Assembly (NCBI GenBank): GCA_014860115.1
Contig: JACZKK010000149.1
Location: 1-50,559 of the forward strand
Reading direction: 5' to 3'
Length of the DNA stretch: 50,559 bases
Source: Ignavibacteriaceae bacterium
Lineage (GTDB): Bacteria > Bacteroidota > Ignavibacteria > Ignavibacteriales > Ignavibacteriaceae
The translations under genes were made by a program, and so were the position numbers. Under the pieces are notes generated by a model. It made no database searches. It saw only the letters and a program-made list of their open reading frames with translations, and was not told the origin of the DNA. This document shows positions 1 through 50,559 of this stretch, piece after piece; position 1 is the stretch's first letter; the number at the start of each line of letters is the position of its first letter.

Positions 1-18
1 GGTAAACAAAGAAAAAAG

Positions 19-35
19 AATCCTCGTAGAGGATT
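19..35 (+). other. Short hairpin, possible end of an upstream transcript
   Basis: AATCCTC (19-25), loop GTA, GAGGATT (29-35) form a perfect 7-bp stem followed by an AT-rich stretch without a clear T-run. It could be a weak terminator of a gene left of the window. The first 40 bases are open in two plus frames but are too short to assign. Confidence 0.3.
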
Positions 36-40
36 TATAA

Positions 41-93
41 AATGAAATGGTTATCTAATTAACAATTTAACAATCCATAACTAGGAGGATGTA
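41..93 (+). repeat. Repeated 5' leader, copy 1
   Basis: The 50 or so bases before the first T9SS gene are nearly the same as those before the second T9SS gene (about 1568-1622) and before a dead start at 4510. The shared parts are an aaaatgaaatg-like block, ctaattaacaatttaacaa, ccataactaggag, and a strong AGGAGG (83-88) five bases before the ATG. Here the palindromic part seen in the other two copies is absent or lies beyond the left edge. Confidence 0.7.
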
Positions 94-1509
94 ATGAAAA
101 AAATAATTTACTCAGTGCTTTTCTTTTTGCTTACCACACAAATTTGTTTTGGGCAGTGGACACAAGTTGGGCTTAGTGGTGAAACCATCAAAGACATCGC
201 TGTGCAAAACCAAATTATGTTTGCTGTTACTGCTGATAGTTGTGATAGTTGGCAGCCAATGTTCGATCAGTGTCTTGGAAAGTTATATCGTTCCACTGAT
301 AATGGACTAAACTGGGCGATGTTAGTTGATTCTAATGTTGGTGATGTGGCAATATCAACATCAGGTAAGATATTCAAGATCGAGAAGGATAGTGGTTCTT
401 ATTTTGAATCTGCAAACCTGTATTACTCATTAGACAATGGGAATAATTGGATTTGGTCTGATATAGAATGGCAGTTAATTGATTCATTACTATATCCTGA
501 AGAACCAGAAAGAATAACTGTTAGCCCTGAGGGAATTATTTATTGCAATATTGTAGATGGGTATTCAGATTATGAACAAAAGATATCTTCTGTAAATGCT
601 GAACTTACTGAGGAGATGGAGATAGCCAAATGGCGGGATATAATAGCAAGATCGACTGATGATGGTGTTACCTGGTCAACACCTGGTAAAAGTGTTATAG
701 GTGGCGATGAATTTAATCTTAAAGCCAGCCTTGTTACTACCGTTGGTTTTAACTTTAGACCTAGCTTTGCTGGGCCCGACGAGTATTACTCTTATATACA
801 TATAAGTTCAGATTATGGGAATACCTGGAATTATCTTGGCAGTCCTTTAATATGGTACATCAAACCAATTCATATTTTAAGTCATTTTTCAAATGACAAT
901 ATTTTTGCTAATGCGGAAGATATCTTATACTTATCTACTGATACTTGTATTACCTGGACCCCAATAGCAACACTTAGTATTCAATCAGGCTTATGCTGGT
1001 CAAGCGGTTCATCAGAAGGAATGCTAATTGGAACAGAGGATTTAGGTGTCTTTGTATTTTCTGACGAAGGTGACAGCTTAGGTTCAAAAAACGAAGGACT
1101 AACAAATCTCAACATTCAAGCACTCACTCTCGATAACAACGGATATGTATATACGGGGACAGAAAATGGTGTTTGGAGAAGGCCTTTGTCTGAGATAGTT
1201 ACTTCAGTTGATGATGAACCAACTCAACCAACAGCATTTATTCTTGAGCAAAATTATCCCAATCCTTTCAATCCAAGTACAGTGATCAGATATCAGTTAC
1301 CAGTAAGTGGTGATGTAACACTTAAAGTTTACGACATTCTCGGCAACGAAGTGGCCACTTTGGTCAATGAATATAAAACTGCAGGTAAGTATGAAGTTGA
1401 GTTCAGTATTTATTCCGATAAAGGTCAGAATCTCAGTAGTGGAATATATTTCTACAAACTTCAAACTGGTGAATATACAGCAGTGAACAAAATGGTATTA
1501 CTGAGATAA
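94..1509 (+). CDS. Secreted Asp-box (BNR) repeat protein with T9SS sorting domain
   Basis: This 471-residue protein begins with a signal peptide (residues 1 to about 20, ending FGQ). It carries at least five Asp-box/BNR-like motifs of the S-x-D-x-G-x-x-W type (STDNGLNW, SLDNGNNW, STDDGVTW, SSDYGNTW and a degenerate STDTCITW), which predicts a beta-propeller like those of sialidases and photosystem II assembly proteins. Residues from about 385 hold the type IX secretion C-terminal sorting domain, starting at LEQNYPNPFNPST and ending KMVLLR. It should be exported, passed through the T9SS and anchored to or released from the surface. No catalytic residues were assigned, so substrate binding or adhesion is as likely as hydrolysis. 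The ATG has an AGGAGG at ideal spacing. Confidence 0.88.
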   Translation: MKKIIYSVLFFLLTTQICFGQWTQVGLSGETIKDIAVQNQIMFAVTADSCDSWQPMFDQCLGKLYRSTDNGLNWAMLVDSNVGDVAISTSGKIFKIEKDSGSYFESANLYYSLDNGNNWIWSDIEWQLIDSLLYPEEPERITVSPEGIIYCNIVDGYSDYEQKISSVNAELTEEMEIAKWRDIIARSTDDGVTWSTPGKSVIGGDEFNLKASLVTTVGFNFRPSFAGPDEYYSYIHISSDYGNTWNYLGSPLIWYIKPIHILSHFSNDNIFANAEDILYLSTDTCITWTPIATLSIQSGLCWSSGSSEGMLIGTEDLGVFVFSDEGDSLGSKNEGLTNLNIQALTLDNNGYVYTGTENGVWRRPLSEIVTSVDDEPTQPTAFILEQNYPNPFNPSTVIRYQLPVSGDVTLKVYDILGNEVATLVNEYKTAGKYEVEFSIYSDKGQNLSSGIYFYKLQTGEYTAVNKMVLLR

Positions 1510-1622
1510 TCAAATCACATTGTAGGGACACAATGTGTTGTGTCCCTACAAGGGCAATGTGAGATATGAAAATAAAATTGTTCTCTAACAAATTATTTAA
1601 CAACCATAAATAGGAGGTTCTT
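1508..1622 (+). repeat. Palindrome plus leader cassette, copy 2
   Basis: The whole gap between the two T9SS genes is one repeat unit that recurs at 4392-4509. It has a 14-bp perfect stem, TTGTAGGGACACAA (1520-1533) against TTGTGTCCCTACAA (1538-1551). An outer pair, CACATTG and CAATGTG (1516-1522, 1555-1561), gives an alternative or longer structure. It is followed by gatatgaaaat, a poorly conserved stretch, and the leader tttaacaaccataaataggagg that supplies the ribosome binding site of the next gene. No open frame of note lies in it. Confidence 0.85.
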
Positions 1623-4370
1623 ATGAAATCGTTCATTTTCAAATTGTTTTTGCTCATTACTTTTTTGTTTCTGAGCAGCGGTGATTTACTTGCCCAGGTA
1701 AACTGGATAAAGTATCCGGGTAATCCAGTTCTTACGGGTCAGCCCGGCACATGGTATGCGTATACTACGATGAATTCAGTATTATACAATGCTGATTCAT
1801 CCCGGTATGAAATGTGGTTTACAGCCGGTGCGCAGATTGGATATCCTTATACTATCGGCTTTGCCAGGTCATCTGACGGGATTTCCTGGAACGTGTATTC
1901 GCCTAATCCTGTTCTTACTCCAACTCCGGGAGAGTGGGATGCATATATGGTATTAGCGCCATATGTTTTAAGAGAGAACGGACAGTACAAAATGTGGTAT
2001 ACAGGATGTGCAACATCCTCAATTTTAAATAGAATTGGCTATGCAACTTCTCCGGATGGAATTAACTGGACAAAACACCAATCAAATCCGGTATTATTGC
2101 CAGGTACTGCACCGTGGGAGTCAGCTGCCGTAACTTATCCTTGTATTATGCCATATTCAAATGGTTATAAAATGTGGTACGGTGGATATAATGCAAATTT
2201 GTCAGTAACAGGTATTGGTTATGCTACATCACCGGATGGAATTACCTGGGAGAAATATGCAAATAATCCTGTTCTGTTGCCCGGTGCAAGCAGTCAATGG
2301 GATCATGTAGTGTTTGGCTCACGGGTATTATTCATAGACAACAACTATTATATGTTTTTCACTGGCGAGACCGTTGGTTACCAATCAGATAAAATTGGAT
2401 TGGCGACATCAACAGATGGATTAGTCTGGACAAAATATCCTTCAAATCCAGTTTTACAACCAACCCCAGGGCAATGGGATGGAGGTCGCACAAATTCAGG
2501 CTATGTTCTTTTGGATGCCGATACTCTCAAAATGTATTACTGTGGAATGACAGTTGGTAATACTAATATGCAATTAGGTTTGGCCACCTCCGCGTTTAGT
2601 CCTCCTATACTTCCCGGAACTTACACAGTGGGTACAGGTGGTAACTTCGCAACGATTCAAGATGCATTTACTAAACTTGAAACAGATGGAGTTTCAGGCA
2701 ATGTTACGCTTGAATTGATTGATGAACTTTACACAGCACCAACAGATTCATTTGGCTTAAAATTGAACGGCCCAATTCCCGGTGCCGGACCAAACAGCAG
2801 AGTCACTATTAAACCTGCTGAGAATAAGAATGTTACTATTCAAGGGAGCGCAAATTTTGTGTTGTGCTTAATTAACACTAACTATTTAACATTTGATGGT
2901 GTTTCTATAACAGGTCCAACCACACTAACAATTCGTGCTTTATATAATAATCAATATGTCCATAACAATGGACTTTGTTTTGTAAATAACTCGGACTATA
3001 ACATAGTTCGAAATACAACTTTTATAAATGAGTCATCTTTTAGGCTTGGTGTCGTACTGGGTTTTTTTTCTGATATAAACGTACAGGTTACACCCGATAA
3101 TAATCTTATTCAATCCAATTTTATAAAACAAGCTGGAATCGGAATTTGGGTTGGTACTCATCAACCTAACTTGCAGCCAATAGGCAACATTATTAAAGGT
3201 AACATTGTTGGATCGGAAACGGATAGTCTTATTAGCTGGGGAATTCAGGTTGAACGAAATCAAAATGCTCTCATCGAAGAAAATATTGTTGAGAAAATTA
3301 GGGGTGCCAGTGCAGAATTTGTTATTGCACACGGAATTAATTGCTACGGATGTTCAGAATCTACAATCCGGAATAATATTGTTCATAATGTTAATACGAG
3401 TTATAACAATGGTAGTATGGGTATAGGGTTAACAGGTGATGGTAACACTGTTGGAAATGGAAATCTAGTTTATAATAATATGGTGTACGATATAAATAGC
3501 TCCTCATCAGCATCATACAGTAACATTGGCGGAATTCATCTGGAGTATCAGAACAATACCAAAATTTATTATAATTCAGTTTACTTATCTGGTACAGGAG
3601 CCAATCATCAAGGTTCTGGTGCATTGTATATTTGGAATCCTGGGATGAATACTGAAGTAAAAAATAACATCTTTATTAATACAAGAGATGAAGGACAGTA
3701 CTGCGCTTCTGCAATATATTTGAGGACACAGAACACAGTTTTAAGTTCATCAGACTTCAATGTTCTTAATTATGAGCAAAATAATTACAACTGTCTGGTA
3801 AAATCTAATACCGGTAGTTATCATTCATTAGCTGAATGGCAAGCAACAGGTTATGATGTGAATAGCTATGTTGAAAGGCCTCCTTTTATTTCTTCGACTG
3901 ACCTGCATATTAGTGAAACAATTCCAACATATCTTGAATCAAGAGGAATTCCAATCACAGGTATAGATACAGATTTCGATGGAGATCAGCGGAATGCAGA
4001 TTCTACAGATATAGGCGCTGACGAATTTAATGGAATATATATACCTACCGGAATTGAAGATGAAATTGGAATTCCAACAGAATTTGCACTCGAGCAGAAT
4101 TACCCTAATCCCTTCAACCCAAGCACAAAAATAAAATACTCGGTTCCGCAAACATCACAAGTTCAAATTAAAGTCTTTGATGTATTAGGCAAGGAAATAG
4201 AAACATTAGTAAACGAAGAAAAACCTGCAGGCACTTATGAGATAGAGTTTAATACCTCATCGCTATCAGGCTCCGTTTCCGCCAAAGGTGGATACGCCTC
4301 TGGCGTATATTTCTATCAATTAAAGGCTGAAGAATTTATAGAAACGAAGAAAATGATTTTGCTGAAATAG
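1623..4370 (+). CDS. Secreted five-repeat glycosidase-like propeller plus beta-helix protein with T9SS sorting domain
   Basis: The 915-residue protein has a signal peptide (1 to about 25, LLAQ). Residues 26 to about 330 contain five repeats of about 60 residues that pair a W-x-x-Y-x-x-NPVL motif (YPGNPVL, YSPNPVL, HQSNPVL, YANNPVL, YPSNPVL) with IG(Y/F/L)A(T/R)S-DG-W. This is the pattern of five-bladed propeller glycosidases and phosphorylases (GH43/GH32/GH130-like). From about 333 to 790 the chain is rich in N, V and I with right-handed parallel beta-helix features (NNIV, NTTF, NNMVYDIN), as in pectate-lyase-like folds. The T9SS sorting domain runs from about 828 and ends KKMILLK. Its likely role is binding or cleaving a polysaccharide outside the cell. 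Catalytic acids could not be assigned. AGGAGG precedes the ATG. Confidence 0.85.
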   Translation: MKSFIFKLFLLITFLFLSSGDLLAQVNWIKYPGNPVLTGQPGTWYAYTTMNSVLYNADSSRYEMWFTAGAQIGYPYTIGFARSSDGISWNVYSPNPVLTPTPGEWDAYMVLAPYVLRENGQYKMWYTGCATSSILNRIGYATSPDGINWTKHQSNPVLLPGTAPWESAAVTYPCIMPYSNGYKMWYGGYNANLSVTGIGYATSPDGITWEKYANNPVLLPGASSQWDHVVFGSRVLFIDNNYYMFFTGETVGYQSDKIGLATSTDGLVWTKYPSNPVLQPTPGQWDGGRTNSGYVLLDADTLKMYYCGMTVGNTNMQLGLATSAFSPPILPGTYTVGTGGNFATIQDAFTKLETDGVSGNVTLELIDELYTAPTDSFGLKLNGPIPGAGPNSRVTIKPAENKNVTIQGSANFVLCLINTNYLTFDGVSITGPTTLTIRALYNNQYVHNNGLCFVNNSDYNIVRNTTFINESSFRLGVVLGFFSDINVQVTPDNNLIQSNFIKQAGIGIWVGTHQPNLQPIGNIIKGNIVGSETDSLISWGIQVERNQNALIEENIVEKIRGASAEFVIAHGINCYGCSESTIRNNIVHNVNTSYNNGSMGIGLTGDGNTVGNGNLVYNNMVYDINSSSSASYSNIGGIHLEYQNNTKIYYNSVYLSGTGANHQGSGALYIWNPGMNTEVKNNIFINTRDEGQYCASAIYLRTQNTVLSSSDFNVLNYEQNNYNCLVKSNTGSYHSLAEWQATGYDVNSYVERPPFISSTDLHISETIPTYLESRGIPITGIDTDFDGDQRNADSTDIGADEFNGIYIPTGIEDEIGIPTEFALEQNYPNPFNPSTKIKYSVPQTSQVQIKVFDVLGKEIETLVNEEKPAGTYEIEFNTSSLSGSVSAKGGYASGVYFYQLKAEEFIETKKMILLK
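4280..4305 (+). repeat. In-frame palindromic insert inside the sorting domain
   Basis: CGCCAAAGG (4280-4288) and CCTCTGGCG (4297-4305) form an inverted repeat with one mismatch, inside the coding sequence. It encodes SVSAKGGYA between SLSG and SGVYFYQL. The sorting domain of the gene upstream goes straight from NLSSG to IYFYKL, so about 11 residues look inserted. The flanks tcaggc and tctggc are near-duplicates. Confidence 0.5.
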
Positions 4371-4386
4371 CGACAAATGTCGTTAT
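4367..4386 (+). terminator. Hairpin overlapping the stop codon
   Basis: ATAGCGACA (4367-4375) and TGTCGTTAT (4378-4386) pair over nine positions with one G-U, around a two-base loop. The stem includes the TAG stop of the T9SS gene. There is no T-run, so termination is uncertain. Confidence 0.35.
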
Positions 4387-4391
4387 AGAAA

Positions 4392-4509
4392 ATAATCAAA
4401 TCACATTGTAGGGACACAATATATTGTGTCCCTACGAAGGCAATGTGAGATATGAAAATGAAATGATTTTCTAATTAAAAATTTAACAACCATAACTAGG
4501 AGATTAGAA
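4392..4509 (+). repeat. Palindrome plus leader cassette, copy 3
   Basis: This closely repeats copy 2. It begins aatcaaatcacattgtaggg and holds a perfect 28-base palindrome (4408-4435; half-site GTAGGGACACAATA), followed by the CAATGTGA arm (4441-4448). The leader aaaatgaaatgattttctaatta and the ribosome binding region ccataactaggag follow, leading to the ATG at 4510. The full cassette is present but there is no gene behind it. Confidence 0.85.
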
Positions 4510-4527
4510 ATGAAGAAAATGATTTGA
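4510..4527 (+). pseudogene. Stub of a third T9SS-type gene
   Basis: Behind a complete leader and ribosome binding site the frame reads M-K-K-M-I-stop. The bases resemble the signal-peptide start of the first gene (atgaaaaaaataattt). They also match, at 18 of 19 positions from 4507, the end of the preceding sorting domain (4341-4359, coding ETKKMI). Either the start of a third paralogue has decayed or a deletion has joined a leader to a sorting-domain tail. Confidence 0.35.
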
Positions 4528-4540
4528 TCAATAAAATAAT

Positions 4541-4612
4541 CCCTCCTTCATCCTCCCCTTTAGCAAAGGGGAGAAACGAGGTGGGGTTTGAAATAAAGCC
4601 CTCACCCTAAAA
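4541..4612. repeat. Dispersed short palindrome, copy A
   Basis: CTCCCCTTT (4553-4561), loop AGC, AAAGGGGAG (4565-4573) is a perfect 9-bp hairpin. It is followed by gaggtgggg and ccctcaccc. Hairpins of the same design, with a pyrimidine-rich arm, a 3-base loop and a trailing purine stretch, occur at 30062-30084, 30161-30181 and, less perfectly, 47302-47319. Confidence 0.6.
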
Positions 4613-4616
4613 AATT

Positions 4617-6311
4617 TTAAATATCTTTAGTAAAGAGCCTCACACCTTTTGATATGCTGAGATATGCTACAATAAATGATATCATTCCAAGTATTAAACT
4701 TGTATAAAGCAATTGAGAGAGCGAAGCAAAGCTTCCTTTATCCATTGCGTAAAAATAATTTGTCAAAGGTGCGAACAATAAAACAACTAGAAACACGAGA
4801 TAAATAATCGTAAATAGAAAAGTTAGTGAAGCTCCCTGAGATGAAGCAACTCTGATCGGATTCTTCTCTTTGTAATTAGCATACGCAGCACCCATACCAA
4901 AGTTTAATGATACCAGAGTAATTGTAACTAATGCAGTATTCAGTTGAGAAATTAAAGTTAACATAATTGAAAACTGGTAATTAGAAACAAAATTAAGTAG
5001 CTGTCCAATCACAAAGATGACTGAGAAGTAAATGAATAATCTCGTAAGCATCAGTTTCTTATAATTCAATGGGGCGCTTCTAATTTTCCAGATTGTTTCG
5101 CCTTCAAGACTGACAAGCGGGAAAATAAATCTCAATGACATTGAGGCAATCAAGAAAACATTGAACAGATAAATGATCAGGTATATTAGCGTTTTCAGGT
5201 AGATGTTGTATGCGTTCAAAATCATCACATCAATATTCGAGATGGACAGTATAAAAATTGTGATTAAGAACAGCATTATAATAAAATGAGTCCACTGGCT
5301 TGGCTCTCTTATAAATAAAAGCAGTTCACGCTTTACTAATGCCTCGCGTCTTGGTTTAAGTGATGATTTATTTTCAAAGGTGCAGGTCACTGTACCTTTA
5401 CTTTTTTTCTTGACTGAAAGTTCACCCGAAAGATTTAAGAATACCAGCCACGCTTTGTAAAACCATTTTTTGGCCAGGTAAAGAGAAAACAAGAAGAACA
5501 AAATCGAGACCACTATCAAAAGGTAAATATACCAGCCCGCAGCAATAAATCTTCCTGAAGAAATCCAGTATAGCGCATCTGCAACCCAATGATTTGGCAG
5601 CAGTTTGATTGCTGGGCTTTCCAGAAAACCAAAATAATTATTTATGTTAGGGAAGTATTCAAATACCTTTGTAACCAATTGAACTGGGCTGCTGAAGTTG
5701 TAAAATAATATAACGGCCGTCCCATAGGCTGAGGCTATTGTAACAAGCACTTTTTTAATCCCAAATGTTGCGGCAAACCTCATAATTACAAGAAGAGTTA
5801 TGGCTCCAAGAGTTCCTGCAATGAACATAAAAGGTAGTATTAAAAACACGACAGCTAATGGAATAAAATACCAGGGCAGTCCGAAGTATGAAGTGTAACC
5901 TGCTAATGCAGCACTCACCATAAGTAAAAGTGTTGAGGAACTGTAGAAGAAATTATCGAAAAATTTTATAAGAAATATTTTCGCAAATGAAATCGGCATT
6001 GTCAATAAGAAACCAACTTCCCTTGTTTTAAAAAATGTTGAGTATGAAACAACAATGTTCCCGATGTTAACAGTCATAAAAAAAATGAACAGCACAACAA
6101 AAACAAACCTGTGAAGCAGGAACATTCCAATTTTCACATCTTCCATCAGATAGTTAATGATGTTACGTGTGAAAAAGAAAATACCAATGGCGAAAAGAAG
6201 ATAAACTACTGATGCACTTAGTTGTTTGAGAAGAGACTTAAAATTGAGTTCATCCTGGAGCTTAATAAACGTGAGTATTTTGAATTTTAATATGTGAAGT
6301 AAAGGACTCAT
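4617..6311 (-). CDS. ABC exporter permease subunit
   Basis: This 564-residue polytopic protein has about ten to twelve hydrophobic segments and no ATPase motif. It follows directly on the ATPase gene: the TAA of that gene (6312-6314) is immediately followed by this ATG, so the two form one transporter. Length and layout fit the putative ABC exporter/ABC-2 type permease families. A cytosolic stretch rich in K and E (residues about 300-330) sits in the middle. The substrate is unknown. The assignment as permease is firm and the subfamily is tentative. Confidence 0.82.
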   Translation of the reverse strand: MSPLLHILKFKILTFIKLQDELNFKSLLKQLSASVVYLLFAIGIFFFTRNIINYLMEDVKIGMFLLHRFVFVVLFIFFMTVNIGNIVVSYSTFFKTREVGFLLTMPISFAKIFLIKFFDNFFYSSSTLLLMVSAALAGYTSYFGLPWYFIPLAVVFLILPFMFIAGTLGAITLLVIMRFAATFGIKKVLVTIASAYGTAVILFYNFSSPVQLVTKVFEYFPNINNYFGFLESPAIKLLPNHWVADALYWISSGRFIAAGWYIYLLIVVSILFFLFSLYLAKKWFYKAWLVFLNLSGELSVKKKSKGTVTCTFENKSSLKPRREALVKRELLLFIREPSQWTHFIIMLFLITIFILSISNIDVMILNAYNIYLKTLIYLIIYLFNVFLIASMSLRFIFPLVSLEGETIWKIRSAPLNYKKLMLTRLFIYFSVIFVIGQLLNFVSNYQFSIMLTLISQLNTALVTITLVSLNFGMGAAYANYKEKNPIRVASSQGASLTFLFTIIYLVFLVVLLFAPLTNYFYAMDKGSFASLSQLLYTSLILGMISFIVAYLSISKGVRLFTKDI

Positions 6312-7031
6312 TTATTTTGTCATTTGCAGGAATAACGATTCAAGGTTTTGATGATCTGTTCCTATAATCTCTTCAACCACTTCTTTTTTATCTTCAAATA
6401 TCATCTGACCGTCTTTAATCATTCCGATTCTCGAGCAAACTTCTTCCGCTACATTCAAGCTGTGAGTTGACATAAATATAGCAACACCTTCTGAAGCTTT
6501 CTGCTTTAAAACATTTTTGACAACCAGAGCACTCTGCGGATCGAGCCCAACCATCGGTTCATCCACAACAAGTAAATTCGGATTATGCAGCAGTGCAGAG
6601 GCAATTGCAATTCTTTGTTTCATCCCTTGAGAATATTCTTCTGTTCTCTTATCTACCCATTGCTCGATTTTTAGCTGGTCGATAGTCTCATCAATTTTAT
6701 TTTTCAACTTGTATTTTTCAATTTTATACAGTCCACCGCAGAAAAACAGAAACTCTTTACCAGTCAGTTTTTCATAAAGGAAAGGCTGGTCAGGTATATA
6801 ACCAATAAGTTTTTTAGCTTCTATATGATTTTTTTGAATATCATATCCGCCAATTTGAACAGTTCCATTGGTAGGTGCATACAGGCCTGTAATCATTTTA
6901 ATAGTGGTAGTTTTTCCGGCTCCATTTTGACCAAGAAACCCGAAAAAATCACCTGCATTAATTTCAAGGTTGATATTATTTACAGCGGTAAAAGTGCCAA
7001 ATTTCTTTGTAAGGTTGGTTAATTTGAGCAT
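6312..7031 (-). CDS. ABC transporter ATP-binding subunit
   Basis: The 239-residue ATPase has Walker A GQNGAGKTT (about 34-42), a Q-loop near 84, signature YSQGMKQR (about 133), Walker B NLLVVDEP followed by GLDPQ, and a switch histidine in MSTHS. Together with the permease whose gene follows without a gap, it makes an ABC exporter of the ABC-2 kind. The pair lies downstream of groEL but is separated from it by a strong terminator, so it has its own transcript. The signature is SQGM rather than LSGG, which is common in this subfamily. Confidence 0.92.
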   Translation of the reverse strand: MLKLTNLTKKFGTFTAVNNINLEINAGDFFGFLGQNGAGKTTTIKMITGLYAPTNGTVQIGGYDIQKNHIEAKKLIGYIPDQPFLYEKLTGKEFLFFCGGLYKIEKYKLKNKIDETIDQLKIEQWVDKRTEEYSQGMKQRIAIASALLHNPNLLVVDEPMVGLDPQSALVVKNVLKQKASEGVAIFMSTHSLNVAEEVCSRIGMIKDGQMIFEDKKEVVEEIIGTDHQNLESLFLQMTK

Positions 7032-7128
7032 TAGGTTCTTATTTACGTGATATTTGGTGAATATATTGGTTTAATATCTTTTCAAGTGCTAAGATTCAAC
7101 AAAACTTAGACCAAAAGCGGATTGGTTT

Positions 7129-7160
7129 AAAAAAAAAGAAGGCGGGCATCAGCCCGCCTT
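7129..7160 (-). terminator. Rho-independent terminator of groESL
   Basis: Read on the minus strand, AAGGCGGGC, loop TGAT, GCCCGCCTT is a perfect 9-bp GC-rich stem (7139-7160). C and then nine T follow (7129-7137). It lies 25 bases after the groEL stop. Confidence 0.93.
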
Positions 7161-7184
7161 GAATTAACCCCAAATGGGATTGGT

Positions 7185-8822
<1,638 letters not shown>

Positions 8823-8853
8823 TTACCTTTATTTGTTATCGATTTATAATTAG

Positions 8854-9150
8854 TTAAGGAACAATTGCGAAGATATCGCTCTCTCGCATGATGAGATACT
8901 CTTCGCCGTCTATTGTTACTTCGGTTCCGCTGTACTTTCCATAAAGAACTTTGTCACCAACTTTTACTGTCATCTTCACTACTTCACCGTTGTCAGCAAC
9001 TTTGCCAGGTCCGGCGGCAACTACTGTTCCTTCAACAGGCTTTTCTTTCGCTGTGTCAGGAAGAATGATTCCCCCTTTAGTTTTTTCTTCAGCTTCTGCG
9101 GGTTGAACAACAACCCTGTCAGCTAATGGATTGAGTTTTAATTTTGCCAT
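8854..9150 (-). CDS. groES: Co-chaperonin GroES (10 kDa)
   Basis: The 98-residue lid of the GroEL chamber shows the typical start [10 protein letters not shown], the mobile loop [18 protein letters not shown] (about 21-38), the [15 protein letters not shown] core, and the end [11 protein letters not shown]. It is the first gene of the groESL operon. AGGAG lies a few bases before the ATG. A CIRCE operator and a promoter are directly upstream. Confidence 0.99.
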
Positions 9151-9181
9151 ATTTTACTCCTAATTTGTTTAATTGATTTAA

Positions 9182-9208
9182 TTAGCACTCTATAAAAGCG
9201 AGTGCTAA
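9182..9208 (-). promoter_or_regulatory. CIRCE operator (HrcA binding site)
   Basis: TTAGCACTC (9182-9190), nine bases, GAGTGCTAA (9200-9208) is an exact match to the CIRCE consensus. It overlaps the expected transcription start of groESL and predicts repression by HrcA, whose gene is not in the window. Confidence 0.97.
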
Positions 9209-9235
9209 AATAAAGGTATACTGCTTCTTTGTCAA
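9205..9235 (-). promoter_or_regulatory. groESL promoter
   Basis: On the minus strand TTGACA (9230-9235), a 17-base spacer, then TATTTT (9207-9212). Extended to TATTTTAG (9205-9212) the second box also matches 7 of 8 positions of the form TAnnTTTG. The operator overlaps it. Confidence 0.8.
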
Positions 9236-9300
9236 GGTCAGAAAAATTAGAATATTGGCTGAATTAAGCATTTTTAATGTGAAATTAGACTGCACAGTTT

Positions 9301-9308
9301 TATATTTG
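9301..9308 (+). promoter_or_regulatory. Possible TAnnTTTG promoter box
   Basis: TATATTTG lies 36 bases before the TTG start of the CPBP-family gene. The upstream element at the expected distance (TGTGAA) is weak. Confidence 0.35.
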
Positions 9309-9343
9309 TCCTGACCACATTTCAAATCTTTAAAATAGAACTC

Positions 9344-10135
9344 TTGAAGCTTTCAGAATTGAAAAGAGAAACGAGCCGCTTATTGGATATCATCCGGGAG
9401 ATGGACAGGAAAGTAATTATCATTTTTCTGTCGGTGGCTATTCTTCAAACAATATCATGGTATTACACTTCCAGAAATTTTTTCAGGATCAATTTCTTTC
9501 CCTACTATCAAAACGATCCAAATGTTTTTCTGTATGAATATCTCTTCTGGTTTATTGGAGATTTTATTACGTTATTTCTTTTATCGATAATCATCATCAA
9601 ATTTATTCTCAAGGAAGATTTAAGAAGTTATGGTTTACAGTTTGGTGATTACAAAGTAGGACTTGCATTATCTGCAATGTTTTTTTTGGTTATGCTTCCG
9701 GCAATCTGGTTCTTCTCAGCAACACCTGATTTTTCAGATAAGTATCCTCATCTTCTTTCGACGAGAAATAGCTGGGGAGAATTTTATATTTATGCATCAG
9801 GGATGTTGTTGTATATGATCAGCTGGGAATTTATTTGGCGCGGTTTTATGCTGTTCGGTTTGAAAGAAAAATTCGGTTACTATTCAGTGCTGATACAAAT
9901 GATTCCTTTTGTAATTTTACATAATGGAAAACCGGCTCCCGAAACATTCGGTGCAATAGCTGGAGGAATAGCGTTGGGAGTTCTAGCTTTCCGTACAAAC
10001 TCAGTTTTATATTGTATTATTACTCATATGGGAATAATGTTTACGATTGATTTGATTTCAACTTTGAGGTATAGGGCAAATGATTATGGTGTTGGGATTG
10101 ATACATTACTTAATATTATCAAAACAATTTTATAG
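9344..10135 (+). CDS. CPBP/Abi-family intramembrane protein, degenerate active site
   Basis: This 263-residue protein has about seven or eight membrane helices. The CPBP (CAAX protease and bacteriocin-processing) pattern is visible: WEFIWRG (161-167) in place of EExxxR, FVILH (189-193) for FxxxH, and a third helix with THMGIM (227-232) where the family usually has HxxxN/B. The first glutamate and the final asparagine are therefore replaced, so it may not be an active protease. It starts with TTG without a clear ribosome binding site; the first ATG downstream would remove 19 residues. It lies nine bases before pdxJ, probably co-transcribed. Confidence 0.75.
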   Translation: MKLSELKRETSRLLDIIREMDRKVIIIFLSVAILQTISWYYTSRNFFRINFFPYYQNDPNVFLYEYLFWFIGDFITLFLLSIIIIKFILKEDLRSYGLQFGDYKVGLALSAMFFLVMLPAIWFFSATPDFSDKYPHLLSTRNSWGEFYIYASGMLLYMISWEFIWRGFMLFGLKEKFGYYSVLIQMIPFVILHNGKPAPETFGAIAGGIALGVLAFRTNSVLYCIITHMGIMFTIDLISTLRYRANDYGVGIDTLLNIIKTIL

Positions 10136-10144
10136 GGAACCAAA

Positions 10145-10858
10145 ATGAGATTCACTTTAAATGTTGATCATGTTGCTACATTAAGAAACGCAAGAGGCGA
10201 GAGTCAACCAGATCCCGTAACTGCTGCGTTAATTGCAGAGCAGGCAGGTGTTGATGGAATCGTTTTTCATTTGAGGGAAGACAGAAGACATATCAATGAA
10301 CGTGATGTCAGACTTCTTCGGGAACTAGTAACAACCAAACTTGATTTTGAGATGGCTGCAGTCCCTGAAATAATTAAAATTGCCTGTGATGTCGGTCCTG
10401 AACTAGCAACGCTTGTTCCAGAGAAAAGACAGGAACTAACAACCGAAGGCGGATTAAATGTCATCGATAATGTAACTTTAATTAGAGAAACAATAAAAGA
10501 ACTGAATGATGCTGATATTGCAGTATCTATTTTTACAGAACCTGATATCCCGCAGATTGATGCATCAGCCGAAGTTGGAGCCGACTTTATTGAAATTCAC
10601 ACCGGAGTATTTGCAAATGCAGTTACTGAAGAAGAACAATTTGACGAGCTTGAAAGAATAAGAGGTGCAGCGAAGCATGCAAAAAAGTTAGGTTTGGGTG
10701 TAAATGCAGGGCATGGTTTGGATTATCAGAATATAAAAATATTCCGGGAGCTTGAAGACATTGACGAAGTAAGTATCGGACATGCCGTTATTGCCAGAGC
10801 AGTAATAGTTGGAATTGAAGAAGCGGTTAAAGAAATGATAAGGCTCATCAGAAAATAA
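10145..10858 (+). CDS. pdxJ: Pyridoxine 5'-phosphate synthase
   Basis: The 237-residue enzyme condenses 1-deoxyxylulose 5-phosphate with aminoacetone 3-phosphate to make pyridoxine 5'-phosphate in the DXP-dependent vitamin B6 pathway. It is recognised by the start LNVDHVATLRNARGESQPDP, FHLREDRRHI near 42, LEMAAVPE-like DFEMAAVPE near 72, VPEKRQELTTEGGL near 101, EIHTG near 152, and NAGHGLDY near 192. AGGGAACC precedes the ATG. Its substrate DXP is made by Dxs, encoded at 41916 in this window. Confidence 0.98.
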   Translation: MRFTLNVDHVATLRNARGESQPDPVTAALIAEQAGVDGIVFHLREDRRHINERDVRLLRELVTTKLDFEMAAVPEIIKIACDVGPELATLVPEKRQELTTEGGLNVIDNVTLIRETIKELNDADIAVSIFTEPDIPQIDASAEVGADFIEIHTGVFANAVTEEEQFDELERIRGAAKHAKKLGLGVNAGHGLDYQNIKIFRELEDIDEVSIGHAVIARAVIVGIEEAVKEMIRLIRK

Positions 10859-10873
10859 AATCCCGATGAGCCT
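10841..10873. other. Hairpin between convergent pdxJ and UGDH genes
   Basis: AGGCTCATC (10841-10849) and GATGAGCCT (10865-10873) are perfect inverted copies around a 15-base loop that includes the pdxJ stop. Neither side has a good T-run. It may act as a two-way transcript end. Confidence 0.35.
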
Positions 10874-10880
10874 GGGAAAA

Positions 10881-12275
10881 TTAATCTTCCTTAAAATGAA
10901 CCAATGGCGGTTTACCCATAGAATGAACTTCAAATCCGATTTTGTATAGCTTTTCGTGATCAAGAATATTTCTTCCGTCAAAAATAAAAGCAGGTTTCTC
11001 CATACTTTTGTACAACTTTTCATAGTCCAAGGTTTTATATAAATCCCATTCCGTGATAATTGCAATAGCATGAGCATTCTTAGCAGCTTTGTAAGGATCT
11101 TCCTGATATTCAATATCATTTCCGTATTCCTTCAAATCAATCTTAGCATTTTTAATTGCCTTCGGATCAGAAATTACAACGTGTGCTTTTTCCATCATTA
11201 ATTTTCTCGTAACATAAAGTGCGGCAGTTTCTCTTGTGTCACTAGTGTTTGCTTTAAATGCAAATCCGAAGAGAGCAATTCTTTTATCCGTTATTGTATT
11301 AAACATTGCTTTAGTAATTGTTTGGACAAAACGATTGGTCTGATACTCATTCATATTAACCACACTCTCCCAGTAAGCAGCAACTTCGTACAAACCAAAA
11401 GTTTCACATAAATAAGCCAGGTTGAGAATATCCTTCTTAAAACACGAACCTCCGAAACCAACACTTGCATTAAGAAATTTATCCCCAATTCTGGAATCTT
11501 TTCCAATTGCGCGAGCGACCTCATTGACATCAGCATCTACTTTTTCACAAAGTGCCGAAAGAGAATTTATTGAGGAGATTCTTTGTGCCAGAAAAGAATT
11601 GGCTGCAAGTTTCGATAACTCTGAGCTCATTTGATTGCTTGTAATGAGGCGATCCCTTGGAATCCAGTTAGCATAAATATCAACAATTTCCTTACGAGCT
11701 TTCAACCCACTCTTCGTTTCCTTTGAACCAATTAAAACTCTGTCTGGTTTTTCAAGGTCCTTAATGGCTGTTCCTTCAGCAAGAAATTCAGGATTGGATA
11801 CAACTTCAAACTTCAGTCCTTTTTCATTCAAACTTAAAATTCTTTCCATTGCAATAGCTGTCTTTACAGGAAGCGTCGATCTTTCTACAATAATCTTATC
11901 TGATTTTGCTGCGCGTAAAATATCTCTTGCCGTCTTTTCCCAGTATTGAAGATCAGCACTTTTTCCTGCTCCTTCACCAAAAGTCTTAGTTGGAGTGTTA
12001 ACAGATATGAAAATTATATCAGATTCTCTTATTCCTTTATCAACATCAGTTGAGAAGAAAAGATTTTTACCTCTGCAGGTTTTTACTAATTCGAGCAGAC
12101 CGGGCTCATAAATCGGCAAGTCATCCGTTTGCCATGCCGCTATTTTTTCAGGATTGACATCAACTACGGTTACTTTGTATTGAGGACATTTGTGAGCAAT
12201 CATTGCCATTGTTGGACCACCAACATAACCCGCACCGATACATAAAAGATTCTTTTCAAATTTCTTTGCGGCCAT
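10881..12275 (-). CDS. ugd: UDP-glucose 6-dehydrogenase, animal-like type
   Basis: The 464-residue enzyme oxidises UDP-glucose to UDP-glucuronate with two NAD+, feeding capsule, LPS or exopolysaccharide synthesis. The Rossmann motif is GAGYVGGPT (15-22). The catalytic cysteine is Cys278 in GFGGSCFKKDI and the active-site lysine is Lys222 in SSELSKLAAN. Unlike most bacterial Ugd/TuaD it follows the animal enzyme over its whole length, for example CRGKNLFFST, ISVNTPTKT, NPEFLAEGTAIKDL, AQRISSINS and KPAFIFDGR, with the cysteine within two positions of the human one. The ATG is 15 bases after the end of the GNAT gene, so the two are probably co-transcribed. Confidence 0.96.
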   Translation of the reverse strand: MAAKKFEKNLLCIGAGYVGGPTMAMIAHKCPQYKVTVVDVNPEKIAAWQTDDLPIYEPGLLELVKTCRGKNLFFSTDVDKGIRESDIIFISVNTPTKTFGEGAGKSADLQYWEKTARDILRAAKSDKIIVERSTLPVKTAIAMERILSLNEKGLKFEVVSNPEFLAEGTAIKDLEKPDRVLIGSKETKSGLKARKEIVDIYANWIPRDRLITSNQMSSELSKLAANSFLAQRISSINSLSALCEKVDADVNEVARAIGKDSRIGDKFLNASVGFGGSCFKKDILNLAYLCETFGLYEVAAYWESVVNMNEYQTNRFVQTITKAMFNTITDKRIALFGFAFKANTSDTRETAALYVTRKLMMEKAHVVISDPKAIKNAKIDLKEYGNDIEYQEDPYKAAKNAHAIAIITEWDLYKTLDYEKLYKSMEKPAFIFDGRNILDHEKLYKIGFEVHSMGKPPLVHFKED

Positions 12276-12290
12276 TATTACTCCATTTTT

Positions 12291-12884
12291 TTACTTGATA
12301 ATATATCTCATAATTGGTCTTGTTTCTGACCTTCTAATTATCTCTGTGAATCCCGCTTTCTTGAAAGCCGATGATAATCCAGTCCACGCAAATACATCAG
12401 CAGTTTTTCCTGATTTTGGTTCAACGGGATAACCTTCAATTATTTTCCCTTTTTTCATTTTGACAAATGCTTTTGCAGCATTCAGCAGTTCTACACTCAA
12501 ACCTTTATTACGATATTCTTTTAAAATAAAAAAACATACGATTGACCAAACGGGTTTATTATCAATTCTTTTTAATACTCTGGAATTTTCCAACACCGGA
12601 AAATCTTCTCTTGGTGCAACAGAGCACCATCCCACTGGTTTATCATCATCGTATGCTAAGATACCGGGAATAATTCCACTTTCAACAATGCTTTTCATTT
12701 TCTTTTTTGTACCCGAACCACGTTGTGCGTCATAATCTTTTCTTTTCATTCGCCAGTACATACACCAGCACCCGGCGCAAGCTCCTTTTTCACCAAACAA
12801 TTTTTCGAAATCTTTCCAATTTTCTTTTGTGACGGGATAAAAGTTGAATTTCGATTTGACTTTTATTTTTAGGTCTTTGTTCAT
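12291..12884 (-). CDS. GNAT-family N-acetyltransferase
   Basis: This 197-residue protein has a cysteine-rich N-terminal motif CAGCWCMYWR (about 36-45) typical of one GNAT subgroup. It then has strand-helix features of the acetyl-CoA fold: GWCSVAPRE, a central beta strand SIVCFFILKEYRNKGLS with an R/K-rich pantetheine-binding turn, and a late segment TGLSSAFKKAGFTEI. The acceptor is unknown. It ends 15 bases before the UGDH start on the same strand, so it is the first gene of a probable two-gene unit, though no functional link is obvious. Confidence 0.82.
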   Translation of the reverse strand: MNKDLKIKVKSKFNFYPVTKENWKDFEKLFGEKGACAGCWCMYWRMKRKDYDAQRGSGTKKKMKSIVESGIIPGILAYDDDKPVGWCSVAPREDFPVLENSRVLKRIDNKPVWSIVCFFILKEYRNKGLSVELLNAAKAFVKMKKGKIIEGYPVEPKSGKTADVFAWTGLSSAFKKAGFTEIIRRSETRPIMRYIIK

Positions 12885-12938
12885 TCGTTAGTAATTTTCA
12901 TAACACTATAACAAATTTAATCATAACCCTCATATACT

Positions 12939-12967
12939 AAAAAAGCCAGGATGTTTGTACCTGGCTT
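12939..12967 (-). terminator. Rho-independent terminator
   Basis: On the minus strand AAGCCAGG, a nine-base loop, then CCTGGCTT (12943-12967), followed by further T (12939-12942). It terminates the small outer-membrane-type gene ending at 13010. Confidence 0.8.
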
Positions 12968-13009
12968 ATCAAAACTATATCATGATACTATCGTGTGATG
13001 ACTTAAAAA

Positions 13010-13462
13010 TTATTTGAAAAAATATCTGGCACCTAGAGCAGCGTTGATTGCAAAATCTGTCTTTGGTGTGAGATCTAAAATTGGAACTATTTCCAGAAAA
13101 ATATCAACAGGAGCACTTTGAAATAAGTAAGCTAATCCGAGCGGGACACGAACACCAAGCTTTGTTTCGTTAGCAGTTTTTATTCTCGCTCCTATTCCAT
13201 AATAGAAGGGTAACGTACCTTCAGGAACGGATATTAATCTCATATTATGAAAGAGATAATCTCCGTGAATGTGAAATGCACCACCATCAATAAATGACCA
13301 GGCGAGTGCCGCATCGATTGCTGTTGTGCTTCCAGTCCAATATTTAAAGCTGATACCGGTTGGTTCTCCAACAATTAATCCTAAACCAACACCGCTGCTT
13401 TGTGCTTTTACTGTCGATAGGAATACTAATACGAATAATAACATTAAAAATTTTGTTCTCAT
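13010..13462 (-). CDS. Small secreted or outer-membrane beta-barrel protein
   Basis: From the ATG at 13462 the protein is 150 residues, with a signal peptide (MRTKFLMLLF... ending VKAQ) followed by alternating beta-strand sequence rich in glycine and aromatics (GLGLIVGEPTGISFKYW). It ends in ARYFFK, as expected of a small outer-membrane barrel. An open frame continues 13 codons further upstream, but the 13462 start has GAGG seven bases before it and exposes the signal peptide. A terminator follows at 12939-12967. Function unknown. Confidence 0.75.
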   Translation of the reverse strand: MRTKFLMLLFVLVFLSTVKAQSSGVGLGLIVGEPTGISFKYWTGSTTAIDAALAWSFIDGGAFHIHGDYLFHNMRLISVPEGTLPFYYGIGARIKTANETKLGVRVPLGLAYLFQSAPVDIFLEIVPILDLTPKTDFAINAALGARYFFK

Positions 13463-13498
13463 CACTTGTTCCTCAGTTTTGTTTAACAATTTTGAGTG

Positions 13499-13506
13499 CA
13501 AATATA
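13499..13506 (-). promoter_or_regulatory. TAnnTTTG promoter box
   Basis: TATATTTG on the minus strand lies 37 bases before the start at 13462. The upstream element at the usual spacing is poor. Confidence 0.45.
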
Positions 13507-13537
13507 TGAATTGTAAATTTTCTCAGGAAGCAAATTA

Positions 13538-14209
13538 TTATTCCTTAGCTCCAGCTTTTTTAAGTATTGTGACCACCTCTTCGTAATTACCAAGCTTTGC
13601 CAGGAATAAAGGAGTAGAGCCTTCACCTGTAGCCTTATTCACATTTGCACCGTGTTTAATGAGATATTTTACAAGTTCAGCATCTCCGTTAGCTGCAGCA
13701 TAATGTAGTGCAGTCCATCTAAGTGCACTTTGTCTTTTAAGTTCAGCATTAATATTTGCACCATTTTTTCTTAGCAGCTCACATATTTCAATTGGAACTT
13801 TACCAGAAGATACTCCCAGCGTTGCCTGAATAAACGGAGTCATTCCATCATTTGCGGCTTCATTCACTTTAGCACCGTTTGCAACTAATATTTTTACATT
13901 CGGTAGTGAATTGCTTGATGCCCAAAGCAAAGCAGTTTTTCCTTCTTTGTCTTTAAGATTCACATTGGCGCCTTTGCCGATTAAATACTCAACCATATCA
14001 TCGTAATAGTAATAACTGCTGGCAATCATCAAAGCAGTAGTGCCTGAGGTAGGATGCTGCGTATTAATATCCACTCCGGATTGAAGAAGTTGCTCAATCT
14101 TTACAGTATCTTTTTTAATTACTGCATCTGCAAGCGGGTTGAATTGTTGAGGGAAAATTGTGTTAATTTCAAAAAAAAGAAGCACTGAAATTAGATTTAT
14201 AATTTTCAT
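13538..14209 (-). CDS. Secreted ankyrin-repeat protein
   Basis: The 223-residue protein has a signal peptide (1 to about 21, FPQQ) and then about five to six ankyrin repeats, visible from motifs such as GTTALMIASSYYYYDDMVEYLI, GKTALLWASSNSLPNVKILV, GMTPFIQATLG, RWTALHYAAANGDAELVKYL and GSTPLFLAKLGNYEEVVTIL, each followed by a G-A/I-(N/K) turn. The export signal puts the repeats in the periplasm or outside the cell, where they would act as a protein-binding scaffold. Partner unknown. Confidence 0.88.
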   Translation of the reverse strand: MKIINLISVLLFFEINTIFPQQFNPLADAVIKKDTVKIEQLLQSGVDINTQHPTSGTTALMIASSYYYYDDMVEYLIGKGANVNLKDKEGKTALLWASSNSLPNVKILVANGAKVNEAANDGMTPFIQATLGVSSGKVPIEICELLRKNGANINAELKRQSALRWTALHYAAANGDAELVKYLIKHGANVNKATGEGSTPLFLAKLGNYEEVVTILKKAGAKE

Positions 14210-14288
14210 TGATGTTTCACAATTCTAATTCGTATTGAAGCTAACTTACTTTTTGATGAATTTAATCATACTTATTTATAGTCTCACT

Positions 14289-15377
14289 TTACTCATAATA
14301 TTCGTAATGATATTCATGAGAGTCCATTTCTCCTTTTTTAGTATCTACAGTGATGGTTTTACTCAATAAACCATTTTCGAGGTATAGAAAAGTTTTAGTA
14401 TAATTCTCAACTTCATCTTCATACCTTTTAAAACCAATTTCTTTCCCAGATTTGTCATATTTCCATTCAAGTAGTTTTTTCCTGGCAGGTGATAATTCTA
14501 ATTCCGATAGTAAAATTCCATTCTCATTATATTCACGATATAATCTTTCGGTAAGGTTTGTGTTCTCATATCTCGCTATAACAATTGATTTGCCATCAGA
14601 GTTTAACTTTAGTGAGTCGATGAACTTCAAAATTCCATCCAATCCATAAAATTTTCTGTAACCTGTTAATGAAGTATAGTCCAGATACTTTTCTTGAAGA
14701 ATTTTCCCTTTTGGTCCATATTCCTGATAATAAATCTCTCTGCCGAGACTATCATAATCGTAAATAAGTTTTGATTCCCAAAGCGTTTCAGAAAGCGGTA
14801 ACAAACTTATTTTGGATTTAAGCAATTTTTCTTCACCAATTGTGATGTATTCGTACGCATTAAATTCGATTGTATCGAAAGGTTCTTCATATAAGTACTG
14901 AAGCTCGAAGGTTAGATTACCTTCATCATCGTATTCGTATTCATAAGCCCACTTTTCTTCACCTTCCTTATCATAATTTTTTAATTCTATGATTCTGCCC
15001 TCATCATCAAATTCTTGTGTTCCAATTAATTTGCCTTTTCTATATGCCTCTAAAACATTTCCATTCTCATCAGTTAAATAATCCTCCTCATAATACAACT
15101 TAGACATTAATGAATCAGTATAAAATTCGCGTCTTAATCTGTTTCCATTCTTGTCATAATAATTCTTATGAGTATAGGCAGAGTTATGCATCGAGTCAGT
15201 TTCCGAGGATTTTTTGATTATTTCGATTTCAGTTTTGACTCTCAACTTTTTAAACAAATCTCTTTTTTCTTTATCTAATTGCCAACTCCGAACTACTTCT
15301 ATGCTTAGACTTGGAATTGTGGAAGATATAATCAGAATTGAACTAAGAAATAACAAAAATATTGTTTTGTATTTCAT
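14289..15377 (-). CDS. Exported protein with YD-like (MORN/Rhs-type) repeats
   Basis: This 362-residue protein has an N-terminal hydrophobic export signal (1 to about 26). From about 70 onward it has repeated units of the form (Y/F)-D-x-x-G-(N/R/K)-x-(L/I)-x-x-(E/Q)-x-x-Y, for example YDKNGNRLRREFY, YEYDDEGNLTFELQY, YDYDSLGREIYYQEY, YNENGILLSELEL and YDKSGKEIGFKRYE. Such repeats form extended beta sheets in YwqK-like and Rhs/YD proteins. There is no toxin or sorting domain. It is probably a periplasmic or outer-membrane lipoprotein-like scaffold of unknown role. Confidence 0.7.
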   Translation of the reverse strand: MKYKTIFLLFLSSILIISSTIPSLSIEVVRSWQLDKEKRDLFKKLRVKTEIEIIKKSSETDSMHNSAYTHKNYYDKNGNRLRREFYTDSLMSKLYYEEDYLTDENGNVLEAYRKGKLIGTQEFDDEGRIIELKNYDKEGEEKWAYEYEYDDEGNLTFELQYLYEEPFDTIEFNAYEYITIGEEKLLKSKISLLPLSETLWESKLIYDYDSLGREIYYQEYGPKGKILQEKYLDYTSLTGYRKFYGLDGILKFIDSLKLNSDGKSIVIARYENTNLTERLYREYNENGILLSELELSPARKKLLEWKYDKSGKEIGFKRYEDEVENYTKTFLYLENGLLSKTITVDTKKGEMDSHEYHYEYYE

Positions 15378-15432
15378 ATTTTAAACCCATAAGGAAAATT
15401 CATAAACAATAACTGAATTCAAATTATTAAAA

Positions 15433-16203
15433 TTGAATCTAAAACAAAAATTAGACCACCATTACAAGGCTTTCGACAATTCAAAGCTTGAGCCTGATCC
15501 GCTTCAATTTCCTCATCTATTTGAATATGAAAAGGATATTGAACTTATGGCATTTATCGCTTCGGTTTTTGCGTATGGGAATGTTAAGCAAATAATAAAC
15601 TCTCTCAATACATTTCTACTGATTTCAAAAAATCAACCTTATGAGTTCATTAGCAATATTTCAGCAATTAAGAATTTACCAACTAATTTCGTTCATAGGT
15701 TTTATTCGACTAAAGATATTCTTCATCTATTTCAATTGTTAAATTTAGCTTACAATGAATACGGTTCGCTTAAGAATTTGTTTTTATCAGGATACAATTC
15801 AGAAGAAGAAAACCTAAAGAATGCAATTACTAATTTCAATAAATATTTTCTAACCAAAGCTCAGAAGGAATTTAAGCAACTAAGCAGGGGAATGAAATTT
15901 ATGTTCCCCTTGCCCGAAAAGGGAAGTGCCTGCAAAAGAATGAATCTCTTTCTACGCTGGATGGTAAGAAAAGATGATCTTGATTTTGGCCTCTGGAGTG
16001 AAATACCAACATCTAAACTCATTATTCCCGTTGATACACACATCGCAAGAATTTGCAGACAATTAAAACTCACCAAAAGAAAAAATGTAAGCTGGAAAAT
16101 GGCTGAAGAAATCACAAATAACCTCAAAAAGTTTGATCGCAACGATCCAATTAAATATGATTTTGCGTTATGCCATATAGGGATGAGAAAGCAAGAATTC
16201 TAA
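15433..16203 (+). CDS. TIGR02757/DUF2400-family protein
   Basis: The 256-residue protein matches the TIGR02757 family of Bacteroidota and relatives: the start HHYKAFDNSKLEPDPLQFPH, AFIASVFAYGNVKQI (about 37-51), a middle KRMNLFLRWMVRKDDLDFGLW, PVDTHIARICRQLKL, and the end YDFALCHIGM. The PVDTH...R block with helical surroundings recalls helix-hairpin-helix DNA glycosylases, but the biochemical function is not established. TTG start at 15433 without a strong ribosome binding site. It is transcribed away from the YD-repeat gene. Confidence 0.88.
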   Translation: MNLKQKLDHHYKAFDNSKLEPDPLQFPHLFEYEKDIELMAFIASVFAYGNVKQIINSLNTFLLISKNQPYEFISNISAIKNLPTNFVHRFYSTKDILHLFQLLNLAYNEYGSLKNLFLSGYNSEEENLKNAITNFNKYFLTKAQKEFKQLSRGMKFMFPLPEKGSACKRMNLFLRWMVRKDDLDFGLWSEIPTSKLIIPVDTHIARICRQLKLTKRKNVSWKMAEEITNNLKKFDRNDPIKYDFALCHIGMRKQEF

Positions 16204-16258
16204 TTCTAAATTTACTTTAATAATTAGCAATAATGTTTAAAAATACTCAATAATCTTG

Positions 16259-16289
16259 TTGATGAGCTAGAGAAAGCTGTTTATATTTG
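16259..16289 (+). promoter_or_regulatory. Promoter of the oligopeptide transporter gene
   Basis: TTGATG (16259-16264), a 17-base spacer, then TATATTTG (16282-16289), which satisfies both a sigma-70-like -10 and the Bacteroidota TAnnTTTG form. The gene starts 75 bases downstream, leaving an untranslated leader of about 65 bases. Confidence 0.65.
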
Positions 16290-16363
16290 GTCACTATTTT
16301 TGGAACTAAAATCCGTCATCACGGAAAAATAACTATTTCTCTCACGTAGTTAAGGAGTATCAT

Positions 16364-18316
16364 ATGGCCGAGACCAAACGATTTGTTCCCTTCGTCTCTC
16401 CTGAAACCTCAATGGCTGAATTTTCCATTCGCGCTTTAATCATCGGATTAATTTTGGCAGTAGTTCTTGGTGCTGCAAACGCATACCTTGGTTTAAAAGC
16501 AGGAATGACGATCGCTGCAACTTATCCTGCAGCAGTAATTGGAATGGCACTTATTAAAATTATGAAAGGCTCAATCCTTGAGGAAAACTTTACCAGAACT
16601 GTAGGTTCGATTGGTGAGTCTATCGCAGCGGGAGCTATTTTTACTTTACCCGCATTCTTTATTGCAGGAATCTGGGTACCGTTTTTCACCACAGAAAATT
16701 TTCTAATATCAGTTGCAATAATGATTGCCGGAGGTATTCTGGGAATCATGTTCGTTGCACTTCTCAGAAGAGTGATGGTTGAAGACGTTGAGCTTCCTTT
16801 CCCCGAGTCCGTTGCTGCAGCAGAAATTCATAAAGCAGGAAGACACGGCACTGGAGGTTCAAAGTTTCTTTTTAGTGCGATGGGAATTGGGGCACTAATT
16901 CAAATGCTAGGACAGTTCAAGTTGTTTGCTACTTCATGGACTCAACTCATAACTGTTGGTAAAGGTCATATTTTATTTCGCTCACCAGACGTAAGTCCAG
17001 CATACATTGGAGTTGGTTATATAATCGGTCCACGACTTGCCTCACTAAACTTTAGCGGAGGCGTTCTTGCCTGGGGTTTGCTCGCACCTACAATTGCATT
17101 CTTTAAATATTTTAATACTGAAACTCCCGCAGATTTTGATTGGGCTACAACAATGGTTCAAGTCTGGAAAGATTATGTTAGACCAATTGCAATTGGCGGA
17201 ATGTTGGTTGGTGCAGCTTATACTTTATGGAGAATGAGAAAAAGTCTTATGACCGGTATTGCACGTTCTATTAGTGATGTGAAAAAAGCAGCTACTGGTG
17301 ATTTTGTTGAGATCAGAACTGAAAAAGATATCAGCTTCAACTGGGTAATGGTTGGAATTCTCGGTACGGCTGTCGCTACTTTCTTCATCTACAATTATTT
17401 CGCCCAGGATATTGTTGCCGCATTTGTCGCTACTGTTGTAATGATAATTGCAGGATTTTTCTTTGCTGCTGTATCAGGCTATCTTGTTGGAATTATCGGA
17501 TCAAGCAATAATCCTATCAGCGGATTGACTCTATCAACTTTAGTCGTCGCTGCAATTCTCATGGTTGCTTTAGGGATGGAAGGCGAAGCAGGCGTTGCCG
17601 CTGTGCTTGGAGTGGCTGCAGTAGTTTGTGTTGCTGCCGCTGTTGCCGGTGAAATGCTGCAGGATCTTAAAGCTGGACATATACTAGGAGGAACTCCCTG
17701 GAAGATGCAGGTGGGAGATATAATCGGTGTTGTTGTTTCCGCCGCAGTAATGTTCATTCCATTATTGATTCTTCACGAAGGAGATATTAAATCTGGTGGA
17801 ACCGGGTTTGGCGGAGATGCTCTACCAGCACCACAAGCAAGCTTGATGGCTATTTTATCAAAAGGGATTGTTGCAGGTCAGATGGATTGGATTTTGATTT
17901 TTGTTGGGATGTTAATGGGTGTTGGTTTTATTATGATGAATGTGAAAAGTCCAATGCTGGTCAGTGTTGGGATGTATCTTCCGTTGGGAACCACCTTTGC
18001 AATTTTTACTGGTGGTATGATTAAAGGTATTGTTGAAAAGTATAACGAGAAAAGAAAATTAAATGATGGTCAGAAATCGCGTGTTGAGAATACAGGAATT
18101 TTGATTGCAGCAGGGTTAATCGCTGGCGAAGCGTTAATAGGACTTCTGTTTGCAGGATTTGCTTTCTGGGAAGTTTCTCTGCTGGCAATTTTTGCGGAAC
18201 CATCCTTCTTAATAAGTTTGATTGTATTTGCATTTATTGGCTGGCTGCTTGTCAACATTCCATTAAAGAATGCGGGCAAGCCAGATGATCCGGCACCACC
18301 GCAAATTTCTATGTGA
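16364..18316 (+). CDS. OPT-family oligopeptide transporter
   Basis: This 650-residue inner-membrane protein has about 14 to 16 helices. Family traits include LGAANAYLGLKAGMTIAATYPAAVIG near residue 40, EENFTRTVGSIGESIAAGAIFTLPA near 72, PFPESVAAAEIHKAG near 145, and SSNNPISGLTLSTL near 383. OPT proteins take up small peptides (some take up metal chelates) with protons. AAGGAG precedes the ATG and a promoter lies upstream. A PqqD-like gene and the dipeptidase gene pepD follow in the same direction, which suggests peptide uptake as its job. Confidence 0.95.
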   Translation: MAETKRFVPFVSPETSMAEFSIRALIIGLILAVVLGAANAYLGLKAGMTIAATYPAAVIGMALIKIMKGSILEENFTRTVGSIGESIAAGAIFTLPAFFIAGIWVPFFTTENFLISVAIMIAGGILGIMFVALLRRVMVEDVELPFPESVAAAEIHKAGRHGTGGSKFLFSAMGIGALIQMLGQFKLFATSWTQLITVGKGHILFRSPDVSPAYIGVGYIIGPRLASLNFSGGVLAWGLLAPTIAFFKYFNTETPADFDWATTMVQVWKDYVRPIAIGGMLVGAAYTLWRMRKSLMTGIARSISDVKKAATGDFVEIRTEKDISFNWVMVGILGTAVATFFIYNYFAQDIVAAFVATVVMIIAGFFFAAVSGYLVGIIGSSNNPISGLTLSTLVVAAILMVALGMEGEAGVAAVLGVAAVVCVAAAVAGEMLQDLKAGHILGGTPWKMQVGDIIGVVVSAAVMFIPLLILHEGDIKSGGTGFGGDALPAPQASLMAILSKGIVAGQMDWILIFVGMLMGVGFIMMNVKSPMLVSVGMYLPLGTTFAIFTGGMIKGIVEKYNEKRKLNDGQKSRVENTGILIAAGLIAGEALIGLLFAGFAFWEVSLLAIFAEPSFLISLIVFAFIGWLLVNIPLKNAGKPDDPAPPQISM

Positions 18317-18326
18317 TAATTTTTTG

Positions 18327-18352
18327 AGGAGCGTTCTTAACTGAGCGCTCCT
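18327..18352 (+). terminator. Hairpin after the OPT gene
   Basis: AGGAGCGTTC (18327-18336) and GAGCGCTCCT (18343-18352) pair over ten positions with one G-U around a six-base loop. Only a short TATTTT follows, so it may weaken rather than stop transcription into the next gene, whose ATG is 13 bases on. Confidence 0.5.
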
Positions 18353-18365
18353 GCTATTTTCTATT

Positions 18366-18740
18366 ATGCCGCTATCATTTAAAGAACGAAAACAAATATT
18401 AAAGAAAACCAATACTCTGGAACTTACTCCATATAAGCTTCAGGCTGATGAGGTGGACGATGAAAATTTAGTTACGATTATTTATCCAAAATTCAAGAAC
18501 GAGATCGCAAAAAAATTGATAGTACCCAGGCTCAAATCAGCAGATTTCAGAATTAAGCTGGAGAAATTTGGTTCAGCAGTCTGGATGAATATGGATGGCA
18601 GTAAAAAAGTTAACGAAATTATCAAAATAGTTTCGGATCAGTTTGGAGATGAGCTGACTCAAGCAGAAGAAAGAGTAGTAAAATTTATATTTCAATTGTA
18701 CGAACAAAAATTAATATCATTTAACGAAATAAACAGATAG
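18366..18740 (+). CDS. PqqD-like protein
   Basis: The 124-residue protein carries a PqqD-type domain from about residue 58: SAVWMNMDGSKKVNEIIKIV, followed by ERVVKFIFQLYEQKLISF. These match the W-x-x-(I/M)DG and L-x-x-x-x-L(I) signatures of peptide-chaperone domains that bind precursor peptides (RRE fold). The N-terminal 50 residues are basic and family-specific. No PQQ genes, radical SAM enzyme or precursor peptide are nearby. Instead it sits between a peptide transporter and a dipeptidase, nine bases before the latter, so a peptide-related but non-PQQ role is likely. Confidence 0.75.
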   Translation: MPLSFKERKQILKKTNTLELTPYKLQADEVDDENLVTIIYPKFKNEIAKKLIVPRLKSADFRIKLEKFGSAVWMNMDGSKKVNEIIKIVSDQFGDELTQAEERVVKFIFQLYEQKLISFNEINR

Positions 18741-18749
18741 GAGAAAACC

Positions 18750-20213
18750 ATGGGAAATGTATTAGGTCACTTAGAACCAAAATTAGTTTGGCATCACTTT
18801 GAAGAGATATGTAAATATCCCCGTCCTTCAAAAAAGGAAGAAAAGATAGCTGAATATGTAGTTTCAGTTGGAAAGAGACTTGGTCTCAAGACTGAAAGAG
18901 ATAAATTCGGAAATATTGTTATAAGAAAACCAGCAACACCGGGAAAAGAAAATTTGAAAACCGTTGTTCTTCAAGGACATATTGATATGGTTTGTGAATC
19001 CAACAGAGGTGTTGAACACGATTTTGATAACGATCCGATTCAACCCTACATTGATGGTGATTGGGTAAAAGCAAAAGGAACAACGCTTGGTGCTGATAAT
19101 GGAATTGGTGTTGCTGCTGCTCTCGCAGTCCTTGAATCAAATAATATTGAACACGGTCCAATTGAATGTCTTTTTACTCTTGATGAGGAGACAGGTTTAA
19201 CTGGTGCATCAAGTTTGAAGAAAGGCTGGCTGAAAGCTGATATTCTAATCAATATGGATTCTGAAGAACTTGGAACAATTTTTATCGGCTGTTCGGGTGG
19301 AAAAAATACTGCAGCAAAGTTCAAAGCTAAGTGGGAAAAAGCTCCGAAGAATTATTCTTCATTTGAATTAAAAGTAGCAGGATTAAAAGGTGGACATTCA
19401 GGATTAGAAATCCATGTTGGCAGAGGAAATGCTGTAAAGATTTTAAACAGGCTGATCTTCGATTATTCCAAAGAAAATGCAATCAAACTTGCTTCAATAA
19501 ATGGCGGTAATAAACACAATGCAATTCCTCGTGAGGCATTTGCTGTTGTTGCTGTACCAAAGAAAGATGAAAAGATATTGAAAAAGTTTGTCACTAAGTT
19601 TAATGATACTGTGAGGGCAGAGTTTGCAGTAATTGAACCTGATCTTCATGTTGATGCAGAAAAACATATCATGCTTGAAAAATTTATGGATGAAAAAACT
19701 CAAAGGCGCTTAGTAAATGCTATTTACGCTATTCCTCACGGTGTTATAAAAATGTCAAATGATATTCCAGGCCTGGTTGAAACTTCAAATAATCTTGCAG
19801 TTGTTGAAACTGTTGGTAAGCACATTAATTTTGTGACAAGCCAGAGAAGTTCTGTTGCATCAGAGAATGTTGACATAACAAATATGGTTACCTCAATTTT
19901 TATTCTTGCGGGTGCTGAAGTTTCTTACGGTGACGGTTATCCCGGATGGAAACCTGATATAAATTCTGATATTTTGAAAGTATTCAAATCAACATTTACA
20001 AGAATGTATGGTAAAGAACCTCAGGTAACTGCAATTCATGCGGGCCTGGAATGCGGAATAATTGGCGAAAAATATCCTGATATGGATATGATTTCATTTG
20101 GACCAACAATGTTTGGTGTTCACTCACCAGATGAGAAATTACAAATCTCAACTGTTCCTGAGTTTTACAACCAGCTTGTGAATGTTCTGAAAAATATTCC
20201 GTCAAAAAATTAA
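18750..20213 (+). CDS. pepD: Aminoacyl-histidine dipeptidase (M20C, PepD)
   Basis: The 487-residue cytosolic zinc dipeptidase is the same size as E. coli PepD (485). Metal and catalytic residues are visible: His77 and Asp79 in LQGHIDMVCE, Asp116 in GADNGIG, and Glu146-Glu147 in LDEETGLTGA. A lid domain follows, with GLKGGHSGLEIHVGRGNA. Near the C-terminus are AIHAGLECGIIGEKYPDMDM and SFGPTMFGVHSPDE. It would cleave dipeptides imported by the upstream OPT protein. The gene has GGAG before the ATG and is followed by a strong terminator. Confidence 0.97.
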   Translation: MGNVLGHLEPKLVWHHFEEICKYPRPSKKEEKIAEYVVSVGKRLGLKTERDKFGNIVIRKPATPGKENLKTVVLQGHIDMVCESNRGVEHDFDNDPIQPYIDGDWVKAKGTTLGADNGIGVAAALAVLESNNIEHGPIECLFTLDEETGLTGASSLKKGWLKADILINMDSEELGTIFIGCSGGKNTAAKFKAKWEKAPKNYSSFELKVAGLKGGHSGLEIHVGRGNAVKILNRLIFDYSKENAIKLASINGGNKHNAIPREAFAVVAVPKKDEKILKKFVTKFNDTVRAEFAVIEPDLHVDAEKHIMLEKFMDEKTQRRLVNAIYAIPHGVIKMSNDIPGLVETSNNLAVVETVGKHINFVTSQRSSVASENVDITNMVTSIFILAGAEVSYGDGYPGWKPDINSDILKVFKSTFTRMYGKEPQVTAIHAGLECGIIGEKYPDMDMISFGPTMFGVHSPDEKLQISTVPEFYNQLVNVLKNIPSKN

Positions 20214-20224
20214 TTCAATTATTT

Positions 20225-20264
20225 CCGGGGTGAGCAAATCTGCTTACTCCGGGATTATTTTTTT
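20225..20264 (+). terminator. Rho-independent terminator of pepD
   Basis: CCGGGGTGAGCA (20225-20236), loop AATC, TGCTTACTCCGG (20241-20252) form a 12-bp stem with two G-U pairs. GATTA and then seven T follow (20258-20264). Confidence 0.9.
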
Positions 20265-20293
20265 GAATCATTTCTTCTGCATCAAAAACAAAT

Positions 20294-21646
20294 ATGGAAT
20301 CAAACTCGGTAACTAAAATTAAAGAGCCAACTCCAATATACCGCTGGTCAGTTTTAATTTTTGTAAGTCTCGCGATGTTCGGCAATTATTATATCTATGA
20401 CAGCATTGCACCAATTTTCGATTTGCTATCATCCCAGCTAAACTTTACTGATCAGCAATTAGGACTTCTTTATACTGTTTACAGTATCGCTGCAATTATA
20501 GTTTTGCTTATTGGCGGATTCATAATTGATAAATTCGGCACAAAGAAATCAATTTTAGTCTTTGCATTGATTTGCATGGTTGCTGCATTTGTCACTGCTG
20601 TCTCAAGTGAATTTTATATTATGATGGCTGGAAGATTTATCCTTGGTATCGGTGCAGAACCTCTTATCGTTGCTGTTACAACTGCCTTGGCAAAATGGTT
20701 TAAGGGAAAAACTTTGAGCCTTGCCTTCGGATTAAACCTGACGATTGCAAGACTGGGTTCCTGGTCGGCTGATTTATCTCCCGGATGGGCTCGTCCGTTT
20801 TATGAAAACTGGCAGGATCCGCTTTGGTTAGCAACAGCAATTGCCGGAATATCTGTTGCCGGAGCTGTTCTTTATTGGGCTATGGAGAGTTCTGCTGAAC
20901 GAAAATATGATTTAGGTTCTGCTGGCGAAACAGATAAATTTGAATTAAAGGGATTATATTCATTCAGCAAATCTTATTGGTATATCGTTGCATTGTGTGT
21001 TGTTTTTTACTCAACCGTTTTTCCATTCCGTGCATTTGCAATTTATTATTTTCAACAAGCACATGGATTGGAAAGAGATGCAGCAGGAATTTTAAACAGT
21101 CTTCTTCCACTTTCTGCTATGATTGCAACTCCATTATTCGGTTTATGGGTTGATAGAGTAGGTAAAAGATCATTGTTTATGATAGTTGGGACTATACTTC
21201 TTTTTCCACTTTTTCTTGTGGTTACATATTTACCGCCAGGTGATTTAATTTCAGTTACAATCCCGTTAATCGGAAGCGGAAATATTCCACTCACATTGCT
21301 CATAGTTATGGTGCTGCTCGGAATTTCATTCTCAATGATACCAGCTGTAATGTGGCCATCGGTCGCATACATAGTTGATCAAAAAAGATTAGGTTCCGGC
21401 TACTCTTTGATGACGCTTTGTCAACAAGTTGGTATGGCGGCAATTCCGTGGCTTATAGGTTTTCTAAATGACGCATTTTCTGCTGGTCCTGAAAATCCCG
21501 ATGGTTATGCACCGGGTATGTGGGTATTTACTGCCCTTGCATCCTTGGGTTTGTTCTTTTCATTTATGCTTTGGAAAACTGAAACTGGTCCGGGAGCTCA
21601 TGGTTTAGAAACGATTACATCAAAAACTGGTGTAACAGGTAAGTAG
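20294..21646 (+). CDS. Major facilitator superfamily transporter, MFSD1-like
   Basis: This 450-residue protein has 12 predicted helices. MFS signatures include GGFIIDKFGTKKS between helices 2 and 3 (about 75-87) and its counterpart FGLWVDRVGKRS (about 280-291), with GRFILGIGAEPLIVAVTTALAKWFKGK in between. The overall form, with few charges in the helices and an AxxNYYIYDSIAPI first helix, resembles the eukaryotic MFSD1 group, some members of which carry dipeptides. That subfamily call is an inference from general resemblance. It follows pepD after a terminator, which fits a peptide or amino-acid role. Confidence 0.88.
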   Translation: MESNSVTKIKEPTPIYRWSVLIFVSLAMFGNYYIYDSIAPIFDLLSSQLNFTDQQLGLLYTVYSIAAIIVLLIGGFIIDKFGTKKSILVFALICMVAAFVTAVSSEFYIMMAGRFILGIGAEPLIVAVTTALAKWFKGKTLSLAFGLNLTIARLGSWSADLSPGWARPFYENWQDPLWLATAIAGISVAGAVLYWAMESSAERKYDLGSAGETDKFELKGLYSFSKSYWYIVALCVVFYSTVFPFRAFAIYYFQQAHGLERDAAGILNSLLPLSAMIATPLFGLWVDRVGKRSLFMIVGTILLFPLFLVVTYLPPGDLISVTIPLIGSGNIPLTLLIVMVLLGISFSMIPAVMWPSVAYIVDQKRLGSGYSLMTLCQQVGMAAIPWLIGFLNDAFSAGPENPDGYAPGMWVFTALASLGLFFSFMLWKTETGPGAHGLETITSKTGVTGK

Positions 21647-21703
21647 AATTTCATTTTTGAAAATGTAAAAAAAGATATGAGTCGATTTAATACCTGTAAA
21701 AAT

Positions 21704-21711
21704 TATTTTTG
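21704..21711 (+). promoter_or_regulatory. TAnnTTTG promoter box
   Basis: TATTTTTG lies 36 bases before the ATG of the secreted protein gene at 21748. The upstream element is weak (GTCGAT). Confidence 0.35.
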
Positions 21712-21747
21712 AATACTTATTTTGATTTCGCAATTTAAATCGAAGCT

Positions 21748-22497
21748 ATGCTAAATTTTACTAAAAAATTATTTCTTTTATATCTTGTATTTATTACAGA
21801 TCCGTACCTTCACGCCCAGACATTTGGTTTCGGATGTCTTGGTTTTGTCGGTGGTTATGGCGGATATTCCTATCAAAATTACAAACCTGCAGGATTGAAT
21901 GAGTACATAGAATACTGGAACTCTCTTGAGTTTGTTCATTCACCCATTGATGAATTTTCTTCGGCAGATGGTTATAGATTAGGACTTAATTTTTTCCGTG
22001 CAACTTTTGAAAATAAAATAATAGTTACAGCTAAAGGTTTTTACCAGTATGTAAATGAAATAAATAAAGCAACGGTTGGAGGAAGTACAAATTCAGACAA
22101 TCATTCAATGGATTTAACATTCAAAAGCTGGGCATTAGGATTTGACGTCGGCTGGGAATTTACAAAAGTTGTAAGCTGGAAAATTCTTGATGGCTCACTG
22201 AACTTTAATAGTGTAACTTTCACGCAGACAACGGATTTACCTGGTGAGTCTGATATTAACAAGTATAAAAGTGATTCCGGAGTGATAGGTTATTCAATAG
22301 GAACTGGAATTATTGTAGCCATTATAAAGGATTATGTAAGCATTGAAGGACTGGCAGGCTACTCTCAAATAGTTTTTGATAATGTTTACAGTGAAGACGG
22401 GGAGCCATTCTTAAACTCAAACTATGAAGAAAAATTTATTGACTCGGGCGGATTTTCCGCTGTGATTCAGCTTAATGTCGGTTTTCCACTTTTATAA
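21748..22497 (+). CDS. Secreted protein, probable outer-membrane beta-barrel
   Basis: This 249-residue unrecognised protein has a signal peptide (about 1-25, ending LHAQ). It then has glycine and aromatic-rich alternating strands (FGFGCLGFVGGYGGYSYQNY, GYRLGLNFFRATF, WALGFDVGWEF, GVIGYSIGTGIIVAI) and the end VIQLNVGFPLL, a pattern of membrane beta-strands. It is 20 bases before the M29-like aminopeptidase gene on the same strand and probably co-transcribed. It has no sorting domain and no enzymatic motif that I can name. Confidence 0.7.
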   Translation: MLNFTKKLFLLYLVFITDPYLHAQTFGFGCLGFVGGYGGYSYQNYKPAGLNEYIEYWNSLEFVHSPIDEFSSADGYRLGLNFFRATFENKIIVTAKGFYQYVNEINKATVGGSTNSDNHSMDLTFKSWALGFDVGWEFTKVVSWKILDGSLNFNSVTFTQTTDLPGESDINKYKSDSGVIGYSIGTGIIVAIIKDYVSIEGLAGYSQIVFDNVYSEDGEPFLNSNYEEKFIDSGGFSAVIQLNVGFPLL

Positions 22498-22517
22498 TTA
22501 TTTAATCAGGGAGAAAA

Positions 22518-23486
22518 ATGAAAAAATTAACTAAACTTGATACCGCATCTCAGATTGCAATCCGCGATTGTATGGGCGCAAAAAAGAGTGAAAGAATTCT
22601 GGTTATTACAGATGAATTAAAAAAAGAAATAGGATTATCTCTACATGAAAATGCACAGAGACTGGGATACTTCTCATTACTTGTACTGACAAAGTCCGGT
22701 AAAATAAATGGAGAAGAGCCCTCTCCGGAAGTTGCAGAACTTATGCAAAAGTTTGATGTGGTTTTTTGTCCGACCGCAAAATCACTTACTCATACAGATG
22801 CAAGAAGAGCAGCATCAGCAAAAGGGGTACGCATTGCAACATTTCCAGGAATCACAAAAGATGTGATGATAAGAGGAATGAACGCTGACTATAATGCTAT
22901 TTCAAAACGCACAATAAAGCTTCAGAGGATTTTAGAAAAAGGAAAAATCATAAGAGTTACTGCACCTGCCGGAACGGATATCACTTTCAAAATTGCAGGA
23001 AGAAAAGTTATTCCCAGTAAAGGATTATTTCATGCAAAAGGAGAAAGCGGAAATCTTCCCACAGGTGAAACCTTTTTGGCTCCCGTTGAGGGAACAGCGA
23101 ACGGTGTTTTTGTAACTGATGGTTCTTTTGCAGGATTGGGATTAATAAAAAATACAAACATAAGAATTGAAGTTGAAGATGGTTATGCAACAAAAATTAC
23201 AGGCGGCGTGTTAGCCAGAAAATTAAAAACCATGCTCGATAAAGTTGGCAAAGATGCACGCAACATTGCAGAGTTTGGAATAGGGACAAATGATTCAGCA
23301 AAGCTGAGCGGTGTTCTGCTTGAAGATGAAAAGGTTATGGGAACAATTCACATTGCACTCGGTAATAATGTTTCAATGGGCGGAAGTGTAAATGTTCCGA
23401 TTCACCTTGATGGTGTTGTGAAAAAACCAACAGTCTGGATGGATGGAAAATTATTGATGAAGGATGGAAAGCTTTTAGTTGCCTGA
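22518..23486 (+). CDS. M29-like aminopeptidase (aminopeptidase T family)
   Basis: The 322-residue protein resembles the thermophilic metallo-aminopeptidase (M29/AmpS) group and its relatives. Visible blocks are KAESGNLPTGE-like HAKGESGNLPTGETFLAPVEG (about 174-194), GLIKNTNIRIEVEDGYA, IAEFGIGTNDSAKLSG with the conserved E and N, and HIALGNNVSMGG followed by PIHLDGV, which carry the His and Asp metal ligands. The N-terminal part (ERILVITDELKKEIG, SLTHTDARRAA) fits the same fold. It is somewhat shorter than classical M29 enzymes (about 400), so a different hydrolase activity on the same scaffold is possible. A terminator follows. Confidence 0.78.
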   Translation: MKKLTKLDTASQIAIRDCMGAKKSERILVITDELKKEIGLSLHENAQRLGYFSLLVLTKSGKINGEEPSPEVAELMQKFDVVFCPTAKSLTHTDARRAASAKGVRIATFPGITKDVMIRGMNADYNAISKRTIKLQRILEKGKIIRVTAPAGTDITFKIAGRKVIPSKGLFHAKGESGNLPTGETFLAPVEGTANGVFVTDGSFAGLGLIKNTNIRIEVEDGYATKITGGVLARKLKTMLDKVGKDARNIAEFGIGTNDSAKLSGVLLEDEKVMGTIHIALGNNVSMGGSVNVPIHLDGVVKKPTVWMDGKLLMKDGKLLVA

Positions 23487-23514
23487 AATTCGAATTAATT
23501 CTGGAATTATTCCA

Positions 23515-23542
23515 AACCCTGATACCTTATCGGGGTTTTTTT
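23515..23542 (+). terminator. Rho-independent terminator
   Basis: AACCCTGATA (23515-23524), loop CCT, TATCGGGGTT (23528-23537) with one G-U pair, within a run of seven T (23536-23542). Confidence 0.9.
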
Positions 23543-23598
23543 ATGAAAATACATCAGTTATTTTTAAACAGTCTAAATAATTATTAAAGCTAGAAATA

Positions 23599-24162
23599 AT
23601 GTCCATTGTCCCGATCACCTTGTGTGGTGATAAAATATTAAGAAAAAAAACAGCAATCGTCACTGATATTGATGACAAAACTATCGGTATCATTGCTGAT
23701 ATGTTTGAAACAATGCGGAATGCTAATGGAGTTGGACTGGCTGCAAACCAGATTGGATTGAACCAACAGATATTTGTCGTTGATGTATCTCCGGTTGAGG
23801 GTTACGAAAAATATAAACCAATTGCGATGATTAATCCCCGGATCATTTCAAAATCAGATGAAACTACTTCGATCGAAGAAGGCTGTTTAAGCATTCCTGA
23901 AATTCGCGAAGAATTAATACGACCAAAAAGTGTCTTCGTTTCATTTTATGATGTAAATATGAAAGAGCATACGGTTGAAGCGGATGAACTTTTCGCTCGT
24001 GTAATTCAGCATGAGTATGATCATCTGCAAGGAACTTTATTTATTGATTATTTTAATGATGATTTGAAAAAGCAATACAAGAAGCACCTGGACAAAATCA
24101 AAAAACGTAAACTTGATTTCGACTACCCCATTAGTGAAACCACAGATTATTTAATTAAATAG
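23599..24162 (+). CDS. def: Peptide deformylase
   Basis: The 187-residue iron/zinc enzyme removes the formyl group from the N-terminal methionine of new proteins. All three motifs are intact: GVGLAANQIG, EEGCLSIPE (metal Cys) and QHEYDHLQG (two metal His and the catalytic Glu). It lies seven bases before fmt, the usual def-fmt pair, so the enzymes that add and remove the formyl group are made together. Confidence 0.98.
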   Translation: MSIVPITLCGDKILRKKTAIVTDIDDKTIGIIADMFETMRNANGVGLAANQIGLNQQIFVVDVSPVEGYEKYKPIAMINPRIISKSDETTSIEEGCLSIPEIREELIRPKSVFVSFYDVNMKEHTVEADELFARVIQHEYDHLQGTLFIDYFNDDLKKQYKKHLDKIKKRKLDFDYPISETTDYLIK

Positions 24163-24169
24163 GCCTGAT

Positions 24170-25081
24170 ATGAATATTGTATTCATGGGCACTCCGGAAT
24201 TTTCTCTACCATCACTCAAAATACTACTCGGAAGCAATCACAATGTTCTCTCTGTGGTAACTCAACCAGATAAAGAAAGAGGAAGAGGAAAGAAAGTATC
24301 ATTCACGCCGGTGAAACAATTTGCGGTTGATAATAACATTCCCGTTTATCAACCAGAGAAATTAAAAGGTAATTTTGAATTTGTAGAACAGATGAAAGTA
24401 TTACAGCCGGACTTATTTGTTGTGGTCGCTTTCAGAATTTTACCGAAAGAAGTTTTTGAGATTCCAAATTTCGGTTCATTCAATCTACACGGTTCTTATC
24501 TTCCAAAATATCGCGGTGCTGCACCAATTCAGTGGGCTTTAATTAACGGTGAAACTGAAACCGGATTAACAACATTTAAGCTTGCTGAGAAAGTGGATAC
24601 AGGGAATATTTATCTTCAACAAAAACTTGAAATTTTCCCCGAAGATAACTTTGAAACTTTGCACGACAGAATGAGTGAACTTGGCGCAATGATGGTTCTT
24701 GAAACAGTTAATCTGATTGAGAATGGAAATTATGAGTTAAAACAGCAAGATGATTCATTGGCTTCTGCCGCACCAAAGATAACAAAGGAAATATGTTTGA
24801 TTGATTGGAATAAATCAGCTTTTGAAATTCATAATCTTGTAAGAGGATTATCGCCACATCCTGCAGCATTTTTTATGCACAATGGAAAGGTTTTGAAGGT
24901 TTACAAAACTGAAATTGTTGAAAGAGATGATCTCAAACCTTTTCAAATTGATCAGACAAAGAAGGAATTAATTATCGGCTGCGGAGAAAATGCTTTACGA
25001 ATCCTCGAACTTCAGCAGGAAGGGAAAAAGAGAATGGGTTCCGAAGAGTTTTTGAGAGGGTTTAGTTTTCTAAAAATTTAA
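24170..25081 (+). CDS. fmt: Methionyl-tRNA formyltransferase
   Basis: The 303-residue enzyme formylates initiator Met-tRNA with 10-formyl-tetrahydrofolate. It shows the start IVFMGTPEFSLPSLKILL, TQPDKERGRGKK, the catalytic NLHGSYLPKYRGAAPIQWAL (Asn and His), and the Asp in EKVDTGNI. The C-terminal OB domain includes IHNLVRGLSPHPAAFF. It follows def closely. Its last codons overlap the end of the convergent cupin gene by four bases (25078-25081). Confidence 0.98.
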   Translation: MNIVFMGTPEFSLPSLKILLGSNHNVLSVVTQPDKERGRGKKVSFTPVKQFAVDNNIPVYQPEKLKGNFEFVEQMKVLQPDLFVVVAFRILPKEVFEIPNFGSFNLHGSYLPKYRGAAPIQWALINGETETGLTTFKLAEKVDTGNIYLQQKLEIFPEDNFETLHDRMSELGAMMVLETVNLIENGNYELKQQDDSLASAAPKITKEICLIDWNKSAFEIHNLVRGLSPHPAAFFMHNGKVLKVYKTEIVERDDLKPFQIDQTKKELIIGCGENALRILELQQEGKKRMGSEEFLRGFSFLKI

Positions 25082-25470
25082 TCACCAGTCGGATTAATTC
25101 CTTTATTTCCTACCATCAACATGACGGTTTTTTGCGGTGCTCGTGTTCTATGCATTACATTTTTTGTTACCGTAACTCCCTGACCGGGATTTAGTTCAAT
25201 TGTTCTATCCTCTCCCGAAGGGACGGATTCCCGCAAATCAACAAATAATTTTCCTTCAAGTACAAAAAAGAATTCATCATCATTTTCGTGTTTGTGCCAG
25301 TGATACTCACCCTCAACAATTCCTACTCTCACAACGCTGTCATTTACTTGTGTTAAAGTCTGGTTGAACCATTTGTCTTTTGTTTCTTTTACCATTGTTG
25401 AAATATCAATCAATTCAAAGTGTTTGTACTTAACATCTAGCTTCGTTGTATAATTATATTTGTTTGACAT
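25078..25470 (-). CDS. Small cupin-domain protein
   Basis: The 130-residue protein is a single cupin barrel. Motif 1 is GEYHWHKHENDDEFFFVLEG (about 61-80), with two His and a Glu as metal ligands. Motif 2 is around PGQGVTVTKNVMHRTRAP, with the third His. No other domain is present, so it may be a small dioxygenase or isomerase or a ligand-binding protein. It stands 38 bases downstream of the pirin gene on the same strand, another cupin protein. Confidence 0.88.
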   Translation of the reverse strand: MSNKYNYTTKLDVKYKHFELIDISTMVKETKDKWFNQTLTQVNDSVVRVGIVEGEYHWHKHENDDEFFFVLEGKLFVDLRESVPSGEDRTIELNPGQGVTVTKNVMHRTRAPQKTVMLMVGNKGINPTGD

Positions 25471-25508
25471 GGTAATCCTGGATTTATTTTTTATTATTTA
25501 ACGGTTGT

Positions 25509-26327
25509 TTATTCCTCTATCAGCACACCCATCTTTCCCATTTGAGCATCTCTCATGGCTTCCATAATTTCTGTATGGTTGTTCATTACAAACAGACCAT
25601 ATGACACCACTTCTTCTCCAATTGGTTCACCCGAAAGTAGGATTGCTCTTGATGTTTGATTAGACTTAATTTTTATATCATCACCATCATTACTAAACCA
25701 AACCAAATCTTTACTGGTAACGTCTTCGTTATTAATAACAGCGTGACCATCCAGCAAATAAATCAAAGTATTCTGTATTGAAGGAATTTCAAATTCTATT
25801 TCACCTTCTTTTTCAAAATCAAATCTTAAAACAGTGACAGGAGAAAAATGATCAACGATACCTTTAAGATTTTTAAAGTTGCCGGAAAGAATTCCAACTT
25901 TTACTTTTCCATCTTTTGAGGTGAAAACCGGAGTATCTTCTTTTGTGATAGCAGTATAAACGGGTTGCTCCATTTTATTTTTTGCTGGAACATTCAGCCA
26001 GAACTGAATTAACTCAAACTCTCCACCATCTTCAGCAAGTTCTTTGTACGGTCTTTCGCTGTGAGTAATACCCATTCCGGCAAACATCCATTGAGTGCCG
26101 CCTTCCATTACAATGCTGTTATTTCCTCTTGAATCGCGATGATGAACCCCACCTTTAAAAATTAATGTGACAGGTGAAAATCCACGATGCGGATGAGGTC
26201 CAACTCCAGCTTCATTTTGTTTTTGATTACCTTTTAGCCGATCATTCCAATGATGGATCAACAAAAAGGGATCGAGCTGATCCATAAACTGATTCGGCAA
26301 TGGTTGATCGAGAATAATCCCTCCCAT
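25509..26327 (-). CDS. Pirin-family protein, N-terminus probably shifted out of frame
   Basis: The readable frame from ATG 26327 gives 272 residues. The bicupin pirin core is complete: DPFLLIHHWND, VGPHPHRGFSPVTLI (metal His), GGVHHRDSRGN, EGGTQWMFAGMGITHSE (metal His and Glu), and a second barrel ending LFVMNNHTEIMEAMRDAQMGKMG. Upstream, the same frame reads KIIQSQKVDM, which looks like a true pirin beginning, but hits TGA before any start. An ATG at 26370 is one base out of frame, behind two runs of eight A. Deleting one A would give MKKIKKIIQSQKVDMGG. Pirins act as quercetinase-like enzymes or regulators. Confidence 0.88.
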   Translation of the reverse strand: MGGIILDQPLPNQFMDQLDPFLLIHHWNDRLKGNQKQNEAGVGPHPHRGFSPVTLIFKGGVHHRDSRGNNSIVMEGGTQWMFAGMGITHSERPYKELAEDGGEFELIQFWLNVPAKNKMEQPVYTAITKEDTPVFTSKDGKVKVGILSGNFKNLKGIVDHFSPVTVLRFDFEKEGEIEFEIPSIQNTLIYLLDGHAVINNEDVTSKDLVWFSNDGDDIKIKSNQTSRAILLSGEPIGEEVVSYGLFVMNNHTEIMEAMRDAQMGKMGVLIEE

Positions 26328-26373
26328 ATCAACTTTCTGACTTTGAATAATTTTTTTTATTTTTTTTCATAAA

Positions 26374-28155
26374 TTAATTTTCAGATAAATTTTTAAGTAA
26401 TCCATTTAAAATGAAATCGCGTTCGCCAATCTGCTGACGCCACATTGCGTAATAAAGTCCTTTAGTTTCAAGCAGCTCTTCGTGGCGACCAGACTCAACA
26501 ATATTGCCGCGTTCAAGGACATAAATTTTATCAGCGTGCATCACTGTTGATAATCGATGTGCTATCATTACTGTAATTAAATCTTTTCTTAAAGAAATTT
26601 CTCGAATTGTTTTACTAATTTCTTCTTCAGTTAATGAATCGAGAGCAGAAGTAGCTTCGTCAAAAATTATAAGATGCGGATTTCTAAGCAAGGCTCTCGC
26701 AATTGACAATCTTTGCTTTTCTCCGCCGCTTACTTTTATTCCTCCTTCACCAATCATCGTATCCAAACCATTTTCTGCTCTTTGCAACAGATCTTTAGCT
26801 GCAGCTTTCTTCAGCACTTCTAAACAATCTTCATCAGTAGCATTAGGATTTACAAAGAGCAGGTTTTCTTTAATTGTTCCGGAGAAAAGCTGGGTATCTT
26901 GTGTGACAAATCCAATCTTCTCCCTGATTTCGTCAAAATCAATTTCATTACCAGGGGTATTGTTAAAGAGAATATTTCCTTCCTGTGGAGTATATAGTCC
27001 TACAAGTAGCTTTACGAGTGTGGTTTTGCCTGAACCGGAAGGACCAACAAATGCTACGGTTTCTCCTTCTTTGACACCAAATGAGATTCCGTTGATTGCA
27101 TGCCTGTTAGCAGATTGATGCTGGAAAACAACGTTCTGAAATTCGATTCTTTTTATTTCTCCCAGCTTAACGGGTTTCTCTGGTTTCGATTCAATTGGTT
27201 TACTAAGTAAAGATTCAAAATTATTTAAAGATACTTCAGCTTCTCTGTAAATGTTGATGATATCACCCAGACTCTGCAGCGGACCAAATAGAAAAAATGA
27301 ATAAATGAAAAGTGAAAAGAATTCACCGACTGTTATGTGCTGAATAAAAATAAGGTACAGCAGGATAAACATAATTGTTGTCCTGATGAAGTTAACAGAA
27401 GTACCCTGTATGAAGCTCAAAGTTCTTATATAGCGAACTTTTTTTAGTTCAAGTTGAAGAATTTTATCTGTTGTGGAATTTAACCTGTTAATTTCCTGGT
27501 TTCCAAGTCCTAGGCTTTTTACAAGTTCAATATTTCTTAATGATTCCGTTGTCGATCCTGCAAGAGCTGTAGTTTCAGCAACAATAATTTTCTGAATATT
27601 TTTTATTCTTCGGCTAAGTACTGAACTAAGTATTCCAAGTATCGGAATGGCTGCAAAATAAATTGGAGCGATAAGCCAATAAATGCTGATTGAGTAAATG
27701 CTAACAAAGATTACTCCTACAATTGTTGTGAAAAGTACGTTTATGAATGCACTAATTAGTCTTTCTGTGTCGCTTCTTACTTTTTGCAGAACACCCAAAG
27801 TTGTTCCACTCCGCTGGTCTTCGAATTGGTAAAAGGGAAGAAGTAATGAATGTCGGATTCCATCAGTGTAAATCTGTGCACCCAGTCTTTGTGTTATAAC
27901 GTTGACGTAATAATCCTGGAAATTTTTAGCAATGCGTGAGACGAATGCCACACCAACTGCTGCTGCCAGAAGAAGAATAACTCCGCGAATAAACTGTTCG
28001 GTTGTGTAATGATCGAACTTTGTAGCGTAATCATCAATCACAATCCTGAATATCCACGGATCGAGCATTGAGAAAACCTGGTTGATTGCTGCAAGGAATA
28101 ATGCAAGTATAACCAGCTTCCAATAATTTTTAAGGTATGATAAAAGCAGCTTCAT
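26374..28155 (-). CDS. ABC half-transporter (MsbA/multidrug type)
   Basis: The 593-residue protein fuses six membrane helices (residues 1 to about 310) with one ATPase domain. That domain has Walker A GPSGSGKTTL (about 371-380), Q-loop VTQDTQLFSG, signature VSGGEKQRLS, Walker B LIIFDEATSALD and switch His in IAHRLSTV. It would act as a homodimer exporting lipid or hydrophobic compounds. It is the first of the run pirin-cupin on the minus strand: its stop at 26374 lies next to the candidate pirin ATG at 26370. The substrate is unknown. Confidence 0.93.
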   Translation of the reverse strand: MKLLLSYLKNYWKLVILALFLAAINQVFSMLDPWIFRIVIDDYATKFDHYTTEQFIRGVILLLAAAVGVAFVSRIAKNFQDYYVNVITQRLGAQIYTDGIRHSLLLPFYQFEDQRSGTTLGVLQKVRSDTERLISAFINVLFTTIVGVIFVSIYSISIYWLIAPIYFAAIPILGILSSVLSRRIKNIQKIIVAETTALAGSTTESLRNIELVKSLGLGNQEINRLNSTTDKILQLELKKVRYIRTLSFIQGTSVNFIRTTIMFILLYLIFIQHITVGEFFSLFIYSFFLFGPLQSLGDIINIYREAEVSLNNFESLLSKPIESKPEKPVKLGEIKRIEFQNVVFQHQSANRHAINGISFGVKEGETVAFVGPSGSGKTTLVKLLVGLYTPQEGNILFNNTPGNEIDFDEIREKIGFVTQDTQLFSGTIKENLLFVNPNATDEDCLEVLKKAAAKDLLQRAENGLDTMIGEGGIKVSGGEKQRLSIARALLRNPHLIIFDEATSALDSLTEEEISKTIREISLRKDLITVMIAHRLSTVMHADKIYVLERGNIVESGRHEELLETKGLYYAMWRQQIGERDFILNGLLKNLSEN

Positions 28156-28226
28156 AGATTTGATTGCAAGATAAGGATTGTTAATTCAATAATAAAAGGT
28201 GAAGATCACACCAACGATAGATTTGA

Positions 28227-28790
28227 TTACAAATATTTTTCTATTCCTACAATTCCATACTGGTTGTTCTTTGCAGTCATTTTTATGAAATAATTTAACC
28301 GTTGTTTAAATACATCAGGTCTTGGTCTTCCACCATCAATAAAAGCAATTCGGATTCTTTTGTACGCTTCAGAAAAATTTTGAAAATTTTTCCAGGCTTC
28401 TTTATTCTTTTTGATTTCGTTTAGGATATCCTTTGGAAAAATAAATTTCTCATTTTCCAAATCACCGAGTGTATCCCTGACGGATGAAATTACTTTCTTT
28501 TGTTTGAGTAAGCGTTTTAATCTCTCCTTATTTAGCTGAGAATAACTGCTTTTAGGATTTCTCGGCGTAAATCTTTGGACACGGCTATCCTTTTCATTCT
28601 TTTTAACAATACTGTCAATCCATCCGAAACATAAAGCTTCTTCAACTGCCTCTTCGTACGTTATTCCTATTTTACCAGAAGATTTATTTTGAAAAACCAA
28701 CCAGATTTCTTTTTCTGTTTTATAATTTATCTTCAGCCAGTTACGCCATTCGCCTCGAGTTTTGATGTAAAGTGTTTTTGTGATTTGCAT
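28227..28790 (-). CDS. YdeI/OmpD-associated family protein
   Basis: The 187-residue protein belongs to the YdeI/OmpD-associated family (bacteriocin-protection-like). Recognised blocks are TRGEWRNWLKINYKTEKEIWLVF near the start, GITYEEAVEEALCFGWIDSI (about 41-60), RVQRFTPRNPKSSYSQLNKERLKRL (about 71-95), and a C-terminal helical segment NFQNFSEAYKRI...IAFIDGGRPRPDVFKQRL. The molecular function is not settled. It is an isolated gene between the ABC exporter and a methyltransferase. Confidence 0.88.
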   Translation of the reverse strand: MQITKTLYIKTRGEWRNWLKINYKTEKEIWLVFQNKSSGKIGITYEEAVEEALCFGWIDSIVKKNEKDSRVQRFTPRNPKSSYSQLNKERLKRLLKQKKVISSVRDTLGDLENEKFIFPKDILNEIKKNKEAWKNFQNFSEAYKRIRIAFIDGGRPRPDVFKQRLNYFIKMTAKNNQYGIVGIEKYL

Positions 28791-28847
28791 TTTTATTTAA
28801 AAGATATTTTGATGTAAAACTTAATCGTATGACATTTGCAAGCAGTG

Positions 28848-29615
28848 CTATTTTTCAGCAATTACGAGCATTTCAAAATCTTCGGTTGTTAATTTGTCGT
28901 TCCGTGAAAATGCTCCAAGCTTTGCACCGAAGATATCAATTTTTTTATAACCGAGTGATTTAAGCAGCCACGTTATTTCGCTAGGCACATAATATCTTTC
29001 GCTGCAATCAAGTGTTTTCTTATTTCCGGAGTCGTCAGTTATTTCTGTTATGTTGTGATCGCGGAATGTCATCAGGTCGAACGTGTTGCTGCGGTATGTT
29101 GCGTTATCGCCAACTGAATTCGCTGCGCAAAACTTTTCCACTGAATGATAAAGAGGAAAGAGTCCGTTTAAAGTCGTGAAAATAAATTTCGATCTATCCT
29201 TCAGAGATTTTGTTACATTTTTAAGTATTTCAAAATTCATTTCGTCAGTTTCCATCAAAGGAAATCCGCCTTCGCAAAGCATTATAGCAGCATCAAACTC
29301 TTTATTGAATGGCAAATCTCGTGCATCGTGCTTTTGAAAATCAATCTTAAGATTTTCTTTGGCTGATTTCTTTCGTGCACGAGCGAGCTGCGAATCGGAA
29401 AGATCAATCCCAGTTACTGAGTATCCTCTTTGAGATAATTCTATGGAGTGCCTGCCTGTCCCGCAGCCAACATCAAGTATCTTCAATGATTTATTGAAAT
29501 TCAGTTCCTGCTCGATGAAGTCACATTCACCGATAGTTCCTTGCGTAAACGACTCTTTGTCGTAAGTCTTTCCATAATTTTCAAAGAGCGCTTCGTACCA
29601 TTGTTTGGTGTTCAT
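28848..29615 (-). CDS. Class I SAM-dependent methyltransferase
   Basis: The 255-residue protein has the Rossmann motif LDVGCGTGRHSIELSQRG (about 46-63), the acidic residue GIDLSDSQL, the motif IDFQKHDARDLPF and the motif IV region DAAIMLCEGGFPLME. The substrate is unknown; the class resembles UbiE/small-molecule methyltransferases. Its ATG overlaps the TGA of the DUF559 gene by four bases, so the two are translated in series. Confidence 0.9.
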   Translation of the reverse strand: MNTKQWYEALFENYGKTYDKESFTQGTIGECDFIEQELNFNKSLKILDVGCGTGRHSIELSQRGYSVTGIDLSDSQLARARKKSAKENLKIDFQKHDARDLPFNKEFDAAIMLCEGGFPLMETDEMNFEILKNVTKSLKDRSKFIFTTLNGLFPLYHSVEKFCAANSVGDNATYRSNTFDLMTFRDHNITEITDDSGNKKTLDCSERYYVPSEITWLLKSLGYKKIDIFGAKLGAFSRNDKLTTEDFEMLVIAEK

Positions 29616-30046
29616 AGTTTTGTTATTACCTGATCGATTTGTTTTACTTTTCGCTTTTGGTTTTTGGTAAAGTATTTTTTCATCTCTAATAATACTTCTT
29701 CTAAATTATTAATAATTTCATCATTACTAATTCTTATTACGTTTAATCCTAAATGATTGAGAATTTTGGTTCTTTCAGCATCTTTCTTCAATCTGTATTT
29801 ATGATATTTTCCGTCAAGCTTAATTATAAGTTTATCCGTGAAGCAATAAAAGTCAGCAACGAAGAATGTTTCTTTGCCAGTTATATCGTGGAAGATCGGA
29901 TGCTGCCTGTAAAACTTTTTTCCGAGGAATTTTTTGTTACGAACTTTTTCCCAAAACAATCTTTCAGCATAGGTAGAATTCTTTCTCAATTCTCTGCAAA
30001 CTTCATTTGCTATTTGCACTAACTTTGCTTTACTGTTTAAACTCAT
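29612..30046 (-). CDS. DUF559 nuclease-like protein, catalytic glutamate replaced
   Basis: This 144-residue protein of the DUF559 group has the restriction-endonuclease/Vsr-like fold. It shows STYAERLFWEKVRNKKFLGKK, RQHPIFHDI, VADFYCFTDKLIIKLDGKYH, DAERTKILNHLGLNVIRISNDEI and NNLEEVLLEM. The family usually has I-E-(L/V)-D-G at the active site; here it is IIKLDG, with Lys76 in the place of the glutamate while Asp65 and Asp78 remain. The activity may be lost or altered. It overlaps the methyltransferase by four bases. A perfect hairpin lies 15 bases upstream of its ATG. Confidence 0.88.
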   Translation of the reverse strand: MSLNSKAKLVQIANEVCRELRKNSTYAERLFWEKVRNKKFLGKKFYRQHPIFHDITGKETFFVADFYCFTDKLIIKLDGKYHKYRLKKDAERTKILNHLGLNVIRISNDEIINNLEEVLLEMKKYFTKNQKRKVKQIDQVITKL

Positions 30047-30061
30047 TTAACTCTCTCTAAA

Positions 30062-30084
30062 TCTCTCTCTTACAAAGAGAGAGA
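30062..30084. repeat. Dispersed short palindrome, copy B
   Basis: TCTCTCTCTT (30062-30071), loop ACA, AAGAGAGAGA (30075-30084): a perfect 10-bp stem, 15 bases upstream of the DUF559 start. Confidence 0.7.
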
Positions 30085-30160
30085 CTTTCTTTTCTATATA
30101 AAACAAAACCCTATTTTTTCTGACAGCACTTATACCGATAAGACATCATTGCCAGTAAGT

Positions 30161-30181
30161 CCTTCTCTTGTTAAGAGAAGG
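30161..30181. repeat. Dispersed short palindrome, copy C
   Basis: CCTTCTCTT (30161-30169), loop GTT, AAGAGAAGG (30173-30181): a perfect 9-bp stem followed by attaggatgag. The same kind of tail, attaagagagg, follows copy D. Confidence 0.7.
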
Positions 30182-30370
30182 ATTAGGATGAGTTTTTCTA
30201 ATTAATAATCTGTCCTAATTTTAGTAAATATTTGGGACGAAAACATTAAAAATTGACTGAATTAAATAGAATGAATATGCCTAATTCTCTAATGGTTCTT
30301 CAGAAAGTTTTAACACTCGTTTCTGGTTTTTATGTAGTGTGTTTTTGTTATTTCCATAGAGAATAGTAAA

Positions 30371-32263
30371 CTAATTTTTCGAAAATTCACTTTTCTTTTT
30401 CTCAAGCTCTTCCCATAGTGTATAAAGCTTTTTTACATTCTCCTTTGCTGATTCTAACTTTTGATTTAATTCATTGGTCTGTGTAGCATATTTTAGGTAA
30501 AAGTCAGTGGAGGAGAATATTGCTTCAATTTTTTCAACTTCTGCTTCAGCGCGCATTATTTTTTCTTCAATCTTTTCTAATTCCAATGCATCTTTAAAAC
30601 TTAGTTTTTTGGATTTTGGTTTTACTCTTGAATTTACTTTTTCTGCTGTAGGCTTTGATTGCTCAATATCTTTATCTCGATTCTTTTTCTTTTCGATATA
30701 AAAATCGTAATCGCCTTCACTGTAGTAAATTTCACCATTGCCCTCCAAAGCTAAAATTCCGTCACACACGCGATTTAGAAAATACCTGTCGTGGCTCACA
30801 ATCATCACACAGCCTTCGAATGATAAAAGCGCTTCTTCCAGTATTCTTAATGTTGGCAGGTCAAGATCATTTGTTGGTTCATCGAGCATCAGGAAATTAC
30901 CGCCATTACACAAAATCTTGGCAAGAGTTAATCGACTTTTTTCTCCACCGGATAATCTTCCGACCAATGTATTAATTCTATCATCACTGAAAAGAAATCT
31001 GCGCAAATAAGTCCATATACTAAGTTGCTGTTTTCCAAACTTAACTGTTTCACTTCCTTCCCCGATTGCTCTGATAACAGTATCTTCATCGTTCAATAAA
31101 ATTCTTGCCTGATCCACATAATTAAATTGTGTCGTCTCACCAATTTCCATAATTCCGGAAGTAGGAGAAACTGATCCAAGGATAATTTTTAACAAGGTAG
31201 TTTTACCAACACCATTTTGTCCAACAACACCAATTTTTCTTCCAGGCTCAAAGATGAAATTAAAATTTTGAAACAATAATTTTTCACCAAGTTTAATTCC
31301 AACATTTTTAAACTCTAAAACTTTTTTACCAAGTCTATCAGCAGGGGGAATAATTAAATCCACATCAAGTTCCACTTCATAATCATTTTGAGCAGCAACC
31401 TCGTTATAATTATCAATTCTACTTTTAGCTTTTGTTCTGCGAGCTTTAGGTCCGCGTTTTATCCAGTCAAGTTCTCGCTTAAGAAACATCTGGCGTTTAC
31501 GCTCTTCAACTTCTTTAATTGCACGTCGCTCTGCTTTATTAACCAGGTACCCGGTATAATTTCCTTGATGAACATAAAATTTCCCTGATGATAATTCCAC
31601 TATTCGGTTTGCAATTCTATCCAGGAAATAACGATCGTGAGTTACGAAGATACAAGTTCCATTATACGATGAAAGAAAATTCTCAAGCCATTCAATCGAT
31701 TTTGTATCCAGATGGTTTGTAGGTTCATCGAGTATAAGTAAATCAGGTTTTGATATTAAAGCTCTGCAAAGTGCAACACGTCTTTTTTCTCCGCCGGAAA
31801 GTGAAGGAATCTCTCTCTCGCCATTTGGAGCATCCAGTGAATCGATAAGAATATTTATCCTTTTATCCAGATTCCAGGAATCAAGTCGCAATATTTTTTC
31901 TTCAAGATTATGTTTTTTGGGAGAATCGAACGGAGTATGTTCGTACTGTTTTATAAGATTCAATTCAGATAGAGCACCTTCAAGAATATTATCGTAAACA
32001 TTTTTCGTCTCATCGATGGTAAATTCCTGAGATAAAAAACCAATTACGAGATCTTTTTTCTTCGTAACCTTACCAGAATCCTGCGGTGTCAAACCAGAAA
32101 TAATTTTTAGAAAAGTAGATTTTCCCGCACCGTTTTTTCCTACTAAACCAATACGATCACCTTCGTGAATAGTCAGTGAAGCTTTATCAAGTATAACTTG
32201 CTCACCAAAATGCACCTCAAGCTCAAGTGCTGATAAAATAACAGGAGTAATGTTTAGAGACAT
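30371..32263 (-). CDS. ABC-F ATPase, Uup-like
   Basis: The 630-residue soluble protein has two ABC domains and no membrane segments. Walker A motifs are GKNGAGKST (about 42) and GQNGVGKTT (about 350). The signatures are LSGGEKRRVAL and LSGGEKSRLTL, each followed by a LDEPTNHLD/LDEPTNDLD Walker B. The inter-domain linker near 250-290 is basic. A charged C-terminal extension from about 540 is predicted to be coiled coil, as in Uup. ABC-F proteins act on the ribosome or on DNA-linked processes. A TAnnTTTG box lies 38 bases upstream. Confidence 0.93.
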   Translation of the reverse strand: MSLNITPVILSALELEVHFGEQVILDKASLTIHEGDRIGLVGKNGAGKSTFLKIISGLTPQDSGKVTKKKDLVIGFLSQEFTIDETKNVYDNILEGALSELNLIKQYEHTPFDSPKKHNLEEKILRLDSWNLDKRINILIDSLDAPNGEREIPSLSGGEKRRVALCRALISKPDLLILDEPTNHLDTKSIEWLENFLSSYNGTCIFVTHDRYFLDRIANRIVELSSGKFYVHQGNYTGYLVNKAERRAIKEVEERKRQMFLKRELDWIKRGPKARRTKAKSRIDNYNEVAAQNDYEVELDVDLIIPPADRLGKKVLEFKNVGIKLGEKLLFQNFNFIFEPGRKIGVVGQNGVGKTTLLKIILGSVSPTSGIMEIGETTQFNYVDQARILLNDEDTVIRAIGEGSETVKFGKQQLSIWTYLRRFLFSDDRINTLVGRLSGGEKSRLTLAKILCNGGNFLMLDEPTNDLDLPTLRILEEALLSFEGCVMIVSHDRYFLNRVCDGILALEGNGEIYYSEGDYDFYIEKKKNRDKDIEQSKPTAEKVNSRVKPKSKKLSFKDALELEKIEEKIMRAEAEVEKIEAIFSSTDFYLKYATQTNELNQKLESAKENVKKLYTLWEELEKKKSEFSKN

Positions 32264-32300
32264 AAAAACTATGATTAGTATTGATTATTAAAATGATGAG

Positions 32301-32308
32301 CAAATATA
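32301..32308 (-). promoter_or_regulatory. TAnnTTTG promoter box of the ABC-F gene
   Basis: TATATTTG on the minus strand, 38 bases before the ABC-F start. The upstream element at the 17-base distance is poor (ACAACA). Confidence 0.4.
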
Positions 32309-32370
32309 CACCACAATCATAGTAATGTTGTTTGAATTACAAGGTATCCTTTCATCAACTAATTTTATAA

Positions 32371-32401
32371 TTAGCATTTCATAATTATTTCAAAATGCTA
32401 A
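32371..32401. other. Inverted repeat between divergent genes
   Basis: TTAGCATTT (32371-32379), 13 bases, AAATGCTAA (32393-32401). It lies between the divergent ABC-F and cystathionine beta-synthase genes and could be an operator or a hairpin. No other copy was noticed in the window. Confidence 0.4.
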
Positions 32402-32535
32402 ATTGAAAACAAAAATCATATCTCTACTCAATAATGAATTAAAGTGAAAATGGTTATCCTTATTTTTCTTTCATCATTCAGTTCAATTCCTTATTATTGA
32501 CCGATTTTTTTTAAACTAAAAGCATATAGGCCGAT

Positions 32536-33903
32536 TTGGAATACAAAAACAGCATAATGGAACAAATAGGTAATACCCCTTTAATTAAGCTCAACAAAAT
32601 AAACAAAGGATTGAAGCCTCAAATATTTGCAAAGCTGGAATCTGCTAATCCGGGTGGCAGTGTAAAAGACCGCATTGGTTTTTCGATGATAGAAGATGCC
32701 GAGAGGAAAGGTATTCTCAAACCCGGCGGAACAATCATCGAAGCAACAAGCGGAAACACAGGAATAGGTCTTGCAATTACTGCAGCAGTAAAAGGATACA
32801 GATGTATTTTCGTTGTGACCTCAAAAGTAAGTGCTGAGAAAATTAATTACCTCAAAGCTCTGGGATCGGAAGTAATAGTCGTTTCAAATCTCGTCGATCC
32901 CGATGACCCGGAATATTATGTGAACGTTGCAAGAAGACTTTCGACTGAAATACCAAATTCATTTTTTGCTTATCAGTATTCAAATCCATCCAATCCTGAA
33001 ATTCATTACAAAACCACCGGACCGGAAATCTGGCGACAAACGGATGGAAAGATAACACACTTTGTTTCCAGCATCGGTACGGGAGGAACGATTAGCGGAA
33101 CGGGAAGATTCCTTAAAGAAAAAAATCCGGACATTCAGATTATCGGCGCTGATCCACTCGGTTCAATTTTCAAGCACTACAAAGAAACCGGTGAAGTTAT
33201 TAAAGGAACTCCGTACCTCGTTGAAGGAATCGGTCAAGATTGTTTGCCGGAGAATGTTCACTTCCAGTACATTGATAAAATATTTAACATCAGTGATAAA
33301 GATTCTTTCGCCGCTGCGAGAAGATTGACAAAGGAAGAAGGAATATTCTGCGGAGGAAGTACAGGAACAATTGTTCACGTCGCATTGGAAACAGCAAAGA
33401 ATTGCAGCAAGGATGATGTGATTGTTTTCATTGTCTGTGATACAGGTGAAAGATATCTCTCGAAAGTTCACAATGAAGATTGGCTAAAACTGAATAGAAT
33501 GCTCGATATTGAAGTCAGAACTCTCCGCGATATTTCCGACAGGAAAAAATCTTTGGGTATTGAAGAAATCGTTTCTATTAAAGAAGATGAAAAAGTAAAA
33601 GATGTGCTTGAGCTGATTACAAAAACGGGTTACACACAAATTCCTGTTCTTAGAGGAAAACAATCAATCGGTGCGATCAGAGAAGGACGATTACTTTCAA
33701 AGCTAGTTGATGATCCAACTCTCTATAATTCATTGATTAAAGATGTAATGGAAGAAAGTTTTCCAATCCTCGATGCAAAAACAGAAATTTCTGAAGTGAA
33801 AAAATTGTTCAAAGAACATGCAGCGGTTTTGGTAAGTGATTTTGGATTGGTGACTGACATTATCACAAGATATGACTTAATTAATTTTAATTTTGAAAAA
33901 TAA
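32536..33903 (+). CDS. cbs: Cystathionine beta-synthase
   Basis: The 455-residue PLP enzyme joins serine and homocysteine to cystathionine, the first step of reverse transsulfuration. The catalytic core (1 to about 330) has GNTPLIKL, the PLP lysine Lys44 in NPGGSVKDR, SGNTGIGLA, and the phosphate loop GTGGTISGTGR. Two CBS domains fill 340-455, which separates it from plain cysteine synthase CysK/CysM. In other organisms these domains bind an effector. TTG start at 32536; an ATG lies seven codons later but would cut into the conserved N-terminus. The partner enzyme gene follows after a repeat. Confidence 0.95.
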   Translation: MEYKNSIMEQIGNTPLIKLNKINKGLKPQIFAKLESANPGGSVKDRIGFSMIEDAERKGILKPGGTIIEATSGNTGIGLAITAAVKGYRCIFVVTSKVSAEKINYLKALGSEVIVVSNLVDPDDPEYYVNVARRLSTEIPNSFFAYQYSNPSNPEIHYKTTGPEIWRQTDGKITHFVSSIGTGGTISGTGRFLKEKNPDIQIIGADPLGSIFKHYKETGEVIKGTPYLVEGIGQDCLPENVHFQYIDKIFNISDKDSFAAARRLTKEEGIFCGGSTGTIVHVALETAKNCSKDDVIVFIVCDTGERYLSKVHNEDWLKLNRMLDIEVRTLRDISDRKKSLGIEEIVSIKEDEKVKDVLELITKTGYTQIPVLRGKQSIGAIREGRLLSKLVDDPTLYNSLIKDVMEESFPILDAKTEISEVKKLFKEHAAVLVSDFGLVTDIITRYDLINFNFEK

Positions 33904-34008
33904 CTTAGTGGTGCTTAGTGTTCTCTGTGCCTGCCTGTCCGGTAGGCAGGTCTCAGTGGTAAAAAATCTTCACCACTAAGACACTAAGGTCACAAAGTTG
34001 CACTAAGA
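33904..34008. repeat. Nested palindromic repeat between the transsulfuration genes
   Basis: The gap between the two genes is an imperfect long hairpin. CTCAGTGGT (33952-33960) and ACCACTAAG (33972-33980) close an 11-base loop. Further out, CTTAGTGTTCTCTGTG (33914-33929) pairs approximately with CACTAAGGTCACAAAG (33983-33998). Between the two left arms sits a separate palindrome, CCTGCCT-gtccggt-AGGCAGG (33930-33950), which breaks the pairing as an insertion would. The right end, cactaagaatg, runs into the next gene. Confidence 0.75.
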
Positions 34009-35157
34009 ATGAAAGGAAAAAAAATGGGATTCGCGACAGACGCAATTCACGCAGGACAAATTCCTGATCCAACAACCGGAGCTGTAATCACTCCGCTTTA
34101 TCTTACTTCGACTTATGCTCAGCATGAGCTGGGGAAAAGTACTGGCTATGAGTATGGGAGAACTCACAATCTCACACGACAAGCTTTGGAAAGAAATATC
34201 GCAACCCTCGAAAAAGGGAAATACGGAATTGCATTTGCATCGGGACTTGCTGCAACACACGCATTGATGAGTTTGGTGAAAGCTGGAGACCATATCATAA
34301 TTTCAAGCAATGTATACGGCGGAACTTACAGACTTTATGAACTCAACCTAACAAACTATGGCCTGGAGTACACTTGGGTGGATACAAGCAACACAACCAA
34401 TATCGAATACGCGATAAGAAAAAACACAAAGATGATCTTTGTGGAAACACCAACAAACCCAATGCTAATTCTTACAGACCTAAAAGCCGTTGCTGAAATT
34501 GCTAAGAAGAATAATCTCATAACGGTTTGCGACAATACTTTTATGAGTCCATACTTTCAAAATCCACTGGAGTTGGGGATTGATATTATTCTTCACTCAA
34601 CAACAAAATATTTGAACGGACACAGCGATATGATTGGTGGAATACTTGTAACGAATAATGAAAAATATCACGAACGATTGAGATATATTCAAAACGCTGC
34701 AGGCGGAGTTCCTTCTCCTTTTGATTGCTGGTTAGTTCTTCGTTCAACCAAAACATTAGCAGTCAGAATGAAACAGCACGAGGAGAACGCAAAAGCATTC
34801 GCAGAATTTCTTTTAAAATCGGGTGCTGCGAAGAAAGTGATATATCCCGGATTAAAAGATCATCCTCAGCACGAACTTGCAAAAAAACAAATGCGAGGTT
34901 TTGGCGGAATGGTTTCAGCAGATTTCGGTACGATTGAAAAAGCGAAAAAAGTTTTAAACAATGTGAAAATATTTACTCTTGCAGAAAGTCTTGGTGGAGT
35001 TGAAAGCTTGATTTGTCATCCTGCTTCAATGACACACGCTTCCGTTCCGAAAGAAGAAAGGGAGAAATATGGCTTCACCGATGCACTAGTTCGTTTTTCA
35101 GTTGGGATCGAAGATGTTGAGGATTTGATTAAGGATGTCGAACAAGCTTTGAAATAG
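34009..35157 (+). CDS. Cystathionine gamma-synthase/gamma-lyase (Cys/Met PLP enzyme)
   Basis: The protein is 382 residues from the first ATG. The fold-type I PLP signature is complete: FASGLAATHALMSLV, SSNVYGGTYRLYEL, ETPTNPMLILTDL, VCDNTFMSPYFQNPLELG and STTKYLNGHSDMIGG with PLP lysine Lys200; SLGGVESLICHPASMTHA follows. Being next to cystathionine beta-synthase suggests cleavage of cystathionine to cysteine, but synthase and lyase cannot be told apart by eye. The better start is ATG 34024 (residue 6), which has AAAGGA before it. The ATG at 34009 lies inside the upstream repeat. Confidence 0.93.
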   Translation: MKGKKMGFATDAIHAGQIPDPTTGAVITPLYLTSTYAQHELGKSTGYEYGRTHNLTRQALERNIATLEKGKYGIAFASGLAATHALMSLVKAGDHIIISSNVYGGTYRLYELNLTNYGLEYTWVDTSNTTNIEYAIRKNTKMIFVETPTNPMLILTDLKAVAEIAKKNNLITVCDNTFMSPYFQNPLELGIDIILHSTTKYLNGHSDMIGGILVTNNEKYHERLRYIQNAAGGVPSPFDCWLVLRSTKTLAVRMKQHEENAKAFAEFLLKSGAAKKVIYPGLKDHPQHELAKKQMRGFGGMVSADFGTIEKAKKVLNNVKIFTLAESLGGVESLICHPASMTHASVPKEEREKYGFTDALVRFSVGIEDVEDLIKDVEQALK

Positions 35158-35161
35158 TTGT

Positions 35162-35962
35162 CTATTTCTTCCTGACTATCCAAACATCCTGAGGAATATA
35201 ACTTCCTTCAGGCGCTCTGGTAACGTGTTCCAGTATTTCGACATCCGAAAAAAGTTTTCGCATAAATTCAGTCGGCTGATATGCTGCAAATGTTCTGTGT
35301 CCTTCTTTAACATTTCCTCTGACTACTAATTTTCCTGCTTCAAATAACTTCAATTCTTCATCAGTCAATTTGGGTTTACAATTATCGCCGTGTGTAGTCA
35401 GGAAAATAATTCCATTTGGTTTGCAGACTCCTTTCAATTCATTCATCCAGGCATAATGCATGTCTTCAGACAAGTGTGTGAATACAGAAGTTGCATAAAT
35501 GATATCAAAAAAGTCATTTATAAATTCTAGCGGCGGCTGCAGGTTATTCTTTAAAAATTTAATTCCAGGAATATTATTTTGACACCACTCAATCGTCTTA
35601 TGATTATAATCAGAGCCATAAATCTCACAGCTTCTATCTAATAAATTTGGTAAATGACGAATAATTCTTGCAGGTCCGCAGCCCCATTCTAAAATCTTAA
35701 CATTTTTTAATTCAATGTGCTTTTCAAAATAACTGATTAGCCATTTAGCAGTGTCAAGACTATCATTATAATAATTATCATAATTCATCTGGAAAGATTC
35801 ATAAATCATATAATCAGGAGGAAGAACAACATCGGGATTATTTATTTTGAATGATCTGTTGCTGGATCGATTTTTCATTTTCTCATAGACGAAATGTAGA
35901 TGATCGCTTAACTGCATCAGTCTGAGTTTTCTGAGCAGAGTTGTTATCCGGCTTTTATTCAT
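35162..35962 (-). CDS. SAM-dependent methyltransferase
   Basis: The 266-residue protein has a basic N-terminal 60 residues and then a class I methyltransferase domain: ILEWGCGPARIIRHLP (about 94-109), an acidic strand end GSDYNHKTIEWC, and FDIIYATSVFTHLSEDMHYAWMNEL (about 155-179), followed by GIIFLTTHGD. The VFTHL motif is common in glycan- or sugar-modifying methyltransferases. Convergent with the upstream PLP enzyme gene with a four-base gap. Substrate unknown. Confidence 0.85.
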   Translation of the reverse strand: MNKSRITTLLRKLRLMQLSDHLHFVYEKMKNRSSNRSFKINNPDVVLPPDYMIYESFQMNYDNYYNDSLDTAKWLISYFEKHIELKNVKILEWGCGPARIIRHLPNLLDRSCEIYGSDYNHKTIEWCQNNIPGIKFLKNNLQPPLEFINDFFDIIYATSVFTHLSEDMHYAWMNELKGVCKPNGIIFLTTHGDNCKPKLTDEELKLFEAGKLVVRGNVKEGHRTFAAYQPTEFMRKLFSDVEILEHVTRAPEGSYIPQDVWIVRKK

Positions 35963-36103
35963 TCCTTAAAAATGTGTAATTAGGTTATTAGAAAATTTGT
36001 TATTGTAAAAATAATTAAAACATCACTGAATACTGGACGTGCAGGAATTTAATAATCATTAATAGGCCAATATGAATTACACTGTATTCACAATCATTTT
36101 TCA

Positions 36104-36111
36104 TAAATTTG
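36104..36111 (+). promoter_or_regulatory. TAnnTTTG promoter box
   Basis: TAAATTTG lies 30 bases before the ATG at 36142. The upstream element is weak (ACTGTA). Confidence 0.4.
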
Positions 36112-36141
36112 ACTAAGAATTTATTTCACTTTCAATAACTA

Positions 36142-36969
36142 ATGAAATTTAAAACAATATTACTTCTGATACTGATATTTATATCATCTGAAAAACTTTT
36201 CAGTCAAACCGATTCTATCGAAGTATATCTTATTGATGCATACTGCACCAGGGAAATTCCGTATATCTTCAAACTCTCTTTTTACACGAGCGATGCCTGC
36301 AAATCAAAAGTAATTTTGGAAGATAAATATGAATTTGGCGTTTCATATGAACCGACCGATCTTCACAAAACTGATATTGCTTTAAGCAACCTTTCCTTCA
36401 AGGACAACATAGTAAATTTTGTAATCATTACAGAAACCGATTCTGGTGTTATAAACAAAAGTGAAACTTTTGATTTTGATTTGCCATTCGAACCGCAAAT
36501 AAAAGAAGGTTCCGACTGGATCACTTTGTGTTTATTTGGATCATCAATATTTCTTATTCCATATCCAAGCTTTGCAGCGGAATCACAACAAAATTTTTTC
36601 AGCTTAACAAAGGAAATACCCATTATATCATTCCGTTCAAGAAGTCTTAATTATCCATCGGGTTATTTATCGTTTGAATATTCTTATATCTTTAATGCAG
36701 AGGATCCGGGTTATTTACGTGCAGGTTATAAAAGAATTTTTGAAATACCTGGTCTGGAGTATCTTTCACCGGGAATATCTTTGTATACGAATTTCAATAA
36801 AAATCTGGGATTAAGCCCGGAATTTTCAATTGGTTTATTTACAATAAAAGATACCTTTACAATGTATATACGATGCAGAAGCAATTTTACGTTCCATGCT
36901 TCAGGAACAAATTTTCAGGAAATCTATATTGGATTTTACTCCGGGCTTTTCTCTCTTTATCTCGATTAG
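36142..36969 (+). CDS. Unrecognised exported protein upstream of the TonB receptor
   Basis: The 275-residue protein has a signal peptide (1 to about 22, LFSQ). The first 130 residues look like a beta-sandwich (VYLIDAYCTREIPYIFKLSFY, with two cysteines). A hydrophobic stretch follows at about 128-145. The second half is barrel-like, with alternating aromatic strands (YLSFEYSYIF, YLRAGYKRIF, FSIGLFTIKDTFTMYIRC). It ends GFYSGLFSLYLD. Placed 78 bases before a TonB-dependent receptor, it may serve the same uptake system. No family recognised. Confidence 0.65.
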   Translation: MKFKTILLLILIFISSEKLFSQTDSIEVYLIDAYCTREIPYIFKLSFYTSDACKSKVILEDKYEFGVSYEPTDLHKTDIALSNLSFKDNIVNFVIITETDSGVINKSETFDFDLPFEPQIKEGSDWITLCLFGSSIFLIPYPSFAAESQQNFFSLTKEIPIISFRSRSLNYPSGYLSFEYSYIFNAEDPGYLRAGYKRIFEIPGLEYLSPGISLYTNFNKNLGLSPEFSIGLFTIKDTFTMYIRCRSNFTFHASGTNFQEIYIGFYSGLFSLYLD

Positions 36970-37047
36970 AAAAATTTCCAATCCGGAATCATTTATCACT
37001 TTTTTTTGTTATAGATAATTAATAATAGAATCATTAATTATCAGACG

Positions 37048-39573
37048 TTGAAAACACTTATTTACATATCTCTAATTCTTTTTACAAGTTTTTCCTACGC
37101 GCAGACAGGGAAACTTAAAGGAAAAGTTACAGATGGAACCTCAGCCATACCATCTGTTAATATTATTATTCTTGATACGAATTTTGGAACAGCTAGTAAG
37201 CTTAACGGAACCTACGAGATTACTGGTATTCCAGCGGGAAATTATGAAGTGAGGTTTAGTGTAATAGGTTTTGATTCGAATACATTTGATATACAGATTG
37301 AGGCAAATAAGATTACTGAATTGAATGTTGAACTGCAGAGCAAAGCAATTGAATTGCAAAGTGTTGAAGTAACAGATTTTCAGGTGCAGGATCAGAGAGA
37401 TACGCGGACGAGTCTTATTGATTTAAATCCGAGAGATGCTAAAACTCTTCCCGGTGCAGCAGAGGATGTTTTTAGAACGCTTCAATCACTTCCGGGCGTA
37501 CTTGCGCCGAATGATTTTTCATCTCAGCTTGTAGTCAGAGGCAGTGGACCAGATCAGAATCTAATCATTCTTGATGATGTGGAGGTCTTCAATCCATATA
37601 GACTTTATGGAGTTGTCAGTATGTTCAACCCTGATGCAGTTGATAATGTTAATTTGATTTCAGGCGGTTTTCCAGCAAAATATGGAGACAGGCTTTCAGC
37701 AGTTCTTGATGTTACAAATAAAGAAGGCACAACAACAAAGGCACTTGCTGGCAATGTTAACATTTCAATTGTTGATGCTAATTTAGTTCTGGAAGGGAAG
37801 AATCCATTTAATCTAAGAGGAAGCTGGCTTTTCAACACACGACGAACTTATTATGATCTCATTATTGAACCATTTGTAAAAAGTGCCGGATTGGTCGATG
37901 ATAATACAACCTTCCCGAATTTTTATGACTTGCAGGGGAAACTAGTTATCGGACCTTACGATGGTCATAAATTTTTGTTTAACGGGATTCTATCAAGGGA
38001 TGCCGTAAATGTTGTCAGCGGAGATGAGAGAGAAACGCCTGATAGCGTTGGAGTATTCAACGTGACGAATAATGATTTACTTTCTGCAGCATGGCATTTT
38101 GCACCGAATCAAAACACACTAAACAAAGTTGTTGTTTCATTTTATAGAAATAACGGCACAACAGATTTTGACTCTCAGATTCTCGATCCTTCACTTAACC
38201 GCGGTAATTTTGAAAATACTATTCCCGATACATTAGCACCATACCTGCTGCGGTTTTCTTTTGGCGGAGATTTTATTTACGAAAAATATTCCATAGATGA
38301 TAAATTCACCTATATACTTAAGGATCATATTATTGAAGCTGGCGTTGGCGCGGATTTTATGAAGACAACAATCGATTTCACTTTTGAGCTTGATGAACAG
38401 CTTCAGGCAGTTCTGAATTCTAATCCTCAATTCAGGTCTGCTCTTGACGATATTAAAGATGTGCAGAACTTTAATCGATATCGTGCATATCTTCAAGATA
38501 ATTTTCGTATGACAGAGCAGTTGACTTTTCAGCCAAGTTTGAGATTTGACTACTATAACATACTCGAAAAAGCTTATTTAGCTCCGCGTCTTTCATTATC
38601 TTATGCATTCGATGAGCTTACAACTTTACGAGCGGTTTGGGGATTGTATTATCAATCTCCGGGCTATGAAAAGCAACGAGACCAGGGAATACTTTACGAT
38701 CTTTCAGATCAGTACACTCAAACTCTGGTTGCAGAGAAAGCAACTCACTATGTTCTGGGAATTGAAAGATGGTTATCAGGTGAGTGGAGTGCAAGAGTTG
38801 AAGGTTATTACAAAGATTTTGATAATCTCTACAGACCTCAAAAACTACAGGGTGGCCGATTTTATACTGAACCAATCCCCGGAAAAGATCCAAGATATTC
38901 CTCCGGCTGGACATTGCCTGCAACTTTTGACGGTGATTCTTTAACTCAGATTCCAATTAATGGTTCATTTGGTGAAGCATACGGATTTGAATTTTTCCTT
39001 TCTAAAAGAAACACTTTTTACGAAAGTAGATTTTCCGGCTGGGTTTCTTATGCACTTGCTTATGCAAACAGGTATGAAAATGGCATAAAGTATCCTTTTA
39101 ATTTTGATCAGCGACATACAGTTAATGTTGTTTTGAACTATCAGCTAAACTCATGGCTTGAGTTTGGGATTAGATGGCAGTATGGTTCTGGTTTCCCTAT
39201 AAGTCAGCCGGCTGGTGTTAAACCAAGAATCATTCTTGAAGATCAGGATCTTGATGGAACGCCTGAAACACCGGTAGTCGCTACAAGAAATCTCGGCAAC
39301 GGTAGTGATAACCCTGTAATTTTTGATGTTGATTTTGATGAAAGAAAACTAAACTCACGTAAGCCAATTTACCACCGACTTGATTTTCGCATAAATGCTT
39401 TTGCTGATTGGTGGAATCTTGATTGGACAATTTATCTCGATGTAATTAATATTTATAACCGATCAAATGTAATCGGGTATGATTATTATGTTGAAGATAA
39501 TCTCACACTTGGAAGAGAAACCACTACTATGCTTCCTATAATTCCTACGCTCGGTTTTAGTGTAAGGTTTTAA
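37048..39573 (+). CDS. TonB-dependent outer-membrane receptor with N-terminal carboxypeptidase-like domain
   Basis: The 841-residue protein has a signal peptide (1 to about 19, YAQ). A CarboxypepD_reg-like beta-sandwich (20 to about 110: GKLKGKVTDGTSAIPSVNIIILDTNFG..., YEVRFSVIGFD) follows. Next is a plug domain (about 125-230: GAAEDVFRTLQSLPGV, LVVRGSGPDQNLIILDDVEVFNP, GGFPAKYGDRLSAVLDV) and a 22-strand barrel to the end, terminating in LGFSVRF with a final Phe. It would import a ligand through TonB, or act in export as in SusC-like systems, though no SusD partner is present. TTG start; no strong ribosome binding site. Confidence 0.92.
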   Translation: MKTLIYISLILFTSFSYAQTGKLKGKVTDGTSAIPSVNIIILDTNFGTASKLNGTYEITGIPAGNYEVRFSVIGFDSNTFDIQIEANKITELNVELQSKAIELQSVEVTDFQVQDQRDTRTSLIDLNPRDAKTLPGAAEDVFRTLQSLPGVLAPNDFSSQLVVRGSGPDQNLIILDDVEVFNPYRLYGVVSMFNPDAVDNVNLISGGFPAKYGDRLSAVLDVTNKEGTTTKALAGNVNISIVDANLVLEGKNPFNLRGSWLFNTRRTYYDLIIEPFVKSAGLVDDNTTFPNFYDLQGKLVIGPYDGHKFLFNGILSRDAVNVVSGDERETPDSVGVFNVTNNDLLSAAWHFAPNQNTLNKVVVSFYRNNGTTDFDSQILDPSLNRGNFENTIPDTLAPYLLRFSFGGDFIYEKYSIDDKFTYILKDHIIEAGVGADFMKTTIDFTFELDEQLQAVLNSNPQFRSALDDIKDVQNFNRYRAYLQDNFRMTEQLTFQPSLRFDYYNILEKAYLAPRLSLSYAFDELTTLRAVWGLYYQSPGYEKQRDQGILYDLSDQYTQTLVAEKATHYVLGIERWLSGEWSARVEGYYKDFDNLYRPQKLQGGRFYTEPIPGKDPRYSSGWTLPATFDGDSLTQIPINGSFGEAYGFEFFLSKRNTFYESRFSGWVSYALAYANRYENGIKYPFNFDQRHTVNVVLNYQLNSWLEFGIRWQYGSGFPISQPAGVKPRIILEDQDLDGTPETPVVATRNLGNGSDNPVIFDVDFDERKLNSRKPIYHRLDFRINAFADWWNLDWTIYLDVINIYNRSNVIGYDYYVEDNLTLGRETTTMLPIIPTLGFSVRF

Positions 39574-39597
39574 TTATTATTTTTCCACATAATAATT
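39572..39597 (+). terminator. AT-rich hairpin after the receptor gene
   Basis: AATTATTAT (39572-39580), loop of eight, ATAATAATT (39589-39597): a perfect but AT-only stem ending at a short T stretch. A weak terminator at best. Confidence 0.35.
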
Positions 39598-39624
39598 TTC
39601 AAAAATTTCTCTCATTCATCCTCA

Positions 39625-40464
39625 ATGAAAAAATCAATATTACTCTGGTTAATTGCCTTTGTGCTTACTGTTTTTACGGCAATATATCAAAGGATGACTG
39701 GTCCAACTTATCCTATAAGCGGTGAAACGAATATATATGGTGACTTGGTTGAGTATAAGCTCGATAGAACTCACGGAGGCGACGGTGATCATCCAATTGC
39801 AATCAGAATGGAAGATAAATCATTTAATGGATTGCTTGTCTGGAAAAGATATAAAACAAATGATGACTGGACAAAAGTTGAAATGGTCAGACAGGATGGT
39901 AAATTAGTTGCACACCTGCCTCATCAACCGCCTGCTGGAAAACTCGTTTATCACGTCGTACTTCAGAAAGGAAATAAAGTGGTTACGCTTCCGGAAAACA
40001 GAGAAGTCATCATCAGGTTTAAGGGAGATGTGCCAATTTACTTTTTGATTCCTCACATCATTTTTATTTTTGGAGCGATGCTGCTTTCAGCAAGAACAGG
40101 ACTGGAATATTTCAATGATGGAAAAAAGTTTAAATCATTAACTATTCTGACTTTTATTTTTGTAATTATCGGTGGCTTTATTTTCGGACCTATTGTGCAG
40201 AAATATGCATTCGGTGCTTTTTGGACGGGTTTTCCTTTCGGGCACGATTTGACAGACAATAAAATACTTATTGGGTTCATCGGCTGGCTGCTTGCATTAA
40301 TTGCGGTCTATAAATTCAAAAATCCGAAGCGTTGGATAGTGTTTGCATCTATTTTGATGTTTATAATATTTTTAATACCACATAGTCTGCTTGGATCCGA
40401 ACTAGATTATAATGAAATTGATAGCAAAACGAATTCTGAAATAAAATCAAATACAATAGAATAA
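39625..40464 (+). CDS. Conserved-looking membrane protein of unknown function
   Basis: The 279-residue protein has one helix at the N-terminus (about 4-22), then an outside domain of about 100 residues (YPISGETNIYGDLVEYKLDRTHGGDG..., VWKRYKTNDDWTKVEM, HLPHQPPAGKLVYHVVL) that looks like a small beta-sandwich. About five helices follow from 128 to 270, with conserved-looking motifs SARTGLEYF and FGPIVQKYAFGAFWTGFPFGHDLTDNK. The design is an envelope sensor or anchor joined to a membrane bundle. It directly abuts xseA: the TTG start of xseA follows its stop codon. No known family recognised. Confidence 0.7.
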   Translation: MKKSILLWLIAFVLTVFTAIYQRMTGPTYPISGETNIYGDLVEYKLDRTHGGDGDHPIAIRMEDKSFNGLLVWKRYKTNDDWTKVEMVRQDGKLVAHLPHQPPAGKLVYHVVLQKGNKVVTLPENREVIIRFKGDVPIYFLIPHIIFIFGAMLLSARTGLEYFNDGKKFKSLTILTFIFVIIGGFIFGPIVQKYAFGAFWTGFPFGHDLTDNKILIGFIGWLLALIAVYKFKNPKRWIVFASILMFIIFLIPHSLLGSELDYNEIDSKTNSEIKSNTIE

Positions 40465-41646
40465 TTGGCAAATGAAATTCAAATATTAACAGTTTCTGAA
40501 CTAACAAAAGAAATCCGAAGAACACTTGAAGAAACTTTTGAGCAGATTTCCGTTATTGGAGAAATTTCAAACTTCAAATCTCATGTTTCTGGTCATTGGT
40601 ATTTTAGTTTGAAGGATGCTGATGCAGTAATAAACTGCACGATGTGGAAAGGTTTTAACAAGTATGTTTTCTTCACTCCGCAAGACGGAATGAAAATTAT
40701 TGTGAACGGCAAGCTTACAGTTTATTCTCCAAGAGGAAGCTATCAACTTGATATCCGTTCGATAAAGCCTGCCGGACTCGGAGAATTACAGGAAGCATTC
40801 GAAAAACTAAAAAAGAAACTTGAAGCCGAAGGTTTATTTGATGAGAGGTTCAAAAAACCAATTCCTGTATTTCCTAAGAAGATCGGAGTAGTTACTGCAA
40901 TAGATGGCGCAGCTTTTAAAGATTTGGTAAGTGTCGCAAAAAGAAGATTTCCATTGGTTGAAATTGTAATCGCACCGGCAAGAGTTCAGGGAAGCGGCGC
41001 TGCTGAATCTATTGTTAATAGTGTCAAGCTTTTGAACGAATATACTGGAATAGATGTTATAATTATCGCTCGTGGCGGCGGTTCTATTGAGGATCTCTGG
41101 GCATTCAATGAGGAAATTGTTGCAAGGGCAATTTTTAAGTCTAAGATCCCAGTCATTTCTGGAGTCGGACACGAGGTTGATTTTACAATAGCAGATTATG
41201 TTGCTGATCTTCGTGCGCCAACACCTTCAGTATCAATGGAAATTGCAACTCCTGACATTATCGATATAGAGAATTTCATTGAAGAATTTATTTCAATGTC
41301 ATCAGCAAATATTGAAGAGATAATAGAAGCCAGGATTCAAGATGTTAACTCATTTAGCAGGTCGTATGGTTTTAAGCTTCCAATGGATATGCTGAACCGG
41401 AAAACCCAGCAAGTTGATATGAGTATTGGCAGAGTTCTTCAAAGCATAGAAAAATTTTCGATGATATATGATAAAAGAATATCGCTTCTTGCAAAATCTC
41501 TCGATGCATTTGATATTCAGAGGATTTTGAAGAGGGGCTTTGTTTTAGTGAGGCAGAACTCTAAATTTGTTACAAGGGCTGTGGATTTTAATAAAGAAAA
41601 AAATGCACGGCTTAAGTTTTATGATGGGGAAGTAACAACCCATTAA
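40465..41646 (+). CDS. xseA: Exodeoxyribonuclease VII large subunit
   Basis: The 393-residue catalytic subunit of ExoVII degrades single-stranded DNA from both ends. It shows the N-terminal OB-fold with VIGEISNFKSHVSGHWYFSLKD (about 31-52), the catalytic-domain start FPKKIGVVTAIDGAAFKD, and the conserved IARGGGSIEDLWAFNEE and SGVGHEVDFTIADYVADLRAPTPS (about 199-260). The C-terminal coiled coil is somewhat short. TTG start placed directly on the preceding stop; ten bases separate it from xseB. Confidence 0.97.
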   Translation: MANEIQILTVSELTKEIRRTLEETFEQISVIGEISNFKSHVSGHWYFSLKDADAVINCTMWKGFNKYVFFTPQDGMKIIVNGKLTVYSPRGSYQLDIRSIKPAGLGELQEAFEKLKKKLEAEGLFDERFKKPIPVFPKKIGVVTAIDGAAFKDLVSVAKRRFPLVEIVIAPARVQGSGAAESIVNSVKLLNEYTGIDVIIIARGGGSIEDLWAFNEEIVARAIFKSKIPVISGVGHEVDFTIADYVADLRAPTPSVSMEIATPDIIDIENFIEEFISMSSANIEEIIEARIQDVNSFSRSYGFKLPMDMLNRKTQQVDMSIGRVLQSIEKFSMIYDKRISLLAKSLDAFDIQRILKRGFVLVRQNSKFVTRAVDFNKEKNARLKFYDGEVTTH

Positions 41647-41655
41647 AGCAGTTTT

Positions 41656-41883
41656 ATGACAAAGAAAAAATCTAAAAGTAATTTTGAACAGGATTTATCC
41701 CGGCTTGAAGAAATCAGCCAAATTCTTGAAGCGGATAATGTGGAGCTTGAGGAAGCAATTTCACTTTTTGAGGAAGGAGTAAAACTTTCAAAATCCTGTT
41801 TGAAGACACTTAAAGAAGCCGAATTAAAGATTACCGAGCTAAAAAATGAGTTAGGAAAAATTTCACAAGTTGAAGAAGATTAA
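41656..41883 (+). CDS. xseB: Exodeoxyribonuclease VII small subunit
   Basis: The 75-residue all-helical partner of XseA has the family pattern FEQDLSRLEEISQILE, then LEEAISLFEEGVKLSKSCLKTLKEAELKI. Its length is typical. It lies between xseA and dxs with short gaps, which is the normal order in many bacteria. Confidence 0.96.
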   Translation: MTKKKSKSNFEQDLSRLEEISQILEADNVELEEAISLFEEGVKLSKSCLKTLKEAELKITELKNELGKISQVEED

Positions 41884-41915
41884 TTCAGTTACATTAGGGA
41901 GGATTATTTTATTTA

Positions 41916-43835
41916 ATGATTGATGAACAAAAATACCCCATTCTTTCCAGGGTAGATTACCCATCAGATATCCGTCAACTATCACTTCCGCAATTAAAGC
42001 AATTGTGCACAGATATCCGGGAGTATATGGTTGATACAATTTCTGAAATTGGCGGACACTTTGGTGGTGGACTTGGAACAGTTGAACTTACGGTTGCAAT
42101 TCACAAAGTATTCAATACTCCTCACGACCTTGTTGTTTGGGATACAGGTCATCAGGCATATCCGCATAAAATTCTTACAGGAAGAAAAGAAGCCCTTAAC
42201 AGAATAAGACAATATGGGGGAATAAGTGGATTTCTTAAACGGTCTGAAAGTGAGTACGATACTTTTGGTGCTGGCCATGCTTCAACCTCAGTTTCTGCTG
42301 CACTTGGTATGGCAACTGCAAAAAACATTACTAAAGTTGATAAAAAAGTTGTCGCTGTTATCGGTGATGGTGCAATGACGGGAGGAATGGCTTACGAAGC
42401 AATGAATAATTCGGGTGTTTTAAAGACTGATTTGATCGTTGTTTTGAATGATAACAATATGTCCATCGCTCCTAATGTCTGGCAGATTTCAAATTATTTT
42501 ACTGAAATGATTTCCCATCCTGATTACAATAAATTCAAAGGACAGATCTGGGACCTAACAGGTAAACTAGATCAATTTGGAGACCGGATGAGAAGAGTTG
42601 CAGTAAGACTTGAACAAGGTATCAAAGCTGTTATCACCCCGGGAATGCTTTTCGAAGCACTGGGCTTTAGATATTTCGGGCCTGTAAATGGACATAATTT
42701 GCATCAGACAATCAAAATATTTGAACAAGTTAAAGATCTCAAGGGACCGATTTTAATTCATGCATTAACTCAAAAGGGAAAAGGTTATAAGCCAGCTGAA
42801 AGCCATACTCAAAGATTACACGCTTCGACGCCTTTCGATAAATTAACTGGGCAAGCATACAAAAAATCAGGTGAGCCTGTTGCTTACACAAAAATATTCG
42901 GAAACTCTCTTGTTGAAATAATTGAGAAAAATCCGAAAGTCGTTGGAATCACTGCTGCTATGCCTGATGGAACCGGTCTCGATATTCTTAAAGAAAAAAT
43001 TCCACAAAATTATTATGATGTTGGTATAGCGGAAGAGCATGCTGTAACTTTCGCAGCCGGTCTTGCAACTCAGGGAATAATTCCTGTACTTGCAATTTAT
43101 TCAACATTCCTTCAGAGAGCCTTCGATCAGATAATACACGACGTTGCTTTACAGAAATTGCACGTTGTATTTATTTTGGACAGAGCTGGATTAGTCGGTG
43201 CCGATGGTCCAACCCATCACGGAACATTTGATCTTTCTTACTTAAGAATTATTCCCGGTATGGTAATAATGGCTCCGAAGGATGAAGCAGAACTGCGCAA
43301 TATGGTTTATACTGCAATTGAACACTGCGATGGTCCTGTTGCAGTGAGGTATCCTCGAGGCTCTGCACTTGGTGTGAAGATCGAACCCGGCTTCAATAAG
43401 ATTGAAATTGGGAAAGCAGAAAAGCTCACTGAGGGTGAAGATGTTGCAATACTTGCAGTTGGGTCAATGGTTCACTATGCAGAAAAAGCTGTTGCAATAT
43501 TGAGAGAAAACAATATTAGTAGCGAACTGATAAATATGCGTTTCATTAAACCTCTTGATACACAACTTCTTGATGAGATTGCATTGAAGCATGAAAAAGT
43601 AGTAACAATTGAAGAAAATAGTTTACCTGGCGGTTTTGGTTCGGCAGTTATTGAATATTTTAATGACAAAAATTATAAGAATGATATTTTACGTATTGGA
43701 ATCCCTGATGCGTTTATAGACCATGGAACACAAGCCGAACTTCACAAGCAAATCTCCATTGATCCTTCAGGAATAGTGTCTCAGATAACTACTTTTTTTA
43801 AGAGTACAAAATCGACTGAAAAGGTTACATACTGA
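41916..43835 (+). CDS. dxs: 1-Deoxy-D-xylulose-5-phosphate synthase
   Basis: The 639-residue TPP enzyme condenses pyruvate and glyceraldehyde 3-phosphate to DXP, the entry to the MEP isoprenoid pathway and a precursor of thiamine and of vitamin B6 (see pdxJ at 10145). It shows GGHFGGGLGTVELTVAIH (about 44-61), the TPP motif GDGAMTGGMAYEAMNN, the catalytic GIAEEHAVTFAAG (Glu about 374), and the transketolase C-terminal domain LPGGFGSAV. GGGAGG precedes the ATG. Its stop overlaps the start of the next gene (TGATG, 43833-43837). Confidence 0.98.
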   Translation: MIDEQKYPILSRVDYPSDIRQLSLPQLKQLCTDIREYMVDTISEIGGHFGGGLGTVELTVAIHKVFNTPHDLVVWDTGHQAYPHKILTGRKEALNRIRQYGGISGFLKRSESEYDTFGAGHASTSVSAALGMATAKNITKVDKKVVAVIGDGAMTGGMAYEAMNNSGVLKTDLIVVLNDNNMSIAPNVWQISNYFTEMISHPDYNKFKGQIWDLTGKLDQFGDRMRRVAVRLEQGIKAVITPGMLFEALGFRYFGPVNGHNLHQTIKIFEQVKDLKGPILIHALTQKGKGYKPAESHTQRLHASTPFDKLTGQAYKKSGEPVAYTKIFGNSLVEIIEKNPKVVGITAAMPDGTGLDILKEKIPQNYYDVGIAEEHAVTFAAGLATQGIIPVLAIYSTFLQRAFDQIIHDVALQKLHVVFILDRAGLVGADGPTHHGTFDLSYLRIIPGMVIMAPKDEAELRNMVYTAIEHCDGPVAVRYPRGSALGVKIEPGFNKIEIGKAEKLTEGEDVAILAVGSMVHYAEKAVAILRENNISSELINMRFIKPLDTQLLDEIALKHEKVVTIEENSLPGGFGSAVIEYFNDKNYKNDILRIGIPDAFIDHGTQAELHKQISIDPSGIVSQITTFFKSTKSTEKVTY

Positions 43836-44839
43836 TGGAAAAAACCAGGGTAGCAGTTATTGGACTAGGGAGTGTTTCCCAGCTTGTTCATTTGCCAAAT
43901 CTTGTTAAAATAAAAAATGCAGAGTTAACTGCACTCGCAGAAGTTAACAAAAGCAGATTAAATTCTGTTGCCGATAAATATGGAATAAAAAAACGATTTA
44001 GTGATTATAAGCAATTACTGAAGGATGATGAGATAGATGCAGTTATAATTGCAACTCCAACACACCTTCATAAACAAATGGCTATAGATTGTTTATCGGC
44101 TGGTAAAGATGTGCTTGTTGAAAAACCACTTGCACGAAACAGCAGCGATGGTACAGAAATTATGGAGTGTGCAGAGAAGCACAACAGAAAATTAATGGTT
44201 GGAATGAATCTCCGTTACCGACCGGATAGCATGTTGATTAGAAGTTTAATTGATGCTGGTGAAATTGGCAGTCCATTTTATATAAAGTGCGGTTGGATAA
44301 GAAAACAAAGCAGCTCGGAGAAATGGTTTAACAAAAGGGAAGAAGCCGGCGGTGGCGTAATTCTCGATCTAGGAGTTAATTTGATTGACCTTGCACTCTG
44401 GCTTGCAGATTATCCTAAAGTGATTTCAATTTCAACAAAAAATTATTGTCATAATTCAAAAAATCTTGAAGACACATCAATTAGTCTTATCAGGTGTGAA
44501 AATTCTGTTACCATAAATATTGAAGCAAGCTGGAATCTCGCTGAAGAAAAAGATACGTTTTATACCAATGTTTATGGAACAAAAGGCAGCATTGGCGCTA
44601 ATCCTTTTAAATTGATTAAAGTTCTTGATGATGAGCATATTGATCTTGGTTCAACTTTTGTCGAAACACCAGCTGAGGCATTTAAAAAATCATACTTAAA
44701 TGAACTGAAAAGTTTTATAGGTGCAATCAGAGGACTTAACCCTGTTTTTTCATCAGGCGAAGAAGCATTGCAGCTTCTGCAGATTGCTGAGGCAATGTAT
44801 AAATCAGCAGAAAAAGATCAGGAAATAAAAATCAATTAA
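43835..44839 (+). CDS. Gfo/Idh/MocA-family oxidoreductase
   Basis: The 334-residue NAD(P)-dependent sugar-type dehydrogenase has a Rossmann fold with VAVIGLGSVSQLVHLP, the nucleotide-binding AVIIATPTHLHKQMA and the catalytic EKPLA (about 97-101). The C-terminal domain begins FYIKCGWIRK and has GGGVILDLGVNLIDLALWL with the usual Asp/His-position residues (Asn in place of His). Its ATG shares one base with the dxs stop. The substrate is unknown, perhaps a UDP- or cyclic sugar. Confidence 0.93.
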   Translation: MEKTRVAVIGLGSVSQLVHLPNLVKIKNAELTALAEVNKSRLNSVADKYGIKKRFSDYKQLLKDDEIDAVIIATPTHLHKQMAIDCLSAGKDVLVEKPLARNSSDGTEIMECAEKHNRKLMVGMNLRYRPDSMLIRSLIDAGEIGSPFYIKCGWIRKQSSSEKWFNKREEAGGGVILDLGVNLIDLALWLADYPKVISISTKNYCHNSKNLEDTSISLIRCENSVTINIEASWNLAEEKDTFYTNVYGTKGSIGANPFKLIKVLDDEHIDLGSTFVETPAEAFKKSYLNELKSFIGAIRGLNPVFSSGEEALQLLQIAEAMYKSAEKDQEIKIN

Positions 44840-44843
44840 TTGA

Positions 44844-45533
44844 ATGAAAAAAATTCTACTGGTTGATGACGAAGTAGATATACTTGAATTTCTCAAATAC
44901 AACCTTGAACAGGATAATTTTGAGGTTCTTGTTAGTTCAAACGGAAAAGATGCATTAAAAAAAATTTCCCAGAATCCTGATTTAATTGTTCTTGATATAA
45001 TGATGCCTGAGATGGATGGATTCGAACTTTATCAGCAAATTAAAGCAAATAAAGAATATCAGGATATCCCTATCATCTTTCTTACTGCCAAGTCAGGTGA
45101 GACAGATGAAATTAAAGGACTTGATCTTGGTGCAAGCGACTATATTCAGAAACCCATCTCACCAAAAAAGTTAATAGCACGCATAAAATCAAATCTCAGA
45201 AAATCAGAACAGTCAGAGAAAAAATCTAAGGAATTCAAAAATCTTAAAATCGGTGCATTAGAAATTGATGTTGAAAAATTTGAAGTTAAGATTGATAATA
45301 AGAAGAAATTTTTCCCGCGGAAAGAATTTCAACTGCTTTATTTTCTTGCCCAAAATCCCGGTAAGGTTATAAACAGAGAAACGCTGTTGAAAGAAATTTG
45401 GGGGAACGATGTTTATGTAATTGACCGGACGATTGATGTTCATATTCGAAAAATCAGGGAAAAGCTTGGTAAACATTCAGAATTAATTGAGACTATAAAA
45501 GGTGTTGGATATAGATTCAAACACAACGAATAA
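44844..45533 (+). CDS. OmpR/PhoB-family response regulator
   Basis: The 229-residue protein has a receiver domain (1 to about 118) with the acidic pair DDE (8-10), the phosphoacceptor Asp51 in LIVLDIMMPEMDG, Thr in FLTAKSG, and Lys in YIQKPISP. A winged-helix DNA-binding domain follows (about 130-229): FPRKEFQLLYFLAQNPGKVINRETLLKEIWG and RTIDVHIRKIREKLG. The histidine kinase gene overlaps its end by 32 bases, so they form one two-component pair. Confidence 0.97.
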   Translation: MKKILLVDDEVDILEFLKYNLEQDNFEVLVSSNGKDALKKISQNPDLIVLDIMMPEMDGFELYQQIKANKEYQDIPIIFLTAKSGETDEIKGLDLGASDYIQKPISPKKLIARIKSNLRKSEQSEKKSKEFKNLKIGALEIDVEKFEVKIDNKKKFFPRKEFQLLYFLAQNPGKVINRETLLKEIWGNDVYVIDRTIDVHIRKIREKLGKHSELIETIKGVGYRFKHNE

Positions 45534-46551
45534 GTTTTTATCTTACCTGGCTTCCTCTCTCGTTTACTATAGGGAGTTCCTTTTTTTTAATATTTTATTT
45601 ATTCTAACAATCCTTTTACTCACTCAGGATGTTTCATTACTTCCTTCATTGATTATTTCCTTGCTTGTCATTGATATTACAGCACTTTATCTCATCGGCA
45701 GAAGACGAAATAAGGAACTTGATGAAATAAAGACCATCATTAATAATATCCGGAAGAATAAATATAACAGCGAAGAAGAGATACAACTTGGCTCTAATCT
45801 GCTTGCTCTGCAGAAGGCAATCAAAAAAATGTTCAAGAAGGAAAAAAGTGATATTGAATATCTTCAACGTCTTCAAAAAATGAGATCACAGTTTATAGCA
45901 AATGTATCTCATGAATTACGAACACCAATTTTTGCAATTCAAGGATACATTGAGACATTATTGAACGGTGCTATAACTGATAATAATGTCAATATGCACT
46001 TTTTAGAAAAGGCTAATCAGCATACAGTTTCACTAAGTAATTTGTTGAATGACTTGATCGATATTTCAATGATCGAATCCGGTGAGATGCGAATGAGTTA
46101 CAGATACTTCAGAATAAATGATTTGATAAATCAGGTAGTTCTGGAGAACAGGAAAATAGCAGATGATAAAAATCTTGAGTTAATTTACATCCCTGCCAGA
46201 GATGACCTTGAAGTGTTTGGTGATAAAGATAAGCTGAGACAGGTGCTTGTTAACTTAATTCTTAATTCAATTAAATATACAGAAAAAGGAAAAATTGAAG
46301 TTCTGATTGAAGAGGAAAACAAGCACGCTAAAATTATTGTCAGAGATACTGGCATTGGTATTCCTGAAAATTACCTCAACAGAATTTTTGAGAGATTCTT
46401 CAGAATAGATAAAGCTCGTTCAAGGTCACAAGGTGGTACTGGATTGGGATTAGCAATCGTCAAACACATTATTGAAGCTCATAATTCAAAAGTCGCTGTA
46501 ATCAGCAAAGAAGGCGAGGGCAGCGAGTTTTCATTTTTACTTAAAAAATGA
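45502..46551 (+). CDS. Sensor histidine kinase with a minimal sensor
   Basis: The 349-residue PhoR-like kinase has two helices near the N-terminus (about 26-42 and 46-66) joined by a loop of only a few residues, so there is no periplasmic sensor. A linker, the HisKA domain with the phosphoacceptor His137 in FIANVSHELRTP, and an ATPase domain follow: LNSIKYTEKG (N box), RDTGIGIP (G1), FERFFRIDKARSRSQGGTGLGLAIVKHII (F and G2). It starts with GTG at 45502 inside the end of the regulator gene, which suggests translational coupling. It may sense the membrane or an interacting transporter. Confidence 0.95.
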   Translation: MLDIDSNTTNKFLSYLASSLVYYREFLFFNILFILTILLLTQDVSLLPSLIISLLVIDITALYLIGRRRNKELDEIKTIINNIRKNKYNSEEEIQLGSNLLALQKAIKKMFKKEKSDIEYLQRLQKMRSQFIANVSHELRTPIFAIQGYIETLLNGAITDNNVNMHFLEKANQHTVSLSNLLNDLIDISMIESGEMRMSYRYFRINDLINQVVLENRKIADDKNLELIYIPARDDLEVFGDKDKLRQVLVNLILNSIKYTEKGKIEVLIEEENKHAKIIVRDTGIGIPENYLNRIFERFFRIDKARSRSQGGTGLGLAIVKHIIEAHNSKVAVISKEGEGSEFSFLLKK

Positions 46552-46581
46552 GTTTTTATTCTATTTATTTATAATTAGGGA

Positions 46582-46612
46582 TTGACATAGAAGTCATCTT
46601 TGCATAGATTTG
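46582..46612 (+). promoter_or_regulatory. rplU-rpmA promoter
   Basis: TTGACA (46582-46587), 17 bases, then TAGATT (46605-46610), which extends to TAGATTTG (46605-46612), an exact TAnnTTTG. The gene starts 31 bases after it. Confidence 0.85.
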
Positions 46613-46643
46613 TGCCTCAAAATTTTAAGGAAAATAAGAAGTA

Positions 46644-46952
46644 ATGTTTGCAATTATAAATGTTCTGGGAGACCAGATAAAGGTGTTGGAAAATAACAAG
46701 TATTATGTCCCCAGATTAAAAGAAAAAGTCGATGCTGAAGTAACTTTTAACTCTGTTCTGATGGTTGGAGATGCTAAAAGTGTTAAAATCGGTGCACCGG
46801 AAGTAAAAGGGGCTAAAGTTACTGCAAAAGTTCTTGAGCATGTAAAAGATGATAAAGTGATCGTATTCAAGAAGAAAATCAGAAAAGGGTATAAGAAAAA
46901 AGGCGGTCACAGACAGCAATACACAAAAATTGAAGTTTTAAAGATTTCGTAG
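46644..46952 (+). CDS. rplU: 50S ribosomal protein L21
   Basis: The 102-residue large-subunit protein shows a family-typical start (FAIINVLGDQIKVLENNKYYVPRL), VLMVGD...KIGAP, and the basic end VIVFKKKIRKGYKKKGGHRQQYTKIEV that contacts 23S rRNA. It is first in an rplU-rpmA operon with its own strong promoter. AAGGAAAATAAG precedes the ATG. Confidence 0.99.
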   Translation: MFAIINVLGDQIKVLENNKYYVPRLKEKVDAEVTFNSVLMVGDAKSVKIGAPEVKGAKVTAKVLEHVKDDKVIVFKKKIRKGYKKKGGHRQQYTKIEVLKIS

Positions 46953-46986
46953 AACAACCTAAAGTTTATTAAAAAGGAATTAAGTT

Positions 46987-47241
46987 ATGGCACATAAAAA
47001 AGGACAAGGCTCAACAAGAAACGGAAGAGATAGTAATCCGCAGTATCTTGGTGTAAAAAGATTTGGCGGTGAAAAAGTTATTGCCGGTAACATTATTGTC
47101 AGGCAGCGCGGAACAAAATTTCATCCTGGCACAAATGTTAAAAGAGGAAATGATGACACTTTATTTGCAGTTGCAGATGGTGTTGTTAAGTTTGAAGTTA
47201 AAAGAAATAACAGAAAATATGTCAGTGTCTACGCTTCATAA
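46987..47241 (+). CDS. rpmA: 50S ribosomal protein L27
   Basis: The 84-residue protein begins [19 protein letters not shown] directly, so it lacks the cleavable extension found in Firmicutes. The N-terminal tail reaches the peptidyl-transferase centre. The body shows [27 protein letters not shown] and VGVGRDHTLFA-like [15 protein letters not shown]. It follows rplU by 34 bases and is followed by a terminator. Confidence 0.99.
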
Positions 47242-47260
47242 CTAAAATACTATCTAAAGA

Positions 47261-47286
47261 AAAACCCTCCATCTTGGAGGGTTTTT
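47261..47286 (+). terminator. Rho-independent terminator of rplU-rpmA
   Basis: AAAACCCTCC (47261-47270), loop ATCTT, GGAGGGTTTT (47276-47285), with the T-run as part of the arm. A degenerate short palindrome follows. Confidence 0.92.
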
Positions 47287-47301
47287 CATTTTAAAAATTA
47301 T

Positions 47302-47319
47302 CTCTCTCGAAAGGGGAGA
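47302..47319. repeat. Dispersed short palindrome, copy D (degenerate)
   Basis: The arms are ctctctcg and ggggagag with a purine loop, followed by attaagagaggt. It resembles copies B and C but has mismatches. Confidence 0.45.
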
Positions 47320-47335
47320 GATTAAGAGAGGTCTA

Positions 47336-48301
47336 TTAAAAGCCCAGTCTTTCCATATCAACAACCAATCCTTTAACAGCAGTTACTGAATTGTCAAGAA
47401 GTGCTTTTTCTTCAGCGATAAGATCGAACTCAATTATTTTTTCTACTCCCGCAGCACCAAGAACGGCAGGTACTCCAACGTAATATCCTTTCACTCCAAA
47501 CTCGCCGTTCAGGTAAGCACAAACAGGCAGCATACGTTTTTCATCGTAAACAATAGCTTCAACCATTGCAATAGAAGCAGATGCAGGTGAATAAAATGCT
47601 GAACCGGTTTTTAAGAGTTTAACAACTTCTCCGCCTGCCATCTTCGTTCTTTCAACCATTGCGTTCATAACCTCGGACGCTTTTTCTTTGTCTTTATATT
47701 TTTTCTCTAATAATTCCATCGCGGGAATTCCGTTAACATTTGCATATCTTACAATCGGCACCATCGTATCACCATGACCGCCGAGAACCATAGCATTTAC
47801 ATCTTTAACTGATACACCAAGTTCCCACGCTATAAATGTTGCAAATCTTGATGAGTCAAGAACTCCAGCTTGACCGATAACTTTGCCAGCAGGAAATCCC
47901 GTGATCTTCTTAAAAAGTGTAACCATAGCATCAAGAGGATTTGAAATAATAATCGCTATGGAGTTTGCAGCATGCTTTTTAACGTTTTCAGCAACAGTCT
48001 GCATGATTTTAGCATTTGTTGTGAGTAGATCATCTCTGCTCATTCCCGGCTTTCTCGGGAGACCAGCTGTGACAATCACAATATCGGAACCATTAATATC
48101 TTTGTAATCGTTGGTTCCTTTTAATGAGACATCAAAGCCATCTATTCTGGATGCTTCAACTATATCCAGAGTTTTTCCCTGGGGCATGTCTTCTACTATA
48201 TCAAATAAAACTACATCCCCGAGTTGCCTTAATGCGATTAGCTGAGCCAAAACTCCTCCGATTTGGCCGCCTCCGATTATTGAAATTTTTTTTCTGCCCA
48301 T
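47336..48301 (-). CDS. mdh: Malate dehydrogenase, LDH-like type
   Basis: From ATG 48301 the enzyme is 321 residues. It interconverts malate and oxaloacetate with NAD in the TCA cycle. It shows [13 protein letters not shown] (NAD fold), [10 protein letters not shown], where the Arg in the mobile loop marks malate rather than lactate specificity, the ISNPLDAM strand, [11 protein letters not shown] and the catalytic His in GGHGDTMVP. An open frame extends 12 codons further upstream, but the 48301 start has GGGAG six bases before it and begins at the natural N-terminus. Confidence 0.97.
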
Positions 48302-48416
48302 TGTAACTCCCTGTTTAAATAATGTTGTTATTAACAAAAGTTAAAATAAACAAAAAGTATTAGAGGTGATAATAGTTATGAACGAGTGTTGAAAGGTGAT
48401 TTGAACTATCGATTGA

Positions 48417-48827
48417 CTAAAGATTTAGAACAAGAATGGTTTCCATTCCGGTGGGAGTAACATTGTACTTTACTTCATTCATATAAACTTTCATAAGAAA
48501 AACGCCTCTACCGGAGTCTTTTAACAGGTTTTCAGGATGCGTTGGATCAGGAAGAGTTGTTGGGTCAAAACCTTTACCTTCATCTTTAATTTTCACAATC
48601 AGCTTTGAATCCTCAATTTCGGCATGTATTCTCACCAGTTTCGAAACATCACATTTATTAGCATGGATAATAGCGTTTGTCGTTGCCTCCGTAACTGCAA
48701 GCAATAAAACTGATAATTGATCATCCGTTAAACCAAGGTCTTTCGCAAAATAATTTACGAATTCCTCCACAGTTATCAGATTGTTAGGATCACTTTCGAT
48801 TTCTATTTGGTAAAAAGGTTCAGGCAA
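48417..48827 (-). CDS. RsbW-like anti-sigma factor kinase (HATPase_c_2)
   Basis: The 136-residue protein has an ATPase fold of the GHKL type: DQLSVLLLAVTEATTNAIIHANK (N box), LIVKIKDEGKGFDP (G1 box), and GRGVFLMKVYMNEV (G2). This is the layout of RsbW/SpoIIAB-like serine kinases that hold sigma factors or phosphorylate STAS antagonists. Neither a sigma factor nor a STAS protein is in the window. It uses a TTG start at 48827, and no ATG is near. Confidence 0.9.
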   Translation of the reverse strand: MPEPFYQIEIESDPNNLITVEEFVNYFAKDLGLTDDQLSVLLLAVTEATTNAIIHANKCDVSKLVRIHAEIEDSKLIVKIKDEGKGFDPTTLPDPTHPENLLKDSGRGVFLMKVYMNEVKYNVTPTGMETILVLNL

Positions 48828-48878
48828 AACTATTATTGATATAAGTATTTTAATTGGTTGAAAATTTACCCTGATTAG

Positions 48879-50559
48879 TTAAAAATTCCAATTCATTGTT
48901 AAAATAAAATTTAACCTCTCTCTGTTAACATTACTGTTATCAGAAATGAATTCATACCAGGTATTCATCTTCAGGTATAACATTTTAGAGCCAATCAATA
49001 TTTCAAAAAGAGGGCCAATGCTTAAGAAATCTGAATCAGGGACACGCTCAGTTTTATTGTATCTGAATGTATTCAGTGAAAAATATCTTAATCCAAGAGC
49101 AAAAAATGAATAATCAGAAACAATACCAACCTTAGGGTCGGCAAAAATTTCCTGAAGATATCTCATCGGACGTTCGGTAAAGTTATCCCAATCAAGTTCA
49201 CCCTGGCTTGTTAGTTTTAAATATGCAGTTACAACGAATGAAAAGTTTTTTGTGATTCGGTAATTTGTGGAATCTGTAGCAGTAAATTGCCGGAAAGAAA
49301 TACTCCTGAGATTTGAGGCGACGTCCTGAAAATCGTAAACTGTGTAATTTGCTGATACCTCAAAATTATTTAATGAAGAAAATTGTGCGCCGCTGTAATA
49401 ACCTCCGGCAGATAATCTTAATACTCTGTTTATATTATTGTTGGCACTGCGACCGGAAAAAATGTAAACAAGATGACTCAAGGTTCCTTCCAGGTTTGTG
49501 AACATTTGAAAAAAAGGAGAAAGGTATCTCGAATATCTTAATCTGCCAATTGTCAGCAGTTCGTCGCGGTCATCGTCGTTTTGTGCACTCGGAGTATCAT
49601 ATTTTAATTTACTGTGAAAAAGACTGAGCGATACCTGATCCTTCCTTGAGGGATAAATATTTCCAAGGAAAGAAATTGTTGTTCTGTAAGAGTTATTATT
49701 TTTTCTGCTTTCCAGTTCCGATCTCTGTTCGTAAAAACTCTCAGCTACTCCTTCAAATCTTTTTGTGATATGTTTTTCATCACGTTCGTAATAATTTAAG
49801 TTTATACCTGCGTTGGCAAATTCAGTTCTATAGAACAATCCGGATTCAACTACAATTCCCAGTTCATCAACCTGTGTATCAAAAATTGAAGGAGATTGAA
49901 TGCTGGTTGATTTATAACGGGTGTTTCTGTCAATGGTTCGGAAATTTACTCTTCCGCCGAGCTCTAACGAAAACAAATCGAAAAAATTATTGTAATTTAT
50001 CCTGTCCTGAAGAAGAAAAGCGCTTTCTGTTCTGCTTTCTATATTGTTTGTGATATCAAATTGCTGAGAAGTTATTGAATCAGTAGAGATATAAAAATCT
50101 TTTCGACTCTCGTTATACCGGGCATTGAAAAAATTTGCTACATCTGGATTAAAAGGATTTGTAACGAGTAAATCTAGATATCGGATTGTGTTTTTTCTCG
50201 GAGAGATGTCTTCGTTTTCAAGTCTTAGTGCTGAGTTGATATCAAAATCAACTGAGTTGAGATAATTCAGTTTGCCGTCAAATCCATAGATAGGGCCTCT
50301 GTCATCTTCGTTCACCTGCCGGTTATCAGAGTATCCTCCGTAAGGAGTTAGAGTCATGCCTCTGATAAAATTCAGTTCGCTTAATGTAACCACCTGATAA
50401 ATTGTTGCCTCGTTAATTCCAAGTTGTCTGTCATCAGAAACAATGTTGCTGGTAATTGCGATTCCCTGTTTCCATCCATTACTCAATTTATATTTGCCTA
50501 AAGCGAAGAAGTTCTCCTCGTCGCGTACTGTATTCTGATTGGTTTGTATTAAGGTAGAG
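48879..50559 (-). CDS. Outer-membrane beta-barrel protein, N-terminus beyond the window
   Basis: The frame is open from the right edge (50559) to the stop at 48879, giving about 559 visible residues. The in-frame TTG at 50486 is probably internal, because the preceding codons read RDEENFFALGKYKLSNGWKQ and look coding. The chain is a long series of alternating strands with aromatic ends (YLSPFFQMFTNLEGTLSHLVYIF, FSFVVTAYLKLTSQGEL, YSFFALGLRYFSLNTF) and finishes LNFILTMNWNF with a C-terminal Phe, as barrel proteins do. No plug or TonB box is seen in the visible part. Function unknown. Confidence 0.78.
   Translation of the reverse strand, partial: STLIQTNQNTVRDEENFFALGKYKLSNGWKQGIAITSNIVSDDRQLGINEATIYQVVTLSELNFIRGMTLTPYGGYSDNRQVNEDDRGPIYGFDGKLNYLNSVDFDINSALRLENEDISPRKNTIRYLDLLVTNPFNPDVANFFNARYNESRKDFYISTDSITSQQFDITNNIESRTESAFLLQDRINYNNFFDLFSLELGGRVNFRTIDRNTRYKSTSIQSPSIFDTQVDELGIVVESGLFYRTEFANAGINLNYYERDEKHITKRFEGVAESFYEQRSELESRKNNNSYRTTISFLGNIYPSRKDQVSLSLFHSKLKYDTPSAQNDDDRDELLTIGRLRYSRYLSPFFQMFTNLEGTLSHLVYIFSGRSANNNINRVLRLSAGGYYSGAQFSSLNNFEVSANYTVYDFQDVASNLRSISFRQFTATDSTNYRITKNFSFVVTAYLKLTSQGELDWDNFTERPMRYLQEIFADPKVGIVSDYSFFALGLRYFSLNTFRYNKTERVPDSDFLSIGPLFEILIGSKMLYLKMNTWYEFISDNSNVNRERLNFILTMNWNF

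Follow-up and report, generated by a model that had tools for sequence, protein, structure and literature searches.

Palindromes behind T9SS genes of an Ignavibacteriaceae bacterium: most likely a known kind of mobile repeat, beside an independent shared gene start

The 'double-foot' REPs (repetitive extragenic palindromes) of TnpAREP subclass 2.4 have been described as lying in frame inside tnpAREP genes (Quentin et al., 2018; PMC6006769). According to the subclass 2.4 description in that paper they have a GT[AG]G 5' end, a C[TC]AC 3' end and a long hairpin, and they occur as dispersed copies in Bacteroidetes and scattered phyla; the palindromes analyzed here have all of this in common with them. 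Unlike the elements in that description, they also cluster at T9SS genes in this genus, they occupy a single loop of the sorting domain, in frame, in the source genome and several relatives, and the source genome is without a RAYT-internal copy and has a RAYT with the motif DHLH. The GTAG-tagged REPs (Di Nocera et al., 2013; PMC3733652) share the GTAG tag, the stem-loop and some intragenic copies, and likewise prefer gene 3' ends and convergent gaps, but in the account given there they carry GTAG at one end only, unlike the window palindromes. The groups that this account names for the GTAG families are Proteobacteria, Cyanobacteria, Chloroflexi and the PVC group, and Bacteroidetes/Chlorobi are not among them. 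REPINs, or inverted REP pairs, also have outer GTAG feet, and pairs on two contigs of the source genome (C169 and C47) lie 3' of T9SS-tail stops too; they consist of two hairpins and a spacer, whereas the window repeat is a single 28-bp palindrome. The Rickettsia palindromic elements cited by Di Nocera et al. (2013) are palindromic and in frame in protein genes as well, but those mentioned there belong to other families (the CGTC-tagged RPE-4 and RPE-6, and the longer RPE-1) and are given no sorting-domain site. Compared with these systems, the window palindromes are most likely copies of an already described mobile repeat kind that settles just after genes.

The window comprised 50,559 nt of contig JACZKK010000149.1 (C212) of Ignavibacteriaceae bacterium, assembly GCA_014860115.1, and the repeats were studied in positions 19-4575 (Table 1). 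The source genome is a 3.93-Mb assembly of 222 contigs; in the following, its contigs are given as C numbers and other genomes as G numbers. A sequence-only reading of the window had reported two near-identical palindromes, which was borne out, as they are alike at 26 of 28 bases. It had also reported three near-identical leaders: three copies do exist, but leaders 2 and 3 are 80% and 91% identical to leader 1 over 35 nt, for which the wording is generous. Each unit had been said to stand before a T9SS gene or gene stub, which is correct for leaders 1 and 2, while behind leader 3 there is only the five-codon ORF; directly in front of leader 1 there is no palindrome of the 28-bp type, only the different one at its left. 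Both window palindromes lie 3' of a T9SS stop, a position absent from the sequence-only reading. C122 and G003:C113 have hairpins similar to the one at 4551-4575, in each case with a T9SS gene on one side and a leader on the other. A sigma-70 scan of positions 1-5000 gave 18 matches against 21.1 expected, no excess over chance. The window and C169 overlap exactly at their ends, by 141 nt (positions 1-141 of each); the two contigs are probably neighbours, but the overlap may also stem from a repeat node of the assembly.

Table 1. Features in the studied part of the window (positions in the 50,559-nt stretch)
Feature	Position	Strand	Remarks
Palindrome of a different family, AATCCTCGTAGAGGATT	19..35	no strand	Same family flanks the IS200-like tnpA on C169
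Leader 1, core CATAACTAGGAGG at 76-88	39..93	+	28-bp palindrome absent directly upstream
T9SS gene 1, 471 aa	94..1509	+	Type A sorting domain aa 388-468; PF18962 / TIGR04183
Extended stem-loop enclosing palindrome 1	1515..1562	+	TCACAT/ATGTGA pairing outside the palindrome; z -5.25
Palindrome 1, 28-bp, double-foot REP-like	1522..1549	no strand	12 nt 3' of the gene 1 stop
Leader 2, core 1605-1617	1563..1622	+	Similarity to leader 1
T9SS gene 2, 915 aa	1623..4370	+	Sorting domain aa 827-912; PF18962 / TIGR04183
T9SS gene 2, N-terminal part	1623..4370	+	Glycosidase-like (GH130/GH32)
Palindrome 2, 28-bp, double-foot REP-like	4408..4435	no strand	37 nt 3' of the gene 2 stop
Leader 3, core 4491-4503	4445..4509	+	Similarity to leader 1
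Five-codon remnant ORF (MKKMI, stop) behind leader 3	4510..4527	+	
Hairpin of another repeat, CCTCCCCTTTAGCAAAGGGGAG	4551..4575	no strand	

Palindrome 2 consists of self-complementary 14-nt arms and palindrome 1 of 12-nt arms around a 4-nt centre, and folding gave strong hairpins (z -5 to -8). With a degenerate 28-mer and up to 2 mismatches, nine copies were found in the source genome, located on seven contigs (C212 and C43 with two each, C107, C63, C128, C67 and C194), and none were found with the reversed pattern as a control, which supports a dispersed REP-like element. The 14-mer of the sequence-only reading, used alone with 2 mismatches, gave 11 and 10 matches against 4 and 9 in the control, which is little above control. 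Both feet (GT[AG]G ... C[TC]AC) are intact in seven of the nine copies, and each of the two C43 copies has one foot altered, to GTAT or GTAC. The copies form one long hairpin with 12- to 14-nt arms and are multiple and dispersed, as is characteristic of double-foot REPs. A literature search on parts of the palindrome letters returned nothing judged relevant.

The 28-mer pattern was present in 15 of 146 genomes (relatives, with the source genome among the 146) and, with up to 1 mismatch, in 21 of 395 genomes sampled across the phylum. A scan of named genomes yielded at least 114 stretches, the titles of which include Bacteroidetes, Chloroflexi, Cyanothece, Planctomycetes and Patescibacteria. 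The copy number was low, with 1-11 per genome for the patterns used; the 11 copies were counted for G096 in the phylum sample, and 10 of them were inspected for placement. Relatives carry genome-specific versions of the palindrome in which the two arms mostly change in step. The four variable bases were identical in 154 of 221 copy pairs within a genome, compared to 1738 of 19480 pairs between genomes, with copies that share identical 15-nt flanks merged into one (hence C43 and G103 once each). Outside the 28 bp, the 166 copies with both flanks showed only a weak excess of T at position -1 (49%). An insertion target motif was rejected on the same set, in which no clear tetranucleotide was seen.

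All seven extragenic copies of the source genome lie 10-37 nt behind a stop codon, and in five of these cases it is the stop codon of a T9SS gene. With the two copies on C43, which are within T9SS sorting-domain sequence, seven of nine are located just after or inside T9SS genes, a distribution that is not random with respect to these genes (P 3e-8 to 2e-6 for 150 to 280 T9SS genes; P 6e-6 to 1e-4 when counted by contig, 5/7). These values assume a total of 3,000 genes and treat the copies as independent, although neighbours and relatives are not; the range of T9SS genes reflects at least 150 sorting domains, with 150 of 280 candidates scored. A T9SS gene start within 100 bases, which the sequence-only reading had proposed to look for, was found at only two of the nine palindromes (C212:1522 and C128). 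The C107 palindrome is followed by a gene for an exported protein that has no sorting tail, and the one at C212:4408 by the five-codon ORF. The palindrome is an element of gene 3' ends and not of T9SS gene starts; it looked upstream because T9SS genes stand in tandem.

Within the same genus, copies were located at T9SS 3' ends in G002 (2/2), G003 (1/3) and G004 (1/1). The corresponding numbers were 0/6 in G022, 0/4 in G137, 0/3 in G040 and 0/2 in G050, with some neighbours lost at contig ends; the T9SS association is therefore not universal, and most copies of other genomes are not at T9SS genes. Placement was analyzed for 170 distinct copies, of which 38 inside ORFs of at least 100 aa and 49 at a contig edge or in a gap of more than 600 nt were left out, so that 83 remained. 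The nearest gene boundary was a stop codon for 70 of these 83 (random, 1025/2126), and 29 of them were 8-18 nt from a stop (random, 173/2126). Convergent gaps held 39/83 copies (random, 424/2126) and divergent gaps 4/83. ORFs were taken from a simple longest-ORF script; a YPNPF-type motif served to recognize T9SS tails and a P[ND]H.H-type motif to recognize RAYTs, and profile searches backed only part of the T9SS-tail and RAYT calls. Placement near stop codons and in convergent gaps is what has been reported for REPs in the sections of Di Nocera et al. (2013; PMC3733652) on their location.

A rival reading of the palindrome is a host element at the 3' end of T9SS transcripts, a terminator or mRNA stabilizer that is kept for its function and is not mobile. 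The hairpins are strong, and six of the seven extragenic copies of the source genome lie 10-18 nt behind the stop codon. We nevertheless consider a host element improbable, since most foreign copies are away from T9SS genes, copies also occur inside RAYT and T9SS coding sequence, the gene strand is without a T-run, and terminator-like matches were found at both palindromes only on the - strand. An intrinsic terminator, with a G+C-rich hairpin and a T-run behind it on the gene strand, was rejected for both palindromes. The palindrome may act as a 3' hairpin after insertion, and REPs near stop codons can, as reportedly found by Liang et al. in 2015, affect translation. An operator for a transcription factor of the T9SS genes, to which the dyad symmetry and the frequent likeness of copies within a genome would be suited, can hardly be correct: the copies are 3' of genes and in convergent rather than divergent gaps, which is the opposite of what an operator needs, and some are inside coding sequence.

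The 13-base leader core CATAACTAGGAGG was found at 11 places in the genome (up to 1 mismatch), and the reversed control also gave 11, so the short core alone is no evidence. Leaders were instead recognized by longer similarity and by a start codon 4-6 nt behind the core. Eleven were counted, as the core match on C169 is the overlap with C212:76 and the C107 leader was added via the homologous spacer. Eight of them are clear (E <0.001; C212 three times, C107, C122, C34, C95 and C47) and three are weaker (C84, E 0.02; C211, E 2.95; C179, no similarity match), and the leader is also present in the relatives G002, G003 and G004. In 10 of the 11 cases an ORF of at least 132 aa opens at a distance of 4-5 nt from the core. 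Seven of the genes have a T9SS tail, the C107 leader is followed by the exported protein already mentioned and the C84 leader by a response-regulator-like protein, the C179 gene runs off the contig, and leader 3 has no gene behind it. When the gene at position 94 was compared with those on C47, C122 and C95, identity was 81-93% in the leader core, 26-70% in the first 30 nt behind it and 83-97% in a 30-nt window of the signal peptide, and it then fell to 33-47%, the level of unrelated pairs in the same comparison. The similarity between the C34 gene and the gene at 1623 continues further, as in an ordinary paralogue. A leader shared across T9SS genes, as previously proposed, was thus supported, and this shared 5' module of leader and signal-peptide DNA exists independently of the palindrome.

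The sequence-only reading had combined palindrome, leader and gene start into one mobile unit that founds new T9SS genes. Palindrome and leader do occur together in three spacers (C212 twice and C107) of 99-114 nt that are 86-88% alike, and leader and signal peptide are common to genes that diverge further on. However, the palindrome is absent in front of five of the eight clear leaders, or eight of all 11, and six of the nine palindromes are without a leader (C63, C194, C67, C128 and both on C43); the leader at C212:76 has other palindromes in front, not the 28-bp one. Duplication of one spacer accounts for all three joint cases: positions 1506-1619 match 4392-4505 over 114 nt with 88% identity (E 5e-35), and the same spacer is present on C107 (99 nt, 86% identity). 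The sequence-only reading had named two outcomes that would speak against its proposal: leaders that mostly lack the palindrome, which is what was observed, and a random scatter of palindromes with respect to T9SS genes, which was not. In the wider family there is no consensus past the 28-bp feet except for the weak T. We therefore regard a single mobile unit as quite improbable, and the upstream cassette was abandoned in favour of two separate elements.

Inverted REP pairs of the form GTAGGG..CCCTAC, with 4-30 bases between, gave 6 and 6 matches in the source genome against 2 and 2 in the control. On C169 such a pair takes the place that the palindrome has in the spacers of C212 and C107; it begins 9 nt behind the stop codon of an ORF with a T9SS tail, and the sequence to its right matches the spacer to the right of palindrome 2 at 27 of 32 positions. 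Another pair is located on C47, 3 nt behind a T9SS stop codon. Quentin et al. (2018; PMC6006769) point out that a central deletion in an inverted REP pair could produce the double foot. The C169/C212 and C47 pairs agree with this origin, either direction being possible, and the C169/C212 spacer pair provides a natural example for this proposed descent of double-foot REPs from inverted pairs.

The source genome contains four Y1 transposase genes, on C128, C169, C58 and C180. The one on C128 is a RAYT according to the NCBIfam model REP_Tyr_transpos (NF047646; 81.9, cut-off 80); it shows the motifs PDHLH, WQ and YIDENP and is flanked by REP pairs with the outer feet GTAGGG and CCCTAC. Its assignment to subclass 2.4, for which Table 1 of Quentin et al. 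(2018; PMC6006769) gives NH[IFV]H, WQ and YIxNNP, was rejected, as it has DHLH instead of the first and YIDENP instead of the last motif. The tnpA on C169 (1050-2000) passes the IS200 model (83.2 against 55), and its Y motif YIANQEVHH is like that of subclass 1.2, listed without REPs in the classification of Quentin et al. (2018; PMC6006769). Many CCTCTACGAGG / ACATCGTAGATGT palindromes lie on both sides of this gene, with more copies up to leader 1 of the window. The genes on C58 (406-998) and C180 (around 5600-6150) are each flanked by a palindrome of their own, CCACGAGCTnnAGCTCGTGG and CCTCAGGCnnnnnGCCTGAGG, respectively. None of the 28-bp palindromes was found inside the two RAYT-like genes of the source genome that were translated (C180 and C128); the one nearest to a RAYT is 2.1 kb away, on C128, compared with the distance of up to about 1 kb given for double-foot REPs, while in other genomes it is inside the gene. 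Across the 146 genomes, a C128-like RAYT was present in 11/15 with the palindrome and 62/131 without it (P 0.10, not significant), so RAYT presence alone gives no link to the palindrome. Judged from its sequence and surroundings, the C128 RAYT would be the best candidate among the four for moving the palindrome copies.

In-frame palindromes inside RAYT genes were found in at least 14 other genomes by the variable-base motif, and additionally in G022, the copy of which was counted as a plain ORF in the variable-base comparison because the motif did not fit. The copy is located just behind the HUH motif in RAYT-like genes of G096, G114 (two genes), G022, G155, G166, G179, G193, G234 and G290, of which the last four belong to one genus. 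Among the matches listed, the named genomes with such a copy are Ignavibacteria RIFOXYC2_FULL_35_21, a Sphingomonadales bin, BP8.bin32, Anaerolineae maxbin.031, Marinimicrobia UBA2242 and Parcubacteria GW2011_GWA2_40_23. In the genomes with a RAYT-internal copy, 21 of the 25 other copies have the same variable bases as that copy, where 245/2495 (~10%) would be expected from other genomes. Some of the RAYT genes look damaged: in G096 and G114:C21 a stop codon interrupts the wider frame, and the partial G096 ORF that holds the palindrome reached an NCBIfam score of 40, under the cut-off of 80. One RAYT gene at G155:C89 4546-4700 and nearby holds three in-frame palindromes in a 2-mismatch scan, with degenerate repeats between them.

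Among the matches listed, 20 copies (raw count; 18 after merging identical 15-nt flanks) lie in frame in T9SS sorting domains of seven genomes: two on C43 of the source genome, five in G096, eight in G097, two in G103 and one each in G084, G122 and RIFOXYC2_FULL_35_21. They occupy one site, before the strand '.LKVYD..G' and mostly directly behind '..I.F.IP', in the same reading phase, and typically encode V-G-x-x-[NY]-[FI]-x-P-x. The eight copies listed for G097 all fall within sorting domains, and these domains account for ~0.8% of the genome; the P value for this assumes independence of the copies. In a structure model of one such domain (mean pLDDT 83, 8 sequences), the encoded residues 31-39 were placed in a loop between strands 20-27 and 40-47, at low confidence (pLDDT 67 at 31-40). 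A PDB sequence search with one sorting domain returned only a weak T9SS match (E 0.16). The beta-sandwich domains found by a fold search included T9SS sorting domains, with E values from 0.007 to 0.04.

Between paralogues of a genome, compared for 12 of the 20 in-domain copies, the palindromes are 93-100% identical and the next 30 nt 47-97%, mostly 60-85%; the palindromes are thus younger than most of the duplications, or have been kept alike. One G097 pair is alike throughout. In the C43 pair, identity is high beside the palindrome and drops with distance, which local gene conversion fits as well as insertion, and gene conversion between domains is the alternative to repeated insertion in general. 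Other insertions at the same loop were seen in 4 of 20 lengthened sorting domains of the source genome that were aligned, from about 25 picked by eye (L372, L381, L386 and L390; those of L372 and L381 are nearly identical). These are in frame and of the types VTLSEVEGS, VTLRQAQSD and LSPPLLKGESEAGG, and similar strings elsewhere suggest that they may be mobile repeats; a string of the L390 type, for instance, recurs in L158 and in the hairpin near 4551. A second loop, before '.SSG.YFY', appeared lengthened in 15 of the 20 domains when the alignment was read by eye, and window gene 2 (4101-4358) is lengthened there as well, with SGSVSAKGGYA before SSGVYFY. Mobile palindromes may have a recurrent landing site in the T9SS type A sorting domain, namely the loop that connects its second and third strands. 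Double-foot REPs, together with three or more further types of short repeat, would have entered this loop in frame in surface-protein genes, independently in several lineages of Ignavibacteriales and relatives. A selfish repeat would then keep altering the export tag of an entire class of proteins, which might influence their secretion or anchoring; we put this forward tentatively, as a serious possibility that falls somewhat short of being probable. As far as searched, the sorting-domain location is new: a literature search for T9SS together with repetitive extragenic palindromes, with subscription journals mostly outside its reach, found no paper joining both.

We consider it probable that the palindromes are non-autonomous double-foot REPs, multiplied by RAYTs and surviving at harmless sites, and that the leader is a separate module. 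Each palindrome would be a small element of one long stem, the two ends of which are GTAG and the complementary CTAC. Copies would most likely be multiplied by RAYT/TnpAREP (REP-associated Y1/HUH transposases) through single-strand processing, and would survive mainly where harm is small, a few to a few tens of bases behind a stop codon or in an in-frame surface loop. Most known copies in the genus are at T9SS genes, which are numerous and often in tandem, so that the copy after one gene precedes the next. The leader would represent the 5' untranslated region and ribosome-binding site common to a group of T9SS genes, spread by recombination or duplication, in part with signal-peptide DNA; in the window spacers leader and palindrome are neighbours, and that spacer was duplicated. 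No palindrome site was seen to differ between strains, and hence the movement itself was not observed.

The outcome is a known repeat kind, correctly noticed and read from the wrong side, and an independent shared gene start. A supposed surface-gene cassette is replaced by a known repeat class with its habitat. Confirmation of the sorting-domain site would make it a clear example of a mobile element by which many exported proteins gain the same 9-10 residues at a single position, and natural pairs could then be used to compare directly the cost or benefit of inserting a REP into a protein.
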